Assembly: GCA_947493215.1 (NCBI GenBank)
Contig: CANLQE010000001.1
Coordinates: 744,001 to 808,000 of the forward strand
Source: an uncultured Sphingomonadaceae bacterium
Lineage (GTDB): Bacteria > Pseudomonadota > Alphaproteobacteria > Sphingomonadales > Sphingomonadaceae
Direction: 5' to 3'
Length of the DNA stretch: 64,000 bases
The notes below the pieces were generated by a model. It worked only from the letters and a program-made list of their open reading frames with translations. It was not told where the DNA came from and did not search any database. The translations under genes and the position numbers were made by a program. Shown here piece by piece: positions 1 to 64,000 of the stretch. Within the stretch, counting starts at the first letter, position 1. Each line of letters opens with the position of its first letter.

Positions 1-248
1 ATCAGACGCCTCAGCTGGAAAAAATATCTAATATCTCCGGAAATTCCGACTCCTGTTCTTTGCATCTCAACTTCATGAACATTCGCGCCCATCTCAAGGA
101 GTTTGTCCTTTGTCACTTTTTCAAAATTTGGTGCGCTTACATGAACCTCATGACCTCTTGCGATCATCTGCCGGATCAGATGGCCTCTGAAATTTATCAG
201 TGATGGAGCATATGATCCGTTAATCAGGATTTTTCGCGGTGTAACCAT
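1..248 (-). CDS. Glycosyltransferase family 4, N-terminal fragment (cut by window edge)
   Basis: The reading frame starts at the ATG complementary to 246-248 and stays open to the window edge, giving about 82 residues. The protein begins MVTPRKILINGSYAPSLINF and continues with RGHLIRQMIARGHEVHVSAP. This is the usual N-terminal beta-strand plus first helix of the GT-B donor/acceptor fold in GT4 enzymes such as PglA. By family it would transfer a sugar from a nucleotide-sugar onto a lipid-linked oligosaccharide at the cytoplasmic membrane. It diverges from the aminotransferase gene that starts at 361 and sits at the edge of the exopolysaccharide cluster. Sugar specificity cannot be read from this fragment. 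Confidence 0.75.
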   Translation of the reverse strand, partial: MVTPRKILINGSYAPSLINFRGHLIRQMIARGHEVHVSAPNFEKVTKDKLLEMGANVHEVEMQRTGVGISGDIRYFFQLRRL

Positions 249-360
249 ATTTGATGATTGGCCTATATAGGATAAAACTGGCCGACTAATAGAAGAACAG
301 CTTGCCCCGTTAAATCGTAAAGTTTACTCGCAAAAAACCCTAAATTCTAGTTGGAAATAC

Positions 361-1539
361 ATGACAAAAAATAACCTATCACCTTGGCCCCATTTTTCTA
401 AAGAAGAGGCCGATACAGTCCATGATGTCATCACATCAAACAATGTGAATTATTGGACCGGACAGCTCGGGCGCAAGTTTGAAACGGATTTTGCGAGATG
501 GACAGGAGTGCCCCACGCAATTGCGCTTGCAAATGGAACGCTAGCCTTAGACCTCGCGCTCAAGGGACTGGGAATTGGCGCAGGTGATGAAGTTATCGTA
601 ACGCCCCGCACCTTTATTGCCTCGGTATCTTCGGTCGTGACAGCCGGGGCCGTTCCGGTCTTTGCGGATGTAGATCTTGATACCGGGAATATTAGCCCCA
701 GAACCATTTCTGCAGTTTTATCAGATAAAACTAAGGCTGTGATTCCAGTCCATTTAGGGGGGTGGCCATGTAATATGGATGGAATTGTCGCGCTTTCTAA
801 GCAGCATGGGTTCGCGGTCATTGAAGACTGCGCGCAAGCTCATGGTGCAAAGGTTGGCGACCGAATGGTCGGCTCCATTGGCCACGTAGGCGCATGGTCA
901 TTTTGCCAAGATAAAATTATGACTACCGGAGGTGAGGGTGGCATGGTTACAACCAGCGACGAATCCGTCTGGAATCGAATGTGGTCTTTTAAGGACCATG
1001 GGAAGAGCTGGGATGCTGTTTACAATAGACACCATCGACCTGGATTTCGTTGGCTTCATGAAAGCTTTGGAACCAATTGGCGAATGCTAGAAATGCAAGC
1101 AGCTATCGGACGGATACAGATCAAAAAAATGGATCACTGGACTAGTTTACGGACACATAACGCGCAAGCGCTGCAAAACGTACTCCGGTCATTCCCAGAG
1201 GCCGTGCGCGCTCCAATTCCTGGAGACGGTTATACTCACGCTTATTACCGCCAATATGGATATATTATTTCCAAAGGTCTAAAACCCGGCTGGACCAGAG
1301 ATCGAATTATTGAGGACATCGTCGCTCAAGGTTATCCAGCATTTCAAGGGAGTTGCAGTGAAGTTTATCTCGAAAAAGCTTTTGATGGAACTGGCTGGCG
1401 GCCTGAAACGAGATTGCCTGTTGCCAAAGAACTTGGCGAAACCAGTATTATGCTTTTGACACACCCGACAATAACCGATGAGCAGTTAGAAAGTTATTGT
1501 AATGCTCTTCGAAAGTCACTGGAGAAAGCTTCGAGATGA
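361..1539 (+). CDS. DegT/DnrJ/EryC1/StrS-type PLP-dependent sugar aminotransferase
   Basis: This 392-residue protein has the full length of DegT-family nucleotide-sugar aminotransferases, which transaminate a keto-sugar using PLP and glutamate. Visible motifs are ALANGTLALDLAL (about 55-67, phosphate-binding), IEDCAQAHGA (154-163, with the Asp that pairs with the pyridine nitrogen) and WSFCQDKIMTTGGEGG (179-194), where Lys185 should form the Schiff base. The family includes PglE, which makes the 4-amino sugar precursor of bacillosamine. A PglD-like and a PglC-like gene lie next door, so a role in a 4-amino-4,6-dideoxy sugar is likely but inferred. It is the only plus-strand gene in the first 11 kb, and a 112-bp divergent promoter region separates it from the glycosyltransferase. 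Confidence 0.9.
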   Translation: MTKNNLSPWPHFSKEEADTVHDVITSNNVNYWTGQLGRKFETDFARWTGVPHAIALANGTLALDLALKGLGIGAGDEVIVTPRTFIASVSSVVTAGAVPVFADVDLDTGNISPRTISAVLSDKTKAVIPVHLGGWPCNMDGIVALSKQHGFAVIEDCAQAHGAKVGDRMVGSIGHVGAWSFCQDKIMTTGGEGGMVTTSDESVWNRMWSFKDHGKSWDAVYNRHHRPGFRWLHESFGTNWRMLEMQAAIGRIQIKKMDHWTSLRTHNAQALQNVLRSFPEAVRAPIPGDGYTHAYYRQYGYIISKGLKPGWTRDRIIEDIVAQGYPAFQGSCSEVYLEKAFDGTGWRPETRLPVAKELGETSIMLLTHPTITDEQLESYCNALRKSLEKASR

Positions 1540-1553
1540 TCGATAATTAGCGT

Positions 1554-2055
1554 TTATCTTTCTAGAGGCCGAGCAGGGTTCGCAACAACGACAGCGCCCA
1601 TTCCTACTATGGCACTAGCGCCGATGTGTTGAGTTTGTCCGATATTCCCTATTTTATAAGTTGCTGCTGTACCAATATCGGCATGATCATCAATACGGAC
1701 ATTGCCGTTACATTTTATGCCTGGGGCAAGCGTCACAAAATCTCCGATCACAAAATCATGAGCTACATAGCTTTAGAGATTACATTGGAAAGTGAGCACC
1801 TATCTGAATAATGCCAATAAGAGTGGTATAAGGCCAGAAAAGCGCATCTCCCTCAATCTCGCAGTTATTTATTCTGATGTGTACATTCAAATGAGTCGGT
1901 ATGAAATATAGGGCAGCAGCTAAGCATTTATTTGATAGGTGGCGCCATATTTTTCCATCGACAATGGTAATTACAATTCTTTTTCGAGTAGTTTTATGAG
2001 ATGTGAACCAGTCAAAATTCCAAATCTCTTTACCCATATGCAGTATATCATGATT
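1554..2055 (-). pseudogene. Broken PglD/NeuD-like sugar O/N-acyltransferase
   Basis: Reading from 2055 downward, NHDILHMGKEIWNFDWF leads into a 4-amino-sugar acyltransferase-like sequence that runs to IGAHFPM and then hits TAA at about 1780. Homology resumes in another frame as SYVAHDFVIGDFVTLAPG, followed by hexapeptide repeats and the ending NPARPLER. Three lesions are visible: the N-terminal nucleotide-binding segment (the GxGGH part of PglD proteins) is missing right after the upstream gene's stop; a frameshift with a stop lies near 1765-1785; and the usual VTKDVPDGATVVG-like stretch before NPARP is absent (the sequence reads GAVVVANPARP). The family acylates UDP-4-amino sugars using a left-handed beta-helix trimer. 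The intact gene would have been co-transcribed with the phosphoglycosyl transferase. Confidence 0.75.
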
Positions 2056-2061
2056 GGCTGC

Positions 2062-2655
2062 TCATGAGGAGTTACCGTTAAATTTTGGCATAGTCGCTTC
2101 GCCCTCAGCACTTACTCCATTCCTGGATAGGACTCTTTTTACAGTTAAAAGTAATATTTTGAAATCTAGCTCTAGGTTCTGATGATCAACATACCAAATA
2201 TCCGCGGCAAATTTTGCTTCCCAGCTTATTGAATTGCGACCATTTACCTGCGCCCATCCGGTGATACCAGGGCGGACTTCGTGACGGCGTGCCTGCTCAG
2301 CACTGTAGAGCGGCAAATATTCCATCAATAATGGCCTGGGACCAACGAACGCCATGTCTCCTTTAACAACATTCCAAAGCCCTGGTAACTCATCGAGGCT
2401 TGTACTGCGCAAGAATCGGCCATAACGCGTCAGCCGTTCTGCATCGGGAAGAATGTTTCCTTTCGCATCGACCGAATGCTTCATAGTTCTAAATTTGATA
2501 AGGTTAAATGGTATACCGTTTAGGCCTGGACGCTTCTGTATAAAAAGCACAGGTTTTCCTAAATATATTTTATTTAAAATAGCGATTAAAAGAAAAATAG
2601 GCGAAAGAATAACAATGGCCAGCAGTGCTACAATAAAATCAATAATATGCTTCAC
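2062..2655 (-). CDS. PglC-like monotopic phosphoglycosyl transferase (bacterial sugar transferase family)
   Basis: At 197 residues this matches the minimal PglC-type enzymes that move a phospho-sugar from a UDP-sugar to undecaprenyl phosphate, the first membrane step of polysaccharide assembly. Residues 1-28 form the hydrophobic re-entrant membrane helix with the SPIF proline break. KFRTM (54-58), SLDELPG (86-92, with the catalytic Asp88-Glu89 dyad), GDMAFVGPRPLL (99-110) and RPGITGWAQVNGRN (128-141) are all present. The long N-terminal membrane domain of WcaJ-type proteins is absent. It lies 12 bp after the membrane-anchored gene at 2668-3846 and directly before the broken acyltransferase, so it closes the intact part of the exopolysaccharide operon. 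Confidence 0.92.
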   Translation of the reverse strand: MKHIIDFIVALLAIVILSPIFLLIAILNKIYLGKPVLFIQKRPGLNGIPFNLIKFRTMKHSVDAKGNILPDAERLTRYGRFLRSTSLDELPGLWNVVKGDMAFVGPRPLLMEYLPLYSAEQARRHEVRPGITGWAQVNGRNSISWEAKFAADIWYVDHQNLELDFKILLLTVKRVLSRNGVSAEGEATMPKFNGNSS

Positions 2656-2667
2656 AGTTCACCTTAA

Positions 2668-3846
2668 TTATTCCAGCTTGAGAGAAACAGAATCTAAAAC
2701 AACATCAAGACCATCACCACTTTCCAATGCACGACCGGATATATCTAGCCAATAATAGAGGCAGTCGGCACTCCGATTACTAATTTTCCGACGAGTCGAT
2801 TTGCTAACCAGAGGAAATCTAGCCGTACGTTGCCTAACATCAGTTGCCTCGGCGCAAGAGATATTCATGTAAACATCAATATCTTTTGATATTATCTGCG
2901 TAGATTGAACTTCAATCTCTAAAGTTCTTGCCGGCAGTTTAACGAGTTGCCGGGCAAATAAGCCCCCTGAGTTTCTGATAGCACTTAGCTGGAGGCTGCC
3001 ATCGCCTATAGCTGCGCCATATTCTCCGTTGGAAGACAGCTGCCAATCAAGAGGAGGGTATTTTGGTTGGTGTTCAAAGGATCCGTTTTTAACCAGATAT
3101 TGATCTGTAGGCATGTTAGACAATAAGCCGTAGAGTTTTTCGGCCTCTGCAAACATCTTATTTTTCACCAGTGCGCTTATCAAGCCTAGGTCTCTATAAC
3201 TTTCGGTAAGTTCATTTTCTTTGTAAAGTCTCTCTCGCAACAAAGCCGCGTTTCCAATAGCCTCGGGCGTTTTAACAACCTGTGCCCAAAAAAAACGAGC
3301 CCATGGTGGATTTGCCGATAGCAATTCAGCGAAAGGTTCTAAGAAAGTTTGATTAGAAAGTGCATTCGCCATAATCGGTAAAATAACTGATCTAGAAGAT
3401 GAGTTGGTACGCAACATGGTATCATAGTAGCTTAAGATCGCTGCGACATCTTGCCGTGCTTCACTATCAGCAATCATCCATCCGGTCACAACTTGTTCTC
3501 GCCGAGAAAGTGAGAATGCATACGTCATAAGTCGCTGGGCAGTAGTGCCCGATTTATCGATCGCCAAAACTGCAATCGCTTCTGGGGTTGCTGGCTCCGC
3601 CACAAAAGCCCGTTTGGCCCAACCCAAGTTGACTTGGCTAACACTATCAGGAAATCTGCCTTGATTCTTGATGATCGCTGCTTTAATTTGAGCTGAAGCT
3701 ATGCTCTCAGCCGCGAAACCATTTAGCGGCTTGAACGTGATGGCAATTTCAGGAACCTTTTTCTTGGAAATAGCTCCCATGGCGATAAAGCCTGACGCCA
3801 AAGCAAGCGCTAACGCGAAAATCCATATAAAGCCATTTCTCAGCAT
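2668..3846 (-). CDS. Membrane-anchored envelope protein of unknown function in the exopolysaccharide operon
   Basis: I do not recognise this 392-residue protein. Residues 5-27 form one hydrophobic N-terminal segment (WIFALALALASGFIAMGAI) that should act as a signal anchor, leaving the rest in the periplasm. The middle (about 50-250) is helical and resembles TPR-like repeats, with a stretch about sequential members and 'LYKENELTESYRDLGL'. From about 255 the sequence NGSFEHQPKYPPLDWQL opens a beta-rich region resembling carbohydrate-binding or galactose-binding-like modules. It lies between the kinase and phosphoglycosyl transferase genes, with 12- and 21-bp gaps. A scaffolding or polymer-binding role in assembly is a guess from position and the beta-rich C-terminus. 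Confidence 0.7.
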   Translation of the reverse strand: MLRNGFIWIFALALALASGFIAMGAISKKKVPEIAITFKPLNGFAAESIASAQIKAAIIKNQGRFPDSVSQVNLGWAKRAFVAEPATPEAIAVLAIDKSGTTAQRLMTYAFSLSRREQVVTGWMIADSEARQDVAAILSYYDTMLRTNSSSRSVILPIMANALSNQTFLEPFAELLSANPPWARFFWAQVVKTPEAIGNAALLRERLYKENELTESYRDLGLISALVKNKMFAEAEKLYGLLSNMPTDQYLVKNGSFEHQPKYPPLDWQLSSNGEYGAAIGDGSLQLSAIRNSGGLFARQLVKLPARTLEIEVQSTQIISKDIDVYMNISCAEATDVRQRTARFPLVSKSTRRKISNRSADCLYYWLDISGRALESGDGLDVVLDSVSLKLE

Positions 3847-3867
3847 AAGCCTAATCTTAGCACACTT

Positions 3868-6054
3868 TTATACTTGCTCTGCAGTCTTATTCCCATAGCT
3901 ATACTGATATGCATAGCCATACCCAGAATGCTGAGCCGGCACTTTGGTCACGATACCACCAAAAATATGGGCATGTGAGCTACGTACCCGTTGTATCGCG
4001 GACTCAATACTTCGTAGCTTTACGCCGCCAGCTTCGATCGTGTAGATGACGCCTTCTACGGAATCTGCCAACAGTGGAATGTCTGCCAGTCCCAATACAG
4101 GTGGCGCGTCTATAATTACGGTGTCATAATCTTTGCCTAGCCTTTCCACCAGTTCTCGCATCCGTGTACTGCTCAAAAGTTCGGCAGCATTAGGTGGTAT
4201 TGGTCCCGCAGACATAGCGTGAAATCCATAGGCGTTGTCTTGTTGAATAATTTGCTCGAGCTTATCATCTCCCGAGAGATAGTTGCTAAGGCCCATTTCG
4301 TTCTTGGCCCCTAGCATCTGGTGCAAAGACGGGTTGCGCATATCTCCATCAATGAGCAGAATACGCTTCTTGGTACTAGCAAGTACCGCCGCCAGTGCGA
4401 ACGCTGATGTACTTTTTCCTTCATTCGGACGCGTGCTGGTAAGTAGGAAAGACTTGGGAACGCCATGATCTGTTAGGAAAGAGAGGCTTGTGCGTATCGA
4501 AAGATAGGCTTCCCACGCGACTGATTTTTTGTCGCTTAGGCTTAAAAGAATATCTTCTTTTTCCAAATCGGGGATTGAACCCAACGGTGCTATGCCAAGC
4601 TTTGACTTGAGATCAGAGGTATCTTTTACACTCTGATCAATTTGTTCCATCACAAACACATAAGCAGCGGCAAGTCCTAGGCCAAATAATATAGCAAGTA
4701 TGATATTAAGCAAAAGATTGGGACTGGAAGGGCCGCGAGCAGGTTGTGCACGATCAACGATAGAAATATTATTAGCCCCTATACCAGCGACGCCAATTTC
4801 CCCGTGGCGCTGAAGAATTGCGTTGTAGAGGCCTCGATTGGTATCTACTTCGCGCTGAAAAACATTATACTGAATAGAGTCCCGCCGTTCGCTGCTAAAT
4901 TGATTTTTCAAACGGGTGACCTGCGCACGTAATTGCTTCTCTCGATTGAGAGCTTCCTGATAACGTGCAGATGTTCCCGTGCGAGAACGCGCCTCTTCTG
5001 CGATAATGCTCTTATCAAGTGCAGCAATTTGCGATTCGAGGCCCTTTGCAGTAGGATATTCGGGTTCAAACTGGACCATCAGCTTCGCATATTCAGCTTG
5101 GACTTTGGCCCGCTCCTCCCTCAAATTGTTAAGTGCCGTATTAGATAAAGACGTCTTATTACCGGTGCGCTGATTTGCTTCACTCTCTGCTGCGATTCGA
5201 TCCGAGATAGCCCGCGCCAATTCATTGTTCAAAGCTTCTAGATTGGCCGAAGCTAACGTTTTCTGGGCTACTGTCTTTCCATCAGAAGTTCGTTGAGAAG
5301 AAAGTGTAATAATTTCTTTATTGTCTGCATAAGCAGATAAGTTCCGCTCAGAGTCTTCTAGGCGCTGTTTCAAATCGGCCAATCGCTCAACAAGGAATTT
5401 GCGAGCATCGGCCGTAGAGTTATATCTCCGATCAAGGCTAGAAGCCACGAATTCATCGACCCATGCATTCGCAATTTGCGATGATAAAGCCGGGCTTGGG
5501 CTTTGAAAGTTAATATCGATCAGACTTGAACCCCGGATAGGCGAAATGGTGATATTTTCTTCCAGCAAATTGGCCGCAAGTGTAAGCCGTTCCTGGCGCT
5601 GTGCAGCAGATAGCACGTTAGATTTTTCCGCAAGCAAACCTGAATTATCCGGATCGACATCAAATATTTCAAAAAAATTATCTTTGCTCGCCAAGTTTTG
5701 AGCACGCGCCACGCGCTCTGCCAACGAACGTGATTCCAAGAGCGAATATTGTGTTTGATAAAATTCAAGATTCTGAGAGGCGCCTTCTGGCGCCACAACA
5801 CTCTGAACGTTGGTTATCTTGTCTTGTTCGCGACTAATCTCAATTGTAGAGGTAGAGGTATAATATGGAGTCATGAGTAACGTGACAATAACGCCAAACG
5901 CTATGCTAACAGCAACGATAGCTGCTATAGCTATTTTATGACGCAAGACCGCTTGCCAATACTGGATCAGTATCGGCGTTTCATGCGCCCCATCGTCGTA
6001 AGGGGAATCATGTGCGATGATTTTTGACTCATTTGATGATACACTATTATTCAT
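3868..6054 (-). CDS. Wzc/ExoP-type polysaccharide co-polymerase with tyrosine autokinase domain
   Basis: This 728-residue inner-membrane protein controls chain length and export of exopolysaccharide. The N-terminal Wzz domain is bounded by transmembrane helices at about 40-62 and 445-469, with a long periplasmic coiled coil between them (about 210-400). The cytoplasmic BY-kinase domain carries Walker A (TRPNEGKST, 541-549), Walker A' (LLIDGDMR, 566-573) and Walker B (TVIIDAPP, 645-652). The C-terminus has five alternating tyrosines (712, 714, 716, 718, 720) that should be the autophosphorylation cluster. Kinase and co-polymerase are fused, as in proteobacterial Wzc. The wza-like gene lies 19 bp upstream, the classical partner order. 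Confidence 0.95.
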   Translation of the reverse strand: MNNSVSSNESKIIAHDSPYDDGAHETPILIQYWQAVLRHKIAIAAIVAVSIAFGVIVTLLMTPYYTSTSTIEISREQDKITNVQSVVAPEGASQNLEFYQTQYSLLESRSLAERVARAQNLASKDNFFEIFDVDPDNSGLLAEKSNVLSAAQRQERLTLAANLLEENITISPIRGSSLIDINFQSPSPALSSQIANAWVDEFVASSLDRRYNSTADARKFLVERLADLKQRLEDSERNLSAYADNKEIITLSSQRTSDGKTVAQKTLASANLEALNNELARAISDRIAAESEANQRTGNKTSLSNTALNNLREERAKVQAEYAKLMVQFEPEYPTAKGLESQIAALDKSIIAEEARSRTGTSARYQEALNREKQLRAQVTRLKNQFSSERRDSIQYNVFQREVDTNRGLYNAILQRHGEIGVAGIGANNISIVDRAQPARGPSSPNLLLNIILAILFGLGLAAAYVFVMEQIDQSVKDTSDLKSKLGIAPLGSIPDLEKEDILLSLSDKKSVAWEAYLSIRTSLSFLTDHGVPKSFLLTSTRPNEGKSTSAFALAAVLASTKKRILLIDGDMRNPSLHQMLGAKNEMGLSNYLSGDDKLEQIIQQDNAYGFHAMSAGPIPPNAAELLSSTRMRELVERLGKDYDTVIIDAPPVLGLADIPLLADSVEGVIYTIEAGGVKLRSIESAIQRVRSSHAHIFGGIVTKVPAQHSGYGYAYQYSYGNKTAEQV

Positions 6055-6073
6055 AAGATGCCTGCATCATGAT

Positions 6074-6781
6074 TTAGTTTCTGAACAATATGATTAGAGG
6101 CGTGGTGATCAATGGCGATGCCTGTATCAGGGCGCGGAAAAGACGGCGCGCTTGAGAATCGCCGACAACTATAACGTCATTTGCGAATACCTCTGGGTCC
6201 GAATAAGCGCCCTTTCTGATTGCCTTCAAATTATAGAGTCCTGCAAGTTGCTTACCATCGACGCTACGAAAGATTACAACATCCTTTAGTTTCGCAAATT
6301 CCGCTGTTCCTCCAGCAGTGGCTACCGCACGCATCAATGTCATGCGGCCGATCACTGGATAGAGGCCCGGCTTAGTAACTTGGCCATCCACCGTGATCAC
6401 TTGACTAACGGTTTCTTCCAAATTGACTGTAACCTGAGGATCGCGGACGTATCGCCCTTGCAAAAGCTTCTCCAGTTCATCGGATAGCTCTCCTGGCGTC
6501 AGACCCGCAGCTTCCATGACGCCTATCAATGGAAAGGAAAGCCTACCGCTGGCGTCAATCTGTACTTCTTTGCTTAGATCCTCAATACCGAAAACATCGA
6601 TTTTCAACTTATCAAATGGCCCGATCAAATAGGGCCGATTGGAGCTCATTAGGTCAAGGCGTGTGGGCTCTGGCAAACCTTCGCTAGAGACTATGCTAAC
6701 ATCTGGGCTACCGCCAAGAACGGTCTGCCCACAAGCTGGCAGCAGCAATAAAAACGGTAATATAAACAAGGGTCTCAGCAT
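6074..6781 (-). CDS. Wza-like polysaccharide export outer-membrane lipoprotein
   Basis: I place the start at 6781 (MLRPLFILPF), because it gives a clean lipoprotein signal ending in the lipobox LLPACG; a frame extending to 6889 would bury this signal behind 36 charged residues. The mature part has the Poly_export domain (YLIGPFDKLKIDVFG...LSFPLIG) followed by a SLBB beta-grasp domain (VTVDGQVTKPGLYPV...MRAVATAGG), and ends in a short hydrophobic tail (LIQASPLITTPLIILF). By family it forms the outer-membrane channel for the polymer. At 235 residues it is shorter than E. coli Wza and belongs with the single-SLBB alphaproteobacterial proteins. It lies upstream of the kinase gene and is probably co-transcribed with it. 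Confidence 0.92.
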   Translation of the reverse strand: MLRPLFILPFLLLLPACGQTVLGGSPDVSIVSSEGLPEPTRLDLMSSNRPYLIGPFDKLKIDVFGIEDLSKEVQIDASGRLSFPLIGVMEAAGLTPGELSDELEKLLQGRYVRDPQVTVNLEETVSQVITVDGQVTKPGLYPVIGRMTLMRAVATAGGTAEFAKLKDVVIFRSVDGKQLAGLYNLKAIRKGAYSDPEVFANDVIVVGDSQARRLFRALIQASPLITTPLIILFRN

Positions 6782-6894
6782 TATGCGAAAATTCCGTAAA
6801 TAGTATTCGGCCGTTGAAGAATGGGACCTATAACGTAAACCACCGATGAGTAAACGAATGCTTCCATTTTCTAGAAAAATATCCATCATTCAAT

Positions 6895-8331
6895 TTAAAT
6901 TGCTCTTCGCTGAACAGCTTGAACATTGTCGGAAAAAACACATGCCAAAATTGCAAAAACGGCAATGATCGAAGGCACGCGTAAAGGATAGTCTCCAATG
7001 CTACCGCCCAAGAAAATTAACATAGCTGAAGCTGACATTATCACTGCATATTTGCTATAATACGATGAACGCCAATTTCTCAAGGCTTTTATCAATTGAA
7101 ACACAAACCAGCTTAATGCCATCATTCCGATAACAATCGCCGGTAGCCCTCCTTCTACAGAGAACTGCAACCAATCGTTATGGGCTTGGTTCAAATATGT
7201 AGGCTTTAGCAATTCTGGTGGCTCGTGAATCTTATAGACATGCTCAAATGAACCGAATCCACTGCCCCATGGAAAATAATCGCTCAACATTTTGAAAAGT
7301 GTTGGCAATAGCTGCAATCTCAGCTCTTCTAACTGACCCCCTCCGAACAATTGATCAAAAGCCTGTGATCGTGAAAAGTAGATGGAAAGAACAGCTATTA
7401 TCATAACAGCGGACACGAAGCCTATCAAGATCATTTGCCGCGGCACCAAACGTCGCTTCTTTCTGCGTGATATTGTTCGAAGAGCCTGACTTTCCTTAAT
7501 GAAACGTCCATTATAAACCAATATCATAGCCATGATAATAGCGGGCGCCATCAGCAACAATCCTGCCCGTGAACCTGTAATGAAAACCAAAGGAACCAGA
7601 ACAAAAATGGCAGCAATGCTCGCATTTAATTTTAACACCGCAAGGCGCATAGCGGGAGCGTGAGATGCCCCATACCATCCCAGTATAATAATTGTCACCA
7701 CGAGCAGCATAGCTTGGTGGTTACGATTAGCCATCAGGCCGACCGCTGCGCCGTTATTCGTAATATTGTAAAGATATAGTGGTCCTCGCGAAGAGCCTGC
7801 CAACTGAAGCATCGCCCACAGAGCGCTAATCATCACCAGGCTAATAATGACAACAATAGCCTGCTTTCGCCGCGCCTCGTCAAGATTGAGATATAGCATC
7901 ATCGCGGAAATAGGAATGGCCAAAGAAAACAAGCTGTTTAGGGTGCGTGATGGCGACAGCGTCAATGGTCGCCATGGCTGCTCGACACCTGATAAGTCTG
8001 CAATGTCCGCAAAAACCTTTCGGCCGGGAATTTCGGTCCAGATTGATGGCGGAAGCGGAATAGACTGAGCGATCATAAGGATTAGCAGTGCAGTCGCAAC
8101 ATACATTGGAAACAGCCGCCCTTTCCAATGCTTCCAAGTCACGCACGTCAACGCATAGGCCCCAAATAATATCGCTAAAGGCCGAAGAACAACGAGCGAC
8201 TGGACATCATCGCGAGACCCACCGCCAGTAAAAAACACCAGTATCATAAAGGCTGTAAACGCATAAAAACAAGCACTCGGCCCAGATAGGTTTTTCCTGA
8301 AGCTATTCAGCGTTTTTAAGGAGAATTTCAT
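6895..8331 (-). CDS. O-antigen ligase/polymerase family membrane protein
   Basis: This is a polytopic inner-membrane protein of about 478 residues with roughly a dozen hydrophobic segments. The ATG at 8331 is preferred over an in-frame TTG two codons earlier. A large periplasmic loop holds LNQAHNDWLQFSVEGG, the conserved H-N-D-x-L-Q motif of WaaL/Wzy_C proteins, preceded by a GSGFGSFEHVY motif. ANRNHQA in the middle is also typical. Such proteins either polymerise repeat units or ligate the finished glycan. In this operon, with Wza and Wzc, polymerase (Wzy) is the more likely role. No Wzx flippase is visible in the window. The 290 bp upstream (8332-8621) hold no recognisable gene or strong terminator. 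Confidence 0.88.
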   Translation of the reverse strand: MKFSLKTLNSFRKNLSGPSACFYAFTAFMILVFFTGGGSRDDVQSLVVLRPLAILFGAYALTCVTWKHWKGRLFPMYVATALLILMIAQSIPLPPSIWTEIPGRKVFADIADLSGVEQPWRPLTLSPSRTLNSLFSLAIPISAMMLYLNLDEARRKQAIVVIISLVMISALWAMLQLAGSSRGPLYLYNITNNGAAVGLMANRNHQAMLLVVTIIILGWYGASHAPAMRLAVLKLNASIAAIFVLVPLVFITGSRAGLLLMAPAIIMAMILVYNGRFIKESQALRTISRRKKRRLVPRQMILIGFVSAVMIIAVLSIYFSRSQAFDQLFGGGQLEELRLQLLPTLFKMLSDYFPWGSGFGSFEHVYKIHEPPELLKPTYLNQAHNDWLQFSVEGGLPAIVIGMMALSWFVFQLIKALRNWRSSYYSKYAVIMSASAMLIFLGGSIGDYPLRVPSIIAVFAILACVFSDNVQAVQRRAI

Positions 8332-8621
8332 GTTCAAATATCAGCTGTAATTTCAATCGAGGGTTTTAGTTGCAAACCACGAATCCTGTGGCCCGTCGTC
8401 ACTACGATTTGATGACGGACCAATGCAAGGGTTTTGATCTAGCAAGCGTATTCGTTATGCTCTGTAACCAAAGCCGTCAATATCTCTGGGCAAAACAATC
8501 CGACGATATGAAAATTGGTTTTATCCCCACCTTCAGGATTTAAGTTTTTCTGGGAATCGTCGCGGCTAAATTCATGGCAACCGTCGTTGCATTCGCCCTG
8601 ATTAGGAGGTTGGCCGGCTCA

Positions 8622-11069
8622 TCAGTCGAAATCATTCACAACAGAGCCGGTTTTAGTCCGTGTTGCCAAGCTAGTGATGCTAGATGATTTCCAAACACCA
8701 TTTGCGAACACGTTTGATACGGTATGACCCCGCGTCAGCTGTATAGCCACATTAGCAGTTGTCGATCCGGTGTTGACAAATACGGTATTTGATAACCAAA
8801 GATCGAGTGATCTTGCCTGACCCGACAAGGAGCTGACACCATTTATTTGGATAAGCTTACCGCCTGCCTCAATGTCGCCAAAAAATCGGCTGTTTGCGAC
8901 AAAGAAATTTGGCAGGCTTTCAGCGTTAGCGATATTGAAGAAACGCAAATAGGCTGTTCCGGAAATTCGTTTCACATCGCAGTTATCGAGATGATATGCA
9001 GCACCTTGATCGGCACTAAGCGTGATAATATCACTCAGATTAAATCTGCTATTTGAAATATTCGAGTCAGCAGTAACCGTTACACCGCCAGAAACTAAAG
9101 ATGCGATGTTGCAGTTATTGATCTGCACCTTCTTACATTTTACGACAACCAAATAGACATTGGCGTCTTCCAGAATTATCTCTGATGCTGTGGCAGTCAC
9201 TCTATGCTTTACCGTGATTGGTTCTTCATCATGCGTCCGCGCTCCTGAGACCTTTACATATACCGGATTTGATGAACTAAACTTACTTATAGTCGCGCTG
9301 TCGCTTGAAGTGCTGGCGGGAAAAGCGCCTTGGTTGACCCATCTCGTGAAAAGATTAGTGACTGTGATATGCGCGCCGCTATCGGCGTTGATTGCCATTG
9401 CAGTATTGCTACCTCCGTCACGATGATACTGAAAGTTGTCAATTGATGCGATAACATTTTTGGCGGCGATACCAATGTTACACTCATTAGCCACGCAAGA
9501 ATCAAAAGTTATTGAAGCCAGCAGATCAACATCTAAAGTTAATGCTTTAAATCCTATTCCTGCATTATCTGCATAGCAATTTATGAAACCTGCTTGAGCA
9601 CCTTTAAAGCCATTGGTTAAGTTGAGGGCCGTTGCCGCATATGTAAACCCGCGACCGCCAGTGTTTCGGCTAACACAGCCGGTAAACGTAACAATATTTG
9701 TATTTTCCGACCAGAAACCACTGTTGAATTCTCCACCTCCATATTGCTGGGAATAGTCATGTGCGTTTTCCGCAATGCAGTTTGTGAAAGAAATTTGGCT
9801 GCTAAGTTCAATCGTTCCACCTGCAACACCTTCAGTAACAAACCCAATGCGAGTAACGTCTACAGCCTTGCAATTGGTTAACGAAATGTTACTTGAGCGG
9901 TTAATATAAAAGCCATCTCCGAAATTGTTACGGGACCGTTCCACAACACAATTGTCAATGACAGCGCTCCTGCAGGCATCCAAACGGATACCAGCCTGCG
10001 CAGAGTTTTGGGCTGTAATATTGCGCAATATAATATTTTGCGCAGAAAATGCTTCTATAGGCCACCAGCCAGTAAAACTATTGTAATTTCCAGGATTCCA
10101 CGACCTGGGGTCGGCACTAACTGCGCCATCGACGGTAAAGTCTTCATAAGTGCCACTTCCACTTATGCTCAACAAGACGCCGCTTTTTACGCCCACATTT
10201 ACTGCCTGGAATTTAGTTTTGTTTTGGCCCGCACCCGCTAAACCAGTGGCTAAAGTGACAACATCTGAAAGTCGATAATCGCCTTCCAAAACAGACAAAG
10301 GAATACCCATTAAGATCGCAACAGTCGATGCAGTTTGAAAGGACACCGTGTCGTCAGTGACGCCATCACCCAAGGCACCAAACCAACTGACATCAATGCT
10401 TTCGAAGCTATCTGATCGAACCCAAGCTCCACTCGCGCCGGTTGGGTCACTCTCCGGAGCTATGTGGAGGCCCTGCTCTGGATCTGCTGTAACCATCGCG
10501 GACAGATCTGCCGTTGAAAACACAAATTTACCGGCCCGGATTGGCTCTGTGAGGAAAGCGTCATCAAGATCAGACGCGGCATTGCCTGCTGTGGCTAAGG
10601 CGGAGCGGGTCGAGTAACCTTCTCCGGACGAGCCAGGATCCCCCTTGGGTCCTTGCTTGCTCGGGTCATAAGGATCCAGGTCCTCAATGGGTGTCGCCAA
10701 TGCTATGTCCGCGCCGGCATCGAATATTCGCAACCGATGGCTGATCGCGCTATCAAGAAATATCTGGGGGAAGCGCCCTAAGTCGTTCGCAACCAATGGG
10801 TTCGGCGCTTCGGCCGAAAGGCTGTTAGTGGTATAAATCGGCGTAAGGTTGGCCGTGCCTGCAAGTGTAAAAACAGCTTTTGCTCCAGCTATCGAATACA
10901 CGCTGCTGTCACGCGCTAGTCTAACTGGCATTGCAAAGTTCACTGCTTTTACAGCGGATTTCTCGGCGAGAGTAGACCCTCCTTTCCCCGCAATTATGCT
11001 AACAATGGCGGGTAATAGATTAGCTTTGAAAACGTCGCGCCGGGAAATGGCTTTCCAATTGAATTTCAT
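8622..11069 (-). CDS. Tat-exported right-handed beta-helix protein with tailspike-like N-terminus
   Basis: The 815-residue product starts with a twin-arginine signal (SRRDVFK, 9-15, then a hydrophobic stretch), so it should be exported folded. Residues ~75-135 (PNPLVANDLGRFPQIFLD...HRLRIFDAGADI) resemble the N-terminal attachment domain of phage tailspikes. They are followed by a short collagen-like Gly-X-Y segment (GPKGDPGSSGEG, 140-151). From 226 the pectate-lyase-3 signature appears (SWFGALGDGVTDDT), and the rest to ~740 reads as repeated short beta-strands of a parallel beta-helix. Family members are polysaccharide lyases, hydrolases or epimerases. Set at the head of the exopolysaccharide operon, it could trim or modify the exported polymer. 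No catalytic residues can be assigned from sequence alone. Confidence 0.8.
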   Translation of the reverse strand: MKFNWKAISRRDVFKANLLPAIVSIIAGKGGSTLAEKSAVKAVNFAMPVRLARDSSVYSIAGAKAVFTLAGTANLTPIYTTNSLSAEAPNPLVANDLGRFPQIFLDSAISHRLRIFDAGADIALATPIEDLDPYDPSKQGPKGDPGSSGEGYSTRSALATAGNAASDLDDAFLTEPIRAGKFVFSTADLSAMVTADPEQGLHIAPESDPTGASGAWVRSDSFESIDVSWFGALGDGVTDDTVSFQTASTVAILMGIPLSVLEGDYRLSDVVTLATGLAGAGQNKTKFQAVNVGVKSGVLLSISGSGTYEDFTVDGAVSADPRSWNPGNYNSFTGWWPIEAFSAQNIILRNITAQNSAQAGIRLDACRSAVIDNCVVERSRNNFGDGFYINRSSNISLTNCKAVDVTRIGFVTEGVAGGTIELSSQISFTNCIAENAHDYSQQYGGGEFNSGFWSENTNIVTFTGCVSRNTGGRGFTYAATALNLTNGFKGAQAGFINCYADNAGIGFKALTLDVDLLASITFDSCVANECNIGIAAKNVIASIDNFQYHRDGGSNTAMAINADSGAHITVTNLFTRWVNQGAFPASTSSDSATISKFSSSNPVYVKVSGARTHDEEPITVKHRVTATASEIILEDANVYLVVVKCKKVQINNCNIASLVSGGVTVTADSNISNSRFNLSDIITLSADQGAAYHLDNCDVKRISGTAYLRFFNIANAESLPNFFVANSRFFGDIEAGGKLIQINGVSSLSGQARSLDLWLSNTVFVNTGSTTANVAIQLTRGHTVSNVFANGVWKSSSITSLATRTKTGSVVNDFD

Positions 11070-11587
11070 AAGGACACCTGATTCTTGCTTGAATCTCGAC
11101 TAAATCCCACTTGCAGATCGATTGGTCAAACTAAGAAAAGAAAAGCAAAAAAGTCTCTTAATTGTGTTACGCTTAAAAAGCAGGCATTCTTTGAAAAATC
11201 GAACTCCTAGATTTAGGCTACCTTATTGTTCTGTTCCCCTGAATGCCTCTTACATTTGTAGTGAGGCTATCTGACTGAGCGAACGGGTGTCCCTGATAAG
11301 AAATTCTCCATAGGCTGTCTTGTCAGGATTCTGATCCTGGAGCCAACGTTTGTTCTTCTAAGATATTGACTTTTTCGCATTAGATTTTCTCGGCGCCAAT
11401 CTTGCTATCAAAAGCGGCTGACAACCGGTCAATTGTATGCGTCGATTCGGGGGCTATCATAAGCGTGAAACAGATATAGAAAGATCAAGCAAATAGACTT
11501 GCAACCTTACAAATATATAGCCTAACAGCAACCGCTAGAGATGAAAGCCCTAGGTGACATGTACGGATATCGAATTCTTGTATTTTG
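11070..11587. other. Divergent intergenic region between the exopolysaccharide and acyl-reductase operons
   Basis: About 518 bp of AT-rich DNA separate the minus-strand polysaccharide operon from the plus-strand acyl operon, and presumably hold promoters for both. I see no convincing gene. A short perfect inverted repeat, CAGGAT-TCTG-ATCCTG, lies at 11324-11339 and could be a small hairpin or operator. Poly-A-rich stretches lie near 11135-11155. No terminator-like T-run follows the hairpin. Confidence 0.5.
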
Positions 11588-12307
11588 ATGTTCAAAATTT
11601 TGATAAGAAGAGGAGGCATTATCAAAAAAATTATTCTCTATGGTGGGGGCGATTTCGCTGTTGAGTTGGCCACATATATTGTCGACATAAATGCGGCGTT
11701 GTCTCTTGCTTCTTCTAACGCCCATGGTTCTGATTTGAAATTAACTGATGTGATCTCATCGGAGCCAGCTCGCGAACAGGACTTAACTGATATAATTGGT
11801 TACAGCCCGGTTTTCCACGATCATATAAATTCAATTTCGGATCTTGAAGAAAAGTACTTCATCTTGAGCATGGGAAATGCATCAGTTAGACACAAGATAC
11901 ATAGCCGTTTATCAGAAATAGGAGCTCAATTTCTTACACTTGTCCATCCACTCGCTTATGTAGCGAGAACGTCGACGGTCGGTGCGGGTTCTGTTATTTG
12001 CCCATTTGTTTTTGTTGGGCCCTTCGCGCGAGTAAGTGAAAACTGCGTACTCAACATAAATTGTTCTGTCGGGCATGATGTTGAAATTGGAACTTCCTCC
12101 GTTCTGTCACCTGGAGCGATGATAAACGGCCACGGCACAACAGGTTCTGCCGCTTTTTTAGGAGCCGGAGCTATTATGAACCCAAACGCGAAATTGGGAA
12201 CTCTCGGACAACTATCGGCAGGATCGGTTTTGACCAAGTCCGCAGGAGACGGTTTCCTTATGCATGGAAATCCTGCGGTTGGCAGACAAATGGTCAAGGT
12301 GAACTGA
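11588..12307 (+). CDS. NeuD/PglD/VioB-type sugar acyltransferase (left-handed beta-helix)
   Basis: This 239-residue protein has the two-part NeuD/PglD layout: an N-terminal Rossmann-like nucleotide-sugar-binding part (IILYGGGDFAVELA) and a C-terminal hexapeptide-repeat helix from about 120 (STVGAGSVICPFVFVGPFARV...). The conserved catalytic-type His is present in NCSVGHDVEIG, and the usual end MHGNPAVGRQ is there. Family members transfer acetyl or larger acyl groups to amino sugars. The ATG at 11588 lacks a good ribosome site; a strong GAGGAGG at 11608-11614 sits just before an ATT-ATC-AAA run, so the real start may be a rare codon near 11617. It heads the operon that includes the ACP gene, 38 bp downstream, so an ACP-bound acyl donor is plausible (inference). 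Confidence 0.82.
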   Translation: MFKILIRRGGIIKKIILYGGGDFAVELATYIVDINAALSLASSNAHGSDLKLTDVISSEPAREQDLTDIIGYSPVFHDHINSISDLEEKYFILSMGNASVRHKIHSRLSEIGAQFLTLVHPLAYVARTSTVGAGSVICPFVFVGPFARVSENCVLNINCSVGHDVEIGTSSVLSPGAMINGHGTTGSAAFLGAGAIMNPNAKLGTLGQLSAGSVLTKSAGDGFLMHGNPAVGRQMVKVN

Positions 12308-12345
12308 ACGAATTCCCTTAAATAACAAAGTAAGGCTATGCAAAC

Positions 12346-12570
12346 GTGAATGATAAAATTGACACAGTGTTTTTGGAAGCACTTGGTTTGGACAATCTGG
12401 ATGATAAATCCATATTAAAGTACAATGAGATTGAAGCGTGGGATTCAGTGGCACATATGACGCTGATTGCAGGCCTTGAGGATGCCTTTGACTGCATGCT
12501 CGATATGGATGACATAATAGACATGAGTTCATATGATATGGCGGTAAAAATTATGGCTAAATATGCCTGA
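12346..12570 (+). CDS. Acyl carrier protein
   Basis: This 74-residue acidic protein starts with GTG and folds as a typical ACP. The 4'-phosphopantetheine site is EAWDSVAHM, with Ser34 in a DSV version of the usual DSL motif. The downstream acidic helix (EDAFDCMLDMDDIIDM) is as in ACPs that dock with partner enzymes. It is not the housekeeping AcpP, which normally sits beside fabG/fabF and carries DSLD. It overlaps the reductase gene by 8 bp, which implies translational coupling. In this operon it most likely carries the substrate passed between the ligase, reductase, acyltransferase and LuxE/LuxC-like enzymes (inference). Confidence 0.88.
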   Translation: MNDKIDTVFLEALGLDNLDDKSILKYNEIEAWDSVAHMTLIAGLEDAFDCMLDMDDIIDMSSYDMAVKIMAKYA

Positions 12571-13321
12571 CTTACTCAGTCTGGCCGGTAAAGTTGCCAT
12601 CATCACTGGTGCGGCACGGGGTATCGGTAGCGCCATAGCGGAAAACTTTGCTGCTCGAGGAGCATCACTTATTCTCAACGCACGAAGCGACGGTGAACGG
12701 CTGGATGCATATTGCAGCGAGCTTAAGTCGTCTTTTAATGTGCCGGTAGTTGGGATACTGGGTGATATATCCAAAGCGGAAACATCCTCGGCTTTGGTCG
12801 CCAGCGCATTTTCAAATTATCGCCGGTTGGACATTTATGTGAACAATGCCGGGGTCCTGCTGGATGGCTTAATTGGAATGGTACCGCAAAGCGATATTGA
12901 TGAGTCAATCGGTGTCAATCTGATAGGCGTTTTACATGGGATCCAGTCTGCGGCGCGCTTGATGAAGCGCGGTGATGGTGGCTCTATAATCAACATTTCC
13001 TCAATAATTGGCCGCGTTGGCAATCAAGGACAAATGGTTTATGCTTCATCAAAGGCGGGGGTTATTGGGGCGACTTTGTCGGCAGCCAAAGAGTTGGCGC
13101 CCGCAAATATTAGAGTGAATGTTATAGCGCCCGGATTTATAGACACTGATATGGTGAAGCAATTACCGACCGCCAAGTTTGACGAGCGAATTGCATCGAT
13201 CGCTATGCAGCGCATCGGCTCTCCTGATGATATCGCAAACGCCGCGCTTTTTCTTGGTTCAGATCTATCTACCTATGTTACGGGCCAAGTATTGGGTGTA
13301 GACGGCGGAATGCTCGTTTAA
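12563..13321 (+). CDS. FabG-like short-chain dehydrogenase/reductase
   Basis: This 252-residue classical SDR shows the NAD(P)-binding TGAARGIG (15-22), NNAG (94-97), the active-site serine in NISSIIG (144-150), Tyr160 and Lys164 (YASSK), and the C-terminal VTGQVLGVDGG that is characteristic of 3-oxoacyl-ACP reductases. By family it reduces a 3-oxoacyl group on ACP to the 3-hydroxyacyl form. An adjoining, overlapping ACP gene supports a carrier-bound substrate. There is no ketosynthase gene in the operon, so the 3-oxo substrate would have to come from elsewhere, or the enzyme reduces a different carbonyl. The following ligase gene begins on the next base after its stop codon. Confidence 0.9.
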   Translation: MPDLLSLAGKVAIITGAARGIGSAIAENFAARGASLILNARSDGERLDAYCSELKSSFNVPVVGILGDISKAETSSALVASAFSNYRRLDIYVNNAGVLLDGLIGMVPQSDIDESIGVNLIGVLHGIQSAARLMKRGDGGSIINISSIIGRVGNQGQMVYASSKAGVIGATLSAAKELAPANIRVNVIAPGFIDTDMVKQLPTAKFDERIASIAMQRIGSPDDIANAALFLGSDLSTYVTGQVLGVDGGMLV

Positions 13322-14740
13322 GTGGCGAAATTATCAACTACGGATTTTGCCTTGTTACTAAGTGACAAAGAGCCCGATCAAATTTGTATAGCCGATGATA
13401 GAAATGACGTCGGGCTCAGTTATCGACAATTCAATCATCGCGTGACGGAATGGCACGAGAATCTTGCTGATCCAAAAGGGCTCGTTTTTCTATATCTCGA
13501 AAATTCGATAGAAAGCGTTGCTGCGCTTTTGGGATCTATAATGGCAGACCATGCAGTTGTCTTGCTCGACCCCTCGTTGCCGTCAGCAAGTCGCGAACAG
13601 TTAAACTATCTATATCAGCCTGAACGGATTATTTCTTCTGACAATGGTTATGATATGACAGTCAGCCTACAGCCTCAGAATGAGCGTATTCATCCCGATC
13701 TCTCAATATTACTTTCTACGTCAGGATCTACAGGTAGTCCTAAATTCGTCCGGCTGACATCTAACAATGTGTTGGCAAATGCTACGGCAATTGCGCAATC
13801 TTTGCAGATTGGGTCTAAGGATGTCGCTTGCGCACATTTGCCATTGCATTACTCTTTTGGATTGTCAGTACTAACAAGTCACCTAGTTGCTGGTGCGGCG
13901 GTTCGTTTGACGAAATCAGGTTTTACAGATCGTTCTTTTTGGAATGGGATGAAGCAGGCCGGCGTCACGCATCTGCCGGGTGTCCCATTCCATTTTCAGA
14001 TGTTGGAGCGGTTGCGATATGAGCGGATTGATTTACCCGCTCTTAGGTCAATGGCGCAGGCAGGAGGTTTTCTTGATATAAAGGGAAGAACCAAAGCTCA
14101 CGACTATATGGCTAAACGCAATGGACGCTTTTATGTCATGTATGGTCAAACCGAAGCTGCGCCTAGAATCTCCACCTTGACTCATGAAGACTTCACACAA
14201 GCGCCCCAATCTGTGGGGCAAGCGCTTGTTGGCGGGAAGTTATTGATTTTGGATGATGATGCCAATCCAGTCGACTTGGGTGAGGAAGGACTCGTTGAAT
14301 ATCATGGTCCAAACGTTATGATGGGTTACGCTCAAAATCGGGCCGATCTTTTGAGAGGTGACGAGTTGGAAGGTATACTGCGAACCGGAGATATTGGCCG
14401 CATGGATTCAGCAGGTCGGCTGACATTAACGGGGCGAGCCAAACGGTCAGCAAAAATTTACGGTCTTCGAGTTAATCTCGATGAAGTAGAGGTGCTTGCA
14501 AATGTTGGGGCAAACACATTTGCGGCCGACGTCGCCGTTACCCAAAGGGCTGAAACGTTGATAATCCACTATCAATGTTCCGATGGTTCTAACGATTCGG
14601 CGATCATCGAAAAAATTAGGCATCTTTTAGCGGCGCATTACACCTTACCTAAAAGTTGCTACAAGTTTGAAGTAGTTAAAGATATTCCCAGAACGTCAAG
14701 AGGTAAAATTGATTATCGGCAATTGGAACAAGTGATATGA
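13322..14740 (+). CDS. AMP-forming acyl ligase (ANL superfamily)
   Basis: This is a 472-residue adenylating enzyme starting with GTG. The P-loop-like motif STSGSTGSPK (132-141), YGQTEAAPR (the A5 motif, about 274-282), the RTGDIGR motif and the C-terminal PRTSRGKIDY with the catalytic lysine are all visible. Such enzymes activate a carboxylic acid as acyl-AMP and pass it to CoA or to a carrier protein. With an ACP gene two positions upstream, loading of that ACP is the simplest reading. It is shorter than typical fatty-acyl-CoA synthetases (500+ residues), closer to carrier-loading ligases. The stop overlaps the next start as ATGA at 14737-14740. Confidence 0.9.
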   Translation: MAKLSTTDFALLLSDKEPDQICIADDRNDVGLSYRQFNHRVTEWHENLADPKGLVFLYLENSIESVAALLGSIMADHAVVLLDPSLPSASREQLNYLYQPERIISSDNGYDMTVSLQPQNERIHPDLSILLSTSGSTGSPKFVRLTSNNVLANATAIAQSLQIGSKDVACAHLPLHYSFGLSVLTSHLVAGAAVRLTKSGFTDRSFWNGMKQAGVTHLPGVPFHFQMLERLRYERIDLPALRSMAQAGGFLDIKGRTKAHDYMAKRNGRFYVMYGQTEAAPRISTLTHEDFTQAPQSVGQALVGGKLLILDDDANPVDLGEEGLVEYHGPNVMMGYAQNRADLLRGDELEGILRTGDIGRMDSAGRLTLTGRAKRSAKIYGLRVNLDEVEVLANVGANTFAADVAVTQRAETLIIHYQCSDGSNDSAIIEKIRHLLAAHYTLPKSCYKFEVVKDIPRTSRGKIDYRQLEQVI

Positions 14741-15816
14741 TTGCAGCACTAGAAACTGCAATGTCCCAGGTTCCTTACAGCATGGCTTATGACGCTCGTG
14801 AGGCTTTGTTGAAAGATGGTCTGAATGCCTTGACTGCTCAGCACTATGCCGCATGCGAACCCTATCGTCGTATAATTGACGGATATTGGAAAGGTGCGAC
14901 TAATGCGCAATCTGTAGATGCCGTGCCCTATCTCCCGGTATCGCTTTTCAAAACGCAAAAATTAATGTCCGTTGCGCCAGAGGCAGTGAGAGTTACATTA
15001 ACCTCTAGTGGAACAACAGGACAGGCAGTCAGCCGGATTTTTATGGATGCTGAGGCCTCGTCAATCCAGCAACGAGCTTTGGCTAGTTCCCTAATGCACG
15101 TGTTAGGCAAAAAACGTTTGCCTATGCTAGTCATCGATACTGATGCGGTTTTCAAAGACCCAAGGTACATGAGTGCGCGCGGGGCCGGTGTCCTGGGTAT
15201 AATGCGATACGGGAGGAATCATGCTTTTGCGCTAACGCCAAATCTGCAGCCTGATTTTGATGCCGTCCGCGCATTTCTTGATGATGTTAATGGAGAGCCG
15301 TTTTTCATGTTCGGATTCACATATTTGGTGTGGATTAATTTTTATGAGCAGTTTCGCGATGCCGGATTAGACCTTTCCAATGGCATCTTGATACACTCGG
15401 GCGGCTGGAAAAAAATGATTGAACGCGCTGTCGACAATATTCAGTTTCGTAGCGCATTGGGTCAAGCATTCAAATTGAAGAAAATTCATAACTTCTATGG
15501 AATGGTAGAGCAGATTGGGTCGATCCTGCTCGAGGGGCCGGACGGTCTTTTATATCCGCCCAACTTTTCCGACGTGATTATTCGGGATCCTGTTACTTGG
15601 GAAGTCGCTCCCAACGGTACACCCGGTGTTGTCCAAACAGTTTCTCTATTGCCGCACAGCTATCCTGGCCATAGTCTCTTGACGGAGGATTTAGGGGTCA
15701 TTGAAACCGTTGACGCAGGCATTAACGGTTGGATGGGCAAGGGCGTTAGGATAATTGGACGAGTGCCCAAAGCTGAGCTTCGGGGCTGCAGTGATGTTAT
15801 AGCGGCAGCGGCATGA
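14737..15816 (+). CDS. LuxE-family acyl-protein synthetase
   Basis: This 359-residue protein shows the LuxE/PaaK adenylation motif LTSSGTTGQ (about 87-95), FGFTYLVW and NFYGMVEQIGS. LuxE enzymes activate a fatty acid with ATP, hold it as a thioester on a cysteine near their C-terminus, and hand it to the LuxC reductase. That cysteine appears conserved as Cys351 in ELRGCSD. The gene sits directly before a luxC-like gene with a 4-bp ATGA overlap, the same partnership as in bioluminescence operons. No luxA/luxB luciferase or luxD thioesterase is present in the window, so the aldehyde must serve another purpose. It is the second ATP-dependent acyl-activating enzyme in this operon. Confidence 0.88.
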   Translation: MIAALETAMSQVPYSMAYDAREALLKDGLNALTAQHYAACEPYRRIIDGYWKGATNAQSVDAVPYLPVSLFKTQKLMSVAPEAVRVTLTSSGTTGQAVSRIFMDAEASSIQQRALASSLMHVLGKKRLPMLVIDTDAVFKDPRYMSARGAGVLGIMRYGRNHAFALTPNLQPDFDAVRAFLDDVNGEPFFMFGFTYLVWINFYEQFRDAGLDLSNGILIHSGGWKKMIERAVDNIQFRSALGQAFKLKKIHNFYGMVEQIGSILLEGPDGLLYPPNFSDVIIRDPVTWEVAPNGTPGVVQTVSLLPHSYPGHSLLTEDLGVIETVDAGINGWMGKGVRIIGRVPKAELRGCSDVIAAAA

Positions 15817-17039
15817 CTGCAGTCATCTGGAATCCCGCTCAAGAATCTGTCGAGGAAGAAGATCTACTCGCGCGGATCGAAGCCTTGAAGTACGCTGGCC
15901 AGTCTCCATTGTTTGATAGTTCCGGTAAACTGCTTTCTAAAATCTCAAAAGCCATTTTAGCCAGTCCGCGCGCGCGCGCCGCTCCTCAATATGTTGCCCT
16001 AGGGTATTGGCTTCGCGCAGCAGCATTGAAGCGGATGGTAGCTGATTTTTCTGCGAAACATCTAAGCGAGAATGGCAGTCTTCTTGTACCGCGCGGCTTG
16101 GCTCTTCACCTGCCGCCTACAAATGTGGATACAATTTTCGTATATAGTTGGGCATTATCTGTACTTGCTGGCAACGCAAATATCGTTCGGTTATCGGAAA
16201 GTCTTTCCGCAGACACCGAATGGTTGGTGGATTTGATCGCAACTGTGGTCGCGCAATCAGAAGAGAGCGAGCGACATGTATTTTGCAGCTACTCCTATGG
16301 TGGCGAATTTGAAAAGAAGTTATCGCGGCAATGTGATCTTCGGATGATATGGGGCGGTGATGCGAAAATCGAGACTGTTTCGCAAATCCCGATCCGGCCG
16401 GACGGGCTTTCGGTAGGCTTTCCTGATCGTAAGTCGATGGCACTCATATCAGCAGAGGAATATAATAAGGCGCCTGCCGAAACACGTGAGCTTCTGGCTA
16501 CCAATCTGTTCAATGATATTTATTGGTTTGATCAAATGGGGTGTGGCTCACCGCGTTTATTGGTGTGGATTGGCGATGGCATTGATAAATCCAAGGACCT
16601 CTATCAGCGAATTTTGTCTATTGCCGAAGGGAAAAATCAGACGGTGGAAGCAGGCGTCGCCATAGGGAAAATTGCCTTTGCCAATGATTTGCTTGCTGAG
16701 TCGATCGGCACATCTGCATGTCACTATAGTAACCTGCTCGAAGTTACCGATGTTATCGACCCAGCATTAGCCCTAGAGCGCACTCAAGGTGGCGGGTTTT
16801 TAATGCAAACAAATGTTGAGAAAATCGAAGATGTGGCAGCTTTCACTTCGCGACGGATACAGACTTTAACCCATTTTGGCTTTTCTGAGGCCGCGCTCAA
16901 TCGTCTTGCGCAAAGCATATCGGGTCGTGGCGGCTATCGCATCGTCCCTATTGGCCAGGCTCTGCAGTTTGACAAGATTTGGGACGGCGTCGAACTTTTT
17001 ACGCATATGACACGGCGCGTCATCATCCGTTTAAACTAG
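15813..17039 (+). CDS. LuxC-family acyl reductase (aldehyde-forming)
   Basis: This 408-residue protein belongs to the LuxC acyl-CoA reductase family (related to aldehyde dehydrogenases), which reduces an acyl thioester to the aldehyde with NADPH. WGGD (180-183) and PDGLSVGFPDRKS lie in the nucleotide-binding part. FDQMGCGSPRLLVW holds Cys244, the expected acyl-accepting nucleophile. The C-terminal TRRVIIRL is typical of the family. Its 4-bp overlap with the LuxE-like gene suggests a two-subunit fatty-acid-reductase complex. The coding sequence contains a (CG)n run near 15967-15979 within codons for Pro-Arg-Ala-Arg-Ala. It is the last gene of the operon and faces a methyltransferase gene on the other strand. 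Confidence 0.9.
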   Translation: MTAVIWNPAQESVEEEDLLARIEALKYAGQSPLFDSSGKLLSKISKAILASPRARAAPQYVALGYWLRAAALKRMVADFSAKHLSENGSLLVPRGLALHLPPTNVDTIFVYSWALSVLAGNANIVRLSESLSADTEWLVDLIATVVAQSEESERHVFCSYSYGGEFEKKLSRQCDLRMIWGGDAKIETVSQIPIRPDGLSVGFPDRKSMALISAEEYNKAPAETRELLATNLFNDIYWFDQMGCGSPRLLVWIGDGIDKSKDLYQRILSIAEGKNQTVEAGVAIGKIAFANDLLAESIGTSACHYSNLLEVTDVIDPALALERTQGGGFLMQTNVEKIEDVAAFTSRRIQTLTHFGFSEAALNRLAQSISGRGGYRIVPIGQALQFDKIWDGVELFTHMTRRVIIRLN

Positions 17040-17094
17040 CAATTGTTCACAAATTAGCGCGTGTGCGAATTCACGTTGTTACAGTATCTTATCG

Positions 17095-17943
17095 CTAAAT
17101 CGATGGCCTACCAATTGCAGTAAGTAAACTGCCCATCCCCAAAAAATCCGCCGCAGCAAAGCGAATTTTATTTGTGACGCTATAATTGCTCCCCAACTGT
17201 CCATAGATATCATGGTCGTTGCGAAACGCCTTTATCACATCAAGGTGAATACCGCCTCGATTGAACAATGCGCTTAATGATCGCTTATTATATGCAATCA
17301 TATGGTAAGGCGGCTGAATAAAGCCATAGTTTGTAGTGTCGGCCCACTTTCGTATATTGGCCGCCAGCGAATCATGGTTCGGAACGTCAACGTGGACTAA
17401 GCCATTTCTTGCGATTCGGGCGGCTTTTTCAATGAACAATTGCGGCGCGGGGACATGCTCAAGCACTTGCGAACAAAAGAATAGATCGAAACAATCTTCT
17501 TCATCTGTATCCATGAAATTTCCGCAAATGATGTCAAGACCGGTGTTCAACTTGGCTTGTCGCGCCATCTCTTTTTCGATTTCAATCGCACGATATCGGA
17601 TGCCGAGACGGTCAAAGGCCTTACCATAAGCCCCCGTTGCGCAACCCACCTCCATAACTGATCTAATTGGGCGACCTAATATCCGAGCATAAACTTCCAA
17701 GCGCTTTGGTAATATGTTATGTGCTTTGGATAGCTGAGTTTCAAAACTTTCAGTCAATCCATGGAAAAAATCAGGGTCTGTGTCGATAACGTCGCCTGAT
17801 TCCAATTTATTGCTGGCGGTCGCAAACTCCAAATCGCAGAAATTACAGAGCCAAATATTGACTTCTTGCCGCTCAGCTTTGCTTGAGACTTTTGTTGAAG
17901 CACAAGCTGGGCAAAATGGCTTTTCAATCATAACTTCATTCAT
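17095..17943 (-). CDS. SAM-dependent methyltransferase with N-terminal zinc-ribbon motif
   Basis: The protein starts with a four-cysteine pattern (CPACASTK ... CNFCDLEF) near the N-terminus that should bind zinc, followed by a class I methyltransferase fold: VMEVGCATGAYG (motif I), IEIEKEMA (acidic end of the second strand) and LFFCSQVLEHVPAP (motif IV region). Such two-part methyltransferases are common in polysaccharide clusters, where they methylate sugars or terminate chains. Several in-frame starts exist (17979, 17967, 17943, 17931); none has a strong ribosome site, and 17943 is a compromise. It converges on the acyl-reductase operon with a 55-bp gap and no visible terminator. The substrate is unknown. 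Confidence 0.82.
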   Translation of the reverse strand: MNEVMIEKPFCPACASTKVSSKAERQEVNIWLCNFCDLEFATASNKLESGDVIDTDPDFFHGLTESFETQLSKAHNILPKRLEVYARILGRPIRSVMEVGCATGAYGKAFDRLGIRYRAIEIEKEMARQAKLNTGLDIICGNFMDTDEEDCFDLFFCSQVLEHVPAPQLFIEKAARIARNGLVHVDVPNHDSLAANIRKWADTTNYGFIQPPYHMIAYNKRSLSALFNRGGIHLDVIKAFRNDHDIYGQLGSNYSVTNKIRFAAADFLGMGSLLTAIGRPSI

Positions 17944-17979
17944 TAGTAGAATCTCAGTTTGACGCATAGAGTCTGCCAA

Positions 17980-18739
17980 TTGGCGGTGTGAATATAGCTG
18001 TTGTGATTGGCCAACCGTTACTCAGTCCATACTAGTTTGTCTAGTCGGTATGCTAGGTTCACATCCTAAGTAGTTTTGCAGAAATTTTGTCGATAAAATT
18101 TACCTCAAACGCATAATATCAAGTGCCTGCGCTCGCTGGTGGAACAACTTGACTCAAAGCTGATCGATAGTTGGCCGCAATCTCGTAATGCAGCACAAAG
18201 GAGTGCTGGGCGGCGAATACCAACATCTTAGTGCCGCGTTCAATGGTGGAGTGCATCAATTCAAGGAATATGTTGCTAGCCATTTAGCTGTTTTTGGAAA
18301 TATCATTCTTTTTAGGGGCATTAGGTATCTGGTTTTGGCGTAAAGGAATGATAGATACGATTAAAACAGAAAGCGTCGATCATAACCCGCAAGAAACCCT
18401 AGAACCGGTCAATATCGATCAGTAATTATCGGAGAAACTATTGCTATCACCGGTAACATTGGGCTCTACTTTCCGTGCTACGAGAAACCTGCAAAGGCCT
18501 ACGCGCTCGGTGAGCCATGAACCGCCATCTAAGTTAGGTTGCAATCATGATGTTCTCCGACAGACACGGGAAGCTACTCCGAATCATTGCCCCCACAGTA
18601 CTATAGGAGCAAACAAAGAGTGTGATTGCGCCTTATGACGGCCGATTGAGATTCTTTCCTGTTGCCAATGAAGTTGGAAACGTAGGGAATAATTTTCGTC
18701 AATTGCTCACGCCACGTGCTTAACCTGATTTGCCCAAAA
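17980..18739. other. Long stretch without a convincing gene
   Basis: About 760 bp with irregular base composition and stops in all frames. A short plus-strand frame at 18294-18425 (TTG start, no ribosome site) would encode a 43-residue peptide with one hydrophobic helix (ISFFLGALGIWFWRKG). A minus-strand frame at 18119-18283 encodes 54 residues and is listed separately. Neither has clear support. The stretch looks like decayed or border DNA between the polysaccharide cluster and the tRNA-Ser gene. Confidence 0.5.
18119..18283 (-). CDS. Possible small protein, 54 residues (doubtful)
   Basis: An ATG at 18283 opens a 54-residue frame reading MASNIFLELMHSTIERGTKM, then a mildly hydrophobic middle, and ending ASAGT before TGA. 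The composition is protein-like (a helical, amphipathic first half), but there is no ribosome-binding site in front of the ATG and I recognise no family. It could be a remnant of a larger gene or chance. I list it only because the region otherwise holds nothing. Confidence 0.2.
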   Translation of the reverse strand: MASNIFLELMHSTIERGTKMLVFAAQHSFVLHYEIAANYRSALSQVVPPASAGT

Positions 18740-19003
18740 CTAGCCCAAGAAGAAAAATATTGCTTCTGGGCAATCGATCATGCCATCCGCATTGAGATCA
18801 ATCGTTTGAAAGACATCAGGTCCATTTCCAGAACCGCAAGCTTCCCATTCTTCTTCAGACACGCCGCCGTTGCCATTAGCATCACAGCTAACAATAAATG
18901 TTTCGCAAACCGTTTGCTCAATTGACTGAGCCATTGATGGCGTCGAAGCGGCAGCAAAAAGCGCCACTGTTGCATAAGAAAACTTATTTCTTGCTTTAGA
19001 CAT
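18740..19003 (-). CDS. Secreted EF-hand calcium-binding protein
   Basis: This 87-residue protein has a signal peptide (ATVALFAAASTPSMAQ, cleavage after AQ) and two EF-hand-like loops: DANGNGGVSEEE and DLNADGMIDCPE, each with the acidic residues at positions 1, 3, 5 and 12 expected for calcium binding. Four cysteines (in VCETF, SCD, EACG and DCPE) could form two disulfides in the periplasm. The protein ends in a short hydrophobic tail, EAIFFFLG. Small EF-hand proteins of this kind are common in sphingomonads, with mostly unknown roles, probably calcium-dependent binding at the surface. It stands alone, with the IS remnant upstream and empty DNA downstream. Confidence 0.8.
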   Translation of the reverse strand: MSKARNKFSYATVALFAAASTPSMAQSIEQTVCETFIVSCDANGNGGVSEEEWEACGSGNGPDVFQTIDLNADGMIDCPEAIFFFLG

Positions 19004-19179
19004 GACTTTCCCCTCACTGGATGTTGGGGATGCCTACTATATTGTAAAGTTTTAATTTTGTAAAATCATTACTTATCCACTGCTTATTTATATTGTATTT
19101 TCGCGCCGCACCTCAAATCCAGATCATCGCAAAAGTTGACTGGATCAAAAGTCCGCACCAGAGATGGGTCTTGGTCATA

Positions 19180-19530
19180 AAGTCACCTTTTGAGCGGCCA
19201 AGACCCTGAGCCCCCTTTGCCGCTTGCTGAACAATGATGTGCCCAGATGATTGTGTTGTCGATCATCTGCAAACTGGGGTTGCCGCTGCCGCTGTCGTGG
19301 AACGCATCGAGCAGCAACTCCCACAATCCCGACAATGCCCAGCGCCGGAACTGACGATAAACATTCGACCAATTGCCAAAAATGTTCGTGCAGGCCGCGC
19401 CTGGTAACATCTGTTCGCACTATCCAGAAAATTCCGTCCAAAACAAGCCGGTGGTCCTTAGGGCGACGCCCGCTGCGGCCCTCGCCCTCACCTCCAAATA
19501 TCTCTTGCTTTGCCGAGTTGTCGAGTAGAT
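19180..19530 (-). pseudogene. IS5-like transposase remnant, frameshifted and truncated
   Basis: One minus frame gives EGRSGRRPKDHRLVLDGIFW followed by IVRT, the N-terminal half of IS5-family transposases. Homology then jumps to a second frame: NIFGNWSNVYRQFRRWALSG, then LWELLLDAFHD and MIDNTIIWAHHCSASGKGG, the segment with the first DDE-region Asp (MIDNT, normally MIDST). The frame break lies near 19405-19415. The C-terminal half with the remaining DDE residues is missing, so the element cannot transpose by itself. No clear terminal inverted repeats could be fixed by eye. The remnant abuts the start of the methyltransferase gene on the other strand. Confidence 0.75.
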
Positions 19531-19531
19531 A

Positions 19532-20410
19532 TTGCGAGCCCATTACGCAGAGGAGAGGGATATTACTATTCGAAACTCACTAGTTGATACTCAGTCCATT
19601 CTGTCCACTGACAGTGAGCATCCGTTTCCGGTCTATCTCTCCGCTGACGAGATAGCACAGAGCGATGAGTACGCAGATGCTGACCCTTATTCGGTGGAGG
19701 AATCAATAACAAGCCCATTCCAAAAGCGGCGCATTGATCTCACACTCCAGCTGATGAACTCAGTGGCGACCAAAGATCAGACAATCCGCATTCTGGATAT
19801 CGGTTGTGGCGAGGGCCACATCACCGGCGAGATACAGAAAGCCTTTCCCAAGGCCGATATCCACGCGCTGGACTATGCGTTCTCAGCGATCTCCAAGGCC
19901 CACACGCGATTTCCCGGCATTTCGTTCTCAGTCGCCGACGCGCTGCACTCGCCCTATCCGGAGGGCCCATTCGACATCGTGGTTTGCAATAATCTGTGGG
20001 AGCATGTCAGCGATCCCATCGGTTTGCTCATGCGGATGAAGGCCGTTCTAAAACCTAAGGGGTTCGTCATAATCTCGACGCCAAGTCGATATCACACGCA
20101 AAATCTGGTGCGGGTCATTCTCGGTCGATCCGTAAAGATGATGTCTAGGCACCACATCACCGAATACACTGTAGGCCAGGTGCATGAGCAGCTCGCCTTT
20201 GGCGAGTTCGAGGTGGTCGAATCCATCAGTCGTCCGAACCGGACAGGGGCACTGAAGGGCAGGATTGCCGCTCGCGCTCTCGATGTCTGGCGCCGCATGG
20301 TCGGCTCACACCATGAACTTGAAACCACGATATTCTACCTCGCCCGCGGCGGCGGCTATATTTCAAAGCCAGAAGGCGATCATGGTCCAGTGGATCGCGC
20401 CCACCTCTAG
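19532..20410 (+). CDS. Class I SAM-dependent methyltransferase
   Basis: The fold is clear: ILDIGCGEGHITGEI (motif I, about 86-100), IHALDYAFSAISKA (second strand with acidic Asp), FSVADALHSPYPEGPFDIVV and NNLWEHVSDP (motif IV), then the LKPKGFVIISTPSRYH motif common to ubiquinone/sugar methyltransferases. The start is uncertain. The frame opens with TTG at 19532, inside or at the edge of the IS remnant, and no ATG exists before the core, so the original N-terminus may have been replaced when the IS inserted. The gene's GC content is higher than that of the polysaccharide cluster, so it may have a different origin. Substrate unknown; a role in glycan modification is a positional guess. Confidence 0.78.
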   Translation: MRAHYAEERDITIRNSLVDTQSILSTDSEHPFPVYLSADEIAQSDEYADADPYSVEESITSPFQKRRIDLTLQLMNSVATKDQTIRILDIGCGEGHITGEIQKAFPKADIHALDYAFSAISKAHTRFPGISFSVADALHSPYPEGPFDIVVCNNLWEHVSDPIGLLMRMKAVLKPKGFVIISTPSRYHTQNLVRVILGRSVKMMSRHHITEYTVGQVHEQLAFGEFEVVESISRPNRTGALKGRIAARALDVWRRMVGSHHELETTIFYLARGGGYISKPEGDHGPVDRAHL

Positions 20411-20437
20411 CATATCATGACCCTAAAGAGCAGGCGT

Positions 20438-20665
20438 TTATTCATCGCCGCCCTCCGCCTTCGGTCTCACCGACTGCGACAGATCGACGAAGGGTATCTC
20501 CACCATGTCGCGCTCCATCTCGGACAGCGCGGAAATGGCCTTGCGCTTGAGCAAATGACGCGGATCGAGCAACGCTAGCCATACATCTCCTACGCATTGT
20601 GTAGCGGTTCGTCTGGTAAACCCTCGACCATTCCATATGTTTAGGAGGAAAGCAGAGGTTTTCAA
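20438..20665 (-). CDS. Uncharacterised 75-residue frame beside tRNA-Ser (doubtful)
   Basis: The frame starts at ATG 20665 and reads through WLALLDPRHLLKRKAISALS and EMERDMVEIPFVDLSQSVRP to a TAA. The C-terminal two-thirds has protein-like composition and GC-rich third positions, while the first 25 residues do not. I recognise no family. Its place between a methyltransferase and the 3' end of a tRNA gene fits a leftover piece of an integrated element. There is a GGAGGAAA stretch at 20643-20650, but it lies on the opposite strand. It could equally be non-coding. Confidence 0.25.
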   Translation of the reverse strand: MKTSAFLLNIWNGRGFTRRTATQCVGDVWLALLDPRHLLKRKAISALSEMERDMVEIPFVDLSQSVRPKAEGGDE

Positions 20666-20672
20666 GAAAGAA

Positions 20673-20764
20673 TGGAGGACACGGAGGGATTCGAACCCTC
20701 GAAGGACCGTGAGGCCCTTGCCTCCTTAGCAGGGAGGTGGTTTCAGCCGCTCACCCACGTGTCC
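20673..20764 (-). tRNA. tRNA-Ser (anticodon GCU)
   Basis: Read on the minus strand from 20764, a perfect 7-bp acceptor stem (GGACACG with CGTGTCC) encloses a D-arm with GGTGAGCGGCTGAAACC, an anticodon stem CTCCC/GGAGG around loop TGCTAAG-like bases with anticodon GCU (Ser, AGC/AGU codons), a long variable arm and the T-arm GAGGG-TTCGAAT-CCCTC. The 92-nt length and long variable arm are those of a serine tRNA. CCA is encoded at 20675-20673. The discriminator base reads U, where E. coli serine tRNAs have G73. The 3' end points towards the AT-rich polysaccharide region, the usual orientation for island integration at a tRNA. Confidence 0.95.
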
Positions 20765-21059
20765 TCATGACTGGCTTGGCCAAGCTTCAGCGCTATAACG
20801 GGGCATTGTGGCGGTTGCAACGGGTAAAGTGCCTGCTAAAGCGGCGATCATGTATGATACATAAGAATGAGCCTAAAATATAGGTCGATAAGGGCAGGCA
20901 CGCGCATGTTTCGTGCCCAAAAGCCGGTAAAACACTCAACAGGTCGCAAAACCGACTCGGGTCGTCGTCCGTTCATTGCGTAGTCATCGCTATGCGCCAA
21001 AGTCTAAGGCGGCTGGTATGGGAAGGAGTTTACCCATGTTTAAGTCGTGTCCAAAGGAA

Positions 21060-21908
21060 ATGTCTGTGAAAAAATTTACCCGTGAGACTCTCGGTACGAG
21101 GTTGCTTGGCCTGTTCGCAGTTGCTGCGTTGGCCTGTTCGCCGACACTGTCCCCTGCTTTTGCGCAGGTCCAGACGATTGATCCCAATGATGCGATTGAT
21201 GCTGATCTTGACAATCCCGACTATGATGGGAATTTTGAAGCGCCGGTTCCCGAGCAAGATACATCGGTGAGCAGCGACATAAATAGCGATCTCGTCCAGC
21301 CTGGGCAGGTGGACAATGGCACAAGCTATGATGATGCCGTCAATGAGAATAGCTATGATCAGAATGGCTATAGTCAAAATGGCTCGGGTCAAAATAGCGA
21401 TGCGATTGCCAATGTTGACGCAGCGACCACCTATCAGGATGACGATTTAATCGGCGCAGCAGAAGGCGTGTTCGGCAAAGGCGCTAAGGGCCTTGCTGGC
21501 CTCATCGAAGATATTTTGAAGAAACAGGGTCGCCCTAACGCTTATATCGCAGGGCGTGAAGCGTCCGGCGCTTTTGTTGTCGGCCTGCGCTACGGGTCAG
21601 GCAAGTTGCACCACAAGATTGAGGGTGAGAAGCCTGTATATTGGACCGGGCCATCCATCGGGTTCGATGTCGGCGGCAATGCTGCAAACAGCTTTGTCCT
21701 AGTGTATAATCTCTACGATACAGAAGATCTTTACCAGCGCTTTCCTGCGGGGGAGGGCGCAGCCTATTTTGTTGGTGGCTTTCATGTCAGCTATTTGCGC
21801 AGCGGCGACAAAGTGCTGATCCCAGTGCGACTGGGTGCCGGCCTGCGGTTAGGCGCGAATGTGGGCTATATGAAGTTCAGCAAGAAACAGAAATGGTTGC
21901 CATTTTAA
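21060..21908 (+). CDS. eipA: EipA/DUF1134 periplasmic envelope-integrity protein
   Basis: I set the start at the ATG at 21060 (MSVKKFTRE), which gives a clean Sec signal peptide ending SPAFAQ and has AAAGGA just upstream; an open frame extends to 20976 but would bury the signal. After a low-complexity, Asp/Asn/Gln-rich linker with repeated QNGYSQNGSGQN-like units (about 75-125), the DUF1134 domain begins (LIGAAEGVFGKGAKGLAGLI) and runs to the end through REASGAFVVGLRYGSG, GPSIGFDVGGNAA and VRLGAGLRLGANVGYM. EipA of Brucella and Caulobacter supports cell-envelope integrity. The 295 bp upstream, to the tRNA, hold nothing recognisable. It converges on ribE with only 7 bp between stops. Confidence 0.9.
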   Translation: MSVKKFTRETLGTRLLGLFAVAALACSPTLSPAFAQVQTIDPNDAIDADLDNPDYDGNFEAPVPEQDTSVSSDINSDLVQPGQVDNGTSYDDAVNENSYDQNGYSQNGSGQNSDAIANVDAATTYQDDDLIGAAEGVFGKGAKGLAGLIEDILKKQGRPNAYIAGREASGAFVVGLRYGSGKLHHKIEGEKPVYWTGPSIGFDVGGNAANSFVLVYNLYDTEDLYQRFPAGEGAAYFVGGFHVSYLRSGDKVLIPVRLGAGLRLGANVGYMKFSKKQKWLPF

Positions 21909-21915
21909 GACAGGC

Positions 21916-22530
21916 TTAGCCCGTCACGGCGCGCAATTTTTCCATTCGGAACAGATAGCGCGCCAATATGTCAATCTCCAGATTCACCTGATCGCCGGCT
22001 TTCAGGTCGGCGAAGGTTGTGACGCTGGCTGTGTGCGGAATAATGTTCAGGCCGAAAATCGTGCTGCCATCGGCTTGATCATCGACCGTGTTGACGGTCA
22101 ACGATATGCCGTCGACTGTGATCGAACCTTTGGGAGCCAGATAGGGTGCGATTTCCTTGGGGGCTTGGATTCGAACAGGATGCGAGTCGCCTTCGCTCTC
22201 TATCGATATGACGTCACCCACAGCATCAACATGACCCGTCACAATATGACCGCCTAGCTCATCACCAACTTTTAGCGCGCGTTCGAGATTCAACTTCTGG
22301 CCTTCCATCCACATAGATTTCGCGGTTTTGGAAATGCTCTCCGCGGAAATATCGATCGCAAACCAGTCTGATCCTTTGTCGACAACCGTCAAACAAGCAC
22401 CGGAACAAGCGATGGACGCTCCAATATCAACACCACTCATGTCATAGTGACAGGATATGACGAGCCGGAGGTCACCGCGCTCTTCCACCTTCGTAATCGT
22501 ACCGATATCGGAAACTATACCTGTAAACAT
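21916..22530 (-). CDS. ribE: Riboflavin synthase, alpha subunit
   Basis: This 204-residue enzyme converts two molecules of 6,7-dimethyl-8-ribityllumazine into riboflavin plus a pyrimidine. It begins with the highly conserved MFTGIVSDIGTI and shows the internal duplication of two lumazine-binding domains: GASIACSGACLTVV in the first and KGSITVDGISLTVN in the second, with GGHIVTGHVDAVG at the junction. Length is normal. The ribD gene lies 45 bp upstream on the same strand, so the two form a riboflavin operon. No FMN riboswitch is visible in front of either gene. Confidence 0.97.
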   Translation of the reverse strand: MFTGIVSDIGTITKVEERGDLRLVISCHYDMSGVDIGASIACSGACLTVVDKGSDWFAIDISAESISKTAKSMWMEGQKLNLERALKVGDELGGHIVTGHVDAVGDVISIESEGDSHPVRIQAPKEIAPYLAPKGSITVDGISLTVNTVDDQADGSTIFGLNIIPHTASVTTFADLKAGDQVNLEIDILARYLFRMEKLRAVTG

Positions 22531-22575
22531 GGGAAGCCTTTTTGAAATTTGGGTGAAACACCTAGCTTGTGGAAC

Positions 22576-23550
22576 TTAGGCGGCGCGTTCGTATATCTCA
22601 AGCATATCCTGACCCAGATTGCGGCGGTCCAACCGCACCCACTGGCCATGAGCGACGTCAAGACTGCCAAGGCCAATATCACCAACGCCTTGTAAGCCGC
22701 CACCAATGATGATCGGCGCTCGATAGAGCAGCAACCGGTCAACTAGGTCTGCCTTCAAAAACGACGCTGCTGTCGCCGCCCCTCCTTCGACCAGCAACCA
22801 GTTGGTTTGGTCTAGTCCAGCAATGCCTTGCGGTTCGGAAATTACGGTCCAATGGTCGCCAACCTCGGCCTTGCCTAGAACCACCGGCTTGGGTGAGCGA
22901 TCCTCTAAGCCCGGCAGGCGGACATCCAGGCCTGGATTATCTGCTGCTACCGTGCCGGCACCAACCAAAATCGCATCACAACGCGCCCTTTCAAGATGAG
23001 CATGCGCGCGCGCGCGTTCGCCGGTAATCCATTGGCTTGTGCCGTCGGCGAGGGCGATGCAGCCATCGAGCGACAGGGCGAGTTTGAGCGTGACATGCGG
23101 TCGCCTTTTTTCCATGCGCGTAAAAAAGCCGGCCATAGCGCGATGCGCTTGCTGTTCCAACACACCGACTGATACAGAAATTCCGGCTTTGCCGAGGCGA
23201 TCAATGCCTTGCCGCCGGGTACGCTCGTCAATATCCAGTGTCGCGACGATCACGCGCGCAGGGGCTGCTTCTTTGACCAGATCAGCACAAGTAGGTCCCC
23301 GTTTGCTCTTATGCGCGCACGGTTCCATCGTACAGTAAATGTCAGCACCCGTTGCGGCCCGCCCCGCTTGCTCCAAAGCCATGGCTTCGGCATGGGGTCT
23401 GCCGCCCGCTTGTGTCCAGCCACGGCCAATAATGACACCGTCTTTGACGATGACACAGCCGACATTGGGATTATCGCCCGTGCGCCCGCGGCCGCGGGCC
23501 GACAATGCGATGGCAACCGCCATGAAGCGTGCGTCGTTGCTGGCTAGCAT
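22576..23550 (-). CDS. ribD: Bifunctional riboflavin biosynthesis deaminase/reductase
   Basis: This 324-residue enzyme carries the zinc-dependent deaminase domain first: HAEAMALEQAG holds the metal His53 and catalytic Glu55, and EPCAHKSKRGPTC supplies Cys78 and Cys88. The reductase domain begins near 150 (PHVTLKLALSLDGCIA) and contains ILVGAGTVAADNP and WLLVEGGAATAASF. The two activities turn the GTP-derived diaminopyrimidine into the ribityl compound for riboflavin. The protein is slightly shorter than most RibD proteins (around 360 residues), with a compact reductase domain. It overlaps the preceding small gene by 7 bp and precedes ribE. Confidence 0.96.
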   Translation of the reverse strand: MLASNDARFMAVAIALSARGRGRTGDNPNVGCVIVKDGVIIGRGWTQAGGRPHAEAMALEQAGRAATGADIYCTMEPCAHKSKRGPTCADLVKEAAPARVIVATLDIDERTRRQGIDRLGKAGISVSVGVLEQQAHRAMAGFFTRMEKRRPHVTLKLALSLDGCIALADGTSQWITGERARAHAHLERARCDAILVGAGTVAADNPGLDVRLPGLEDRSPKPVVLGKAEVGDHWTVISEPQGIAGLDQTNWLLVEGGAATAASFLKADLVDRLLLYRAPIIIGGGLQGVGDIGLGSLDVAHGQWVRLDRRNLGQDMLEIYERAA

Positions 23551-23954
23551 GTGACGTCGGCGGGGCGTTCCACCTCTACTTCACCGCGTGCGAGCCGGTC
23601 TGCTGCGGCTTTGCGCTCAATCTCGTCAACATCCATGCCGGACATCCGACCCAATGATTTCATCGCTTCGCGTCGTTTGCTATCGCGCTTGTCTTTCAGG
23701 CATTGCACCGCCCAACGGTCTTTCATTATTTCTTCGTCTGTACGCTCCAGTGACCAGTTTTCGACGTAGATAACCTCTTGCGGGACATAGACATCGGTAT
23801 TGACCTTCGGGTCGATGATGAAGAGAAAGAAGGTGAAACCAGAACAGCATAAAGCCAATAAAATCGGCAGAGCCTGCTCTTTGGGATTGCGGCGCAATAG
23901 GGTGAACAAGTCTTTTAGACCGCCGCCGACGGAAACATCTTTCAGCATTTTCAT
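23544..23954 (-). CDS. Single-pass membrane protein of unknown function
   Basis: This 136-residue protein has one membrane helix at about 31-51 (LPILLALCCSGFTFFLFII). It is followed by VYVPQEVIYVENWSLERTDE and a charged tail that includes SLGRMSGMDVDEIERKAA. I do not recognise it as a characterised family; similar small membrane proteins with QEVIYVENW-like sequences occur next to ribD in sphingomonads as far as I recall, but no function is known to me. It overlaps ribD by 7 bp (stop TAG inside ATGCTAG), so it is co-transcribed with the riboflavin genes, with translation probably coupled. Confidence 0.75.
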   Translation of the reverse strand: MKMLKDVSVGGGLKDLFTLLRRNPKEQALPILLALCCSGFTFFLFIIDPKVNTDVYVPQEVIYVENWSLERTDEEIMKDRWAVQCLKDKRDSKRREAMKSLGRMSGMDVDEIERKAAADRLARGEVEVERPADVTC

Positions 23955-23984
23955 AATCGCTAAATAGGAAGTAAAATCGAATAT

Positions 23985-24028
23985 GACCAGCCCCGAAGCG
24001 GGGAAGTATCCGCTTCTCAGGACTGGTC
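23985..24028 (-). terminator. Hairpin downstream of the TonB-family gene
   Basis: GACCAGCCC at 23985-23993 pairs with GGACTGGTC at 24020-24028 (8 of 9 pairs), and the inner CCCCGAAGCGGGG forms a second small hairpin. On the minus strand the structure begins 15 bp after the TonB gene's stop and is followed by ATATTCGATTTTAC, a weak T-rich tail. It is probably a terminator or processing barrier between the TonB gene and the riboflavin operon. Confidence 0.45.
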
Positions 24029-24043
24029 TATAGATTTTCAGGC

Positions 24044-24715
24044 TTAGCCATTAATCTCAAAACGGACTTTTAGGGTCATCCAGCTTTCAAAAGGCGCACC
24101 ATCTTTTGTGGCTGGTTGAAACCGCCATTTCTTTAGGGCGTGCCGTTTTGTCGCCGTCCAGAAACCTTCGTGTGGGCTATCAATTAGCTCAATCTGCTTT
24201 GCGCGACCGTCTCTTCCCACCAGAACGCGAACAGTGACCATACCCTCCTCGCCCATGCGCAGCAGGCCAGAGGGGTAAGGCGGCTGGAACTGTTTGCTGA
24301 AGCGGGTGTTCAGCTTGGCATCTGCGATGACCGGATCAGCAATGGTCTCGAGTGGCGTAACAGGGATCGTAATGCGGTCGCCCACTCGGCTAAAATCAAT
24401 GCCGTCGTCAACGCTTGTAAAGGTGGTTGGGATCAGGTCATCAAAAACCGGAGTATTGACAATTGGCGTCACTTTTGTGGTTTCTCCCGCTTTTTTAGGC
24501 GTTTCTACTTGCGCTTCCTTTGGTTCAGGTGGGGGTTTCAGCGGTTCCGGCGCCATTTTTACATCATATGTTTGAATAATGGTCGGCAGTTTGCCGGGCA
24601 ATTCAATCCCTGGCATCGCCATGATGCCGGCAATGATTACGACATGTACCCCCACGGCCATGCAAATCCCTTTATAATTGGGCGGTTTCTGTGCGTATGT
24701 TGAAGTGAAGCTCAT
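24044..24715 (-). CDS. TonB-family energy transducer
   Basis: This 223-residue protein has the TonB layout: an N-terminal membrane anchor (about 16-35, KGICMAVGVHVVIIAGIMAM), a proline-rich spacer (PEPLKPPPEPKEAQVETPKK) and a C-terminal TonB domain (QPPYPSGLLRMGEEGMVTVR through ALKKWRFQPATKDG). It would couple the proton motive force to outer-membrane receptors. ExbB and ExbD are not adjacent, so it must use those encoded elsewhere. It has its own upstream region, with an imperfect palindrome at 24792-24815, and a hairpin after the gene, so it is probably a single-gene unit. Confidence 0.93.
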   Translation of the reverse strand: MSFTSTYAQKPPNYKGICMAVGVHVVIIAGIMAMPGIELPGKLPTIIQTYDVKMAPEPLKPPPEPKEAQVETPKKAGETTKVTPIVNTPVFDDLIPTTFTSVDDGIDFSRVGDRITIPVTPLETIADPVIADAKLNTRFSKQFQPPYPSGLLRMGEEGMVTVRVLVGRDGRAKQIELIDSPHEGFWTATKRHALKKWRFQPATKDGAPFESWMTLKVRFEING

Positions 24716-24791
24716 AAGTCTGTCCTTTCATCCATCTCCTCGGATGACAGTGCAGCTGCCCCTTTTGTGGCGCTATAAATCTGCACCGTCA

Positions 24792-24815
24792 TATGTGATG
24801 ATATACTATTACATA
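24792..24815. promoter_or_regulatory. Imperfect 24-bp palindrome upstream of the TonB gene
   Basis: The sequence starts TATGTGATG and ends ATTACATA around a central TATA. Sixteen of 24 positions match its own reverse complement, with outer arms TATGT/ACATA exact. It lies about 77 bp before the TonB gene's start codon and about 50 bp beyond the gltX stop codon side, in the promoter region. It may be an operator for a dimeric regulator; it does not match the standard Fur box by eye. Confidence 0.35.
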
Positions 24816-24868
24816 TAAAAATCAAGGGGATGGTGTTCCGGACCCTATGTTCCGCTCGCAATCGTTGC

Positions 24869-26206
24869 TTATGAAGAGGCGTTTGTCAGACGGTCGAGCG
24901 CTGATTCCCGGCCAATAAGCGGAAGCAATGCGCCCATGTCGGGGCCATGCTCAAGGCCCGTCAAAGCTTGCCGCAATGGCATGAACAATGACTTGCCTTT
25001 GCGACCCGTGCCGTCTTTGAGCGCGCCGGTCCAGTCTTTCCAGATCGTATCTGACCAAGGCAGGCTTTCTAATGTCGCGCGTGCTTGCCCCAGAAACTTG
25101 CTATCTTCGGCAGCTAGTTCGGCAGCAGCCACAGGACCAGTTACCACCTGCCACCAGCGCTCCACTTCGCCCATATCATGGAGGTTGGGGCGAATGACGC
25201 CCCAAGCCTCGGCGGACATCGCGCTGGGCAGGCGATCCGATACTTCGGCATAGTCCAACAGATGCACGATCTTCTGATTCAGCTGCGCCAACTCTTCATC
25301 GTCAAAACGTGCTGGCGCGCGCCCAAAGCGTGAAAAATCAAAACCTTCCACTAGCGTCATAACGTCAGCAATGGGCTCCACCGGGTCGCTGGTGCCGATG
25401 CGCGCGAGAAGGGCGACAATGGATTGTGGCTCGATATTCCGCTCGCGAAAACCGCCCACGCCTAGAGAACCAAGACGCTTGGACAGCTTGCCCTCGGTCC
25501 CCACCAACAAGGCTTCATGGGCAAATTCGGGCGTGCTCGCGCCAAAAGCCTGAAACATCTGAATCTGGACAGCGGTGTTTGCAACATGATCTTCACCGCG
25601 CACGACGTGCGTGATGCCCATATCCATATCATCAATCGTCGAGGGCAACATATACAGCCAGCTGCCGTCTTCGCGCCGGATTACCGGATCGGAGAGCAGG
25701 GCCGGATCAAAATTCTGGTCGCCACGGATCAGATCAGTCCACTCAATCGGGGTCGCATGATCCAGCTTGAAGCGCCAATGTGCCTGGCGGCCTTCGGCTT
25801 CAAATGCGGCAATCTCTGCGGCGGTCAGATCGAGCGCGCCACGGTCATAGGTTGGTGGCTTTCCGCGACCGAGCTGCACCTTACGTTTCAGGTCCAGTTC
25901 CTGCGCCGTTTCATAAGCGGGATAGACGCGGCCCGCCGTCTTGAGTTCTTCAAACCGTTCTTCATAACGCTCAAAGCGGGCCGACTGCCGCTCTTCGCTA
26001 TCTGGATTGATGCCAAGCCATGCGAGATCGGCGCGAATGGCCGTGACATATTCCTCCTTGGAGCGCTCCTTGTCGGTATCATCGAGCCGCAGCAGAAATT
26101 CGCCACCATTTTTCTTGGCAAACATCCAATTGTGGAGCGCAGTACGGATATTGCCGACATGGAGATGGCCCGTTGGAGAGGGCGCGAAGCGGGTTCTTAT
26201 TGTCAT
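24869..26206 (-). CDS. gltX: Glutamyl-tRNA synthetase
   Basis: This 445-residue class I aminoacyl-tRNA synthetase charges tRNA-Glu (and, in many alphaproteobacteria, tRNA-Gln for later amidation). The N-terminal FAPSPTGHLHVGNIRTAL holds the HIGH-type signature, and GKLSKRLGS near residue 243 is the KMSKS-type loop. The alpha-helical C-terminal anticodon-binding region follows. Alphaproteobacteria often have two GltX-like enzymes; this short form could be either the general or the GltX2-type copy, which sequence reading alone does not settle. It overlaps nadE by 4 bp and is transcribed after it. Confidence 0.96.
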   Translation of the reverse strand: MTIRTRFAPSPTGHLHVGNIRTALHNWMFAKKNGGEFLLRLDDTDKERSKEEYVTAIRADLAWLGINPDSEERQSARFERYEERFEELKTAGRVYPAYETAQELDLKRKVQLGRGKPPTYDRGALDLTAAEIAAFEAEGRQAHWRFKLDHATPIEWTDLIRGDQNFDPALLSDPVIRREDGSWLYMLPSTIDDMDMGITHVVRGEDHVANTAVQIQMFQAFGASTPEFAHEALLVGTEGKLSKRLGSLGVGGFRERNIEPQSIVALLARIGTSDPVEPIADVMTLVEGFDFSRFGRAPARFDDEELAQLNQKIVHLLDYAEVSDRLPSAMSAEAWGVIRPNLHDMGEVERWWQVVTGPVAAAELAAEDSKFLGQARATLESLPWSDTIWKDWTGALKDGTGRKGKSLFMPLRQALTGLEHGPDMGALLPLIGRESALDRLTNASS

Positions 26207-27858
26207 ATTGTCCTAAATGCATTGGTAATGGGATAGCGCCGGTCTCGGCCAAAATTTCTAGTGCCCAGCTTCACCCCGGGAGGCGCCTGACGCCGTTTAT
26301 ATTCAGCTATATAGAGCAATTTCTCAATCCGTATCACTGTTTCTCTATCAAAACCGCGTTCGACGAGATCGGTCACCGATAATTCTTCCTCAACCAAGCC
26401 GTGGAGCAGGGGATCGAGAATTTCATAGTCAGGCAGGCTGTCGCTGTCTTTCTGGTCTTCGCGCAATTCTGCTGTCGGCGGCTTCGTGATGACCGTATCG
26501 GGCATAACGGGTCCATCGGGGCCCATGCCTAGCGATGGCTTGTTGCGATTGCGCCATTCCGACAGCTTGAAACAAGTGAGCTTATAGGCATCTTTAAGCA
26601 CGGAATAACCGCCTGCCATATCGCCATATATGGTTGCATAGCCGACACTCATCTCGCTCTTGTTACCGGTGGTCAGCAGCATGTGGCCAAATTTGTTCGA
26701 CATTGCCATCAGGGTCACGCCTCTTATGCGCGATTGAATATTCTCTTCGGTAATATCGACGTCTTTGTCGGCAAAACTGCCTTCAAGCATCGCGTCAAAA
26801 CCTTGTATTGCCGGTACAATGGAAATATTGTCGAGCTTGGTACCGAGCATTGCGGCGCAGCCCGCCGCGTCATCAAGGCTTTCCTGACTGGTGAAGCGCG
26901 AGGGCATCATTACGCACCATACCCGGTCCGCGCCCAGCGCATCGACGGCCACGGCCGCAGAGAGCGCACTGTCGATGCCGCCCGACAAACCCAGTATGAC
27001 GCCAGGAAAGCCATTGGCATTCACATAGTCGCGTAAGCCAACTATCATAGCGTTGTAAATATCGGCTGGATGATCATCGAGCTTGTGGATTTCACCAGGC
27101 GCGCAAGTCCAGCTGGTTACGCCTTTGGACCATTGGGTGTCGACAATCGCTTCATCCCAGTCCGGCAGCTGATGCATCACTCTGGTATCGCCGTTGAGAA
27201 CAAAGCTGGCTCCATCAAACACCACTTCATCCTGGCCGCCAATGCGGTTGAGGAAAAGCAGCGGCAAGCCGGTTTCCCGCACCCGCTGTGTCGCTACTTG
27301 TCCCAGACGGCGATCATCTTTTTCAATTTCATAAGGGCTGCCATTGACCGCGATCAGCATTTCCGCGCCCTGTTCTTTCAGGTGTTCGCAGACTGTCGGG
27401 AACCAGACGTCTTCGCAAATAGGCAAACCAATTTTGCAGCCGCGAAAGGCGATGGGCTCGGGCAGGGGGCCAGAAGCGAACAGACGTTTTTCATCAAATG
27501 TGCCGTAATTGGGCAGCTCAACCTTATATCGCACATCTTTGATCTGGCCGCCTTCGAGCAGTGCGATACCATTATAGAGCTTGCCACCCTCGCGAAAAAT
27601 AGACCCGACCAGCATCGCAGGGCCGCTATCGGTCGTCGCATCTGCCAGCCGCTGTAATTCGGTTTCCGCGCGTTCGACTACCGCTGGTTTCAGCACCAGA
27701 TCCTCTGGTGGATAACCGATGAGTTGAAGCTCCGGAAACACGATCAGGTCGCTATCAGGCTTCGACTGATAGACCGCGATCATCGCATCAGTATTGCCGC
27801 GCAAATCGCCAACGGCCTGGGTCAATTGGGCAAGGGTAATGATAAGCTGTGCTGTCAT
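26203..27858 (-). CDS. nadE: Glutamine-dependent NAD+ synthetase
   Basis: This 551-residue two-domain enzyme makes NAD+ from deamido-NAD+, ATP and glutamine. The N-terminal nitrilase-type glutaminase domain shows VFPELQLIGYPPEDL (catalytic Glu), the Lys in KVELPNYGTFDEKR and the nucleophile in GLPICEDVW (Cys). The C-terminal synthetase domain has the ATP pyrophosphatase loop LGLSGGIDSALSAA, then GNKSEMSVGYATIYGD. Length is normal. The gene is followed directly by gltX with a 4-bp overlap and is preceded, 40 bp away, by a DUF2306-type membrane gene on the same strand. Confidence 0.97.
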   Translation of the reverse strand: MTAQLIITLAQLTQAVGDLRGNTDAMIAVYQSKPDSDLIVFPELQLIGYPPEDLVLKPAVVERAETELQRLADATTDSGPAMLVGSIFREGGKLYNGIALLEGGQIKDVRYKVELPNYGTFDEKRLFASGPLPEPIAFRGCKIGLPICEDVWFPTVCEHLKEQGAEMLIAVNGSPYEIEKDDRRLGQVATQRVRETGLPLLFLNRIGGQDEVVFDGASFVLNGDTRVMHQLPDWDEAIVDTQWSKGVTSWTCAPGEIHKLDDHPADIYNAMIVGLRDYVNANGFPGVILGLSGGIDSALSAAVAVDALGADRVWCVMMPSRFTSQESLDDAAGCAAMLGTKLDNISIVPAIQGFDAMLEGSFADKDVDITEENIQSRIRGVTLMAMSNKFGHMLLTTGNKSEMSVGYATIYGDMAGGYSVLKDAYKLTCFKLSEWRNRNKPSLGMGPDGPVMPDTVITKPPTAELREDQKDSDSLPDYEILDPLLHGLVEEELSVTDLVERGFDRETVIRIEKLLYIAEYKRRQAPPGVKLGTRNFGRDRRYPITNAFRTI

Positions 27859-27898
27859 CCGGCCCTGATAGAAACCCGCGCTGCGCGGGGCAAATGAT

Positions 27899-28456
27899 TT
27901 ATCCGAAAACTAGCGACCCCATAGCCCGACCAGGAATGAACGCAAATAGACCAGCGATGAGCAGGCCGATATAGGGCCCCTGCATTGCGCGGTAATGTTC
28001 GACAACATTGCCACGCCGGATCTGCCAGATACCGTATGGGATTGACACCAAGGTCAACACGGAAAAGATATGGATGAAGCTGAGTCCGGTTCCGGCAATA
28101 CCTTGTCCAGGACGGCCGATCCAGAAGCTCACAATAGCGGTCGTCACCATCAACATTCCCCAAATGCGGCCCATATGCTTATGGAGCCGGTCGCCTTTTT
28201 TACGCCACAGGATATAAGCGCCGAGCGGAATGGCCGGGATTACAGTCGCAAGGTGAATGATGACCGGTAGGCTGATCGGCCGCTTTTGCGCAATCTCTAC
28301 ATCGGCGCTGTAGGCAAAGCCGCCATAAAGGGACGACAGCGCCATCAGAACCAAGGTTGCCAATATAGTCGCACCGCCCACCAGAATGATATTCTGGATA
28401 TTATAACCGCTGTTCTTTTGCATCCCAGATTGCACGGCTTCCTTCGGCTTCGTCAT
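27899..28456 (-). CDS. DUF2306-like multi-pass membrane protein
   Basis: I choose the ATG at 28456 (MTKPKEAVQ) because GGAGGG lies six bases before it; the frame itself is open to 28501. The 185-residue product has about four membrane helices. Its middle holds the conserved LHKHMGRIWGMLMVTTAIVSFW, with HxxxGR motifs like those of heme-binding DUF2306/YtaF-type proteins, and IHIFSVLTLVSIPYGIWQ, then EHYRAMQGPYIG with further histidines. Conserved histidines in helices suggest heme or metal binding, but the function is unknown. It faces the LytTR regulator gene across a 170-bp divergent region. Confidence 0.8.
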   Translation of the reverse strand: MTKPKEAVQSGMQKNSGYNIQNIILVGGATILATLVLMALSSLYGGFAYSADVEIAQKRPISLPVIIHLATVIPAIPLGAYILWRKKGDRLHKHMGRIWGMLMVTTAIVSFWIGRPGQGIAGTGLSFIHIFSVLTLVSIPYGIWQIRRGNVVEHYRAMQGPYIGLLIAGLFAFIPGRAMGSLVFG

Positions 28457-28628
28457 GATTTCCCTCCGTTGGTTGACTTGGTTGCAAACCAGATTGATCA
28501 TCAGAAAGTGTAATTCCAGCTTGCTTACGCCGGTGGTTGTCCCTTATTCGTAAAATGCGCCAAAAACAGGCATTTTGCCCATTCACGAAGCGCCAATGGA
28601 CAGGCGGGATGGCGTCTTGGGGGTTAAT

Positions 28629-29435
28629 ATGAGCGGCAATGTCAGAAGATGGTCCGTGAGATGGATTGCCGTCGAATTGCTGGTCATGGCGCTTATCGGG
28701 CTGGTTTTCGGTTTCCTCGGTCCCTTTGGTACTTATGCCATGCCGGTGGCTCTGCGCCTTGCCTATTGGGTGGGTTTTATCATCATTGGCTATGCGATTT
28801 TCCGCCCGGTTTCGATTAGCGCGGGATGGCTGCGGGAAAGCATCGCCATGCCGTTTTGGACAGCCGAATTGCTGGCCACCGCGATTGCAGCTCTGCCGCT
28901 CACCTTCCTGATCGGCTTCGCCATGTCCGGCATGCGGTTCGACCCCTCGTTATGGGGCGACCGCTTCTTACTGCTGTACCTGCAATGCGCGTTGATCGGT
29001 TTTGGCATCTTCCTGTTTATGCGGTTGTTGTTTGGGCCGGATAGTCCGGAAACTGAAAGCGATGCTACTCAGGAAACCAAACTGCCCGAGATGACGCCTG
29101 AACCTGCGAAAATTGTCCCGGTACAGACAAAATTGCATGACCGGTTGTCGCCCGGTTTCCCCAGTCCGATCACCGCGCTTGGCGTCGAAGATCACTATGT
29201 GCGCGTGCACAGCGCGGAGCGCACGGAAATGCTGTTGCTGAGATTGAGTGACGCGATTGGGGAAATGGCACCAATAGAAGGTATGCAGGTCCATCGCAGT
29301 TGGTGGGTCGCGCGTGATGCTATAGTGACGTCAAAACGCGACGGACGGAACCTGTACCTGTCACTATCGGGCGGGCTGGACGTCCCGGTTTCACGCGCTT
29401 ATGTCACAAAGTTGAAACAAACTGGCTGGATTTGA
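28629..29435 (+). CDS. Membrane-anchored LytTR-family transcriptional regulator
   Basis: The start at 28629 (MSGNVRRWSV) has a GGGGG ribosome site six bases upstream; ATG 28596 and TTG 28575 are alternatives. Four membrane helices span about residues 10-130 (FGFLGPFGTYAM, RLAYWVGFIIIGYAIF, ELLATAIAALPLTFLIGF, LYLQCALIGFGIFLFM). A soluble linker leads to a C-terminal LytTR DNA-binding domain (TALGVEDHYVRVHSAERTEM ... VHRSWWVARDAI ... PVSRAYVTKLKQ). By family it binds DNA while tethered in the membrane and may respond to an envelope signal. No cognate histidine kinase is adjacent. Targets are unknown, possibly the neighbouring membrane gene. Confidence 0.87.
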   Translation: MSGNVRRWSVRWIAVELLVMALIGLVFGFLGPFGTYAMPVALRLAYWVGFIIIGYAIFRPVSISAGWLRESIAMPFWTAELLATAIAALPLTFLIGFAMSGMRFDPSLWGDRFLLLYLQCALIGFGIFLFMRLLFGPDSPETESDATQETKLPEMTPEPAKIVPVQTKLHDRLSPGFPSPITALGVEDHYVRVHSAERTEMLLLRLSDAIGEMAPIEGMQVHRSWWVARDAIVTSKRDGRNLYLSLSGGLDVPVSRAYVTKLKQTGWI

Positions 29436-29547
29436 CCAAAAGGCGCTTTTGATTTGCCTTTCACCTGTCTAACAGGGTCGCGAATCATTCACATAGGGTC
29501 CGCGATTCTGATGCAATGGCTGGCCTGCTCTCGGGGGAAGCCACGCA

Positions 29548-30483
29548 ATGAAACTCATGTCCGGCAACAGCAATTTGTCGCTCGCGCAGTCCGTAGCCGA
29601 TTATCTGGATATCAAACTGACCGATGCGAGCGTGAAACGCTTTGCCGATGACGAGATTTTCGTTGAAATCCACGAAAATGTCCGCGGTGAAGATGTGTTC
29701 ATCATGCAATCGACGAGTTTTCCCGCCAATGACAATTTGATGGAATTGCTGATCGGCATTGACGCCCTGCGCCGTGCCTCGGCCAAGCGCATCACTGCCG
29801 TCATCCCCTATTTCGGCTATGCACGGCAGGACCGGAAACCCGGGCCCAGAACCCCGATCTCCGCGAAATTGGTTGCGAATCTGATCACCGAAGCGGGTGC
29901 CGACCGCGTGTTGTCGATCGACCTGCACGCTGGCCAAATTCAGGGCTTTTTCGATATTCCAACCGATAACCTCTACGGCGCGCCAGTTATGTCGGCTGAC
30001 ATTCAGGCCCGGTTTGCGGGTCACGAACTGATGGTCATCTCGCCCGATGTCGGCGGCGTTGTGCGCGCTCGTGCGCTGGCCAAACGATTGGACAATGCGC
30101 CTCTCGCCATCGTCGACAAACGCCGCGAACGAGCCGGCGAATCGGAAGTGATGAATATCATTGGCGATGTCTCGGGACGGTTTTGCATCCTGATTGATGA
30201 TATCGTCGATAGCGGGGGAACACTTTGCAACGCAGCGGACGCGTTAAAGGCAAAAGGAGCCACCGAAGTTGTGGCCTATATTACGCATGGCGTTTTATCA
30301 GGTGGCGCTGTGGCGCGGATCAATGATAGCTGCCTCAAAGAACTTGTGATCACTGATTCTATCGGCGCAACCGATGCGGTCAAAGATTCAGACAAAATCA
30401 GGCATCTGACCATGGCGCCCCTTTTGGGTGAAGCGATTAAACGGATTGCCGATGAAACAAGCGTTTCGAGCCTGTTTGATTAA
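29548..30483 (+). CDS. prs: Ribose-phosphate pyrophosphokinase
   Basis: This 311-residue enzyme makes PRPP from ribose-5-phosphate and ATP, for nucleotide, histidine and tryptophan synthesis. [20 protein letters not shown] near the N-terminus, the flexible-loop region [18 protein letters not shown], the signature [18 protein letters not shown] (divalent metal binding) and the PRPP motif [18 protein letters not shown] are all intact. Length is normal. It stands 112 bp after the LytTR gene and 35 bp before the DsbB-like gene, as an ordinary housekeeping gene. Confidence 0.97.
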
Positions 30484-30518
30484 GATGATCTCTAATTTCT
30501 AAGACCTGGAGAACTTTT

Positions 30519-30920
30519 GTGCCGAGTTTAGAAGTTTTGATGAAATATCGCGTCTATATCGCGATCCTCGCCATATTTGTCTCGGTGTTTGCCTGGATGA
30601 CCGAATGGGCGGGCTGGGTATACATATGCCCCTATTGTCGCGCCCAACGCACGGTCATCGGCTTGCTTGGGCTGCTTCTTTTGGCCAACCCGCAACATTG
30701 GTTGAACCGCTGGATATCATCGGTGCTCGCTGCGCTGGGATTGGTCGTTGCGGCCATGCAACATTTCAACGGCTGGAAAAAGATCATGGCTGGTGAGTTT
30801 TCCTGGGGCGAATATTGGTATTCCAATGCCTGGGTTCTGTCCGGCTGTGCGCTGTTTATCATCACCGGATTGATCCTTTACCTCTGGGCTTGGCGGCCGG
30901 CCGAACCAGAGGAGACTTGA
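30519..30920 (+). CDS. Small DsbB-like membrane protein
   Basis: The GTG at 30519 has CTGGAGA eight bases upstream and gives 133 residues; ATG 30540 is an alternative. Four hydrophobic helices are visible. After the first one comes ICPYCRAQRT (Cys37, Cys40), like the CxxC ... QR pattern of DsbB disulfide oxidoreductases, which re-oxidise DsbA with quinone. The second periplasmic cysteine pair of true DsbB is not present, only one Cys (in VLSGCALF). It may therefore be a divergent member with another redox partner, or a structural relative. It follows prs by 35 bp and precedes the hisN-like gene. Confidence 0.65.
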   Translation: MPSLEVLMKYRVYIAILAIFVSVFAWMTEWAGWVYICPYCRAQRTVIGLLGLLLLANPQHWLNRWISSVLAALGLVVAAMQHFNGWKKIMAGEFSWGEYWYSNAWVLSGCALFIITGLILYLWAWRPAEPEET

Positions 30921-30985
30921 TTCGCGTGGCATTTTCCGCAGAGCGGCACTGGTCAAAGGATCATTTTGCTGTCAATTAGGGGCAT

Positions 30986-31765
30986 ATGACCCCCAAAGAT
31001 ATCGCACTCGCTGAAAAACTTGCTGAAGCCGCCGGTGACGCCATCCGGCCGCTTTTTCGCACAAAATTTGATCAAGAATCAAAAAGCGATTCTACGCCCG
31101 TAACCGAAGCAGATCGCGCCGCCGAAGCTGCAATGCGCCAGATTATCGAAACCGAATGTCCGGAAGATGGCATTATCGGTGAAGAATATGGCACGATCAA
31201 CGAAGGTGCTTCCCGCCAATGGGTGCTTGATCCCATTGACGGTACCACTAGCTTTATCGCTGGTCGGCCGATTTTCGGGACGCTGATTGCTCTTATGCAA
31301 GATGGTTGGCCGTTACTCGGGATTATAGACCAGCCGATTGCGCGCGAACGTTGGGTCGGCGTGGTCGGGCGTCCAACGACTTTTAACGGCGTCGCGGCAA
31401 AATCTGCACGCTGCCGCGAATTGAAAGACGCCGTGCTCGCCACGACCACCCCACATCAATTCGATGAACATGATGCTGAGCATTTCATGGCCCTTGCCGG
31501 CAAAGTCGCGCCGCGCAAGATTATCTATGGCGGCGATTGCTATAATTACGGCTTAGTCGCGAGCGGCCATGTCGATGTCGTCTGCGAAGCTGGTCTGATG
31601 CTGCACGATTATGCTGCCCTTGCGCCGATTATCGATGGCGCCGGTGGAATGATGTGCGACTGGAACGGGGAACCGCTGCATGCCGAATCGGATGGTCATG
31701 TGTTGGCGATCGGCGACCAAGCGCGGGTTGATGATGTGTTAGAGGCCATTGCATGCAATCACTAG
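30986..31765 (+). CDS. hisN: Histidinol-phosphatase (inositol monophosphatase family)
   Basis: This 259-residue protein has the metal-binding motifs of the IMPase family: GIIGEEYGTI (with the first ligand Glu), WVLDPIDGTTSFIAGRPIFG (Asp, Ile, Asp) and the distal LMLHDYAALAPIIDGAGG. In alphaproteobacteria the HisN type dephosphorylates histidinol phosphate. GGDCYNYGLVASGHVDVV is typical of HisN, although inositol-phosphatase or 3'-phosphoadenosine phosphatase activity cannot be excluded by eye. It overlaps the next gene by 13 bp. Confidence 0.88.
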   Translation: MTPKDIALAEKLAEAAGDAIRPLFRTKFDQESKSDSTPVTEADRAAEAAMRQIIETECPEDGIIGEEYGTINEGASRQWVLDPIDGTTSFIAGRPIFGTLIALMQDGWPLLGIIDQPIARERWVGVVGRPTTFNGVAAKSARCRELKDAVLATTTPHQFDEHDAEHFMALAGKVAPRKIIYGGDCYNYGLVASGHVDVVCEAGLMLHDYAALAPIIDGAGGMMCDWNGEPLHAESDGHVLAIGDQARVDDVLEAIACNH

Positions 31766-32661
31766 AGTCAGTCAGCAAAACGCGGTTCGTCCTGCCGCCG
31801 CCACCGCTGCAACGCTATCTGACGACCTATTATTTTACCGAAATTGAGAGTTCGGACGGATCGGAAATATCCGATATGTTGCTCCCGCAATGGGCCAGTA
31901 TCCGTTATATCTACCGAGGCAGCGTCAAAATGACGGTTCCAGACCATAAAACCCAAGATTCGCCGCTGGCAGCGATGACCGGGCCGACCAGTTTGGCCGC
32001 ACCCATTGCGAGCAAATCAGCAAAAATTGCCGCTTTTGGCCTGCTACCGCTAGGTTGGCACAAATTTGTCAGGCAGCCAGCGTCGCGCTGGGCAAACAAA
32101 GTCATTGATGTAGAAGCCGCTCACAAATTTGATCTTTTTTCGGAGATATGGGCGGCGATCAGGCATCTGGATACCGAAGCGGAAATGATCGACACTTTCA
32201 ATCATATGCTTCTGGAGGCTCTCTCTCCTGCGGACGCGGAAGATGACCGGATTGAAGATGCTCATTTGGCACTCACCGATCCCAATATCGACAGTGTTAG
32301 CGCGCTGAGTGAACGATTGCAGATGGATACGAAACAATTGAGCCGCTTTTCAAACCGCGTTTTTGGTTTCCTCCCCAAATTACTCCTGCGGCGACAACGG
32401 TTTGTCAGAACATTGGGGCAGGCTTTGATGAACCCCTCGCAAAATTGGAGCGAATGTGTGGATCTCAACTATTATGATCAGGCGCATTTTAATCGCGATT
32501 TCAAACGGTTCATGGGTCTGACGCCGCGGCAATATATGGCGCAGCCGCACCCGATTTTCGGGATTGGCGCTATGGAACGGACCAAAGCCTTGGGTCGGCC
32601 GCTGCAAGCAATGGACAGACCGATCGACCCCAATGGTTCGGACAATAGCAACGCCGCATAG
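31753..32661 (+). CDS. AraC-family transcriptional regulator
   Basis: This 302-residue protein ends in an AraC-type helix-turn-helix pair: ALSERLQMDTKQLSRFSNRV (first HTH) and YYDQAHFNRDFKRFMGLTPRQYMAQ, the standard second-HTH signature. The first ~160 residues form a sensor domain beginning with a beta-rich segment (PPPLQRYLTTYYFTEIESSDGSEI), similar to DUF6597-type N-termini. The ligand is unknown. The gene overlaps hisN by 13 bp, so both are co-transcribed; whether it controls hisN or a distant target cannot be told. Confidence 0.9.
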   Translation: MQSLESVSKTRFVLPPPPLQRYLTTYYFTEIESSDGSEISDMLLPQWASIRYIYRGSVKMTVPDHKTQDSPLAAMTGPTSLAAPIASKSAKIAAFGLLPLGWHKFVRQPASRWANKVIDVEAAHKFDLFSEIWAAIRHLDTEAEMIDTFNHMLLEALSPADAEDDRIEDAHLALTDPNIDSVSALSERLQMDTKQLSRFSNRVFGFLPKLLLRRQRFVRTLGQALMNPSQNWSECVDLNYYDQAHFNRDFKRFMGLTPRQYMAQPHPIFGIGAMERTKALGRPLQAMDRPIDPNGSDNSNAA

Positions 32662-32806
32662 TTCCAAAAGCCAAAAGCACCGCTGATTTTGCAATATATC
32701 TTGCATTTCAGGCGAATCCCGCTATTGCCGCCCTTCCGATGTGATGCACTGGCCAGTGTTGGGCTGCCACATGTGTCCGTAACGGTAACTTCTAGAGGAG
32801 ACCAAA

Positions 32807-33007
32807 ATGCCCAAGTTGAAGACCAAAAGTGGTGTGAAGAAACGCTTCAAAATCACCGCAACCGGCAAGGTTACGCACGGCGTAGCTGGCAAACGCCACC
32901 GTTTGATGAGCCATAACAGCAAATATATCCGGCAAAACCGCGGCACCAAAAACTGTGCTGACGCAGATGCGAAAACAATCAAGAAATGGGCACCTTACGG
33001 GCTTTAA
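32807..33007 (+). CDS. rpmI: 50S ribosomal protein L35
   Basis: This 66-residue, very basic protein begins [20 protein letters not shown], the standard start of L35. A strong AGAGGAG ribosome site lies before the ATG. It pairs with rplT 42 bp downstream, as in nearly all bacteria. infC, usually in front of rpmI, is not here; the AraC gene occupies that place, so infC lies elsewhere. Confidence 0.98.
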
Positions 33008-33049
33008 TAGCTCGCTCCCATAGCTTCACAAAATTCAAGGATATAGAAA

Positions 33050-33412
33050 ATGGCACGTGTAAAACGGGGTACGACTACTCGTACAAAACATAAAAGATTA
33101 TTGGTACAGGCGAAAGGCTATTACGGCCGTCGCAAAAATACCATCCGCGTCGCGCGGCAGGCTGTCGAAAAAGCCGGTCAATATGCGTATCGCGATCGTA
33201 AAGTTAAAAAGCGCGCTTTCCGTGCTATCTGGATCCAGCGTATCAACGCTGCGGTTCGCGCAGAAGGCATGACCTACGGCACATTCATTCACGGCACCAA
33301 GCTTGCTGGTATTGAACTGGACCGTAAAGTCATGGCTGATCTGGCGATGAATGAACCTGCAATGTTTAGCGGTATCATCAAACAGGCGCAGGATGCTCTA
33401 GCGAAAGCTTAA
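33050..33412 (+). CDS. rplT: 50S ribosomal protein L20
   Basis: This 120-residue basic protein begins [20 protein letters not shown], the L20 N-terminal tail, and continues with [20 protein letters not shown] and [17 protein letters not shown], all standard. L20 helps early 23S rRNA folding. It follows rpmI and is followed by a strong hairpin terminator at 33433, so rpmI-rplT form the transcript end before pheS. Confidence 0.98.
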
Positions 33413-33432
33413 GTGTTTCCATAATTTCAAAG

Positions 33433-33465
33433 AAGCGCCGGAGAGCAATCTCGCGGCGCTTTTTT
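33433..33465 (+). terminator. Rho-independent terminator after rplT
   Basis: AAGCGCCG at the 5' arm pairs with CGGCGCTT at the 3' arm, and GAGA pairs with TCTC around a GCAA tetraloop, with one bulged G. A run of T residues follows to 33465. It lies 20 bp after the rplT stop codon, and pheS starts 60 bp further on with its own leader. Confidence 0.9.
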
Positions 33466-33523
33466 ATTGGGTTTTTCACCGCAGCCTGCTTTAGACGGTC
33501 AGCAGGGAAAATAGGGTAAAGTC

Positions 33524-34639
33524 ATGAGTGGCATCGAAGCAATTAAAGAGAAATATCTCGGACAGATAGAGGTGGCCGCTGATGGCGACGTTTTGGAAGC
33601 TATTCGCGTGGCCGCGCTTGGCAAAAAGGGCGAGATTTCATTGCTGCTCAAAACGCTCGGTAAAATGACGCCCGAAGAGCGCCAGACTGAGGGACCGAGA
33701 ATCAACGGCACCCGTCAGGCTGTGGCCGATGCGATCGCCGCACGCAAAGAAGCCATGGAAAGCGATGTTCTGAACGCGCGCCTCGCCACAGAAAAGCTCG
33801 ACATGACTCTGCCGCCACCCAGCGCGCCAAAGGGCAGCATCCATCCGGTTTCGCAAGTCATGGACGAGCTTGCGGAGATATTCGCTGATCTGGGTTTCTC
33901 GGTCGCCACCGGTCCGGAAATCGAAGATGACTGGCACAATTTCACCGCGCTCAACATTCCCGAAACCCATCCGGCGCGCGCAATGCATGACACTTTCTAT
34001 TTCCCGCAGACCGATGACAGTGGCATGCCCAAATTGCTGCGCACGCATACATCACCGGTGCAAATCCGCACGATGATGGATGTTGCGAAACAGACAGATG
34101 GTGCTGGCGAACCGATTTACATCATCGCCCCGGGCCGCACGTACCGCTCCGACAGCGATGCGACCCATACGCCGATGTTCCATCAGGTCGAAGGCCTGGT
34201 GATCGACAAGGGAATCCATATGGGCCACCTGAAATGGACGCTCGAAACCTTCGTCCGCGCGTTTTTCGAGCGCGACGATATCGAACTGCGCCTGCGCCCA
34301 AGCTATTTCCCGTTCACTGAACCCAGTGCCGAAGTCGATGTTGGCTTTTCCGTCGAAAAAGGCCGTCGCATCATTGGCGGTGATCCGCGTGGAGACAATG
34401 GCGGCTGGATGGAAATTCTCGGCTCCGGCATGGTCCACCCCAATGTCATCCGCAATTGCGGACTTGATCCCGATGTCTGGCAGGGCTTTGCCTTTGGCTG
34501 CGGTATCGACCGACTGGCGATGCTGAAATATGGCATGGACGATCTGCGCGCTTTCTTTGACGGCGACTTGCGCTGGACCGAGCATTACGGCTTTGACGCG
34601 CTCGACGTACCCACATTGAGTGGAGGAGTTGGCGCATGA
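33524..34639 (+). CDS. pheS: Phenylalanyl-tRNA synthetase, alpha subunit
   Basis: This 371-residue class II synthetase subunit has an N-terminal coiled coil ([17 protein letters not shown]), motif 2 [19 protein letters not shown] with the tRNA/ATP-binding arginine, and motif 3 [20 protein letters not shown]. It holds the active site for aminoacylating tRNA-Phe. The 3' end overlaps pheT by 4 bp (ATGA at 34636-34639), so the alpha2-beta2 enzyme is made from coupled genes. Confidence 0.97.
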
Positions 34640-37008
34640 AATTTTCACTAAGCTGGCTCAAAACCCATCTTGATACAGATGCAAGCCTCACCGAAATTAC
34701 AGAAAAGCTGACCGATATTGGTCTGGAGCTTGAGGGACTGGAAAATCCTGCGGATGCTCTGAAACCCTTTCGTGTGGCCAAGGTCATCGAGGCCGGACCC
34801 CATCCCAATGCGGACAAGTTGCAATTGTTGAAGGTTGACGATGGTTCAAATGAGCCTTGGCAAGTTGTGTGCGGCGCGCCCAATGCGCGCAAGGATATGG
34901 TCGGCGTCTTTGGTCCTCCCGGCACCTATATTCCCGGCAGTGATTTCACGCTCAAACCCGCCAAGATTCGTGATGTCGAAAGCTTTGGCATGATGTGCAG
35001 TGCGCGTGAGCTGGAGCTGGGTGACGATCATGATGGTATCATTGAACTGCCCGCCGATGCTGCAGCAGCGGTTGGGACAAGCTATGCCGATTACGCGCAG
35101 CTCGATGATCCGGTCATGGATATCGCGATCACGCCCAATCGTCAGGATTGCATGGGCGTGCGCGGCATTGCCCGCGATCTGGCGGCCACCGGTATCGGTA
35201 CGCTCAAAGCCTTGAGCATCGATCCGATTGCACGCAGCGGCGCCGGCCCCGATGTGCGGACCGACGATAGCGAAGGCTGTCCTGCTTTTTACGGCTGTAC
35301 TATTAGCGGCCTGTCCAACGGCACTTCGCCGGACTGGATGCAGGCACGGCTCAAATCGGCTGGCCAGAAACCGATTAACGCGCTGGTGGATATCACCAAT
35401 TACGTGATGCTCGACCATGGGCGGCCATTGCACGTTTATGATGTGGCCAAGCTCAAAGGCGGATTAGTTGCCCGCAAGGCCACGGTGGGCGAAAAGCTTA
35501 CCGCCCTAAATGACAAAGAATATGTGCTCGATGAGACCATGACCGTTATCGCTGATGATAATGGTGCGCATGATATTGGCGGCATCATGGGCGGCGCGGA
35601 AACGGGTTCCGAAGAATCAACCACCGAAGTATTAATCGAATGCGCTTATTTCGATCCCGCTTCCATTGCGAAAACCGGTCAGAAACTGATGCTGACCAGC
35701 GATGCCCGTCAGCGGTTTGAACGGGGCGTCGATCCGGCCTTTCTGGATGATGGCATTAATATCGCAACGGCTTTGGTGCTGGAGCTTTGCGGCGGAACCG
35801 CTAGCGAAGTGACGCGGGCTGGCACGCCGCCGACCGAGCAACGCACGATCGACTATGATCCCAAGCAATGCGCGGCTCTCGGCGGTATTGATGTTGCGCC
35901 GGATAAACAGAAATTGATTCTGGAAGCTTTGGGTTTCTCGATCGATAGCAATTGGACGGTTACCGTCCCGACATGGCGTCGTGACGTCGAAGGCTGGCAG
36001 GATTTGGTTGAGGAGGTGGTCCGGATCGAAGGGCTCGATAGCGTTCCATCGACGCCATTGCCACGCAAAGCCGGCGTTGCCAAGCCAACTGCTTCACCGG
36101 AACAGCTGGCCGAACGTAAAGCGCGACGGGCAGCTGCTGCGCGCGGTCTGAACGAGACCGTGACCTGGAGCTTTATTTCGGACAAGGAAGCCGCGCCTTT
36201 TGGTGGTGGCAACTGGTCGCTGGCCAATCCGATTAGCGAAGACCTGAAAGTCATGCGCCCATCGCTGCTCCCCGGCCTGATCGCCGCGGCGCAACGTAAT
36301 GCTGATCGCGGGGCATCGTCCATTCGGCTGTTTGAAGTCGGCCGCCGCTATCTGGAAAGCAGTGAGCATCCGACCATTGGTTTAGTGCTTGCTGGTGAAA
36401 ATCGCATGCGCAGCTGGCAGGCGGGGTCAGCGACCAAATATGACGCTTTCGATGCCAAAGCCGAAGTGCTTGCCATATTGGAAGCGGCCGGCGCGCCGGT
36501 TGATAAATTGATGGATTTCGCGGAAGCGGGTGATCATTATCATCCCGGCCAGTCGGGCACATTGCGGCTTGGGCCCAAGAAAATTCTAGCCGCTTATGGG
36601 GCGTTGCACCCATCCGTGACCAAGGCTCTGGGTCTGAAAGGGTCAGCGGTTGGCGCAGAGATTTTCCTCGACGCGATCCCGATGAAGAAAGCCAAGGGCC
36701 ATATGCGTGAAGCTTTTGCACCGCCGACATTGCAGGCCGTCACGCGGGACTTTGCCTTCATCGTCGATGCCGACTTGCCTGCGGGTGATCTGGTGCGCGC
36801 GGTCAAAGGCGCCGACAAGAAACTGATCACCGATGCGCGGCTTTTCGATCTATTCGAAGGCGCAAGTGTTGGCGAAGGCAAGAAATCGCTGGCGGTGGAG
36901 ATTACGCTGCAGCCAGTGGACGCGACGTTGACCGAGGACGACCTGAAAACAGTCTCCGACAAGGTCGTGGCCAGTGCAGCAAAACTGGGTGCGGAATTGA
37001 GGGGATGA
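34636..37008 (+). CDS. pheT: Phenylalanyl-tRNA synthetase, beta subunit
   Basis: This 790-residue subunit has the normal order of domains: N-terminal tRNA-binding fold ([20 protein letters not shown]), B3/B4 editing domain (about 210-400, with [20 protein letters not shown]), B5 domain, the inactive catalytic-like core ([20 protein letters not shown]) and the C-terminal FDX-ACB anticodon-binding domain ([16 protein letters not shown] ... [19 protein letters not shown]). Length is normal. It overlaps both pheS and the following hydrolase gene by 4 bp. Confidence 0.97.
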
Positions 37009-37865
37009 TCCAAGCCTGCGATAATGGCGGAGCACAACTGCACTACGAGGCATTCGGTAGCGATAGGGATACACTTGTTCTCCTAATCGCAGGTGCGGGT
37101 GCCCCGGCCGAATATTGGCCGCAATTATTTTGCGAAGCACTCGCTGCACGCCAGTATCAGGTCGTCCGTTTCTGGCATCGTGACACGGGTCAATCCACCC
37201 ATTTTGACGAACCCTATTCTATCGACCTGTTGATAGACGATGTGCTGGCGATGCTCGACGGCCGCGCTTGCGAAACAGCGCATCTCGTCGGCCATTCAAT
37301 GGGTGGCTATATCGCCCAGTTAATCTCGACCCGCCATCCCGAACGAGTCTTGAGTTGCGTCGCCCTAGCGGCTGGTCCGCTGGCGTCAGAACAGGGCAAA
37401 GAGCAGCTCGGCTTGTCGGCGCCGGATGAAGACCTTTGGCCAAAACTCATGGAAAACCTCCCGGAAGGCGATTTCGACCGCGATCTTCCAGGATGGATGG
37501 CAAGCTGGCAGATGCTCAATGGCCAACTGGATATCGAGCAGAATCTCGCGCATGCCTGCACGCGCGCGCTTTATTCCGGCCCAGCGTCAAATCATCAGGT
37601 CGCCGAAAATCACATCCACGCCATGACGACAGTACCCGATTGCCTTGCCGCTGATTTGGGCAAATGCGATGTACCCATCCTCTATATTCATGGCGAGTTC
37701 GACCCCCTTGTGCCACCTGACCACGGCGCGAAAGCAGCAGAACTAGCCAGATATGGGGCATTGGAAATCCTGCCGAATGCTGGCCATATGTATTTCAACC
37801 GACATATATGGGACCGCATTGAAATTCTTGTCGCAAAACATTGCGCTCGCGCAGATCAAACTTGA
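37005..37865 (+). CDS. Alpha/beta-fold hydrolase
   Basis: This 286-residue hydrolase carries the nucleophile elbow GHSMGGYIAQ, an oxyanion region LLIAGAGAPAEYW, the acid residue in YIHGEFDPLVPP and the catalytic His in LPNAGHMYF. Its start overlaps pheT by 4 bp, so it is translated from the end of the pheST message. The substrate is unknown; sequence type resembles carboxylic ester or 3-oxoadipate enol-lactone hydrolases, but that is only fold similarity. prfC starts 13 bp after its stop. Confidence 0.88.
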   Translation: MIQACDNGGAQLHYEAFGSDRDTLVLLIAGAGAPAEYWPQLFCEALAARQYQVVRFWHRDTGQSTHFDEPYSIDLLIDDVLAMLDGRACETAHLVGHSMGGYIAQLISTRHPERVLSCVALAAGPLASEQGKEQLGLSAPDEDLWPKLMENLPEGDFDRDLPGWMASWQMLNGQLDIEQNLAHACTRALYSGPASNHQVAENHIHAMTTVPDCLAADLGKCDVPILYIHGEFDPLVPPDHGAKAAELARYGALEILPNAGHMYFNRHIWDRIEILVAKHCARADQT

Positions 37866-37878
37866 AAGCTGCCAGAAA

Positions 37879-39441
37879 ATGACCAACCCACGCCGCACAT
37901 TTGCGATTATCTCTCACCCCGATGCGGGTAAGACCACGCTGACCGAGAAACTCCTGCTGAAAGGCGGCGCGATTCACCTGGCGGGCGAAGTCAAGGCACG
38001 CGGCGACAACCGGCGCGCGCGCTCTGACTGGATGAAGATCGAGCAGCAGCGCGGCATTTCCGTGACCAGCTCGGTGATGACCTTTGAACGAAACGGTATT
38101 ACCTTTAACCTGCTCGATACACCGGGACATGAAGATTTTTCCGAAGATACTTATCGCACCCTGACCGCTGTCGACAGCGCGATCATGGTGATTGATGCCG
38201 CCAGCGGGATTGAGGCGCAGACGCTGAAGCTATTCGAAGTCTGCCGACTGCGTAGCGTGCCGATCATCACCTTTGTAAACAAGGTGGACCGCGAAGGCCG
38301 CGATCCGTTTGAACTGCTCGACGAAGTGGCTGACAAGCTTGCGCTCGACGTCTGCCCCATGAGCTGGCCAACCGGTATGGGCGGGCAGTTTGAGGGTATT
38401 TATGACCTCTATCGCAACCAGCTGCACCAGCCCGATGGTGACAGCAAACAATATGACGGTGTATCGCGGCAATTTGACGGGTTGGGTGATCCCAAACTCG
38501 CAGATGTGCTAAGCGATGAAGCATTGGAACGGCTCACCAGCGAAGCGGAATTGGCGCAAGGCGGCTATAGCAGTTTTGACCTTGAGGCTTATCAGAATGG
38601 CGATCTCACCCCAGTTTATTTCGGATCCGCTCTGAAACAATTTGGCGTTGAAGAGCTGATCGACGCCATTGCCGACTATGCACCTAGCCCGCGGCCGCAG
38701 CCTGCGGAACCCGCGCCGATTGAACCCGACAGCAAGGATGTCACCGGTTTCATTTTCAAGATTCAGGCGAATATGGATCCGCAGCATCGTGATCGCATCG
38801 CGTTCATGCGGCTTTGCTCCGGCGAGTTTAAACGCGGCATGAAACTGACGCCTTCGGGGCTAGGCAAGCCGATCGCCATCCACTCGCCGATATTATTTTT
38901 CGCGCAGGATCGTGAAATTGCCGATACCGCTGAACCTGGCGATATTATCGGCATCCCCAATCACGGGACACTGCGTGTTGGCGATACTTTGTCCGAGAAA
39001 AATCAAGTGCGGATTATCGGCCTGCCTAATTTTGCGCCGGAAATATTGCGCCGCGTGATCCTGAAAGACCCGACACAGACCAAGAAATTACGCAAGGCGC
39101 TCGACGACTTGTCAGAAGAAGGCGTTGTACAGGTCTTCTATCCCGAAATCGGTGCCAATTGGATTATCGGAGTCGTCGGACAATTGCAGCTCGAAGTGTT
39201 GGTCAGCCGCTTATCGGCAGAATATAAGGTCGAGGCCGGTCTCGAACCCGCTCCTTTTGAAACGGCGCGCTGGATCAGCGGCGGTGATGAAGTGCTGAGC
39301 ACTTTTGCCAATATCAACCAGACCAGCCTTGCCAAAGATCGAGACGATAATCTGGTGTTCCTCGCCAAATCAGGTTGGGACGTGAATTATCAGGAAGAGC
39401 GCAATCCCGAGATTAAATTTAGCGCGACGCGGGAACGATAA
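37879..39441 (+). CDS. prfC: Peptide chain release factor 3
   Basis: The correct start is the ATG at 37879 (MTNPRRTFAII), as the G1 motif HPDAGKTTLTEKLL begins just after it; an open frame reaches 37753 inside the hydrolase gene. The 520-residue GTPase shows all G-box motifs (DTPGHEDF, NKVDREG), then the RF3 C-terminal half (VVGQLQLEVLVSRL ... YKVEAGLEPAPFETARW). It removes RF1/RF2 from the ribosome after termination. A clear gene of the translation group. Confidence 0.97.
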   Translation: MTNPRRTFAIISHPDAGKTTLTEKLLLKGGAIHLAGEVKARGDNRRARSDWMKIEQQRGISVTSSVMTFERNGITFNLLDTPGHEDFSEDTYRTLTAVDSAIMVIDAASGIEAQTLKLFEVCRLRSVPIITFVNKVDREGRDPFELLDEVADKLALDVCPMSWPTGMGGQFEGIYDLYRNQLHQPDGDSKQYDGVSRQFDGLGDPKLADVLSDEALERLTSEAELAQGGYSSFDLEAYQNGDLTPVYFGSALKQFGVEELIDAIADYAPSPRPQPAEPAPIEPDSKDVTGFIFKIQANMDPQHRDRIAFMRLCSGEFKRGMKLTPSGLGKPIAIHSPILFFAQDREIADTAEPGDIIGIPNHGTLRVGDTLSEKNQVRIIGLPNFAPEILRRVILKDPTQTKKLRKALDDLSEEGVVQVFYPEIGANWIIGVVGQLQLEVLVSRLSAEYKVEAGLEPAPFETARWISGGDEVLSTFANINQTSLAKDRDDNLVFLAKSGWDVNYQEERNPEIKFSATRER

Positions 39442-39452
39442 AGGAAAATAAT

Positions 39453-39923
39453 ATGCCGGAAATCTGGTCCGTCTATCTGTCGGGTGAAATCCACACCAAT
39501 TGGCGTGAAGAAATAGCCGAAGGCGCAGCCGCAAAGGGCTTGCCCGTCCGCTTTTCTGCGCCGGTTACCAATCACCCCGCCTCTGATGATTGCGGCACGG
39601 CGATATTGGGCAGTGAAGAGAATAAATTCTGGCATGATCGCAAGGGCGCACAGGTAAATGCCATCCGCACCTCCACGTTGCTAAAAAAGGCAGACATTGT
39701 CGTTGTCCGCTTTGGTGACAAATATAAGCAATGGAATGCCGCTTTTGATGCAGGCTATGCCGCAGCGCTCGGCAAACCGCTGATCATCAATCATGGACCC
39801 GATATCGTCCACCCACTCAAAGAGGTGGATGCCGCTGCCCTCGCGGTCGCAGAGACACCGGCGCAGATTGTCGAAATATTGGACTATGTGATTAACGGCA
39901 AATTGGCAGGCTATACGGATTAA
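39453..39923 (+). CDS. YtoQ-family protein
   Basis: This 156-residue soluble protein begins MPEIWSVYLSGEIHTNWREE and includes APVTNHPASDDCG, then EENKFWHDRKGAQVNAIRT and ADIVVVRFGDKYKQWNAAFDAG. These match the YtoQ family, whose fold resembles nucleoside 2-deoxyribosyltransferase-like proteins, but the function is not established. It follows prfC by 11 bp and probably shares its transcript. Confidence 0.88.
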   Translation: MPEIWSVYLSGEIHTNWREEIAEGAAAKGLPVRFSAPVTNHPASDDCGTAILGSEENKFWHDRKGAQVNAIRTSTLLKKADIVVVRFGDKYKQWNAAFDAGYAAALGKPLIINHGPDIVHPLKEVDAAALAVAETPAQIVEILDYVINGKLAGYTD

Positions 39924-39937
39924 AATTCGTGCCGTGA

Positions 39938-41731
39938 TTAGAATATATAATAGATCGCCATACAGGCCGCTAAGCCTACGCCAATATTGAGCGGCAAGCC
40001 AATCCGGACAAAATCGGAAAAGCGGTAATTGCCCGCCGTGTAGACTAATGTATTCGTCTGATAGCCCACCGGTGTCGCGAAACTCGCCGATGCGCCGAAC
40101 ATGACTGCGACCAGCAGGCTGCGTACATCGACGCCGGTTTGTTCGGCAATGCCGATGACCAGCGGCGTCATGATCACAGCCACCGCATTATTCGTCGCTG
40201 TTTCGGTGAGCATGGATGTCAGCGAATAGATAACGATAATCAGCCATAAGGGAGAGAGCATATTGAGCAGTGGCAGTAGCGTGTCGATAATCAGCTGCAC
40301 GGTGCCCGCATTTTCCAATCCCTTGCCCACGGCCAACATGGCAAAGATTAGCACCAGCACATTACCGTCGATCGCTCCCCATGCCTCCTCACTGTCGATA
40401 CATTTGGTGAGCAATACGGCTGCGACACCCAGCATCGCCAGCGCGGCAATCGGCATCACGCCCAAGGCCGCTGCAATGATGATAATCGCAAGGGTAAGGA
40501 CCGCCACAGGCGCCCGGCGGCGGCGATAGGCACGGGCTTCTGGCTCTTCCAGATGCACCAGGTCGACATTTTCCTGCAATGTCGCGACGGACAGATCATC
40601 GGTCTGCACCAAAAGGCTGTCGCCATGTCTGATCCGCGCGTTGGATAGCGTTGGTCCGGCAACATGACGGGGCCGTGATAGGCCCAGCACGCGGGCAGGC
40701 ACGCGGGACAAAAAGGGCAGATTGGGCAAGGTTTTCCCCACCGACCGATGAGACGGCCCAATCACCAGTTCTACTAGCCTTGTATGTTCGTCCGCCAGAG
40801 GTATGGTTGGTTGCTTGACGCCGGCATAGCCCAATAAAATTCCGTCAGTTTCTGCAAGGGATAGCAGTTCTTCCTGTGTCACCGTTGCTACCAGTGTCTC
40901 TCCACCCTGCACGATATGTTCCGAAAATTCGAAACGGTCGATATCCTGACCGACCCGGCGGCCCAATATCTCCACGCCTGATGGGGTGAACGCGCCGATA
41001 TCGGAAATCTTCTTACCGACGAAATCGCTTTCCTCATCTATTCGGATATCCGTCAGATATTGGGATTCCGGCGTCTGATCAGCGAGACTTTCGCTGTCGC
41101 GTTTGGGCAAAAATAGCGGCCCCAATATGGCGATCATGATAATGCCGGTCACTGCAGCGACCAAGCCGACCTGGGTTATTTCAAACAGGCCAAAAGCTGC
41201 TTGTCCATTTTCCTGAGCCACGCCGTCCACCAGCAAGTTGGTTGATGTACCCAGCAGGGTCAGGCTGCCGCCCAATATGGAGATATAGGACAGCGGAATG
41301 AGCAGCTTGCTTGCCGCGATACCCGACACTTTAGCGATTTTGCGCATTATTGGGATCAGGATGATGACCACTGGTGTATTGTTGACGAAAGCCGAGGATG
41401 CGAATGTGCCTCCCAAAAACCCGCCAATCGCCATGAACGGCCGATTTTCCGCCTTGCGTGCAGCGAAGCCCGCTAGCGCCTCGATCACGCCGGTACGCAC
41501 CAGCGCGCCGGACAAGATGAACATAGCGCCAATGGTCAGCGGCGCCGGGTTGGAAAAGACGGCCAGCATATTATCACTGCTGAGCAATCCGGTCGCCAGC
41601 ATAAAGCCGGCAGCCACGACGGCCGTTACTGCTGGCGGCCTCCGCTCACCAACAAACGCGGTGAATAAGGCAATTAATATCGCCAGCCCTGCATAGGGTT
41701 TTGCGATATCCCAATAGTAAGCCCAATCCAA
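39938..41731 (-). CDS. SLC13/DASS-type anion permease with two RCK_C domains
   Basis: This 597-residue membrane protein has an N-terminal transporter half (first ~210 residues, with FVNNTPVVIILIPIMRKIAK and LIPLSYISILGGSLTLLGTSTNLL, typical SLC13 loops) and a C-terminal transporter half (ATNNAVAVIMTPLVIGIAEQTG ... GASASFATPVGYQTNTLVYT). Two TrkA_C/RCK_C regulatory domains lie between (about 215-385; LGRRVGQDIDRF and VELVIGPSHRSVGKTLPNLP). By family it carries sulfate or dicarboxylates with sodium. Substrate is not readable from the sequence. It converges on the YtoQ gene. Confidence 0.9.
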   Translation of the reverse strand: MDWAYYWDIAKPYAGLAILIALFTAFVGERRPPAVTAVVAAGFMLATGLLSSDNMLAVFSNPAPLTIGAMFILSGALVRTGVIEALAGFAARKAENRPFMAIGGFLGGTFASSAFVNNTPVVIILIPIMRKIAKVSGIAASKLLIPLSYISILGGSLTLLGTSTNLLVDGVAQENGQAAFGLFEITQVGLVAAVTGIIMIAILGPLFLPKRDSESLADQTPESQYLTDIRIDEESDFVGKKISDIGAFTPSGVEILGRRVGQDIDRFEFSEHIVQGGETLVATVTQEELLSLAETDGILLGYAGVKQPTIPLADEHTRLVELVIGPSHRSVGKTLPNLPFLSRVPARVLGLSRPRHVAGPTLSNARIRHGDSLLVQTDDLSVATLQENVDLVHLEEPEARAYRRRRAPVAVLTLAIIIIAAALGVMPIAALAMLGVAAVLLTKCIDSEEAWGAIDGNVLVLIFAMLAVGKGLENAGTVQLIIDTLLPLLNMLSPLWLIIVIYSLTSMLTETATNNAVAVIMTPLVIGIAEQTGVDVRSLLVAVMFGASASFATPVGYQTNTLVYTAGNYRFSDFVRIGLPLNIGVGLAACMAIYYIF

Positions 41732-41790
41732 ATTTCGCTCCTAAGCTTGCGGTTGCTGTCTGACGCTCAAACAGGGTCTCGGTGTATAAA

Positions 41791-42624
41791 TTACGTGTCT
41801 TTTAACTGGTCGACCAGCGTGCTGAGCTGCAGCTCGCCATCCCTCGTTTGACCACCTGCATCCAGAAATTTCTGCATCTTTGATCGCGCATCCGGTCTGC
41901 GAATAAGCTGTTGGAACAGAAAGGACTCTTCGGCCAGTCCTTTTTCCAGCGGGCCGGCAGCATTATTGATGGATTGTTTGGCCAGCCTGACCGCCTCGGC
42001 AGGAAAGCTTGCGATCCGCTGCGCCAATGCGCGCAGCTTGCCGTCTATTTCCTCGGCTGCATAAATCCGGTTCAGATAGCCCCAACGCTCCGCCGTTTCC
42101 GCATTTATATCCTCTGCGCCAAGGATGACCTCCATCGCCCGTCCATGACCGATAATATTCGCAAGATTTTGCGTTCCCGTTCCGCCAGGCAAGATGCCTA
42201 ATGGGACTTCCATTTGGTTGATTATTGTTTTTCCGATGACACCAAAGCGCATATCCATGTTAGAAATAATCTCGTTCCCGCCTCCGCCCACGCGGCCCTC
42301 CACTTGCGCGATGGTAACTTTGTCCATTTTGCGAAAGCGCTGACACATTACATGAAATGGATTGGGATCAGCGCTGCGCTCCGCAGGTCCTTCGACGGGA
42401 AAGGATAGAATCAGATCAACATCAAAATGTGCCATGAAGAAATCCGGGTCGGCGCTCTTGAACAAGATAACGGTCAGATCAGGATCAGCTTCCAGCTCTT
42501 CGGCTAACGCCATCCATTCCCCAAAAAGCTGCTGCGTGATCAGGTTGACGGGCGGATTGAAAATGGTGACTTCAGCCAGCCGCCCGGTTTTGAGGACTTT
42601 CAGAAGTTCGTAATCATATGCCAT
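41791..42624 (-). CDS. Enoyl-CoA hydratase/isomerase family protein
   Basis: This 277-residue crotonase-fold protein shows the family pattern: the CoA-binding AHFDVDLILSF region, EGRVGGGGNEIISNMDMRFG with the oxyanion-hole glycines, and LGILPGGTGTQNLANIIG. The usual catalytic glutamates of enoyl-CoA hydratase are only partly placed (GGGN-E-I), so isomerase or hydrolase activity is possible. It has its own promoter region and lies just downstream of metW on the same strand with a 41-bp gap. Confidence 0.88.
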   Translation of the reverse strand: MAYDYELLKVLKTGRLAEVTIFNPPVNLITQQLFGEWMALAEELEADPDLTVILFKSADPDFFMAHFDVDLILSFPVEGPAERSADPNPFHVMCQRFRKMDKVTIAQVEGRVGGGGNEIISNMDMRFGVIGKTIINQMEVPLGILPGGTGTQNLANIIGHGRAMEVILGAEDINAETAERWGYLNRIYAAEEIDGKLRALAQRIASFPAEAVRLAKQSINNAAGPLEKGLAEESFLFQQLIRRPDARSKMQKFLDAGGQTRDGELQLSTLVDQLKDT

Positions 42625-42665
42625 ATTCGACCCTCATATTGGCAAGGTGGCTATCCCAGCATCGT

Positions 42666-43256
42666 TCACCGCCGTAGCAAAAACACTGCATGCTCGGCGA
42701 GCAGATTGGCCATCGCGCGGCCGGTTTGCTTATCACCACTGAGAAACCACTCTCCTTCTTGTTCCAACTTGCCATCGCGCACCAATGCGCGGAAATCATC
42801 AATGGTGACATGGTGGATGTTGGGCGTGTTATACCAGGTTTGCGGCAAAAGCCGGGTCACTGGCATACGGCCGCCGATAAGCAGCGACATCCGCACGCGC
42901 CAATGGGCAAAATTGGGAAAACTGACAAACGCCTGCTTGCCGATACGCAGCAATTCATCGATAATCACATCTGGCCGGTGGGTGGTCTGTAACGTCTGGC
43001 TGAGGATCGCATAGTCGAAACTGCCGTCCGGATAGGCAGAAAGGTCTGTGTCTGCATCGCCCTGCACCACCGACAAGCCTTTGCTCACCGCACTGGCCAC
43101 ATTGGCCGGTTCAATCTCAAGACCACGCGCGTCAACCTTTTTCTGGTCGCGCAGGGCCGCCATCAGCGCGCCGTCGCCGCAACCAATATCAAGGACGCGC
43201 GCATTGGGGTTGATATTGTCAGCGATAATCTGAAGGTCTGGGCGGAGTTTGTTCAT
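42666..43256 (-). CDS. metW: MetW-type methionine biosynthesis methyltransferase-like protein
   Basis: This 196-residue protein has the SAM-binding motif [17 protein letters not shown] and the MetW-characteristic [20 protein letters not shown], then [18 protein letters not shown] and [20 protein letters not shown]. In alphaproteobacteria MetW pairs with MetX and is needed for the acetyltransferase activity. The two genes overlap by 4 bp (43253-43256). Direction and order metX-metW are the usual ones. Confidence 0.95.
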
Positions 43257-44398
43257 GTGCTTTCCCCCGCCTTTAAAAACCCGTCGACGATCCGGTTCAT
43301 CTCGGGATTTTCAAGCAGGAAGCTATCATGGCCAAAGGCGCTCGACAGTTCGACAAAGCTCGCTGCTGCCCCCGCGGCATTAAGCGCATGAACAATGGTT
43401 CGCGATTCACTGGTCGGATAGAGCCAATCGGTATCGAAGCTGATTAAACAAAAGCGCGTTTTTGATCCCTTGAACGCATGAGCGAGCGTGCCGCCATGGG
43501 TTTCAGCCAGATCGAAATAGTCCATTGCTCGCGTAATATAGAGATAGCTGTTCGCATCGAACCGGTCGACGAAACTGATCCCCTGATGCCGTAAATAGCT
43601 TTCCACCTGAAAATCGGCATCAAAGCCGAATGTCTTGCTGTCGCGGTCTTGCAGCCGCCTACCGAATTTCTCGGTCAGGCCCGCTTCGGATAAATAGGTG
43701 ATATGCGCGGCCATACGCGCCACGGCGAGGCCGCTGCTAGGCGGGTCATCATCGGCATAATAAGCCCCGCCGCGCCAGCGGGGATCGGCCATAATCGCTT
43801 GGCGGCCAACTTCGTGAAAGGCGATATTCTGAGCCGAGTGTCGGGCAGCAGAGGCAATGATGACCGCAGATTTTACCCGCTCCGGGTAAAGAGCAGTCCA
43901 GCTTATCGCCTGCATTCCGCCCATCGATCCGCCGATGACGGCATGAAGGCACTCAATTCCGAGATGGTCGAGCAGCAGCGCTTGGGCGCGCACCATATCG
44001 GCAATGGTCAGCACCGGAAAGTCCATGCCCCAGGGTTTTTCGGTCGCCGGATTGATCGTCGCCGGGCCGGATGAACCCATGCAGCTGCCAATCACATTCG
44101 CGCAAATGACAAAATGCCGGTCAGTATCAATCGGTTTGCCTGGCCCGACCATGCGTGTCCACCAGCCATCTTTGCCTGTGGCGGGATGGGTGGAAGCAAC
44201 ATATTGATCGCCGGTCAGGGCATGGCAGATGAGGACCGCATTGCTGGCATTGGCGTTGAGCGTTCCATAAGTCTCGTAACCCAGTTCGACAGGCGTAAGC
44301 GCGGCCCCGCTGTCCAGTGGCAGTGGTCCCATCAGGCGAACATGCCTGTTCAAGCCAAACCGATCATCTTCATTCATCGGCGTAGCATTATCAGGCAA
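43253..44398 (-). CDS. metX: Homoserine O-acetyltransferase
   Basis: This 381-residue alpha/beta hydrolase-fold enzyme transfers acetyl (or succinyl) to homoserine in methionine synthesis. The nucleophile motif [15 protein letters not shown] and [17 protein letters not shown] are the standard MetX signatures. The catalytic Asp is in [11 protein letters not shown] and the His in [11 protein letters not shown]. It diverges from hisC across 90 bp; I see no SAM-II type riboswitch there by eye. Confidence 0.96.
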
Positions 44399-44488
44399 GC
44401 GCAGACTAGCAAGCGTTTATAGGTGCTTAGCGCGGCGACCATGAACACTGTTGTTGATCGTTCCTGATCGCGCGGGTAAGGCCGGATC

Positions 44489-45586
44489 ATGACCAAACCA
44501 GAGCCCAAATCCTATATCTCGGCGATTCACGCCTATACACCCGGCAAGGCGAAAGCCGATGACGGGCGTGCGCTCGTCAAACTCTCCGCCAATGAAAATC
44601 CGCTCGGTTGTAGCGCGGATGCAAGCGCTGCGCTGGCCGCGCAGGCAGGCCATGTTGCGCGCTATCCCGATCCGGCCAGCCACGCGCTGCGTGCCGCTCT
44701 GGCCGATACCTATGGGTTGGAAGCGGACCGGATCGTCTGCGGAACCGGGTCTGATGAACTGTTGAACCTAGTCGCCGCTGGCTATGCGGGCGTTGGTGAC
44801 GAGATTATCCACGTCAATTACGGCTTCATGGTTTACGAAATTGCCACGCGCAAAGTTGGCGCAGAAGTTGTGATGGCGCCTGATGACGATTATGGCACGG
44901 ACGTGGACGGGCTGCTGGCGCTGGTAACGCCAAAAACGCGCGTTATCTATCTCGCCAATCCCAATAATCCAACCGGCACGATCACATCTGACAGCGAGAT
45001 CGAACGCCTGCATGCTGGCCTGCCGGACGATGTCGTGCTGGTGCTAGACCAGGCCTATGGCGAATATTTGGGCAATGACGGCACGGCCAGTTTTGAACTG
45101 GCGCGGCAGCATGGCAATGTCCTGATCACACGGACTTTCTCAAAAATTTACGGCCTCGCTGCCGAACGTATTGGCTGGGCCTACGGACAGCCGCATCTTA
45201 TCGATACGCTTAACCGGATTCGCGGACCATTTAATGTGACCAGCGCCGGACAGGCGGCCGCTATTGCAGCGTTGGCGGATCAACAATTTGTCATCCGCAG
45301 CCGGGAACATAATGCCAAATGGCGCGAATGGATGATGGGCGAGATAACGGCCTTGTCCAATCACGGCCTGCGCGCCATTCCCTCCGCCGCCAATTTCATC
45401 TTGGTGCTGTTTGACGGGGCGGTGAGCGCGGAAACGGCGGACCGCAAACTGGTCGATGCCGGCTACGTGGTCCGAAGGCTGCCAGCGCAAGGGCTAGGCC
45501 ATGCGCTACGCATCACGATCGGCACCGAGGAAGAAAATCTCGGTTTCATGGACGCCCTGCGCGCCATATTGGAAGTCGCCGACTGA
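44489..45586 (+). CDS. hisC: Histidinol-phosphate aminotransferase
   Basis: This 365-residue PLP enzyme of the aspartate aminotransferase fold shows NENPLGCSADA near the N-terminus, the substrate/PLP motif YLANPNNPTGT, DQAYGEY and the Schiff-base lysine in TRTFSKIYGLAAERIGW. Many alphaproteobacterial versions also aminate aromatic keto acids. It overlaps the tyrosine-pathway dehydrogenase by one base (stop TGA and start ATG share 45586), an arrangement that suggests shared use in histidine and tyrosine synthesis. Confidence 0.95.
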   Translation: MTKPEPKSYISAIHAYTPGKAKADDGRALVKLSANENPLGCSADASAALAAQAGHVARYPDPASHALRAALADTYGLEADRIVCGTGSDELLNLVAAGYAGVGDEIIHVNYGFMVYEIATRKVGAEVVMAPDDDYGTDVDGLLALVTPKTRVIYLANPNNPTGTITSDSEIERLHAGLPDDVVLVLDQAYGEYLGNDGTASFELARQHGNVLITRTFSKIYGLAAERIGWAYGQPHLIDTLNRIRGPFNVTSAGQAAAIAALADQQFVIRSREHNAKWREWMMGEITALSNHGLRAIPSAANFILVLFDGAVSAETADRKLVDAGYVVRRLPAQGLGHALRITIGTEEENLGFMDALRAILEVAD

Positions 45587-46494
45587 TGCTGCCTTTTGCG
45601 AATATCACGATTATCGGCATCGGCCTGATCGGGTCCTCCATTGCTCATGGCGTCAAGGCCAGTATGCCGACAGCGCGCATTACCGGCTATGATGCGGACC
45701 CAGCTGTCCGCGCCCGGGTTCAGGAATTGGGCTTTTGTGATGACGTCGCCGATAGCGCAGGCGCAGCGGTCATTGACGCTGATCTTGTCATGCTGTGCGT
45801 TCCGGTTGGCGCCATGGCGGCAATCGCAGCGGACATGGCGGAAGACCTGCCTAACGACGCCATTATTAGCGATGTCGGATCGTCCAAAGGCAATGTGATT
45901 GCCTCGCTTTCGGCTGCTCTACCGCGCGCACGTATTATCCCGGCGCATCCCGTTGCAGGTACAGAGCATAGCGGGCCGGATGCCGGTTTCGCGACGCTGT
46001 TCCACGACCGGTGGTGTATATTGACCCCGCCCGAGGATGCTCAGGAAGGCGATGTTGAGCGTGTCCAGGCGTTCTGGGAAAAACTGGGTGCGAATATCGA
46101 GATTATGGACGCGAAGCACCATGACCTGGTTCTCGCCGTGACTAGCCACTTGCCGCATCTCATCGCCTATACGATTGTCGGTACGGCGTCTGACCTAGAA
46201 GACGTCACGCGTAGCGAAGTGATTAAATATTCCGCCGGTGGTTTTCGCGACTTCACCCGCATAGCAGCCTCCGACCCCACCATGTGGCGCGATGTGTTCA
46301 TGTCGAACAAAGATGCGGTGCTGGAAATGCTCCAGCGTTTCTCAGAAGACCTTACCGCGCTGCAACGCGCGATCCGCTGGGACAAGGGTGATGAGCTATT
46401 TGACCTCTTCACCAAAACCCGGGCGATCCGCCGCCGGATTATTGAAGAGGGTCAGGACGATGCCGCCCCCGATTTCGGACGAAGTCACGAGTAA
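45586..46494 (+). CDS. Prephenate/arogenate (cyclohexadienyl) dehydrogenase
   Basis: This 302-residue NAD(P)-dependent enzyme begins with the Rossmann motif ITIIGIGLIGSSIAHG, then DVGSSKGNVI, HPVAGTEHSGP (substrate-binding His) and TSHLPHLIAYTIVG. It oxidises prephenate or arogenate on the way to tyrosine. TyrA-type chorismate mutase and ACT domains are absent, so it is the TyrC-like single-domain type. It shares an operon with hisC. Its 3' end overlaps the convergent MarR gene by about 10 bp. Confidence 0.92.
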   Translation: MLPFANITIIGIGLIGSSIAHGVKASMPTARITGYDADPAVRARVQELGFCDDVADSAGAAVIDADLVMLCVPVGAMAAIAADMAEDLPNDAIISDVGSSKGNVIASLSAALPRARIIPAHPVAGTEHSGPDAGFATLFHDRWCILTPPEDAQEGDVERVQAFWEKLGANIEIMDAKHHDLVLAVTSHLPHLIAYTIVGTASDLEDVTRSEVIKYSAGGFRDFTRIAASDPTMWRDVFMSNKDAVLEMLQRFSEDLTALQRAIRWDKGDELFDLFTKTRAIRRRIIEEGQDDAAPDFGRSHE

Positions 46495-46922
46495 GAATGG
46501 GGGGCAATGCGTTGGAGCAGAGAGTCAAAGCCTTCGATATCTTCCTCACTCCAGCGATCTTGAAAAACATCAGCCGACATGCGGTTCAAAGTGGCAAAAG
46601 CTTCGTTCAGTCGCTCTTCGCCGCTTGGTGTTAGAGTGACATAGGCCAGTCGCGCGTCCCGTGCATCCGCTTCCCGCGCGATCATGCCGATTTTTTCAAG
46701 CGGCAAGGTCATTCGAGTGACGGTGGAGGGGTTAACGTGGAGCCTTTTTGCCAGATCAACTCTGCTCAATTTGGATCCTGGCGCTCTTTGCACATAAAGC
46801 ATCAGCAGTAATTCTTTAAGGGCTAGGCCATGAACGGCCGATAATGCGCCCGTGAACCGTTCTTCGAGAATGGCATTGGCGCGAAATATGCCGAGGACGG
46901 CGTTTGAGGATGAATCAGTCAT
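46485..46922 (-). CDS. MarR-family transcriptional regulator
   Basis: I set the start at 46922 (MTDSSSNAVL); the frame is open to 46967, but the palindrome at 46945-46956 would then lie inside the gene. The 145-residue protein has the winged-helix pattern: ELLLMLYVQRAPGSKLSRVD, DLAKRLHVNPSTVTRMTLPL (recognition helix) and EADARDARLAYVTLTPSGEE (wing). MarR proteins usually sense phenolic or oxidative ligands and repress an adjacent promoter. No efflux pump is next to it, so autoregulation is the visible option. Confidence 0.88.
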   Translation of the reverse strand: MTDSSSNAVLGIFRANAILEERFTGALSAVHGLALKELLLMLYVQRAPGSKLSRVDLAKRLHVNPSTVTRMTLPLEKIGMIAREADARDARLAYVTLTPSGEERLNEAFATLNRMSADVFQDRWSEEDIEGFDSLLQRIAPHSYS

Positions 46923-46944
46923 CACTTCATTGAGCACATTATCA

Positions 46945-46956
46945 TTGCATATGCAA
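46945..46956. promoter_or_regulatory. Perfect 12-bp palindrome in front of the MarR gene
   Basis: TTGCATATGCAA reads the same on both strands and lies 23 bp before the MarR start at 46922, among AT-rich promoter-like bases (TATATATTTGCATATG on the minus strand). MarR-family sites typically have TTGC-n4-GCAA-like half sites, so this is a good operator candidate for autoregulation. Confidence 0.55.
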
Positions 46957-47076
46957 ATATATAGCAAATAATAATGAATCTTATGTCAGTTATGCGCTTT
47001 TTATCAGACCCTTTACGCGGTATCATTGATGTTCTAGCTTCGCCTTGGGGTCGCCCAGTTTTTAGCGAGGGATAGA

Positions 47077-47223
47077 ATGCCAAACGACCGTAAGGACCAG
47101 AACGAACAATCCGATAGACGGAAATCAGACCGTCGCTCCGTCGATGATCCAAATTTCCAGAGGCCTGATCGCCGCAAAGGAGAACGCCGGCAAGGGGATC
47201 GCAGAAGCACGAAGCGAGACTAG
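47077..47223 (+). CDS. DRR-repeat microprotein, 48 residues
   Basis: A short gene with GCGAGGG seven bases before its ATG. The product is strongly charged, with repeated Asp-Arg-Arg units: SDRRKSDRRSVDD, then PDRRKGERRQGDRRSTKRD. I recognise no family. The four to five DRR/ERR units are spaced by about three to seven residues, a pattern that could bind nucleic acid or acidic surfaces, or be an unstructured assembly motif. It starts 110 bp after the divergent MarR palindrome and ends 27 bp before the DUF1304 gene, so it may share a transcript with it. Confidence 0.6.
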   Translation: MPNDRKDQNEQSDRRKSDRRSVDDPNFQRPDRRKGERRQGDRRSTKRD

Positions 47224-47249
47224 CCGCCTTAAATCAGGAGAACCGTGAG

Positions 47250-47630
47250 ATGCACAGAATGGCGACAATTTTGATCGGGCTGATTGCCGTGCTTCATCTC
47301 TATATCGCATGGTTTGAAATATTTGCCTGGACCACGCAGGGACCAAAAGTCTTCTCCGTTTTGCCTGCAGATCTGTTCGAGCCGACGAAATCTATGGCTG
47401 CCAATCAGGGTTTATATAACGCCTTTCTTGCCATGGGCCTCTTATGGTCGTTGTTCATCAAGAATGAGGAATGGCGATTCAAGGTCGCCACATGTTTCTT
47501 ATTATTTGTCGCCATTGCAGGCATTTTTGGTGCTGTAACGGTGTCTCAGACAATAATATTCGTGCAGACGGTTCCGGCCGCTATCGCCTTGGTTTTTGCG
47601 TATCTGCGTTATAACCGCCTGACAGGATAG
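47250..47630 (+). CDS. DUF1304 membrane protein
   Basis: This 126-residue protein has four hydrophobic helices: TILIGLIAVLHLYIAWFEIF, AFLAMGLLWSLFI, VATCFLLFVAIAGIFGAVTV and VQTVPAAIALVFAYLRY. The first loop, WTTQGPKVFSVLPADLFEP, and MAANQGLYNAFLAMG are typical of the DUF1304 family. Function unknown. It may share a transcript with the DRR microprotein before it. Its stop meets the metallo-beta-lactamase gene stop on the other strand with no gap. Confidence 0.88.
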   Translation: MHRMATILIGLIAVLHLYIAWFEIFAWTTQGPKVFSVLPADLFEPTKSMAANQGLYNAFLAMGLLWSLFIKNEEWRFKVATCFLLFVAIAGIFGAVTVSQTIIFVQTVPAAIALVFAYLRYNRLTG

Positions 47631-48293
47631 CTATCGCGCCGCCAGAACGTCATCTGCAACAAAGGCATTGGTTTTCCGCTCATAGCCAAATTGGCTGGTC
47701 GGTCCATGGCCGGGAATGAAGGTGACGTCATCGCCTAATGGCCAGAGTTTCTGGGTGATTGCGTCAATCAAATCCTGATGATTGCCACGCGGAAAGTCGG
47801 TGCGGCCAATGGAGCCTTGAAAAATGACGTCGCCGACAACGGCAAGCTTGGACGGTTGGTGATAGAAAATTACATGGCCCGGTGTATGGCCCGGGCAGTG
47901 AATGACGTCGAGGACCAATTCGCCTACGGTGACTTGATCACCATCATTTAGCCAGCGATCCGGCTCAAAGCTTTTTGCTTCCATACCGTAACGCGCGCCG
48001 TCGCCGTCAAGCTGCTCTATCCAGAATAGATCGTCTTTATGCGGGCCTTCGATTGGCAAGCCCAGCTCTTCGGCCAGCATCCCCGCCTGTCCGCAATGGT
48101 CGAGATGACCATGGGTGATGATAATTTTCTCCAGATCGACACCATGTTCCGCCACTGCTGCTTTCAGCCGAGACAGGTCACCGCCCGGATCGCTGAGCGC
48201 GGCTTTATTGGTTTTGGTGCACCACAGGAGCGTGCAATTTTGTTGGAGCGGCGTGACCGGAATAATCACGGCCTTTAAGGGTGCTTCTGTCAT
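47631..48293 (-). CDS. Metallo-beta-lactamase-fold hydrolase (glyoxalase II-like)
   Basis: This 220-residue enzyme has the zinc motif THGHLDHCGQAG, further metal ligands in HCPGHTPGHVIFYH and VVGDVIFQGSIGRTDFPRG, and the C-terminal FIPGHGPTSQFG. These are features of the YcbL/glyoxalase II-like group, which hydrolyse thioesters such as S-lactoylglutathione. Without the long glyoxalase II C-terminal helices it is more likely a YcbL-type hydrolase. Located alone between two convergent genes. Confidence 0.88.
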   Translation of the reverse strand: MTEAPLKAVIIPVTPLQQNCTLLWCTKTNKAALSDPGGDLSRLKAAVAEHGVDLEKIIITHGHLDHCGQAGMLAEELGLPIEGPHKDDLFWIEQLDGDGARYGMEAKSFEPDRWLNDGDQVTVGELVLDVIHCPGHTPGHVIFYHQPSKLAVVGDVIFQGSIGRTDFPRGNHQDLIDAITQKLWPLGDDVTFIPGHGPTSQFGYERKTNAFVADDVLAAR

Positions 48294-48375
48294 AGAAAGC
48301 TATTTGGCGGCGCGATTGCCAAGTTGCAAGGTTTGAATAATGCGTCGGTTCGATATCAATGGCTCGTCGAGACAT

Positions 48376-49779
48376 CTAAACGGTCTCCACGTTGCTAGTA
48401 GGATCGCTCGAAAGAAATTGCCGGACATGGGCCACAAACAGTTCAGAGCTATGTTCCCGCCCGAGCAAAAGGTGATTCTCGGTGGGTAGCGTAACGAATT
48501 CCGCGCCGCTGATCTGGCTGGCCAGTTCCGCTCCATTGGCAACCGGAACGCGATGGTCCCCGCGCGCGTGCATCACCAATGTGGGGCATTGAATTTGGCT
48601 GAGGCGATGACGCACATCAATGTCTGCAAAGGTTTCCAGAAAGCGAGCGGCATTGGCTGCGGACACTGTTTTTCTTTGAAACTCGTCGAAAGCAATTCTC
48701 TCTGCGTCGGTCGCGCCGGGAATCAGCGCCCTGGAAAATAAGTTGCGATAGCTCGAATCGTCGCGATCCCATCCGTTGGCAACCAGCGTGATAAGCGCTT
48801 CTCTTTCGGCCCGGGCTTCGGCGGTATAATCTTCGATGCGCCAACCTGCTGCATAGCCACCCCACAAGATCAGGTGACTGACACGATCGGGGTTTTGCGC
48901 CGCATATTCAATCGCAACGGCCGCGCCTTGCGATATGCCGAGCAGAGGAAAGCGATCGACACCGCTTTGCACAACCACAGTTTCAAGATCAGTCACGAAA
49001 GCGTTAAATCCGAGATCAGCGGTATTCCAATCGGACATCCCGTTACCCCGTTCATCGTAGCGGATCAGACTATGATCCCGCGCTAGTTCCTGCAGCAAGG
49101 GCGACCAAACCTCGCTGTCCCAATCAAGTTCGAGATGGTTGAGCCAGTTGGCGACTTTGACCAAAGGTGGCCCCGATCCGATGCGGGCCCAAGCAATGCG
49201 GGTCCCGTCCGTCGCATGGGCAAATCCAATTTTTTGCCGTGCAAGATGCAATTGGCCCGGTTTTTCGGCGCGAGCGCCGGACCGCACTCCCAAATCCGGC
49301 AGCAACTGTTCGCGTAGTGCTTCCGCCTCTTCGCGCATCGTGGTCAACCAGGCTTGATAAGTGGCGTGATCTGGCAAATCGAGCCCAGCCAGTAGGGGTT
49401 GATCGAGAGCCGCGCGAAGGTCCGCAAATTCCTGTCCCACTAACTCTTCATCGCGTTGTGCGCGTTTGGTTGCATATTTATAGTCTATTTTCACAGCAAC
49501 GGGTTCGAACCGTACCCACTCCCGGTCGGCGACGATTCGCTCGGCCCCCGGCTCGTTGAGCAATCGGCGTAATTTCCATATTGCGGATCTTAGTGCGCCT
49601 CTGGGATCATCCGGGCCCTCCCAGAACAGATCGCATAGCCTTTCGCGATGCTGCGGCTTTCCCGTTAGCAATAGCAATGCCAGCATCGCGCGCGCTTTAC
49701 GCGACGCAGGCAATTTTATTGGCTCACCTTTGCGGCGCACGGACAAACCGCCGAGTACGTCAATTTCCAGGTCGATCAT
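48376..49779 (-). CDS. Winged-helix (BTAD/SARP-like) N-terminus fused to an alpha/beta hydrolase
   Basis: The 467-residue protein joins two parts. Residues 1-95 form a DNA-binding winged helix of the OmpR/DnrI type (VLGGLSVRRKGEPIKLPASR ... ALRSAIWKLRRLLNEPGAER), and 100-170 resemble the start of a BTAD-type helical region. From about 180 comes an alpha/beta hydrolase: oxyanion region, YDERGNGMSD, nucleophile GISQGAA (Ser283), acid in VMHARGDHRVP and His in TENHLLL. Similar fusions occur in regulators of the adenylate-cyclase-associated type. It may be a ligand-hydrolysing or ligand-sensing transcription factor. It diverges from urcA across about 230 bp. Confidence 0.85.
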   Translation of the reverse strand: MIDLEIDVLGGLSVRRKGEPIKLPASRKARAMLALLLLTGKPQHRERLCDLFWEGPDDPRGALRSAIWKLRRLLNEPGAERIVADREWVRFEPVAVKIDYKYATKRAQRDEELVGQEFADLRAALDQPLLAGLDLPDHATYQAWLTTMREEAEALREQLLPDLGVRSGARAEKPGQLHLARQKIGFAHATDGTRIAWARIGSGPPLVKVANWLNHLELDWDSEVWSPLLQELARDHSLIRYDERGNGMSDWNTADLGFNAFVTDLETVVVQSGVDRFPLLGISQGAAVAIEYAAQNPDRVSHLILWGGYAAGWRIEDYTAEARAEREALITLVANGWDRDDSSYRNLFSRALIPGATDAERIAFDEFQRKTVSAANAARFLETFADIDVRHRLSQIQCPTLVMHARGDHRVPVANGAELASQISGAEFVTLPTENHLLLGREHSSELFVAHVRQFLSSDPTSNVETV

Positions 49780-50006
49780 AACTACTCCGTTACTCGCCCC
49801 CGAGAGTCTCTTTGGTCCGTATATTTGCAGCTGCTGTGATCATCGCCACAGATGGTGAGCGAATAATTCGCACAATTTAACGCTGCCTAAAGAAAAAAAC
49901 AACGGAAATGACATGCCCATGAACATGCTGCGTAACACGCAAGGCTACCATTGGGAGCGTGCTTGTTGAAAGTCAGTTCAACTTCCAAAACCAATAGAAG
50001 GAAAGA

Positions 50007-50384
50007 ATGATGTCATTCCCCCAATACATGTTTCGCCGACGACGAAGGCAAGGATCAATTATGGGCTGCGCCATTCTTGCAACGGTAATGCTATCGACGA
50101 CCATTGCTGCTTTCATGCCATCTTCGGCATCTGCAAATAACTCTGAACCCAATATCCAATTGGTGCGCTACGATGGCCTAAATCTAGCCCGCCCAAATGA
50201 TGTCACCAAGCTGCACCGCAGGATCAGCCGAGCAGCGAGGGAGGTATGTTCGCCGCGCGGTATAGTTGCCCTTGCTCGAAAAAGTCAGATCAAGGACTGT
50301 GTCGATGAGACGCGGGCAGAAGCTCTGCAGAATCTTGAACAAAAGATTGCGATGTCGACCGCGACTGTGCGGCCGCAAAACTGA
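50007..50384 (+). CDS. UrcA-family secreted protein
   Basis: This 125-residue protein has a signal peptide (after an Arg-rich n-region, GCAILATVMLSTTIAAF, ending SASAN) and a short C-terminal domain with IQLVRYDGLNLARPNDVTKL and REVCSPRGIVALARKSQIKD, which is the UrcA pattern with two conserved cysteines that likely form a disulfide. UrcA proteins are small and periplasmic in sphingomonads, and their function is not known. AAGGAAAGA precedes the tandem ATGs at 50007 and 50010. A strong terminator follows at 50455. Confidence 0.88.
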   Translation: MMSFPQYMFRRRRRQGSIMGCAILATVMLSTTIAAFMPSSASANNSEPNIQLVRYDGLNLARPNDVTKLHRRISRAAREVCSPRGIVALARKSQIKDCVDETRAEALQNLEQKIAMSTATVRPQN

Positions 50385-50454
50385 AGAAACATTTATCACA
50401 CGACCCTGACGACCTCATGCAGGAACAATAGCCTTGCTGTTTCTCCTGCCAACT

Positions 50455-50486
50455 GGGGCTGCATGAGAGTGCAGCCCCCCATTTTT
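50455..50486 (+). terminator. Rho-independent terminator after the UrcA gene
   Basis: GGGGCTGCA and TGCAGCCCC form a perfect 9-bp stem around a TGAGAG loop, followed by CCATTTTTC. It lies 71 bp after the UrcA gene stop and ends that transcript before the LuxR-type gene. Confidence 0.88.
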
Positions 50487-50540
50487 CAACTCCCCCATTC
50501 TGGCGCGTCACGCCGTGCAGACTTAATGAGAAGGTAATTT

Positions 50541-50834
50541 ATGATGTTGCAGCCGCCCGCATTGATTAACGATCCGGTGCTTACGCGCAGAGAAATCGAG
50601 ATATTAGAATATGTTACGCTAGGGCTGTCTGCAAAGGAAGTCGCTCGGCACGTCGCCATATCGCCGCGCACTGTTGAAAGACACGTTGAGAATGTCAGAT
50701 TGAAACTGCGCGCGAAAAACCGGGCGCATATGGTTGCTTGCGCTGTAAGGGCAGGTTTATTGACCATGAGTGGTGGCCAGCCGCGCGGTATATTCAAGCG
50801 GGTTCCTCGCCAAGGGAAAATGGAACATGTGTAA
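50541..50834 (+). CDS. Stand-alone LuxR-type helix-turn-helix protein
   Basis: This 97-residue protein is little more than the DNA-binding domain of LuxR/NarL regulators: LTRREIEILEYVTLGLSAKE and VARHVAISPRTVERHVENVR, then LKLRAKNRAHMVACAVRAGL. There is no receiver or autoinducer domain. AGAAGG lies six bases before the ATG. Such short regulators either bind constitutively or are controlled by partners. It follows the UrcA gene but after a terminator, so it has its own promoter. Confidence 0.85.
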   Translation: MMLQPPALINDPVLTRREIEILEYVTLGLSAKEVARHVAISPRTVERHVENVRLKLRAKNRAHMVACAVRAGLLTMSGGQPRGIFKRVPRQGKMEHV

Positions 50835-50869
50835 GCTAGCGCTTCTATTTGCTTCCGCTGCGTGAGTTT

Positions 50870-51529
50870 CTAGAGCCGCCGGCCGGTCCATATCACGCGG
50901 CCGATGATATTCACCTCTCGCGGTTCGACATCATCCCAATTGGGATAGCGTTCATTATCACTGCGGATCGATAGTTTTCCCGAAGGGCGTAGCGCCAAGC
51001 GTTTAACCAGCAAGACATCGTCCATGCGCAGGACATAAATACCGTCACGCAGGGGCCGTTCGGCGGCGCTGTGATCGACCATGATATCGTCGCCGTCACA
51101 CAAAGTCGGATCCATCGAGTCGCCATCGACCGAAATCAACGACAATTTGGCTGGGTCCGTACCAAGCTGCTTCAGCCAATTGGCGCCAAAGGCCATAGTG
51201 TCTTGTGCTGCCTCATCATCCGCCAATGATCCCGGCCCGGCGGATGCACCCAGCGCAAGCTGTTTGATCCGCACCATGCTTCCATTACCGTGCACAGTGC
51301 TATTTTTCCCGATTGCCGGTATCGCTGCGCCCAACAGCCGCTCATCAACCGCATAGAATTCTGCAAGCTTTCTGCGATCCTCTTCATCCAGTTTTTTGGG
51401 CGTGCCGCGCTTTATAAATTGCTGGATATAGGCAGGATTCTTACCGAGCATTCGCGAAAGCGATGAAAAATCATCACCGTTTTTTCGGATCAACTGCTCC
51501 AAATTAGCGCGTGGATCATGGTTCGACAT
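50870..51529 (-). CDS. S24-family (LexA/CI-like) repressor
   Basis: I take 51529 (MSNHDPRANL) as the start because AAAGGGA lies five bases upstream. The 219-residue protein has an N-terminal helix-turn-helix (SSLSRMLGKNPAYIQQFIKR) and a C-terminal S24 protease domain: GDSMDPTLCDGD with nucleophile Ser138 and VKRLALRPSG with Lys176. ASAGPG at 95-100 provides an Ala-Gly pair that could be a self-cleavage site. It resembles phage CI-like repressors that self-cleave in response to DNA damage. It diverges from a two-gene operon, with three operator-like sites between (51584-51636). Confidence 0.88.
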   Translation of the reverse strand: MSNHDPRANLEQLIRKNGDDFSSLSRMLGKNPAYIQQFIKRGTPKKLDEEDRRKLAEFYAVDERLLGAAIPAIGKNSTVHGNGSMVRIKQLALGASAGPGSLADDEAAQDTMAFGANWLKQLGTDPAKLSLISVDGDSMDPTLCDGDDIMVDHSAAERPLRDGIYVLRMDDVLLVKRLALRPSGKLSIRSDNERYPNWDDVEPREVNIIGRVIWTGRRL

Positions 51530-51583
51530 GGGTTTCCCTTTGAGCCTCGCCCCGACCATATTCTTCATGGCCTAAAATGGCAA

Positions 51584-51636
51584 TAGGAAATATCCTAGAC
51601 ATGTAGGAAATTACATTTCAAATAGGATTTACCCTA
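51584..51636. promoter_or_regulatory. Three operator-like sites at 20-bp spacing between the S24 repressor and a small operon
   Basis: TAGGAAATATCCTA (51584-51597, perfect TAGGA/TCCTA arms), TAGGAAATTACA (51604-51615, flanked by ATGTA/TACAT arms at 51601-51616) and TAGGATTTACCCTA (51623-51636) share the pattern TAGG-A-rich-CCTA. Their starts are 20 and 19 bp apart, so dimers would lie on one face of the helix. The array sits 55 bp from the repressor start and 66 bp from the small operon start. Confidence 0.65.
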
Positions 51637-51701
51637 TCGCAAGCGAGTCGGTAACAGCCCGTCGAACCTGCAGATAGCCAATTTTGCACGGAGATGAGCC
51701 A

Positions 51702-51890
51702 ATGTATCTATTACGGGAAATTGAGAAATTCATGCGGGAGACCGACATGTCGTGGACCAAATTTGGCCGGCTGTCCGTCTGCGATCCGCGCTTTGTTGAA
51801 GATTTACGCAATGGCCGGCAGCCGGGTCAAAAAATTTCGCAAAGAGCGCAGCATTTTATGGACAAATGGAGGAACGATCATGCCGGATAG
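51702..51890 (+). CDS. Small DNA-binding-like protein, 62 residues
   Basis: ATG at 51702 has GGAG eight bases upstream. The product (MYLLREIEKFMRETDMSWTK ... VCDPRFVEDLRNGRQPGQKI) has the shape of a small helix-turn-helix protein: a first helix, then SWTKFGRLSVCDPRFVEDLRNGRQ, which resembles the recognition region of XRE/transposition-control proteins. I recognise no named family. It overlaps the next gene by 11 bp and would be controlled by the three upstream operator sites and the S24 repressor. Confidence 0.65.
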   Translation: MYLLREIEKFMRETDMSWTKFGRLSVCDPRFVEDLRNGRQPGQKISQRAQHFMDKWRNDHAG

Positions 51891-52248
51891 GGCGCACCAC
51901 AAAAGAAAGGGATCGAAAAACGCGCGGCGCGATGTGGGTGCGTTGCTGATCGAACAAATAGCCGGAATAATGGGATCAGATTATACGGTCATGCTCGAGC
52001 GCGAACGCCTGTGGGCGAGTATTACCTTCTCCGGCACGCGCCACAGCATTGCGATTAACCGGTCCATGCAAAGCGAACCAAGCCGGTTGTTGGTCTTTGC
52101 GGAAAAGGTCGGAACACATGCGTTTGATCTTCCCGGTCATTTTGTTGCCGACGTGATGGTCACTGATTTAGGCGCTCGCGGGGATAGCATGGCGCTTGAA
52201 ATCCTGACGATCATTGATCCGGTGGCATGCCCGGCGACTGGCTTTTAG
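51880..52248 (+). CDS. Hypothetical protein, 122 residues, in the S24-controlled operon
   Basis: ATG 51880 has GGAGG six bases upstream. The product has a basic N-terminus (HHKRKGSKNARRDV), then a mixed alpha/beta domain (ALLIEQIAGIMGSDYTVMLE ... RLWASITFSGTRHSIAINRS, and LPGHFVADVMVTDLGARGDS). No membrane segments and no motif known to me. It is coupled to the preceding 62-residue gene by an 11-bp overlap and ends 4 bp inside the convergent membrane-protein gene. Function unknown; a DNA-damage or phage-related context is only inferred from the repressor. Confidence 0.7.
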   Translation: MPDRAHHKRKGSKNARRDVGALLIEQIAGIMGSDYTVMLERERLWASITFSGTRHSIAINRSMQSEPSRLLVFAEKVGTHAFDLPGHFVADVMVTDLGARGDSMALEILTIIDPVACPATGF

Positions 52249-53285
52249 CGCTGCGCAGTCATTTTTTCCAAGGTACCCAAAGCCGCTTTCAGCGCCGCAT
52301 CCATGTCAGCCTGACGAACAGCGGCGATATCTTCCGGTGATTTTTCAACCTCTTTGAGTGATGGTGGTGCCATCACCGGTGCTTCGCTTACTGGAGCAGC
52401 GACAGCCTCTGCCACCGTCTCTGATACCGTTGGCGCTGCCACTGGAGCGGATGCAGTCGGCATCTCAGCTGCGACAACACTGCCTGCCTCGAGCTGCTTC
52501 AAACGGCGCAAACCGGATTCAAGTCGGTCCGCAAGCTCGGCGATATTCAGATCGGACAGATCCACCGCAGCTATTTCTGCAACGGGGGCTGGCGCGGGCG
52601 TTGGTTGCTGTGCATCCGGTGTTGCGACCATTGGCGGTATGACGTCAGAATCTGGTTGGATATCTTCCGAAGCCATTTGAATTTCTGTTGGAACTTCCGG
52701 TGAAGTCTCCGGCGCTTCTTCTACCGACATCGGTTTGGCTGGCACTGGTTCTTCAAAAGGTTGAATGGCCTCAGCTAAAGGCGGCGATACTGCCGGGGCA
52801 GGTTCCTCAAAAATAGAAGGGCGATCTGGCGTTTGGGGTTCGCTATCGACTTTGCGCAGTTGCGGCAAATCAGCGAGATCCATCACTCTGGCCTTGTCTT
52901 TTTTCGGCTTTTTCAGGAATTTGGTTAGCGACTTGGTGTCAAGCTTGGGCAGGCTAAACCGGCTCTTCTTGGCTTTCGCTTCTTCTTCCAGGTCCAGTTC
53001 AATCGGACTGGCGGCATTAATTTGTTCTCGAAGTGCAACGCCCATGTCAGAGCTCCCTTTACGATTTAGAAAATAATATATGGCTGATGCGGATACCAAA
53101 CCGGCCATGATGGCGATTAACCCGCGCGCGGTGTTGCCAAGCGGCGGCGCTGCGGCGGGCACCATTTCGGAAAGCCCCGTGGCACCGATAGCTGATTCCA
53201 GATAGACGTGCGGCAAGGTGACAACAACCAGCGCCGCGCCAACGCCAGCAGCGGCCGCCATTATTGGATCTTTAAACCGCATCAT
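52245..53285 (-). CDS. Two-helix membrane protein with long Pro/Ala/Glu-rich tail
   Basis: I choose ATG 53285 (MMRFKDPIMA), which has AGGA five bases before it; ATG 53321 is another option. About 346 residues. Two hydrophobic segments near the start (MAAAAGVGAALVVVTLPHVY and GNTARGLIAIMAGLVSASAI) are followed by a basic stretch (LPKLDTKSLTKFLKKPKKDK) and then a long low-complexity region rich in Pro, Ala, Glu and Val. A short helix ends the protein (ADMDAALKAALGTLEKMTAQ). I do not recognise a family. It follows the exosortase-associated glycosyltransferase gene by 37 bp and may be part of that system. Confidence 0.65.
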   Translation of the reverse strand: MMRFKDPIMAAAAGVGAALVVVTLPHVYLESAIGATGLSEMVPAAAPPLGNTARGLIAIMAGLVSASAIYYFLNRKGSSDMGVALREQINAASPIELDLEEEAKAKKSRFSLPKLDTKSLTKFLKKPKKDKARVMDLADLPQLRKVDSEPQTPDRPSIFEEPAPAVSPPLAEAIQPFEEPVPAKPMSVEEAPETSPEVPTEIQMASEDIQPDSDVIPPMVATPDAQQPTPAPAPVAEIAAVDLSDLNIAELADRLESGLRRLKQLEAGSVVAAEMPTASAPVAAPTVSETVAEAVAAPVSEAPVMAPPSLKEVEKSPEDIAAVRQADMDAALKAALGTLEKMTAQR

Positions 53286-53322
53286 ATTTTCCTGCGTCTG
53301 TTCCACGCCGATCTCCGTCATC

Positions 53323-54555
53323 TCAGGCCGCACGCTCGAAAGACTTATGTGCGATTAATCTTTGGTAAACAGGGTTGTAACGCAAAATGTTTGACGACCA
53401 GTTACGATCGGCCTCAACAAATTTCTTAGCGTTTTCAATAATTTGAGGCCATTGTTTCCTTTTTTGGAGCAATTCGGCCAGATTTTCTGCCATTTTTTCC
53501 GGTGATCCGGCGGGGAATAATGTTCCGGTGACGCCATTTTCGATCAGTTCGCGATGACCACCAATATCAGATGCCGCGACAATCCTGCCTTGGGCCATGG
53601 CTTCCAAAGGTTTCAGTGGTGTCACCAATTCGGTGAGCCGCATCGATTTACGCGGATAGACCATGACATCCATCAGGCCGTAATAGCGCTCTACCTCTTC
53701 ATGCGGCACGCGGCCGGTGAAGGTAATGGCGGAGGCGGCTGCCGACGCCCGCACCTGTTCTTTGAGCGTCTCTTCCATCGGGCCACCGCCAACCAGCAGC
53801 AGATGCGCCTCTGGACAATAATTCTGGAGCTTGGGCATGGCGGCGATCAGATCGTCGAGCCCTTCATAATCGTAAAAGCTGCCGATGAAGCCAAGGACTG
53901 ATTTACCGGCAAGACCCAATTTCGCTCTGAGCTCTTCATCGGGCGTGGGAGGCTTACCGAACAGGCTCATGTCCACGCCATTGGGTGAAACCGTGATTTT
54001 CTCTTTCGCGACACCGCGGGTCACCAGATCAGATTTCAGCCCTTCACAAATAACCGCAATCGAATCCGCACTATTCACAACATGGTTTTCGAGCTGGCGC
54101 GTCAGCCAATAGCGGGGACTGCCCTCTCGGCCGGTCCCGTTTCCAACCGCTGCATCTTCCCAGAAGGCGCGGATCTCATAGAGCAGCGGCAGGCCCATTT
54201 TCTGGGCCACGCGCAGGGCGGCAAGTCCATTTAATACCGGCGAATGAGCATGCAAAATATCCGGCTTCCATTCGCGGACCACCTCGGCAATACGGTCAGC
54301 AAATACCGATATCTCACGCCATTCGCGGACCGGGGATGGCCCTTGAACATCTGTCAGCGTGCGAAAGAAATCCAATCCATCGGCATGTTCCAGCGGGGCC
54401 TGTGCTTCATAGCCATGCTGATCCTGACGGACACCGGTAACCCCCGCGACGGCCATTCCGCTGGCGGCTTGGGCTTTCATGATCGCTCGGGTGCGAAAAC
54501 AATAGCCGCTGTGCAACGGCAGGCTGTGATCCAATATGTGCAAAATCCGCGTCAT
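53323..54555 (-). CDS. Exosortase-A-associated glycosyltransferase (GT4-like)
   Basis: This 410-residue GT-B enzyme begins MTRILHILDHSLPLHSGYCF and shows ILHAHSPVLNGLAALRVAQK, LLYEIRAFWEDAAVGNGTGR and VSPNGVDMSLF, the typical pattern of the PEP-CTERM/exosortase A-associated glycosyltransferases (TIGR04063-type, to my recollection). The C-terminal nucleotide-sugar domain follows (GFIGSFYDYEGLDDLIAAMP, MVYPRKSMRLTELVTPLKPL with the EX7E-like glutamates). It lies divergent from the O-glycosylation ligase-like gene with the small peptide gene between them. No exosortase is present in the window. Confidence 0.85.
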   Translation of the reverse strand: MTRILHILDHSLPLHSGYCFRTRAIMKAQAASGMAVAGVTGVRQDQHGYEAQAPLEHADGLDFFRTLTDVQGPSPVREWREISVFADRIAEVVREWKPDILHAHSPVLNGLAALRVAQKMGLPLLYEIRAFWEDAAVGNGTGREGSPRYWLTRQLENHVVNSADSIAVICEGLKSDLVTRGVAKEKITVSPNGVDMSLFGKPPTPDEELRAKLGLAGKSVLGFIGSFYDYEGLDDLIAAMPKLQNYCPEAHLLLVGGGPMEETLKEQVRASAAASAITFTGRVPHEEVERYYGLMDVMVYPRKSMRLTELVTPLKPLEAMAQGRIVAASDIGGHRELIENGVTGTLFPAGSPEKMAENLAELLQKRKQWPQIIENAKKFVEADRNWSSNILRYNPVYQRLIAHKSFERAA

Positions 54556-54664
54556 GGCGCAATTCTCTGCCTGAAAAGGATTAACGCTCCGTCAACCCAA
54601 AGCCTGTATCGCACGGCTTTAGAGATATGAATCTAATGTATGAGCTGAGGCCGCCTAATCCGAT

Positions 54665-54832
54665 ATGATCGATAATTTCTCCATCGCTCTGACCCACGGT
54701 TTGCTGCTGATTGCGGTATGGCGGCTGATTCATCGACCCGACCTTGATTTAGAAGACCCCCCAGAGCCGGATGCCGAACCAGAGGGCTTTCATGCCCCAA
54801 GCGGCCAGCAGCGGGGGCAACGCGATGCGTGA
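54665..54832 (+). CDS. 55-residue membrane peptide overlapping the ligase start
   Basis: The short gene MIDNFSIALTHGLLLIAVWR continues with an Asp/Glu/Pro-rich tail (PDLDLEDPPEPDAEPEGFHA) and ends in TGA at 54830-54832, overlapping the ligase start ATG at 54825 by 8 bp. One membrane helix (about 7-22) and an acidic C-terminal half. The overlap implies that ligase translation is coupled to it. I recognise no family; small subunits of exosortase-associated ligases of this kind are not described to my knowledge. Confidence 0.6.
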   Translation: MIDNFSIALTHGLLLIAVWRLIHRPDLDLEDPPEPDAEPEGFHAPSGQQRGQRDA

Positions 54833-56219
54833 TCTTGTTTTTGTCGCCTATCTGCTGGCATTACTGTTTCTGGCGTTTAAGCGGCCGTTTATCTTCACAT
54901 TGGTCTATGCTTATATCGACATTGTCGCGCCCCAGCGGCTCAGCTATTTCCTGCTCAATTCCATACCCTTGTCGTTGATCGTCTTTGGAATGGCTTTCCT
55001 CGGCTATATGGTGGCCGATGACAAGAAAGACAGCCGCTTTTCGGTGCGTCAGGGGGCGATGGTTTTGCTGCTGCTCTATTGCGGATACACGTCGTTCCAA
55101 GGGGCGTTGCCCGAAGACGCGATGGAGAAATGGGACTGGGTCTGGAAAGCCTTGGTTTTCGCGATCTTCCTGCCACTGACCTTGCGGACCAAACTCAGGA
55201 TCGAGGCGCTAACCCTGTTCATGGTCCTGTGTGCCGCGACGCTGATCATCACCGGCGGGATTAAGACGCTGGGTTCCGGCGGGGGCTATGGCGCGCTGGT
55301 GCTATTGATAGATGATAATGCCGGGCTTTATGAAGGCTCGATTATCTCGATGGTCGCGATTGCGATTATTCCTCTGATGCTGTGGCTTTCCAAGCATGGG
55401 ACAATTTTTCCACCCGACTGGCGGGTCAAATATTTCACTATGGCCTTGGTATTTGCCGCCTTGCTGATCCCCGTGGGGACACAAGCGCGCACCGGGCTAG
55501 TCTGTATTGCGGTGTTGGCTGTTCTGCAGCTGCGCTTCGTTAAATATCGTTTCCTCTATGCGGGGCTGGCGGTGACCGCAGGCCTGATGGCGATCCCGTT
55601 CCTGCCGCAGAGTTTTTCCGAACGCATGGGGACGATCCAGAATTACAAGGCCGATGAATCCGCCTCTACCCGCATCGCCGTGTGGCAATGGACCATCGCC
55701 TATGCCAATGCCAATCCGATGGGCGGTGGTTTTAATGTCTATCGGCTTAACAAGCTGCGTTACGAGCTGGCACCGGACAAGAAGGCCAGCGAGCCAGAAC
55801 AAGAATATGACTATGAACTGGAAGACGAAGGCCCGATCGAAGTGATCGATGAAGCGCGCGCCTTTCACAGCAGCTATTTCGAGATGTTGGGCGAGCAAGG
55901 CTATCCCGGTCTTGCCCTTTGGTTGTTCATTCACCTGGGCGGCATCTGGCGCATGGAGGTGCTCCGGCGGCGCTATTGCAAGACCAAGAAACAGGGCGAG
56001 CTGTGGGTCGCCCCCCTCGCCATTGGGCTGCAAAATGCACATATCATCTATATGGTCGGATCGCTGTTTGTTGGCGTCGCGTTTCAGCCTTTTGTCTATA
56101 TGTTAGTCGCTCTGCAAATTGGTCTCGACACTTATTTGAGCCGCCGCGCACAGGAAGCGAAATGGAGCCCGATTGCCAAACATCTGCCTGCCGGTAAATG
56201 GTCCGGTGCCACTTCCTGA
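54825..56219 (+). CDS. Putative O-glycosylation ligase, exosortase A system-associated
   Basis: The start MRDLVFVAYLLALLFLAFKR at 54825 is the family start; an ATG at 54771 upstream would add a non-family extension. The 464-residue protein has about ten membrane helices. A large periplasmic loop (about 280-365) includes SASTRIAVWQWTIAYANANP and AFHSSYFEMLGEQGYPGLAL, where the histidine-containing HSSYFEMLGEQG corresponds to the Wzy/WaaL motif (TIGR03097/DUF5935-type). Such proteins likely glycosylate exosortase-sorted proteins or assemble the associated polysaccharide. No PEP-CTERM substrate gene is present in the window. Confidence 0.87.
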   Translation: MRDLVFVAYLLALLFLAFKRPFIFTLVYAYIDIVAPQRLSYFLLNSIPLSLIVFGMAFLGYMVADDKKDSRFSVRQGAMVLLLLYCGYTSFQGALPEDAMEKWDWVWKALVFAIFLPLTLRTKLRIEALTLFMVLCAATLIITGGIKTLGSGGGYGALVLLIDDNAGLYEGSIISMVAIAIIPLMLWLSKHGTIFPPDWRVKYFTMALVFAALLIPVGTQARTGLVCIAVLAVLQLRFVKYRFLYAGLAVTAGLMAIPFLPQSFSERMGTIQNYKADESASTRIAVWQWTIAYANANPMGGGFNVYRLNKLRYELAPDKKASEPEQEYDYELEDEGPIEVIDEARAFHSSYFEMLGEQGYPGLALWLFIHLGGIWRMEVLRRRYCKTKKQGELWVAPLAIGLQNAHIIYMVGSLFVGVAFQPFVYMLVALQIGLDTYLSRRAQEAKWSPIAKHLPAGKWSGATS

Positions 56220-56289
56220 TATTCACGTCCTGTCATCAGTTTTGACACAAAGCAGATGACAGATGTTGTTCTTCCGCTACCATCTGCCG

Positions 56290-57285
56290 ATGACGTCACC
56301 TATCGATCCATTATCTGTATCGGCGAGCGCGGAACGCTGGCCCGTCAACGGGTCTTTCATCATCAGCCGCGGCGCGAAAACCCATGTCGATGTCCTCCTC
56401 TGCACCATCAGCGACGGCCGGCATAGCGGGATTGGCGAGGCTACACCGATCTATTATGAAGGCGAAACAGCCGATAGCTGCATCGCCGCAATAGAGGCAT
56501 TTGCCCGCGCCCATGCCGGTTTCGACCGCCAGATGTTGCTCGACTACATGCCGAGAGGCGCCGCGCGCAATGCGCTCGACTGCGCGCTGTGGAATCTGGA
56601 ATGCCAACAAACCGGACAGCCGTTATGGCGGCAAGCCGCCTTGCCCGAACCGCGCGCGCTGACTTCTGCCTTTACCATCTCGCTCAGCGACCCGGCCAAA
56701 ATGGAGGCCGATGCCCGCGCTGCATCCACTACTCATAGCCTGCTGAAGCTCAAGCTGTCGGGCAGCGATGATCATGCACGGGTTGCCGCCGTCCATCGCG
56801 GTGCCCCCGATGCACGGTTGATAGTCGACGCTAATGAAAGCTGGAATGATCTCGACATTGCTGAAGAAGCTCGCACTCTTGTCCAATGGGGCGTCGAGCT
56901 GATTGAACAGCCGGTGAGCGCAGGGCGCGATGACCTTCTTGCCGATGTGCGATCCCCCATACCGCTTTGCGTCGATGAAAGTTGTCATACCAGCGCTGAT
57001 ATCCCCCGCCTTGCGCCTTTTTATCAGGCGGTGAATATCAAGCTCGACAAGGCAGGTGGGCTTACCGAATCAATCCGTATCGCTGATGCAGCAGAGCAAG
57101 CCGGACTGAAACTCATGGTGGGTTGTATGCTCTCTACGTCGCTCGCGATCCGGCCGGCCTTTGCGCTGGCCCAGCGTGCCGAGTGGGTTGATCTAGACGG
57201 GCCGCTGCTGTTGGCGAGGGACCGCCATCCCGCGATGCAATTTGCCGGCGGTAAGGTGATGATGGGCAATGAAAGCGCGGAATAA
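56290..57285 (+). CDS. Dipeptide epimerase (L-Ala-D/L-Glu epimerase-like, enolase superfamily)
   Basis: This about 331-residue enzyme has an N-terminal cap (ERWPVNGSFIISRGAKTHVD) and a TIM-barrel with the enolase-superfamily residues: catalytic KLK near LLKLKLSGSD, metal-binding VDANESW, IEQPV and CVDESC, and the opposing lysine in VNIKLDKAGGL. These match muconate-lactonizing subgroup dipeptide epimerases, which recycle murein peptides. The substrate is inferred from family. Start: ATG 56290 is close to the family N-terminus; ATG 56263 would add nine residues. Confidence 0.9.
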   Translation: MTSPIDPLSVSASAERWPVNGSFIISRGAKTHVDVLLCTISDGRHSGIGEATPIYYEGETADSCIAAIEAFARAHAGFDRQMLLDYMPRGAARNALDCALWNLECQQTGQPLWRQAALPEPRALTSAFTISLSDPAKMEADARAASTTHSLLKLKLSGSDDHARVAAVHRGAPDARLIVDANESWNDLDIAEEARTLVQWGVELIEQPVSAGRDDLLADVRSPIPLCVDESCHTSADIPRLAPFYQAVNIKLDKAGGLTESIRIADAAEQAGLKLMVGCMLSTSLAIRPAFALAQRAEWVDLDGPLLLARDRHPAMQFAGGKVMMGNESAE

Positions 57286-57314
57286 GACGCCGCTGTGAAG
57301 TTTTGTCAGCGGTT

Positions 57315-58088
57315 TTAGAAGCCCTGCACAGACCCGCCGTCCACCTGAATGGACGTTCCTGTGATATAGCTAGCGGCTTCTGATCCCAGGAAGATTGCGA
57401 GATTGGCGATTTCTTGTGGTTGGCCGATCCGTTGCATGGGGATTTGCGACGCGATTCCGGCAGCAATCTCTTCTGTGCTCTTACCCGACGCCGCGGATTG
57501 CTGCTCGAGAATTTGGGTGACCCGGTCGGTATCTGTAAAACCGGGACAAACCGTATTGACCAGCACATTGTCACCCGCGACCTGATTGGCGAGGGTTTTG
57601 GCCCAACCCAAGACAGCCATCCTGATACTATTGGACAGCGTAAGCCCCGGAACCGGCTGTTTTACGCCAGAGGACGAGATATTGATGACACGACCCCATT
57701 TTTGGGCACGCATATGCGGCAGCACCAAACGCGTTGCACGGACAACGGACATTAAGGTCAGTTCTATGGCCGCATTCCAATCCTCGTCCGCCAAGTTTTC
57801 AAAAAGACCTGGTGGTGGGCCGCCTGCATTATTTACCAATATATCAATACCGCCAAATTCAGCCGTGACCGCATCGATGACTCGATCAATATCGTCTGCT
57901 TTTGAAACGTCGCCGGTAAGCGCCAAACAGCCGGGCATCTGCGCAGCGGCCGCATCGAGCGCGTCTTGCGATCGCCCACAAATGGCGACTTTCGCGCCGC
58001 ATTTGTGAAATCCCAATGCCGTGGCCAATCCGATACCCTTGCTACCGGCGGTGACGAGGACAGTTTTATTTTCTAGCTGTAGATCCAT
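57315..58088 (-). CDS. Short-chain dehydrogenase/reductase
   Basis: Start at 58088 (MDLQLENKTVLVT), at the first beta-strand; the frame opens upstream to 58178 but without family sequence. The 257-residue protein has TAGSKGIG (a variation of TGxxxGIG, with Ala in place of Gly), NNAGGPPPGLF, the Ser in INISSSG and an NSIRMAVLGWAKTLA stretch. The canonical active-site Tyr of YxxxK is replaced: the LSNSIRMAV position has Ser-Ile-Arg where Y-x-x-x-K would stand. Members of this divergent SDR group are found next to 3-oxoacyl reductases, but activity here is unproven. Convergent with the epimerase gene. Confidence 0.83.
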   Translation of the reverse strand: MDLQLENKTVLVTAGSKGIGLATALGFHKCGAKVAICGRSQDALDAAAAQMPGCLALTGDVSKADDIDRVIDAVTAEFGGIDILVNNAGGPPPGLFENLADEDWNAAIELTLMSVVRATRLVLPHMRAQKWGRVINISSSGVKQPVPGLTLSNSIRMAVLGWAKTLANQVAGDNVLVNTVCPGFTDTDRVTQILEQQSAASGKSTEEIAAGIASQIPMQRIGQPQEIANLAIFLGSEAASYITGTSIQVDGGSVQGF

Positions 58089-58342
58089 GTGCCAATATGT
58101 GGCGTAATAAAGCGCAGATGTATAGTGCTGTTGAATCCCGTGGGAATGGCGTGTCAGCGAAATCCTGAAAGCAGGCATTAGGAACCATCCAGACCCCAGT
58201 GATCTGGCTCACTGAAGTTTCCATTTCAATTGTTATCAAACATCAGAGTTCAATTTTTAGAGATAGCACTTACGAGTGAAATAGGCAGGCTGACTTGTCT
58301 TGGGTCCTCATCCATGCTTGTAAGTAAAAAGGGGAGAGCGTT

Positions 58343-59515
58343 ATGATAGACGAGAAAAATAGTTTGATCGCCAGGGTTAAGGGCATATTATTGAGCCCTA
58401 AGACAGAATGGCCGGTCATTGATGGTGAAACAGCATCCATTGCCGATATCTACAAATCCTACATTCTTCCCCTCGCTGCAATTGGGCCTGTTGCAACATT
58501 GATTCATTCGTTGGTCTTTGGATATGGTGCTTTTGGTATCTCGTACCGCCCGTCCTTTATCAGCGCTATATCAACAGCAATCATCAGCTATCTGGCGACG
58601 CTCGTCATTGTTTATCTTTTGGCGCTGTTGATTGATTTTTTGGCGCCGAAATTTGGAGCCACGCCCAATCGAGACAAAGCTTTTAAGGTTGCTGCCTATA
58701 GTGCAACGGCCGGTTGGGTCGCGGCCATTTTCAACCTTATTCCGGGTTTGGGGATGCTCTCTATTCTGGGCCTTTACAGCATTTATCTGTTATATATCGG
58801 CCTGCCCATATTGATGAAAGTGCCGGAAGACAAGAGCGCGGTTTATACCATTGTGATCGTTGTTTCCGCCGCTGTTGCCGGGTTCATCCTGAGCGCCATC
58901 ATGGCACCTTTGATGCTACTCTTTTCCGGCGGACCGTCCCTCCTCAACGATGATAGCTCCATGTCCGGAACCGTTTCCGTGCCCGGTGTTGGTTCTCTTG
59001 ATCTTGGCAAACTGGAAGAAGCGGGTAAAAAAATGGAAGCGGCCAGCGAGCGGGCACAAAATGGCGCGGCGACCCCGCCAACGCCGCCTGATCAGTTGCT
59101 AAAATTATTGCCGGCCAGTTTGCCCAACGGTTTATCGCGCTCTGGTTTTGAAACGAATAGCGGTTCCGTTGCCGGCATTGGCGGATCAACGGCCGAAGCC
59201 ACCTATGGCACGGGCGAGAATCAAATCACGCTTCAGGTAACCGACCTCGGCGCAGCGGCTGGACTTGCCGCTCTGGGCGGCGCGCTGAATATTGAATCGC
59301 AAAAACAGACAGGTACGGTCGAAGAAAGAACCGGCACAGTTGACGGACGCATGACAACCGAGCGTTATGACAGCAGCAGCAAGAGAGGTCGCTACGGCAC
59401 TATTTTTGCCGATCGCTTCAATGTTGAGGCCAAAGGCAAGGTCGATTCGATCGACGTGTTGAAAGCGGCAGTCACGGCTATTGATTTGCAAACAATGGAA
59501 AGTTTAGCGGAATAG
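58343..59515 (+). CDS. Yip1-family membrane protein
   Basis: This 390-residue protein begins with ARVKGILLSPKTEWPVIDGE, a standard YIP1 start, and has about five membrane helices up to residue 190 (YILPLAAIGPVATLIHSLVF, FISAISTAIISYLATLVIVY, LAALIDFLAPKFG-type loop, YIGLPILMKVPEDKSAV). The C-terminal half is soluble: a Pro/Ala-rich linker (GAATPPTPPDQLLKLLPASL) and a domain of about 120 residues with ITLQVTDLGAAAGLAALGGA. The function is unknown. Ribosome site GGGGAGAG lies before ATG 58343. The 254 bp upstream hold no gene. Confidence 0.85.
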   Translation: MIDEKNSLIARVKGILLSPKTEWPVIDGETASIADIYKSYILPLAAIGPVATLIHSLVFGYGAFGISYRPSFISAISTAIISYLATLVIVYLLALLIDFLAPKFGATPNRDKAFKVAAYSATAGWVAAIFNLIPGLGMLSILGLYSIYLLYIGLPILMKVPEDKSAVYTIVIVVSAAVAGFILSAIMAPLMLLFSGGPSLLNDDSSMSGTVSVPGVGSLDLGKLEEAGKKMEAASERAQNGAATPPTPPDQLLKLLPASLPNGLSRSGFETNSGSVAGIGGSTAEATYGTGENQITLQVTDLGAAAGLAALGGALNIESQKQTGTVEERTGTVDGRMTTERYDSSSKRGRYGTIFADRFNVEAKGKVDSIDVLKAAVTAIDLQTMESLAE

Positions 59516-59564
59516 ATGGGCCTGATATTCTGCGGATAGCAAGTCTCGGCGCATGCCTGTTTTG

Positions 59565-61178
59565 TTAAACTAATAGCTCAAATTCACCGGCCTCGAACGC
59601 CTCGACGAGTTTGAACTTTTGAATTTTGCCAGAGCCGGTCAGCGGCCAGTCGGACACGCCGATCCAATAGGCAGGTGTCTTTTGCGGCGACAATCGTTCG
59701 CGGATAAAGGCCTTTAGATCATCTGCGCGCAATGGTGCCTCAGAGCTGCTGCGGAAAAAGCATGCGACTTGCTCTCCCCATTTCTCGTCCGGGATGCCGA
59801 CGACGGCGACTTCGCCAATCGCTTCATGTTCCAGCATCGCGTTTTCAATCTCTGCCGGAAATAAATTCTCGCCGCCGCGAATGATCATCTCTTTGACGCG
59901 GCCGGTAATTTTGACATAGCCGCGCGCATCCATGCGCCCAAGATCGCCCGTATGCAGCCAGCCTTCGCTATCTATGGCAGCGGCGGTTGCTTCGGGATTG
60001 TCATTATAGCCGAGCATCACGCTGTACGCGCGGGCGCAAATTTCCCCCTGCTCGCCAATCGGCAAGACGGTGTTGGTTTGGGGATCGCGGATGGAAATTT
60101 CTGTATGGGCGGCTGGCTGGCCAATGGTCGTTGTTAGGTCCTCAAGGGAATCTTCGTACCACGCCTGTGTCAGCACGGGCGATGTTTCGGTCTGACCGTA
60201 GACGATCTGAACCGGCGCGCCGAATACGTCTTTGGCATCGCGGCATAGCTGCGGCGCAACCATCGCCCCGCCCGACATGATCCGCTGGGTAGACGAAACG
60301 TCTTGCCCCGAACGGCGCACTTCATCGATTAGGGCGACCAGCATCGTTGGCACGCCCAATATGAATTTGGCGCGCTCGCTCTCGATGACGTTGGCAATCA
60401 CTGCAGGGTCAAACATCGGGGCGAGCAACATGGTGCCGCACCGGCCAAAGCCGCCTAGCACAAGGATGGCGCAGCCCGTCGTATGGAATAGTGGCATGGT
60501 GTGGACGAAAATATCGCCTTGCTCCATTCCGCCTCGTGCCATCGTATCAACACCGTTCCGGACAAGACCGTTATGATGGAGCACCGCGCCTTTTGGGAAA
60601 CCGGTTGTGCCGGACGTATATTGCAGCTGCACAGCGTCTCGCGGATTGGGGTCACGCAGGACGCCGCTATCCTCCCCTGCATAAAGCGCATCATGGTCGC
60701 TCAATAATATGCGGTGTTTGATGGTTGCAATCTCGTCGCATACCGCGTCTGCAATTTCCTGCATCGGGTTGCCCCGAAAATCGGCGACATAATAAATGGC
60801 TTCGGAGCGAGACTGTTCGAGGACATATTTCAGCTCGCGCTTTTGATAAGCAGGATTGACGGTGACCAGCGTGATCCCGGCAAGACCGCAGGCCAGTTCC
60901 AACAGTACCCATTCCGGTATATTATTGGCATAAACCGCGACGCGAGCGCCTTCTGCGTGACGGCTCGCCAGCGCGCGGGCCAGCCGCTCCGCATCGTTCA
61001 GCAGCTCGGCATAGGTCCAAGTGCGGGCAACTGCCCCTTTATAGGTTAGTTCTTTGAGCGCCGGTTGATCCGCGGCTCGCTCGGCCGATTGGCGCAGCAT
61101 ATCGCCAACGGTCATAGGCGATGGTTCCGGACCGCCCTGCGCTGGGAAATAGGATTCGGTTAGCGCAACTTCATACAT
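59565..61178 (-). CDS. Long-chain-type acyl-CoA synthetase (AMP-binding)
   Basis: This 537-residue ANL-superfamily enzyme has the P-loop LQYTSGTTGFPKGAVLHHNG (about 190-209), YGQTETSPVLTQA, the RTGDLG-like LHTGDLGRMDARGYV and IRGGENLFPAEIEN, with the C-terminal lysine in LTGSGKIQKFKLVE. These are features of fatty-acyl-CoA ligases (FadD/DitJ-like). GGAGG lies six bases before the ATG. It converges on the Yip1 gene and follows the pyruvate kinase gene on the same strand with a 69-bp gap. Confidence 0.92.
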   Translation of the reverse strand: MYEVALTESYFPAQGGPEPSPMTVGDMLRQSAERAADQPALKELTYKGAVARTWTYAELLNDAERLARALASRHAEGARVAVYANNIPEWVLLELACGLAGITLVTVNPAYQKRELKYVLEQSRSEAIYYVADFRGNPMQEIADAVCDEIATIKHRILLSDHDALYAGEDSGVLRDPNPRDAVQLQYTSGTTGFPKGAVLHHNGLVRNGVDTMARGGMEQGDIFVHTMPLFHTTGCAILVLGGFGRCGTMLLAPMFDPAVIANVIESERAKFILGVPTMLVALIDEVRRSGQDVSSTQRIMSGGAMVAPQLCRDAKDVFGAPVQIVYGQTETSPVLTQAWYEDSLEDLTTTIGQPAAHTEISIRDPQTNTVLPIGEQGEICARAYSVMLGYNDNPEATAAAIDSEGWLHTGDLGRMDARGYVKITGRVKEMIIRGGENLFPAEIENAMLEHEAIGEVAVVGIPDEKWGEQVACFFRSSSEAPLRADDLKAFIRERLSPQKTPAYWIGVSDWPLTGSGKIQKFKLVEAFEAGEFELLV

Positions 61179-61247
61179 GGACGGCCTCCTGATTAAATTT
61201 CAGGCTAACTGTTGTGTGAAGCCATGTCTAGCGCTGGCGTGATGGCT

Positions 61248-62699
61248 CTAGCTGCGCTTTAATTCATCCCCACTCAATCGCACCACGTGCAGCAAGTTGG
61301 TTGATCCCGGCGTTCCAAACGGAACGCCCGCGCAAACAATCAATCGCGACCCGGCTTTGCCCAATTTGTGACGCAGCGCCATGCGTTTTGCTTTGGCAAT
61401 CATTTCCTCAAAATTGCTGACATCACGCGTGACGACAGCATGGGCGCCCCATAGCAGGCCGACCCGCCGCGCGGTGTGGCGATCTGGCGTCAGCACCAAT
61501 AACGGCACGGACGGGCGTTCGCGGGCCATGCGCCGCGCCGTGGATCCCGATTTGGTGAAACAGACAATCGCGGATGTCTTCACTGTACGCGCGATATTAT
61601 AGCTTGCGGCGGCGAGGGCATCGGCGGTTGTTTCATCCGGCACAGTCTCGGTAAAATGGACCCGCTCGGCATAAGACGCATCGCTTTCGACTTGCATCGC
61701 GATTCGGTCCATCATCGTTGCTGCTTCGATTGGCCAGTCACCGACCGCTGATTCCGCAGAAAGCATGATCGCATCCGCGCCGTCATAAATTGCGGTGGCA
61801 ACGTCTGATACCTCGGCGCGTGTTGGCGTCGGAGATGTAATCATCGATTCAAGCATCTGCGTCGCGACGACCACGGGCCGGCCAAGTTTACGGGCCGCAG
61901 CGACAATTTTCTTTTGCAGCGGCGGCACTTGTTCGGGCAGTAATTCAACACCGAGATCGCCGCGCGCGACCATCACCGCATCCGACAATTCCAATATTTC
62001 TTCAAGCCGGTCGATCGCCGCTGGCTTTTCGATTTTGGAGAGCAAAGCCGCCTTGCCGCCAATCAGTCGCCGGGCTTCGGCAACATCTTCCGGGCGTTGG
62101 ACAAAACTCAGCGCAATCCAGTCGACATCCTGTTCCAGCGCGAAGGTCAGGTCCTTGCGATCCTTGTTGGTGAGCGAGCTGACCGGCAGCACCACTTCGG
62201 GAACATTCACGCCCTTGCGATCGGATATCGGGCCACCGACAATCACCTTGGTCTCGACACTCTTGCCGTCCGTCTTGGTAACTTCCAGCCGGATTTTTCC
62301 GTCATCGAGCAACAGGGTATGCCCGGGTTCCAGCGTTTCGATAATTTCCCGGTGGGGCAGTGTTACCCGCTTGGCGTCACCTTTTTTCTTTTGCAGATCA
62401 AGCGAGAATTTTGCGCCGGTTTCCAGCGTGACGGGTGCTTTTGAGAAGGTGCCGATACGCAGCTTTGGTCCCTGCAAATCCGCAAGAATCGTTATCGGGC
62501 GCCCAACCTTTTTTTCCAGCGCGCGGATGGATACCACATTTTTTGCATGAGCGGCATGCTCGCCGTGACTCATGTTCATGCGAAAGGCATCGACGCCCGC
62601 TTTATACATTTTCTCGATCATCTCGGGACTGCCGCTGGCCGGACCGAGAGTCGCGAGCACCTTTACTTTGCGGTCGCGGGAGAACATATGCGATGCCAT
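61248..62699 (-). CDS. pyk: Pyruvate kinase
   Basis: This 483-residue enzyme has the canonical parts: MNMSHGEHAAHAKNV, the catalytic ILADLQGPKLRIG, DGKIRLEV, metal/substrate motif LSKIEKPAAIDRLEEILELS (with Lys and Glu), MVARGDLGVELL and VVVATQMLESM, then the regulatory C-terminal domain. It makes ATP and pyruvate from phosphoenolpyruvate. Length and order are normal. It lies upstream of the acyl-CoA synthetase gene and diverges from the DUF1244 gene. Confidence 0.97.
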   Translation of the reverse strand: MASHMFSRDRKVKVLATLGPASGSPEMIEKMYKAGVDAFRMNMSHGEHAAHAKNVVSIRALEKKVGRPITILADLQGPKLRIGTFSKAPVTLETGAKFSLDLQKKKGDAKRVTLPHREIIETLEPGHTLLLDDGKIRLEVTKTDGKSVETKVIVGGPISDRKGVNVPEVVLPVSSLTNKDRKDLTFALEQDVDWIALSFVQRPEDVAEARRLIGGKAALLSKIEKPAAIDRLEEILELSDAVMVARGDLGVELLPEQVPPLQKKIVAAARKLGRPVVVATQMLESMITSPTPTRAEVSDVATAIYDGADAIMLSAESAVGDWPIEAATMMDRIAMQVESDASYAERVHFTETVPDETTADALAAASYNIARTVKTSAIVCFTKSGSTARRMARERPSVPLLVLTPDRHTARRVGLLWGAHAVVTRDVSNFEEMIAKAKRMALRHKLGKAGSRLIVCAGVPFGTPGSTNLLHVVRLSGDELKRS

Positions 62700-62787
62700 T
62701 GAAGATTCCTGTTTTGGTGCGTTGAATTGACGCCTGTTAGGGCCGAATCATGACAGGAAAAAAACAAAAAGCAACGGAAGCATTTTT

Positions 62788-63096
62788 ATGAGCGAAGAAA
62801 TATCTGACGCAGCAGCAGCAGCGGCTTTTCGCCGTCTTGTCAGTCACCTGCAGCACCGGCACGATGCGGAAAATATCGATCTGATGGGGCTTGCCGGTTT
62901 CTGTCGCAATTGTCTGGCCGACTGGGTTCTTGAGGCGACCAATGAGGCGGGCGGCAATATGACGAAAGAGGAAGCGCGCAAGGCGATCCATGGCTTGCCG
63001 TCTTCGGAATGGAAGAAAAAATACCAAACCGAAGCGACGCCAGAAAAGCTGCAAAGGATGAAGGAAAGCGTAGCCAAAAACGCAGTAGCCGATTAA
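62788..63096 (+). CDS. DUF1244 family protein
   Basis: This 102-residue soluble protein has the DUF1244 core AAAAAFRRLVSHLQHRHDAE and NIDLMGLAGFCRNCLADWVL, with the Cys pair CRNC that may bind metal. The C-terminal helix (SSEWKKKYQTEATPEKLQRM) is typical. Distributed in alpha- and gammaproteobacteria; function not established. It is followed 45 bp later by gapR in the same direction. Confidence 0.9.
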   Translation: MSEEISDAAAAAAFRRLVSHLQHRHDAENIDLMGLAGFCRNCLADWVLEATNEAGGNMTKEEARKAIHGLPSSEWKKKYQTEATPEKLQRMKESVAKNAVAD

Positions 63097-63141
63097 AGAC
63101 AGCATCCGAATCCAAAAATAGTATTTCTAGGGAATTGAAGA

Positions 63142-63384
63142 ATGAGCGAAGGCAATGTTGCCGCAGATCAGCTGCGTCTGTTTATTGAGCGTATTGAACG
63201 GTTGGAAGAAGAGAAAAAAGGCATCGCTGACGATATTCGCGATGTTTATTCCGAAGCCAAGTCAACCGGGTTTGACGCAAAAATCATGCGCCAGATCGTG
63301 CGTCTGCGCAAAATGGAAACCCATGATCGTCAGGAAATGGAAGCAATACTCGACACCTATAAATCTGCCCTTGGTATCGCCTAG
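63142..63384 (+). CDS. gapR: GapR-type DNA-binding protein (DUF2312)
   Basis: This 80-residue helical protein reads [20 protein letters not shown], then [20 protein letters not shown] and [20 protein letters not shown]. It matches the DUF2312/GapR family, whose Caulobacter member binds overtwisted, AT-rich DNA and keeps replication moving. A coiled-coil first helix supports the tetramer and the basic RLRKME part contacts DNA. The gene order DUF1244-gapR-YbjQ-like has no known functional meaning to me. Confidence 0.93.
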
Positions 63385-63426
63385 CCATTGGGTTAATATC
63401 CGTCCTTTAACGGCGGGAGAGCAAGC

Positions 63427-63747
63427 ATGATCGTCACCACAACCCCCAGTATCGAAGGCCGCGCGGTCCGCGACTATCGCGGTATCGTTATTGGCGAGGT
63501 GATTGTCGGGGCTAACCTGTTCCGCGATTTGTTCGCCAGCATCACCGATATTGTCGGTGGCCGCTCGGGTAAATATGAGAACGTCCTGAAACGGGCGCGC
63601 GACGAGGCGTTGCTGGAAATGCAGGCCGAAGCGGTCAAGCTGGGTGCCAATGCCGTGGTTGGCGTTGACCTCGACTATGAAGTCGTGGGTGACAAAGGAT
63701 CAATGTTGATGGTATCCGCATCCGGAACCGCGGTCGTGACTGACTAG
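63427..63747 (+). CDS. YbjQ/UPF0145-family protein
   Basis: This 106-residue protein has the family motifs [40 protein letters not shown] and [20 protein letters not shown]. It is predicted to be a pentameric, cystein-free fold of unknown function (often called heavy-metal-binding, without strong evidence). GGGAGAG precedes the ATG by five bases. It overlaps the convergent CPBP gene end by 4 bp. Confidence 0.9.
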
Positions 63748-64000
63748 AGAACATCCGGCCGCGTCAGCAGGATGTAAACTAGCCCGCTGGTCGCGATCAG
63801 ATTATAAGCCATGTGCATGGCAATATTAGCCCACCAGCCATAACGGATTCTGGCATAGCCCCAAATCAATCCGCCAACTATTTGTGGCAGCACAAAGGGC
63901 AGCAGCGCGACGGGATTATCACCGGCGTAGTTAAATATATGCACGGAACCAAATAGCAGGGCCTGACTCCAGAATACCAAAGGGAAAATCCGGGCATACC
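63744..64000 (-). CDS. CPBP-family intramembrane metalloprotease, C-terminal part (cut by window end)
   Basis: Reading enters at the window end with [20 protein letters not shown] and continues [20 protein letters not shown], then [20 protein letters not shown] and a final helix. FGSVH and [12 protein letters not shown] carry the second and third conserved motifs of CPBP (CaaX protease and bacteriocin-processing) proteins, each with a histidine for the metal or catalysis. The first motif (EExxxR) lies outside the window. Substrate unknown. Confidence 0.85.

Follow-up and report, generated by a model that had tools for sequence, protein, structure and literature searches.

A LuxE/LuxC-type operon beside amino-sugar genes of a Sphingomonadaceae bacterium: a proposed hydroxyacyl-ACP donor set for an exopolysaccharide sugar

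What do LuxE- and LuxC-type genes do in an operon beside polysaccharide genes? The question is raised by a 64,000-nt stretch of DNA from an uncultured Sphingomonadaceae bacterium (GCA_947493215.1, contig CANLQE010000001.1, positions 744,001 to 808,000; the window), in which six tightly packed genes at positions 11585-17039 encode a NeuD/PglD-like acyltransferase, an ACP, a FabG-like SDR, an AMP-forming ligase, LuxE and LuxC. Open reading frames and family matches agreed with the six-gene operon given in a preliminary description of the sequence. The last five genes, ACP to LuxC, overlap by 4-8 nt or abut, and 38 nt separate the NeuD-like gene from the ACP gene. The operon and the amino-sugar genes of interest are:

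361-1539, + strand: DegT/PglE-type aminotransferase (PF01041 2e-89; 547 bits to 7l7x)
1554-2060 (outer limits approximate), - strand: decayed NeuD/PglD-like gene (TIGR03570 5e-15)
2062-2655, - strand: bacterial sugar transferase, initiating phosphoglycosyltransferase type (PF02397 2.6e-61)
11585-12307, + strand: NeuD/PglD-like left-handed beta-helix sugar N-acyltransferase (Hexapep 1.6e-13; ATG at 11588)
12346-12570, + strand: dedicated ACP (Ser34 in WDSVAHM; in Pfam a weak match only, PP-binding 0.0087, below cut-off)
12563-13321, + strand: FabG-like SDR (adh_short_C2 PF13561 6e-61)
13322-14740, + strand: AMP-forming ligase (AMP-binding PF00501 4e-44)
14737-15816, + strand: LuxE-type acyl-protein synthetase, Cys351 (PF04443 9e-50)
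15813-17039, + strand: LuxC-type acyl-thioester reductase, Cys244 (PF05893 1.7e-20)

The catalytic residues named in the preliminary description were correct and invariant in alignments of 78-81 sequences (A1 without L009, which has a stop inside LuxE, and L011; A2 without L101, whose LuxC is cut by the contig end). ACP Ser34, Trp32 and His37 were each found in 79 of 79 sequences, SDR Tyr160/Lys164 in 78 of 78, and LuxE Cys351 and LuxC Cys244 in 81 of 81, the window included; ligase Lys462, not previously listed, is likewise invariant (81 of 81). The ACP matched the ACP structure 2lml (0.0024), and the ligase matched oxalate- and malonate-CoA ligases among many other PDB entries. The SDR is 37% identical to E. 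coli FabG, and its best solved-structure matches are mostly FabG enzymes. FabG Arg129 and Arg172, which we take to be ACP-docking positions, are Asp and Ala in the window SDR and are not conserved, which is weak evidence on FabG identity. PF04443 (LuxE) has one match in the whole genome, and this window LuxE matched 7xc6_E (4e-15). An AF2 model of the window LuxC (pLDDT 93.5) gave 7xc6_A as the best PDB fold match (E 3e-16); the modelled fold resembles LuxC of the Photobacterium LuxC-LuxE complex.

The operon shares its two families, catalytic cysteines and LuxC fold with the lux fatty acid reductase (luminous LuxC-LuxE), but has an additional ACP, ligase and SDR, and conserved Arg127, His220 and Arg283 in LuxE. 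These three residues are common to 9 of 9 fused LuxE-LuxC copies, whereas all 27 luminous-type LuxE sequences (defined by high PF04443 score, unfused frame and family f58, with gene order inspected for one, L169) showed Glu/Asp, Thr and Leu at the corresponding positions; L115, cut by a contig end, was left out of this comparison. In a LuxE tree built from 55 selected rows, in which the luminous and outside branches are long and one row was mis-extracted (L172_sis, branch 8.3), the window LuxE grouped with the fused LuxE::LuxC type (support 95/92). Only this broad grouping was used; the tree took 26 of the 80 loci described below by choice, the rest being left out as near-duplicates, and the residue table is the better evidence. 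Among 20 window proteins scanned with Pfam no luxA/luxB, luciferase or ketosynthase was found, as had been described, and the NCBIfam equivalog cut-offs were far from reached (LuxE 68 of 550 bits, LuxC 24 of 750). On these scores, the scanned neighbours and the LuxE residues, we rejected luminescence or a lux remnant.

The exact order ACP-SDR-ligase-LuxE-LuxC was found in 72 of the 80 closest LuxE loci (the nearest 80 of 540). Judged by record titles, the closest loci with the cassette span seven phyla, and those with the exact order carry 37 genus-level labels, actinomycete labels standing on 57 of the 72. Given this order and the invariant catalytic residues, the five parts look needed together. 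A DegT aminotransferase is present in 63 of the 80 loci. Conservation of gene order, which the preliminary description had proposed to look for, held for five genes in most of the closest loci, but only for one of nine loci sampled from the same taxonomic order. In the other eight the SDR gene precedes ACP (two loci), lies about 2.5 kb beyond LuxC (three) or gave no match (three, two of these also without a ligase match); L170 gave no SDR match either. The same-order loci L015 and L018 and the Rhizobium plasmid L108 show a sister arrangement, which includes a two-part transketolase and, in L015 and L108, GMC and FabZ-like genes as well, so the aldehyde could also be used in other ways. A plasmid search gave 19 records, of which six neighbourhoods, one of them unannotated, were inspected; those of Salmonella and Pantoea plasmids are other arrangements and were used only as outside rows. 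A viral_contigs scan with the single window LuxE, which reaches close relatives only, revealed no virus relatives.

The position of the cassette beside amino-sugar and polysaccharide genes was borne out by Pfam. Polysaccharide genes lie to the left of the operon (further ones were read by eye), and the scanned neighbours comprise Wzy_C, Wzc, Wza, sugar transferase and DegT. The aminotransferase match 7l7x is, we assume, Pcryo_0638 of PMC8040287. Searches of the genome gave 300 bits for the window aminotransferase versus 20-33 bits for five partial DegT matches, a single FlaA1/PglF-like dehydratase with a strong match (408 bits, against 29-49 for the others), and the window gene as the strongest NeuD match (127 bits; next 57, a broken copy, and 54); the two strong matches and the best NeuD all lie within 24 kb. 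We propose that the aminotransferase at 361-1539 is the source of a UDP-4-amino sugar, which is probably of the bacillosamine type.

The NeuD-like protein matched TIGR03570 (NeuD/PglD/VioB) with 3e-37 and 128.2 bits, below the curated cut-off of 160.8, and its best PDB matches are the bacillosamine N-acetyltransferase set 2npo/2vhe/3bss. Its His164 is at the active-site position, aligned with the PglD-region His, and a His is found there in 10 of 11 NeuD-like rows, L031 being the exception; a base role of this His in the NeuD/PglD/VioB family is described in PMC8040287. Its AF2 model was mediocre (pLDDT 73.6) and was given no weight. We propose that it is a putative acyl-ACP:UDP-4-amino-sugar acyltransferase. 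Between the sugar-transferase and aminotransferase genes lies the decayed PglD-like gene, with a TAA within the match at window 1578-1781 and open pieces that are all short. The window is like the PglF/PglE/PglD bacillosamine pathway and Psychrobacter 0612/0638/0637 in its aminotransferase and PglD-fold acyltransferase, but the proposed donor is hydroxyacyl-ACP, not acetyl-CoA, and the local PglD copy is decayed.

Across relatives, a neighbouring sugar N-acyltransferase is frequent but of changing type: NeuD/PglD, PseH or LpxA-like. In 37 of 80 loci a profile search detected a hexapeptide enzyme encoded on the cassette strand no more than 600 bp away, and in 43 it detected no adjacent one; the profile was built partly from these same loci and missed L099, a Hexapep by Pfam. 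L024, second among the closest loci, matched neither this profile nor the one for PseH. An LpxA-like protein is present in two scanned Amycolatopsis loci (PRK05289, 185 and 169 bits, under the cut-off of 226; its name suggests a family that uses acyl-ACP), and 28 loci have a member of the cluster to which its ORF belongs. On the Rhizobium plasmid a NeuD-type gene precedes ACP (144 bits, under cut-off), and PseH-like genes lie directly upstream of ACP in L170, L172 and L173 (70-85 bits, against a cut-off of 93.1). Most genomes have a PseH match in any case (33 of 34 searched, 13 of 14 controls); the best one lies at most 20 kb from the cassette, provided that both are on one contig, in 21 of the 22 actinomycete genomes placed, inside the locus in six of those 21 (confirmed in all six), and not near the cassette in L091. 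Ten ORFs upstream of ACP scanned in Pfam included a GNAT (L029), a sugar transferase (L036) and two hexapeptides (L041, L099), the remaining six having no Pfam match and probably being spurious frames in DNA of high GC content.

That the gene set is in itself new, which the preliminary description had considered possible, was not supported. In V. cholerae O1 the amino groups bear tetronate, and RfbL is said to activate 2,4-dihydroxybutanoate for CoA or RfbK (PMC3441752 and PMC12208996). By descriptions, not sequences, the 3-deoxy-L-glycero-tetronate genes rfbKLMNO (wbe) likewise combine ACP, AMP ligase and a LuxE/LuxC-type reductase beside amino-sugar genes, and their product acylates a 4-amino sugar (PMC3441752, PMC12208996 and PMC4772473). 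The window has a set of this type: ACP, ligase, LuxE/LuxC and hexapeptide acyltransferase, with a sugar aminotransferase near. We assume roles for rfbM, rfbN and rfbO in which the dehydrogenase is an Fe-ADH and LuxE and LuxC are fused; the window, in contrast, has an SDR in place of the Fe-ADH, and separate LuxE and LuxC genes. An architecture similar to the tetronate genes, with ligase, Fe-ADH and a LuxE::LuxC fusion, was found in L177-L179, probably Vibrionaceae, with an ACP before the ligase in L178 and L179; in the window operon Pfam revealed no iron alcohol dehydrogenase.

The order orf1, orf2, orf3, luxE, luxC has been published for flagellin islands of Aeromonas group II (PMC7874193), matching the window in gene types and order, as compared by printed order and not by sequence, and the same types are listed for enterobacterial islands (PMC4875605). 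The Aeromonas sugar there is pseudaminic acid, with pseH upstream, whereas that of the window is probably a PglE-type sugar, and no pseudaminic acid genes were found among its scanned neighbours. Among the matches listed, only these two papers and V. cholerae/Riemerella papers have a bearing on the gene set or acyl group. In A. piscicola AH-3, pseH is followed by orf1-5, and the pseudaminic derivative reported at 376.14 Da compares with 376.148 calculated for replacing one acetyl by C4H6O3, a match that equally fits isomers such as O-methylglyceroyl; a CH2NO2 difference is slightly closer (-0.004 vs +0.008). The total mass is 1491.5 reported and 1491.49 calculated. Strain AH-1 has another heavy derivative, of 403 Da; its flagellin with a single sugar places it in the authors' group I or III.

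From the observed genes, order, residues, LuxC fold and neighbourhoods we infer each reaction, the step order and the acid. We consider it fairly probable that the operon builds a short hydroxyacyl-ACP and that the acyltransferase puts the group on a 4-amino sugar for the neighbouring exopolysaccharide. The starting acid would be a small dicarboxylic acid, with malate as the best guess by analogy with tetronate. LuxE would activate one carboxyl as acyl-AMP and then acyl-Cys351, LuxC (Cys244) would reduce the acyl group to a semialdehyde, and the SDR would turn this into an alcohol. The ligase would then activate the other carboxyl and load the hydroxy acid onto ACP Ser34. The NeuD/PglD-like enzyme would finally move the acyl group to UDP-4-amino-4,6-dideoxy-GlcNAc, which the PglF-like dehydratase and the PglE-like aminotransferase encoded nearby would supply. 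Starting from malate, this would yield 2,4-dihydroxybutanoyl (3-deoxy-tetronyl), the group that V. cholerae O1 perosamine carries. Two distinct enzymes that activate a carboxyl group, conserved together in one set, point to one diacid handled at both ends in a single linear route, which would explain them better than the forked fate suggested earlier (transfer to a sugar or reduction to an aldehyde).

The same donor role with another acid appears unlikely: the ligase would load a 3-oxo or simple acid, the SDR would make 3-hydroxyacyl-ACP, and LuxE/LuxC would be an editing or side branch. 3-Hydroxyacyl amides are known on amino sugars, and the FabG matches of the SDR fit. However, LuxE/LuxC are conserved as much as the other parts, and the missing ketosynthase among the 20 scanned proteins, with the weaker sign of unconserved docking arginines, also makes the 3-oxo reduction of the preliminary description doubtful. 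We think it quite improbable that the product is a lipid-like (medium- or long-chain) acyl group or a fatty aldehyde; the family names and the authors' reading as fatty acid or liposugar synthesis (PMC7874193 and PMC4875605) favour it, but the AH-3 masses of 376 and 102 Da are too small to include a long chain, and Arg127 and Arg283 stand against the Glu/Asp and Leu of luminous-type LuxE. Just as improbably, the aldehyde would be the true product, feeding a transketolase-like C-C bond-forming enzyme or a secreted metabolite, as the joining of ACP-ligase-LuxE-LuxC to transketolase genes in L015, L018 and L108 might suggest, but no such genes were found among the scanned window neighbours, L015 stands beside NeuB, and L108 has its NeuD-type gene.

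Under the hydroxyacyl-ACP reading, the last five genes may be a portable acyl-donor set that moves between glycan clusters and serves the resident sugar N-acyltransferase. More tentatively, and with some doubt, they could be an 'acyl-swap' cassette that has spread to seven or more phyla and retunes the surface sugars of bacteria by providing a resident PglD-, PseH- or LpxA-type enzyme with 2,4-dihydroxybutanoyl-ACP (or a close C4 hydroxyacyl). In the window, with the acetyl-transferring PglD decayed, the bacillosamine-type sugar would have switched from acetyl to the new group; the same cassette would account for the 376-Da pseudaminic derivative of Aeromonas group II flagellin and perhaps also for the 102-Da moiety. 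A gene set annotated as 'bioluminescence' or 'fatty acid synthesis' would then predict that surface glycans carry an unusual acyl group, both in actinomycetes and in proteobacteria, and a checkable identity is offered for an Aeromonas flagellin glycan component reported by mass. The acyl group of amino sugars would be a module that can be exchanged, a point of relevance to phage receptors, serotyping and glycan engineering.

Open reading frame calling and family searches confirmed all six genes of the preliminary description at window 11585-17039 (+), namely a NeuD/PglD-like acyltransferase, an acyl carrier protein (ACP), a FabG-like short-chain reductase (SDR), an AMP-forming ligase, LuxE and LuxC. 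The last five, hereafter the cassette, directly adjoin or share a few bases with their neighbours, and the NeuD-like gene lies 38 nt upstream. LuxC gave a weak sequence match but a confident predicted model (pLDDT 93.5), whose best solved fold match was LuxC of the Photobacterium LuxC-LuxE complex. The whole genome contains one LuxE family match.

The gene order, proposed for comparison in the preliminary description, is conserved in relatives. A LuxE alignment used to scan genome_contigs led to 540 confirmed relatives, of which the best 80 were read. The exact order ACP-SDR-ligase-LuxE-LuxC, with all genes on a single strand and gaps <1.5 kb, was found in 72 of these best 80 loci. Labels assigned from record titles place 57 of the 72 in actinomycetes and 15 elsewhere, with 37 different labels at genus level. 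Among the remaining eight, L085 is a short contig, the SDR precedes the ACP in L044, L100-L102 deviate by an additional SDR assignment or a larger gap, and one match each is missing in L031, L050 and L098. Genomes sampled from the same order had a LuxE match in 11 of 296 cases, the window's genome included, and one of the nine other loci read there had the exact order; the phylum-wide sample gave LuxE matches in 29 of 398 genomes. An annotated Deinococcus plasmid carries ACP-SDR-AMP-LuxE-LuxC followed by a NeuD-type gene above its cut-off. On a Ponticoccus plasmid (L104) ACP-SDR-AMP-LuxE is found with a LuxC-annotated gene 2.3 kb off on the opposite strand; two hypothetical genes lie between LuxE and this gene (L104 10074-13596). 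Sphingopyxis terrae has a LuxE with 71% identity to that of the window. The LuxE of L025, a contig labelled Mycobacterium sp., is 68% identical to the window LuxE and clusters with the window and sphingomonad rows in the LuxE tree; the contig may be misassigned, a contamination or the result of a recent transfer. L082 (12324-13337) and relatives have an LPG_synthase_TM gene shortly after LuxC, and members of its ORF cluster are present at 31 of the 80 loci. A 344-aa ORF within a polysaccharide cluster (L013 12552-13586) resembles, by eye, an ATP-grasp enzyme.

The acyltransferase next to the cassette varies. A hexapeptide acyltransferase in the same orientation and no more than 600 bp away was detected in 37 of the best 80 loci (upstream in 35). 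The profile used for this count was itself derived in part from loci of this set and did not recover L099. In the two Amycolatopsis loci scanned this enzyme is LpxA-like, which we take from the name LpxA to indicate an acyl-ACP-dependent family. In three loci from the same phylum as the window (L170, L172, L173) the gene directly before the ACP is PseH-like, below the cut-off. In L170 the ligase and LuxE are separated by a Maf flagellin glycosyltransferase, and the locus has no SDR match. In L172 (8840-11470, -) a single open frame of 877 aa covers both the ligase and the LuxE match and may be a fusion. PseH was searched in 34 genomes, covering 33 of the 43 loci that lack an adjoining hexapeptide gene. 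As 33 of the 34 contain some PseH match, mere presence means little. In 21 of the 22 actinomycete-labelled genomes for which it was placed, all but L091, the best PseH match is at most 20 kb from the cassette, assuming the same contig; this was confirmed in six of six checkable cases. Profile searches of L024 yielded neither a hexapeptide nor a PseH match.

LuxE and LuxC would use up one carboxyl, and the ligase with the ACP would likewise activate a carboxyl. On the same monoacid they would compete, a conflict that a diacid would remove: one end could be converted to an alcohol by LuxE, LuxC and SDR, the other to the ACP thioester. By analogy, this route fits the tetronate precedent of Vibrio cholerae O1, where RfbL is said to activate 2,4-dihydroxybutanoate (PMC3441752, PMC12208996) and wbeL deletion reportedly abolishes the O1 antigen. 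In L177-L179 an iron alcohol dehydrogenase is flanked by the ligase and a fused LuxE-LuxC, and we take it as the counterpart of the cassette SDR. LuxE Arg127, His220 and Arg283 are present in all 81 cassette copies, that of the window among them, and in all 9 fused copies; luminous-type LuxE (high PF04443 score, unfused frame, family f58) has Glu/Asp, Thr and Leu at these positions in 27 of 27. As a sequence pattern this would agree with the diacid reading, and our guess is that the three residues bind the second carboxylate. L015 (6596-16821), L018 (6041-7859) and L108 (3365-14412) show a sister arrangement of ACP-ligase-LuxE-LuxC with a two-part transketolase, in which the fate of the aldehyde may differ. 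Both L015 and L108 also have a FabA/FabZ-like and a GMC gene, and L015 has NeuB in addition.

The cassette borders polysaccharide and amino-sugar genes. On the left side of the operon, Pfam identified a beta-helix protein, Wzy_C, Wza, Wzc, a sugar transferase and a DegT aminotransferase; a 392-aa protein had no Pfam match. Farther left are ORFs resembling, by eye, glycosyltransferases and Wzx, and a FlaA1/PglF-like dehydratase (408 bits). Two features are listed here:
Window 1554-2060 (-): broken NeuD/PglD-like gene with an internal stop, between sugar transferase and DegT aminotransferase
Window 8622-11069 (-): right-handed beta-helix protein, 815 aa, between the Wzy_C gene and the operon
The broken gene consists of short open pieces only and presumably occupies the place of PglD in the pgl gene order. 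No NeuD match in the genome is stronger than that of the operon's own NeuD-like gene. The DegT aminotransferase matched 7l7x with 547 bits, an entry code which we assume to correspond to Pcryo_0638. Pcryo_0638 is reported as an aminotransferase toward UDP-2,4-diacetamido-2,4,6-trideoxyglucose (PMC8040287). The beta-helix protein gave no NCBIfam match and may, as a guess, act on the polysaccharide. GC content is 45.6-47.1% in window 1-19.5 kb, the polysaccharide and cassette block, versus 54.5% in 20-64 kb, so this block may have been acquired. A small secreted-looking protein with an EF-hand-like motif, judged by eye, is encoded at 18740-19003 (-).

In Aeromonas piscicola AH-3 the putative counterpart genes orf1-5 (luxE and luxC taken as orf4-5) are reported to follow pseH, and the polar flagellin to carry a 376.14-Da pseudaminic derivative, hexoses, HexNAcs and a 102-Da part, in total 1491.5 (PMC7874193). 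Pse5Ac7Ac with one acetyl swapped for C4H6O3 has a calculated mass of 376.148, and one added C4H6O3 gives a glycan total of 1491.49, matches that allow isomers and are of low mass accuracy. A CH2NO2 difference matches 376.14 Da slightly closer than the C4H6O3 swap. Since the 102-Da addition differs from acetyl replacement (+60), the 102-Da part is weaker evidence. Strain AH-1, for which the authors report no glycosyltransferase genes between its pse genes, reportedly carries a 403-Da derivative, so heavy derivatives arise by other ways too. In the AH-3 fgi-1 mutant, which keeps the linking sugar alone, 376 Da remains (PMC7874193), in agreement with orf1-5 acting on the linking sugar.

The cassette gene set is already listed in flagellin islands, reportedly without a demonstrated product (PMC7874193, PMC4875605), and a sister pathway is already known. 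As far as literature searches show, new are the wide spread of the cassette with a varying acyltransferase partner, its position near a decayed PglD, the LuxE signature common to cassette and fused copies, and the C4H6O3 proposal for the AH-3 flagellin mass.
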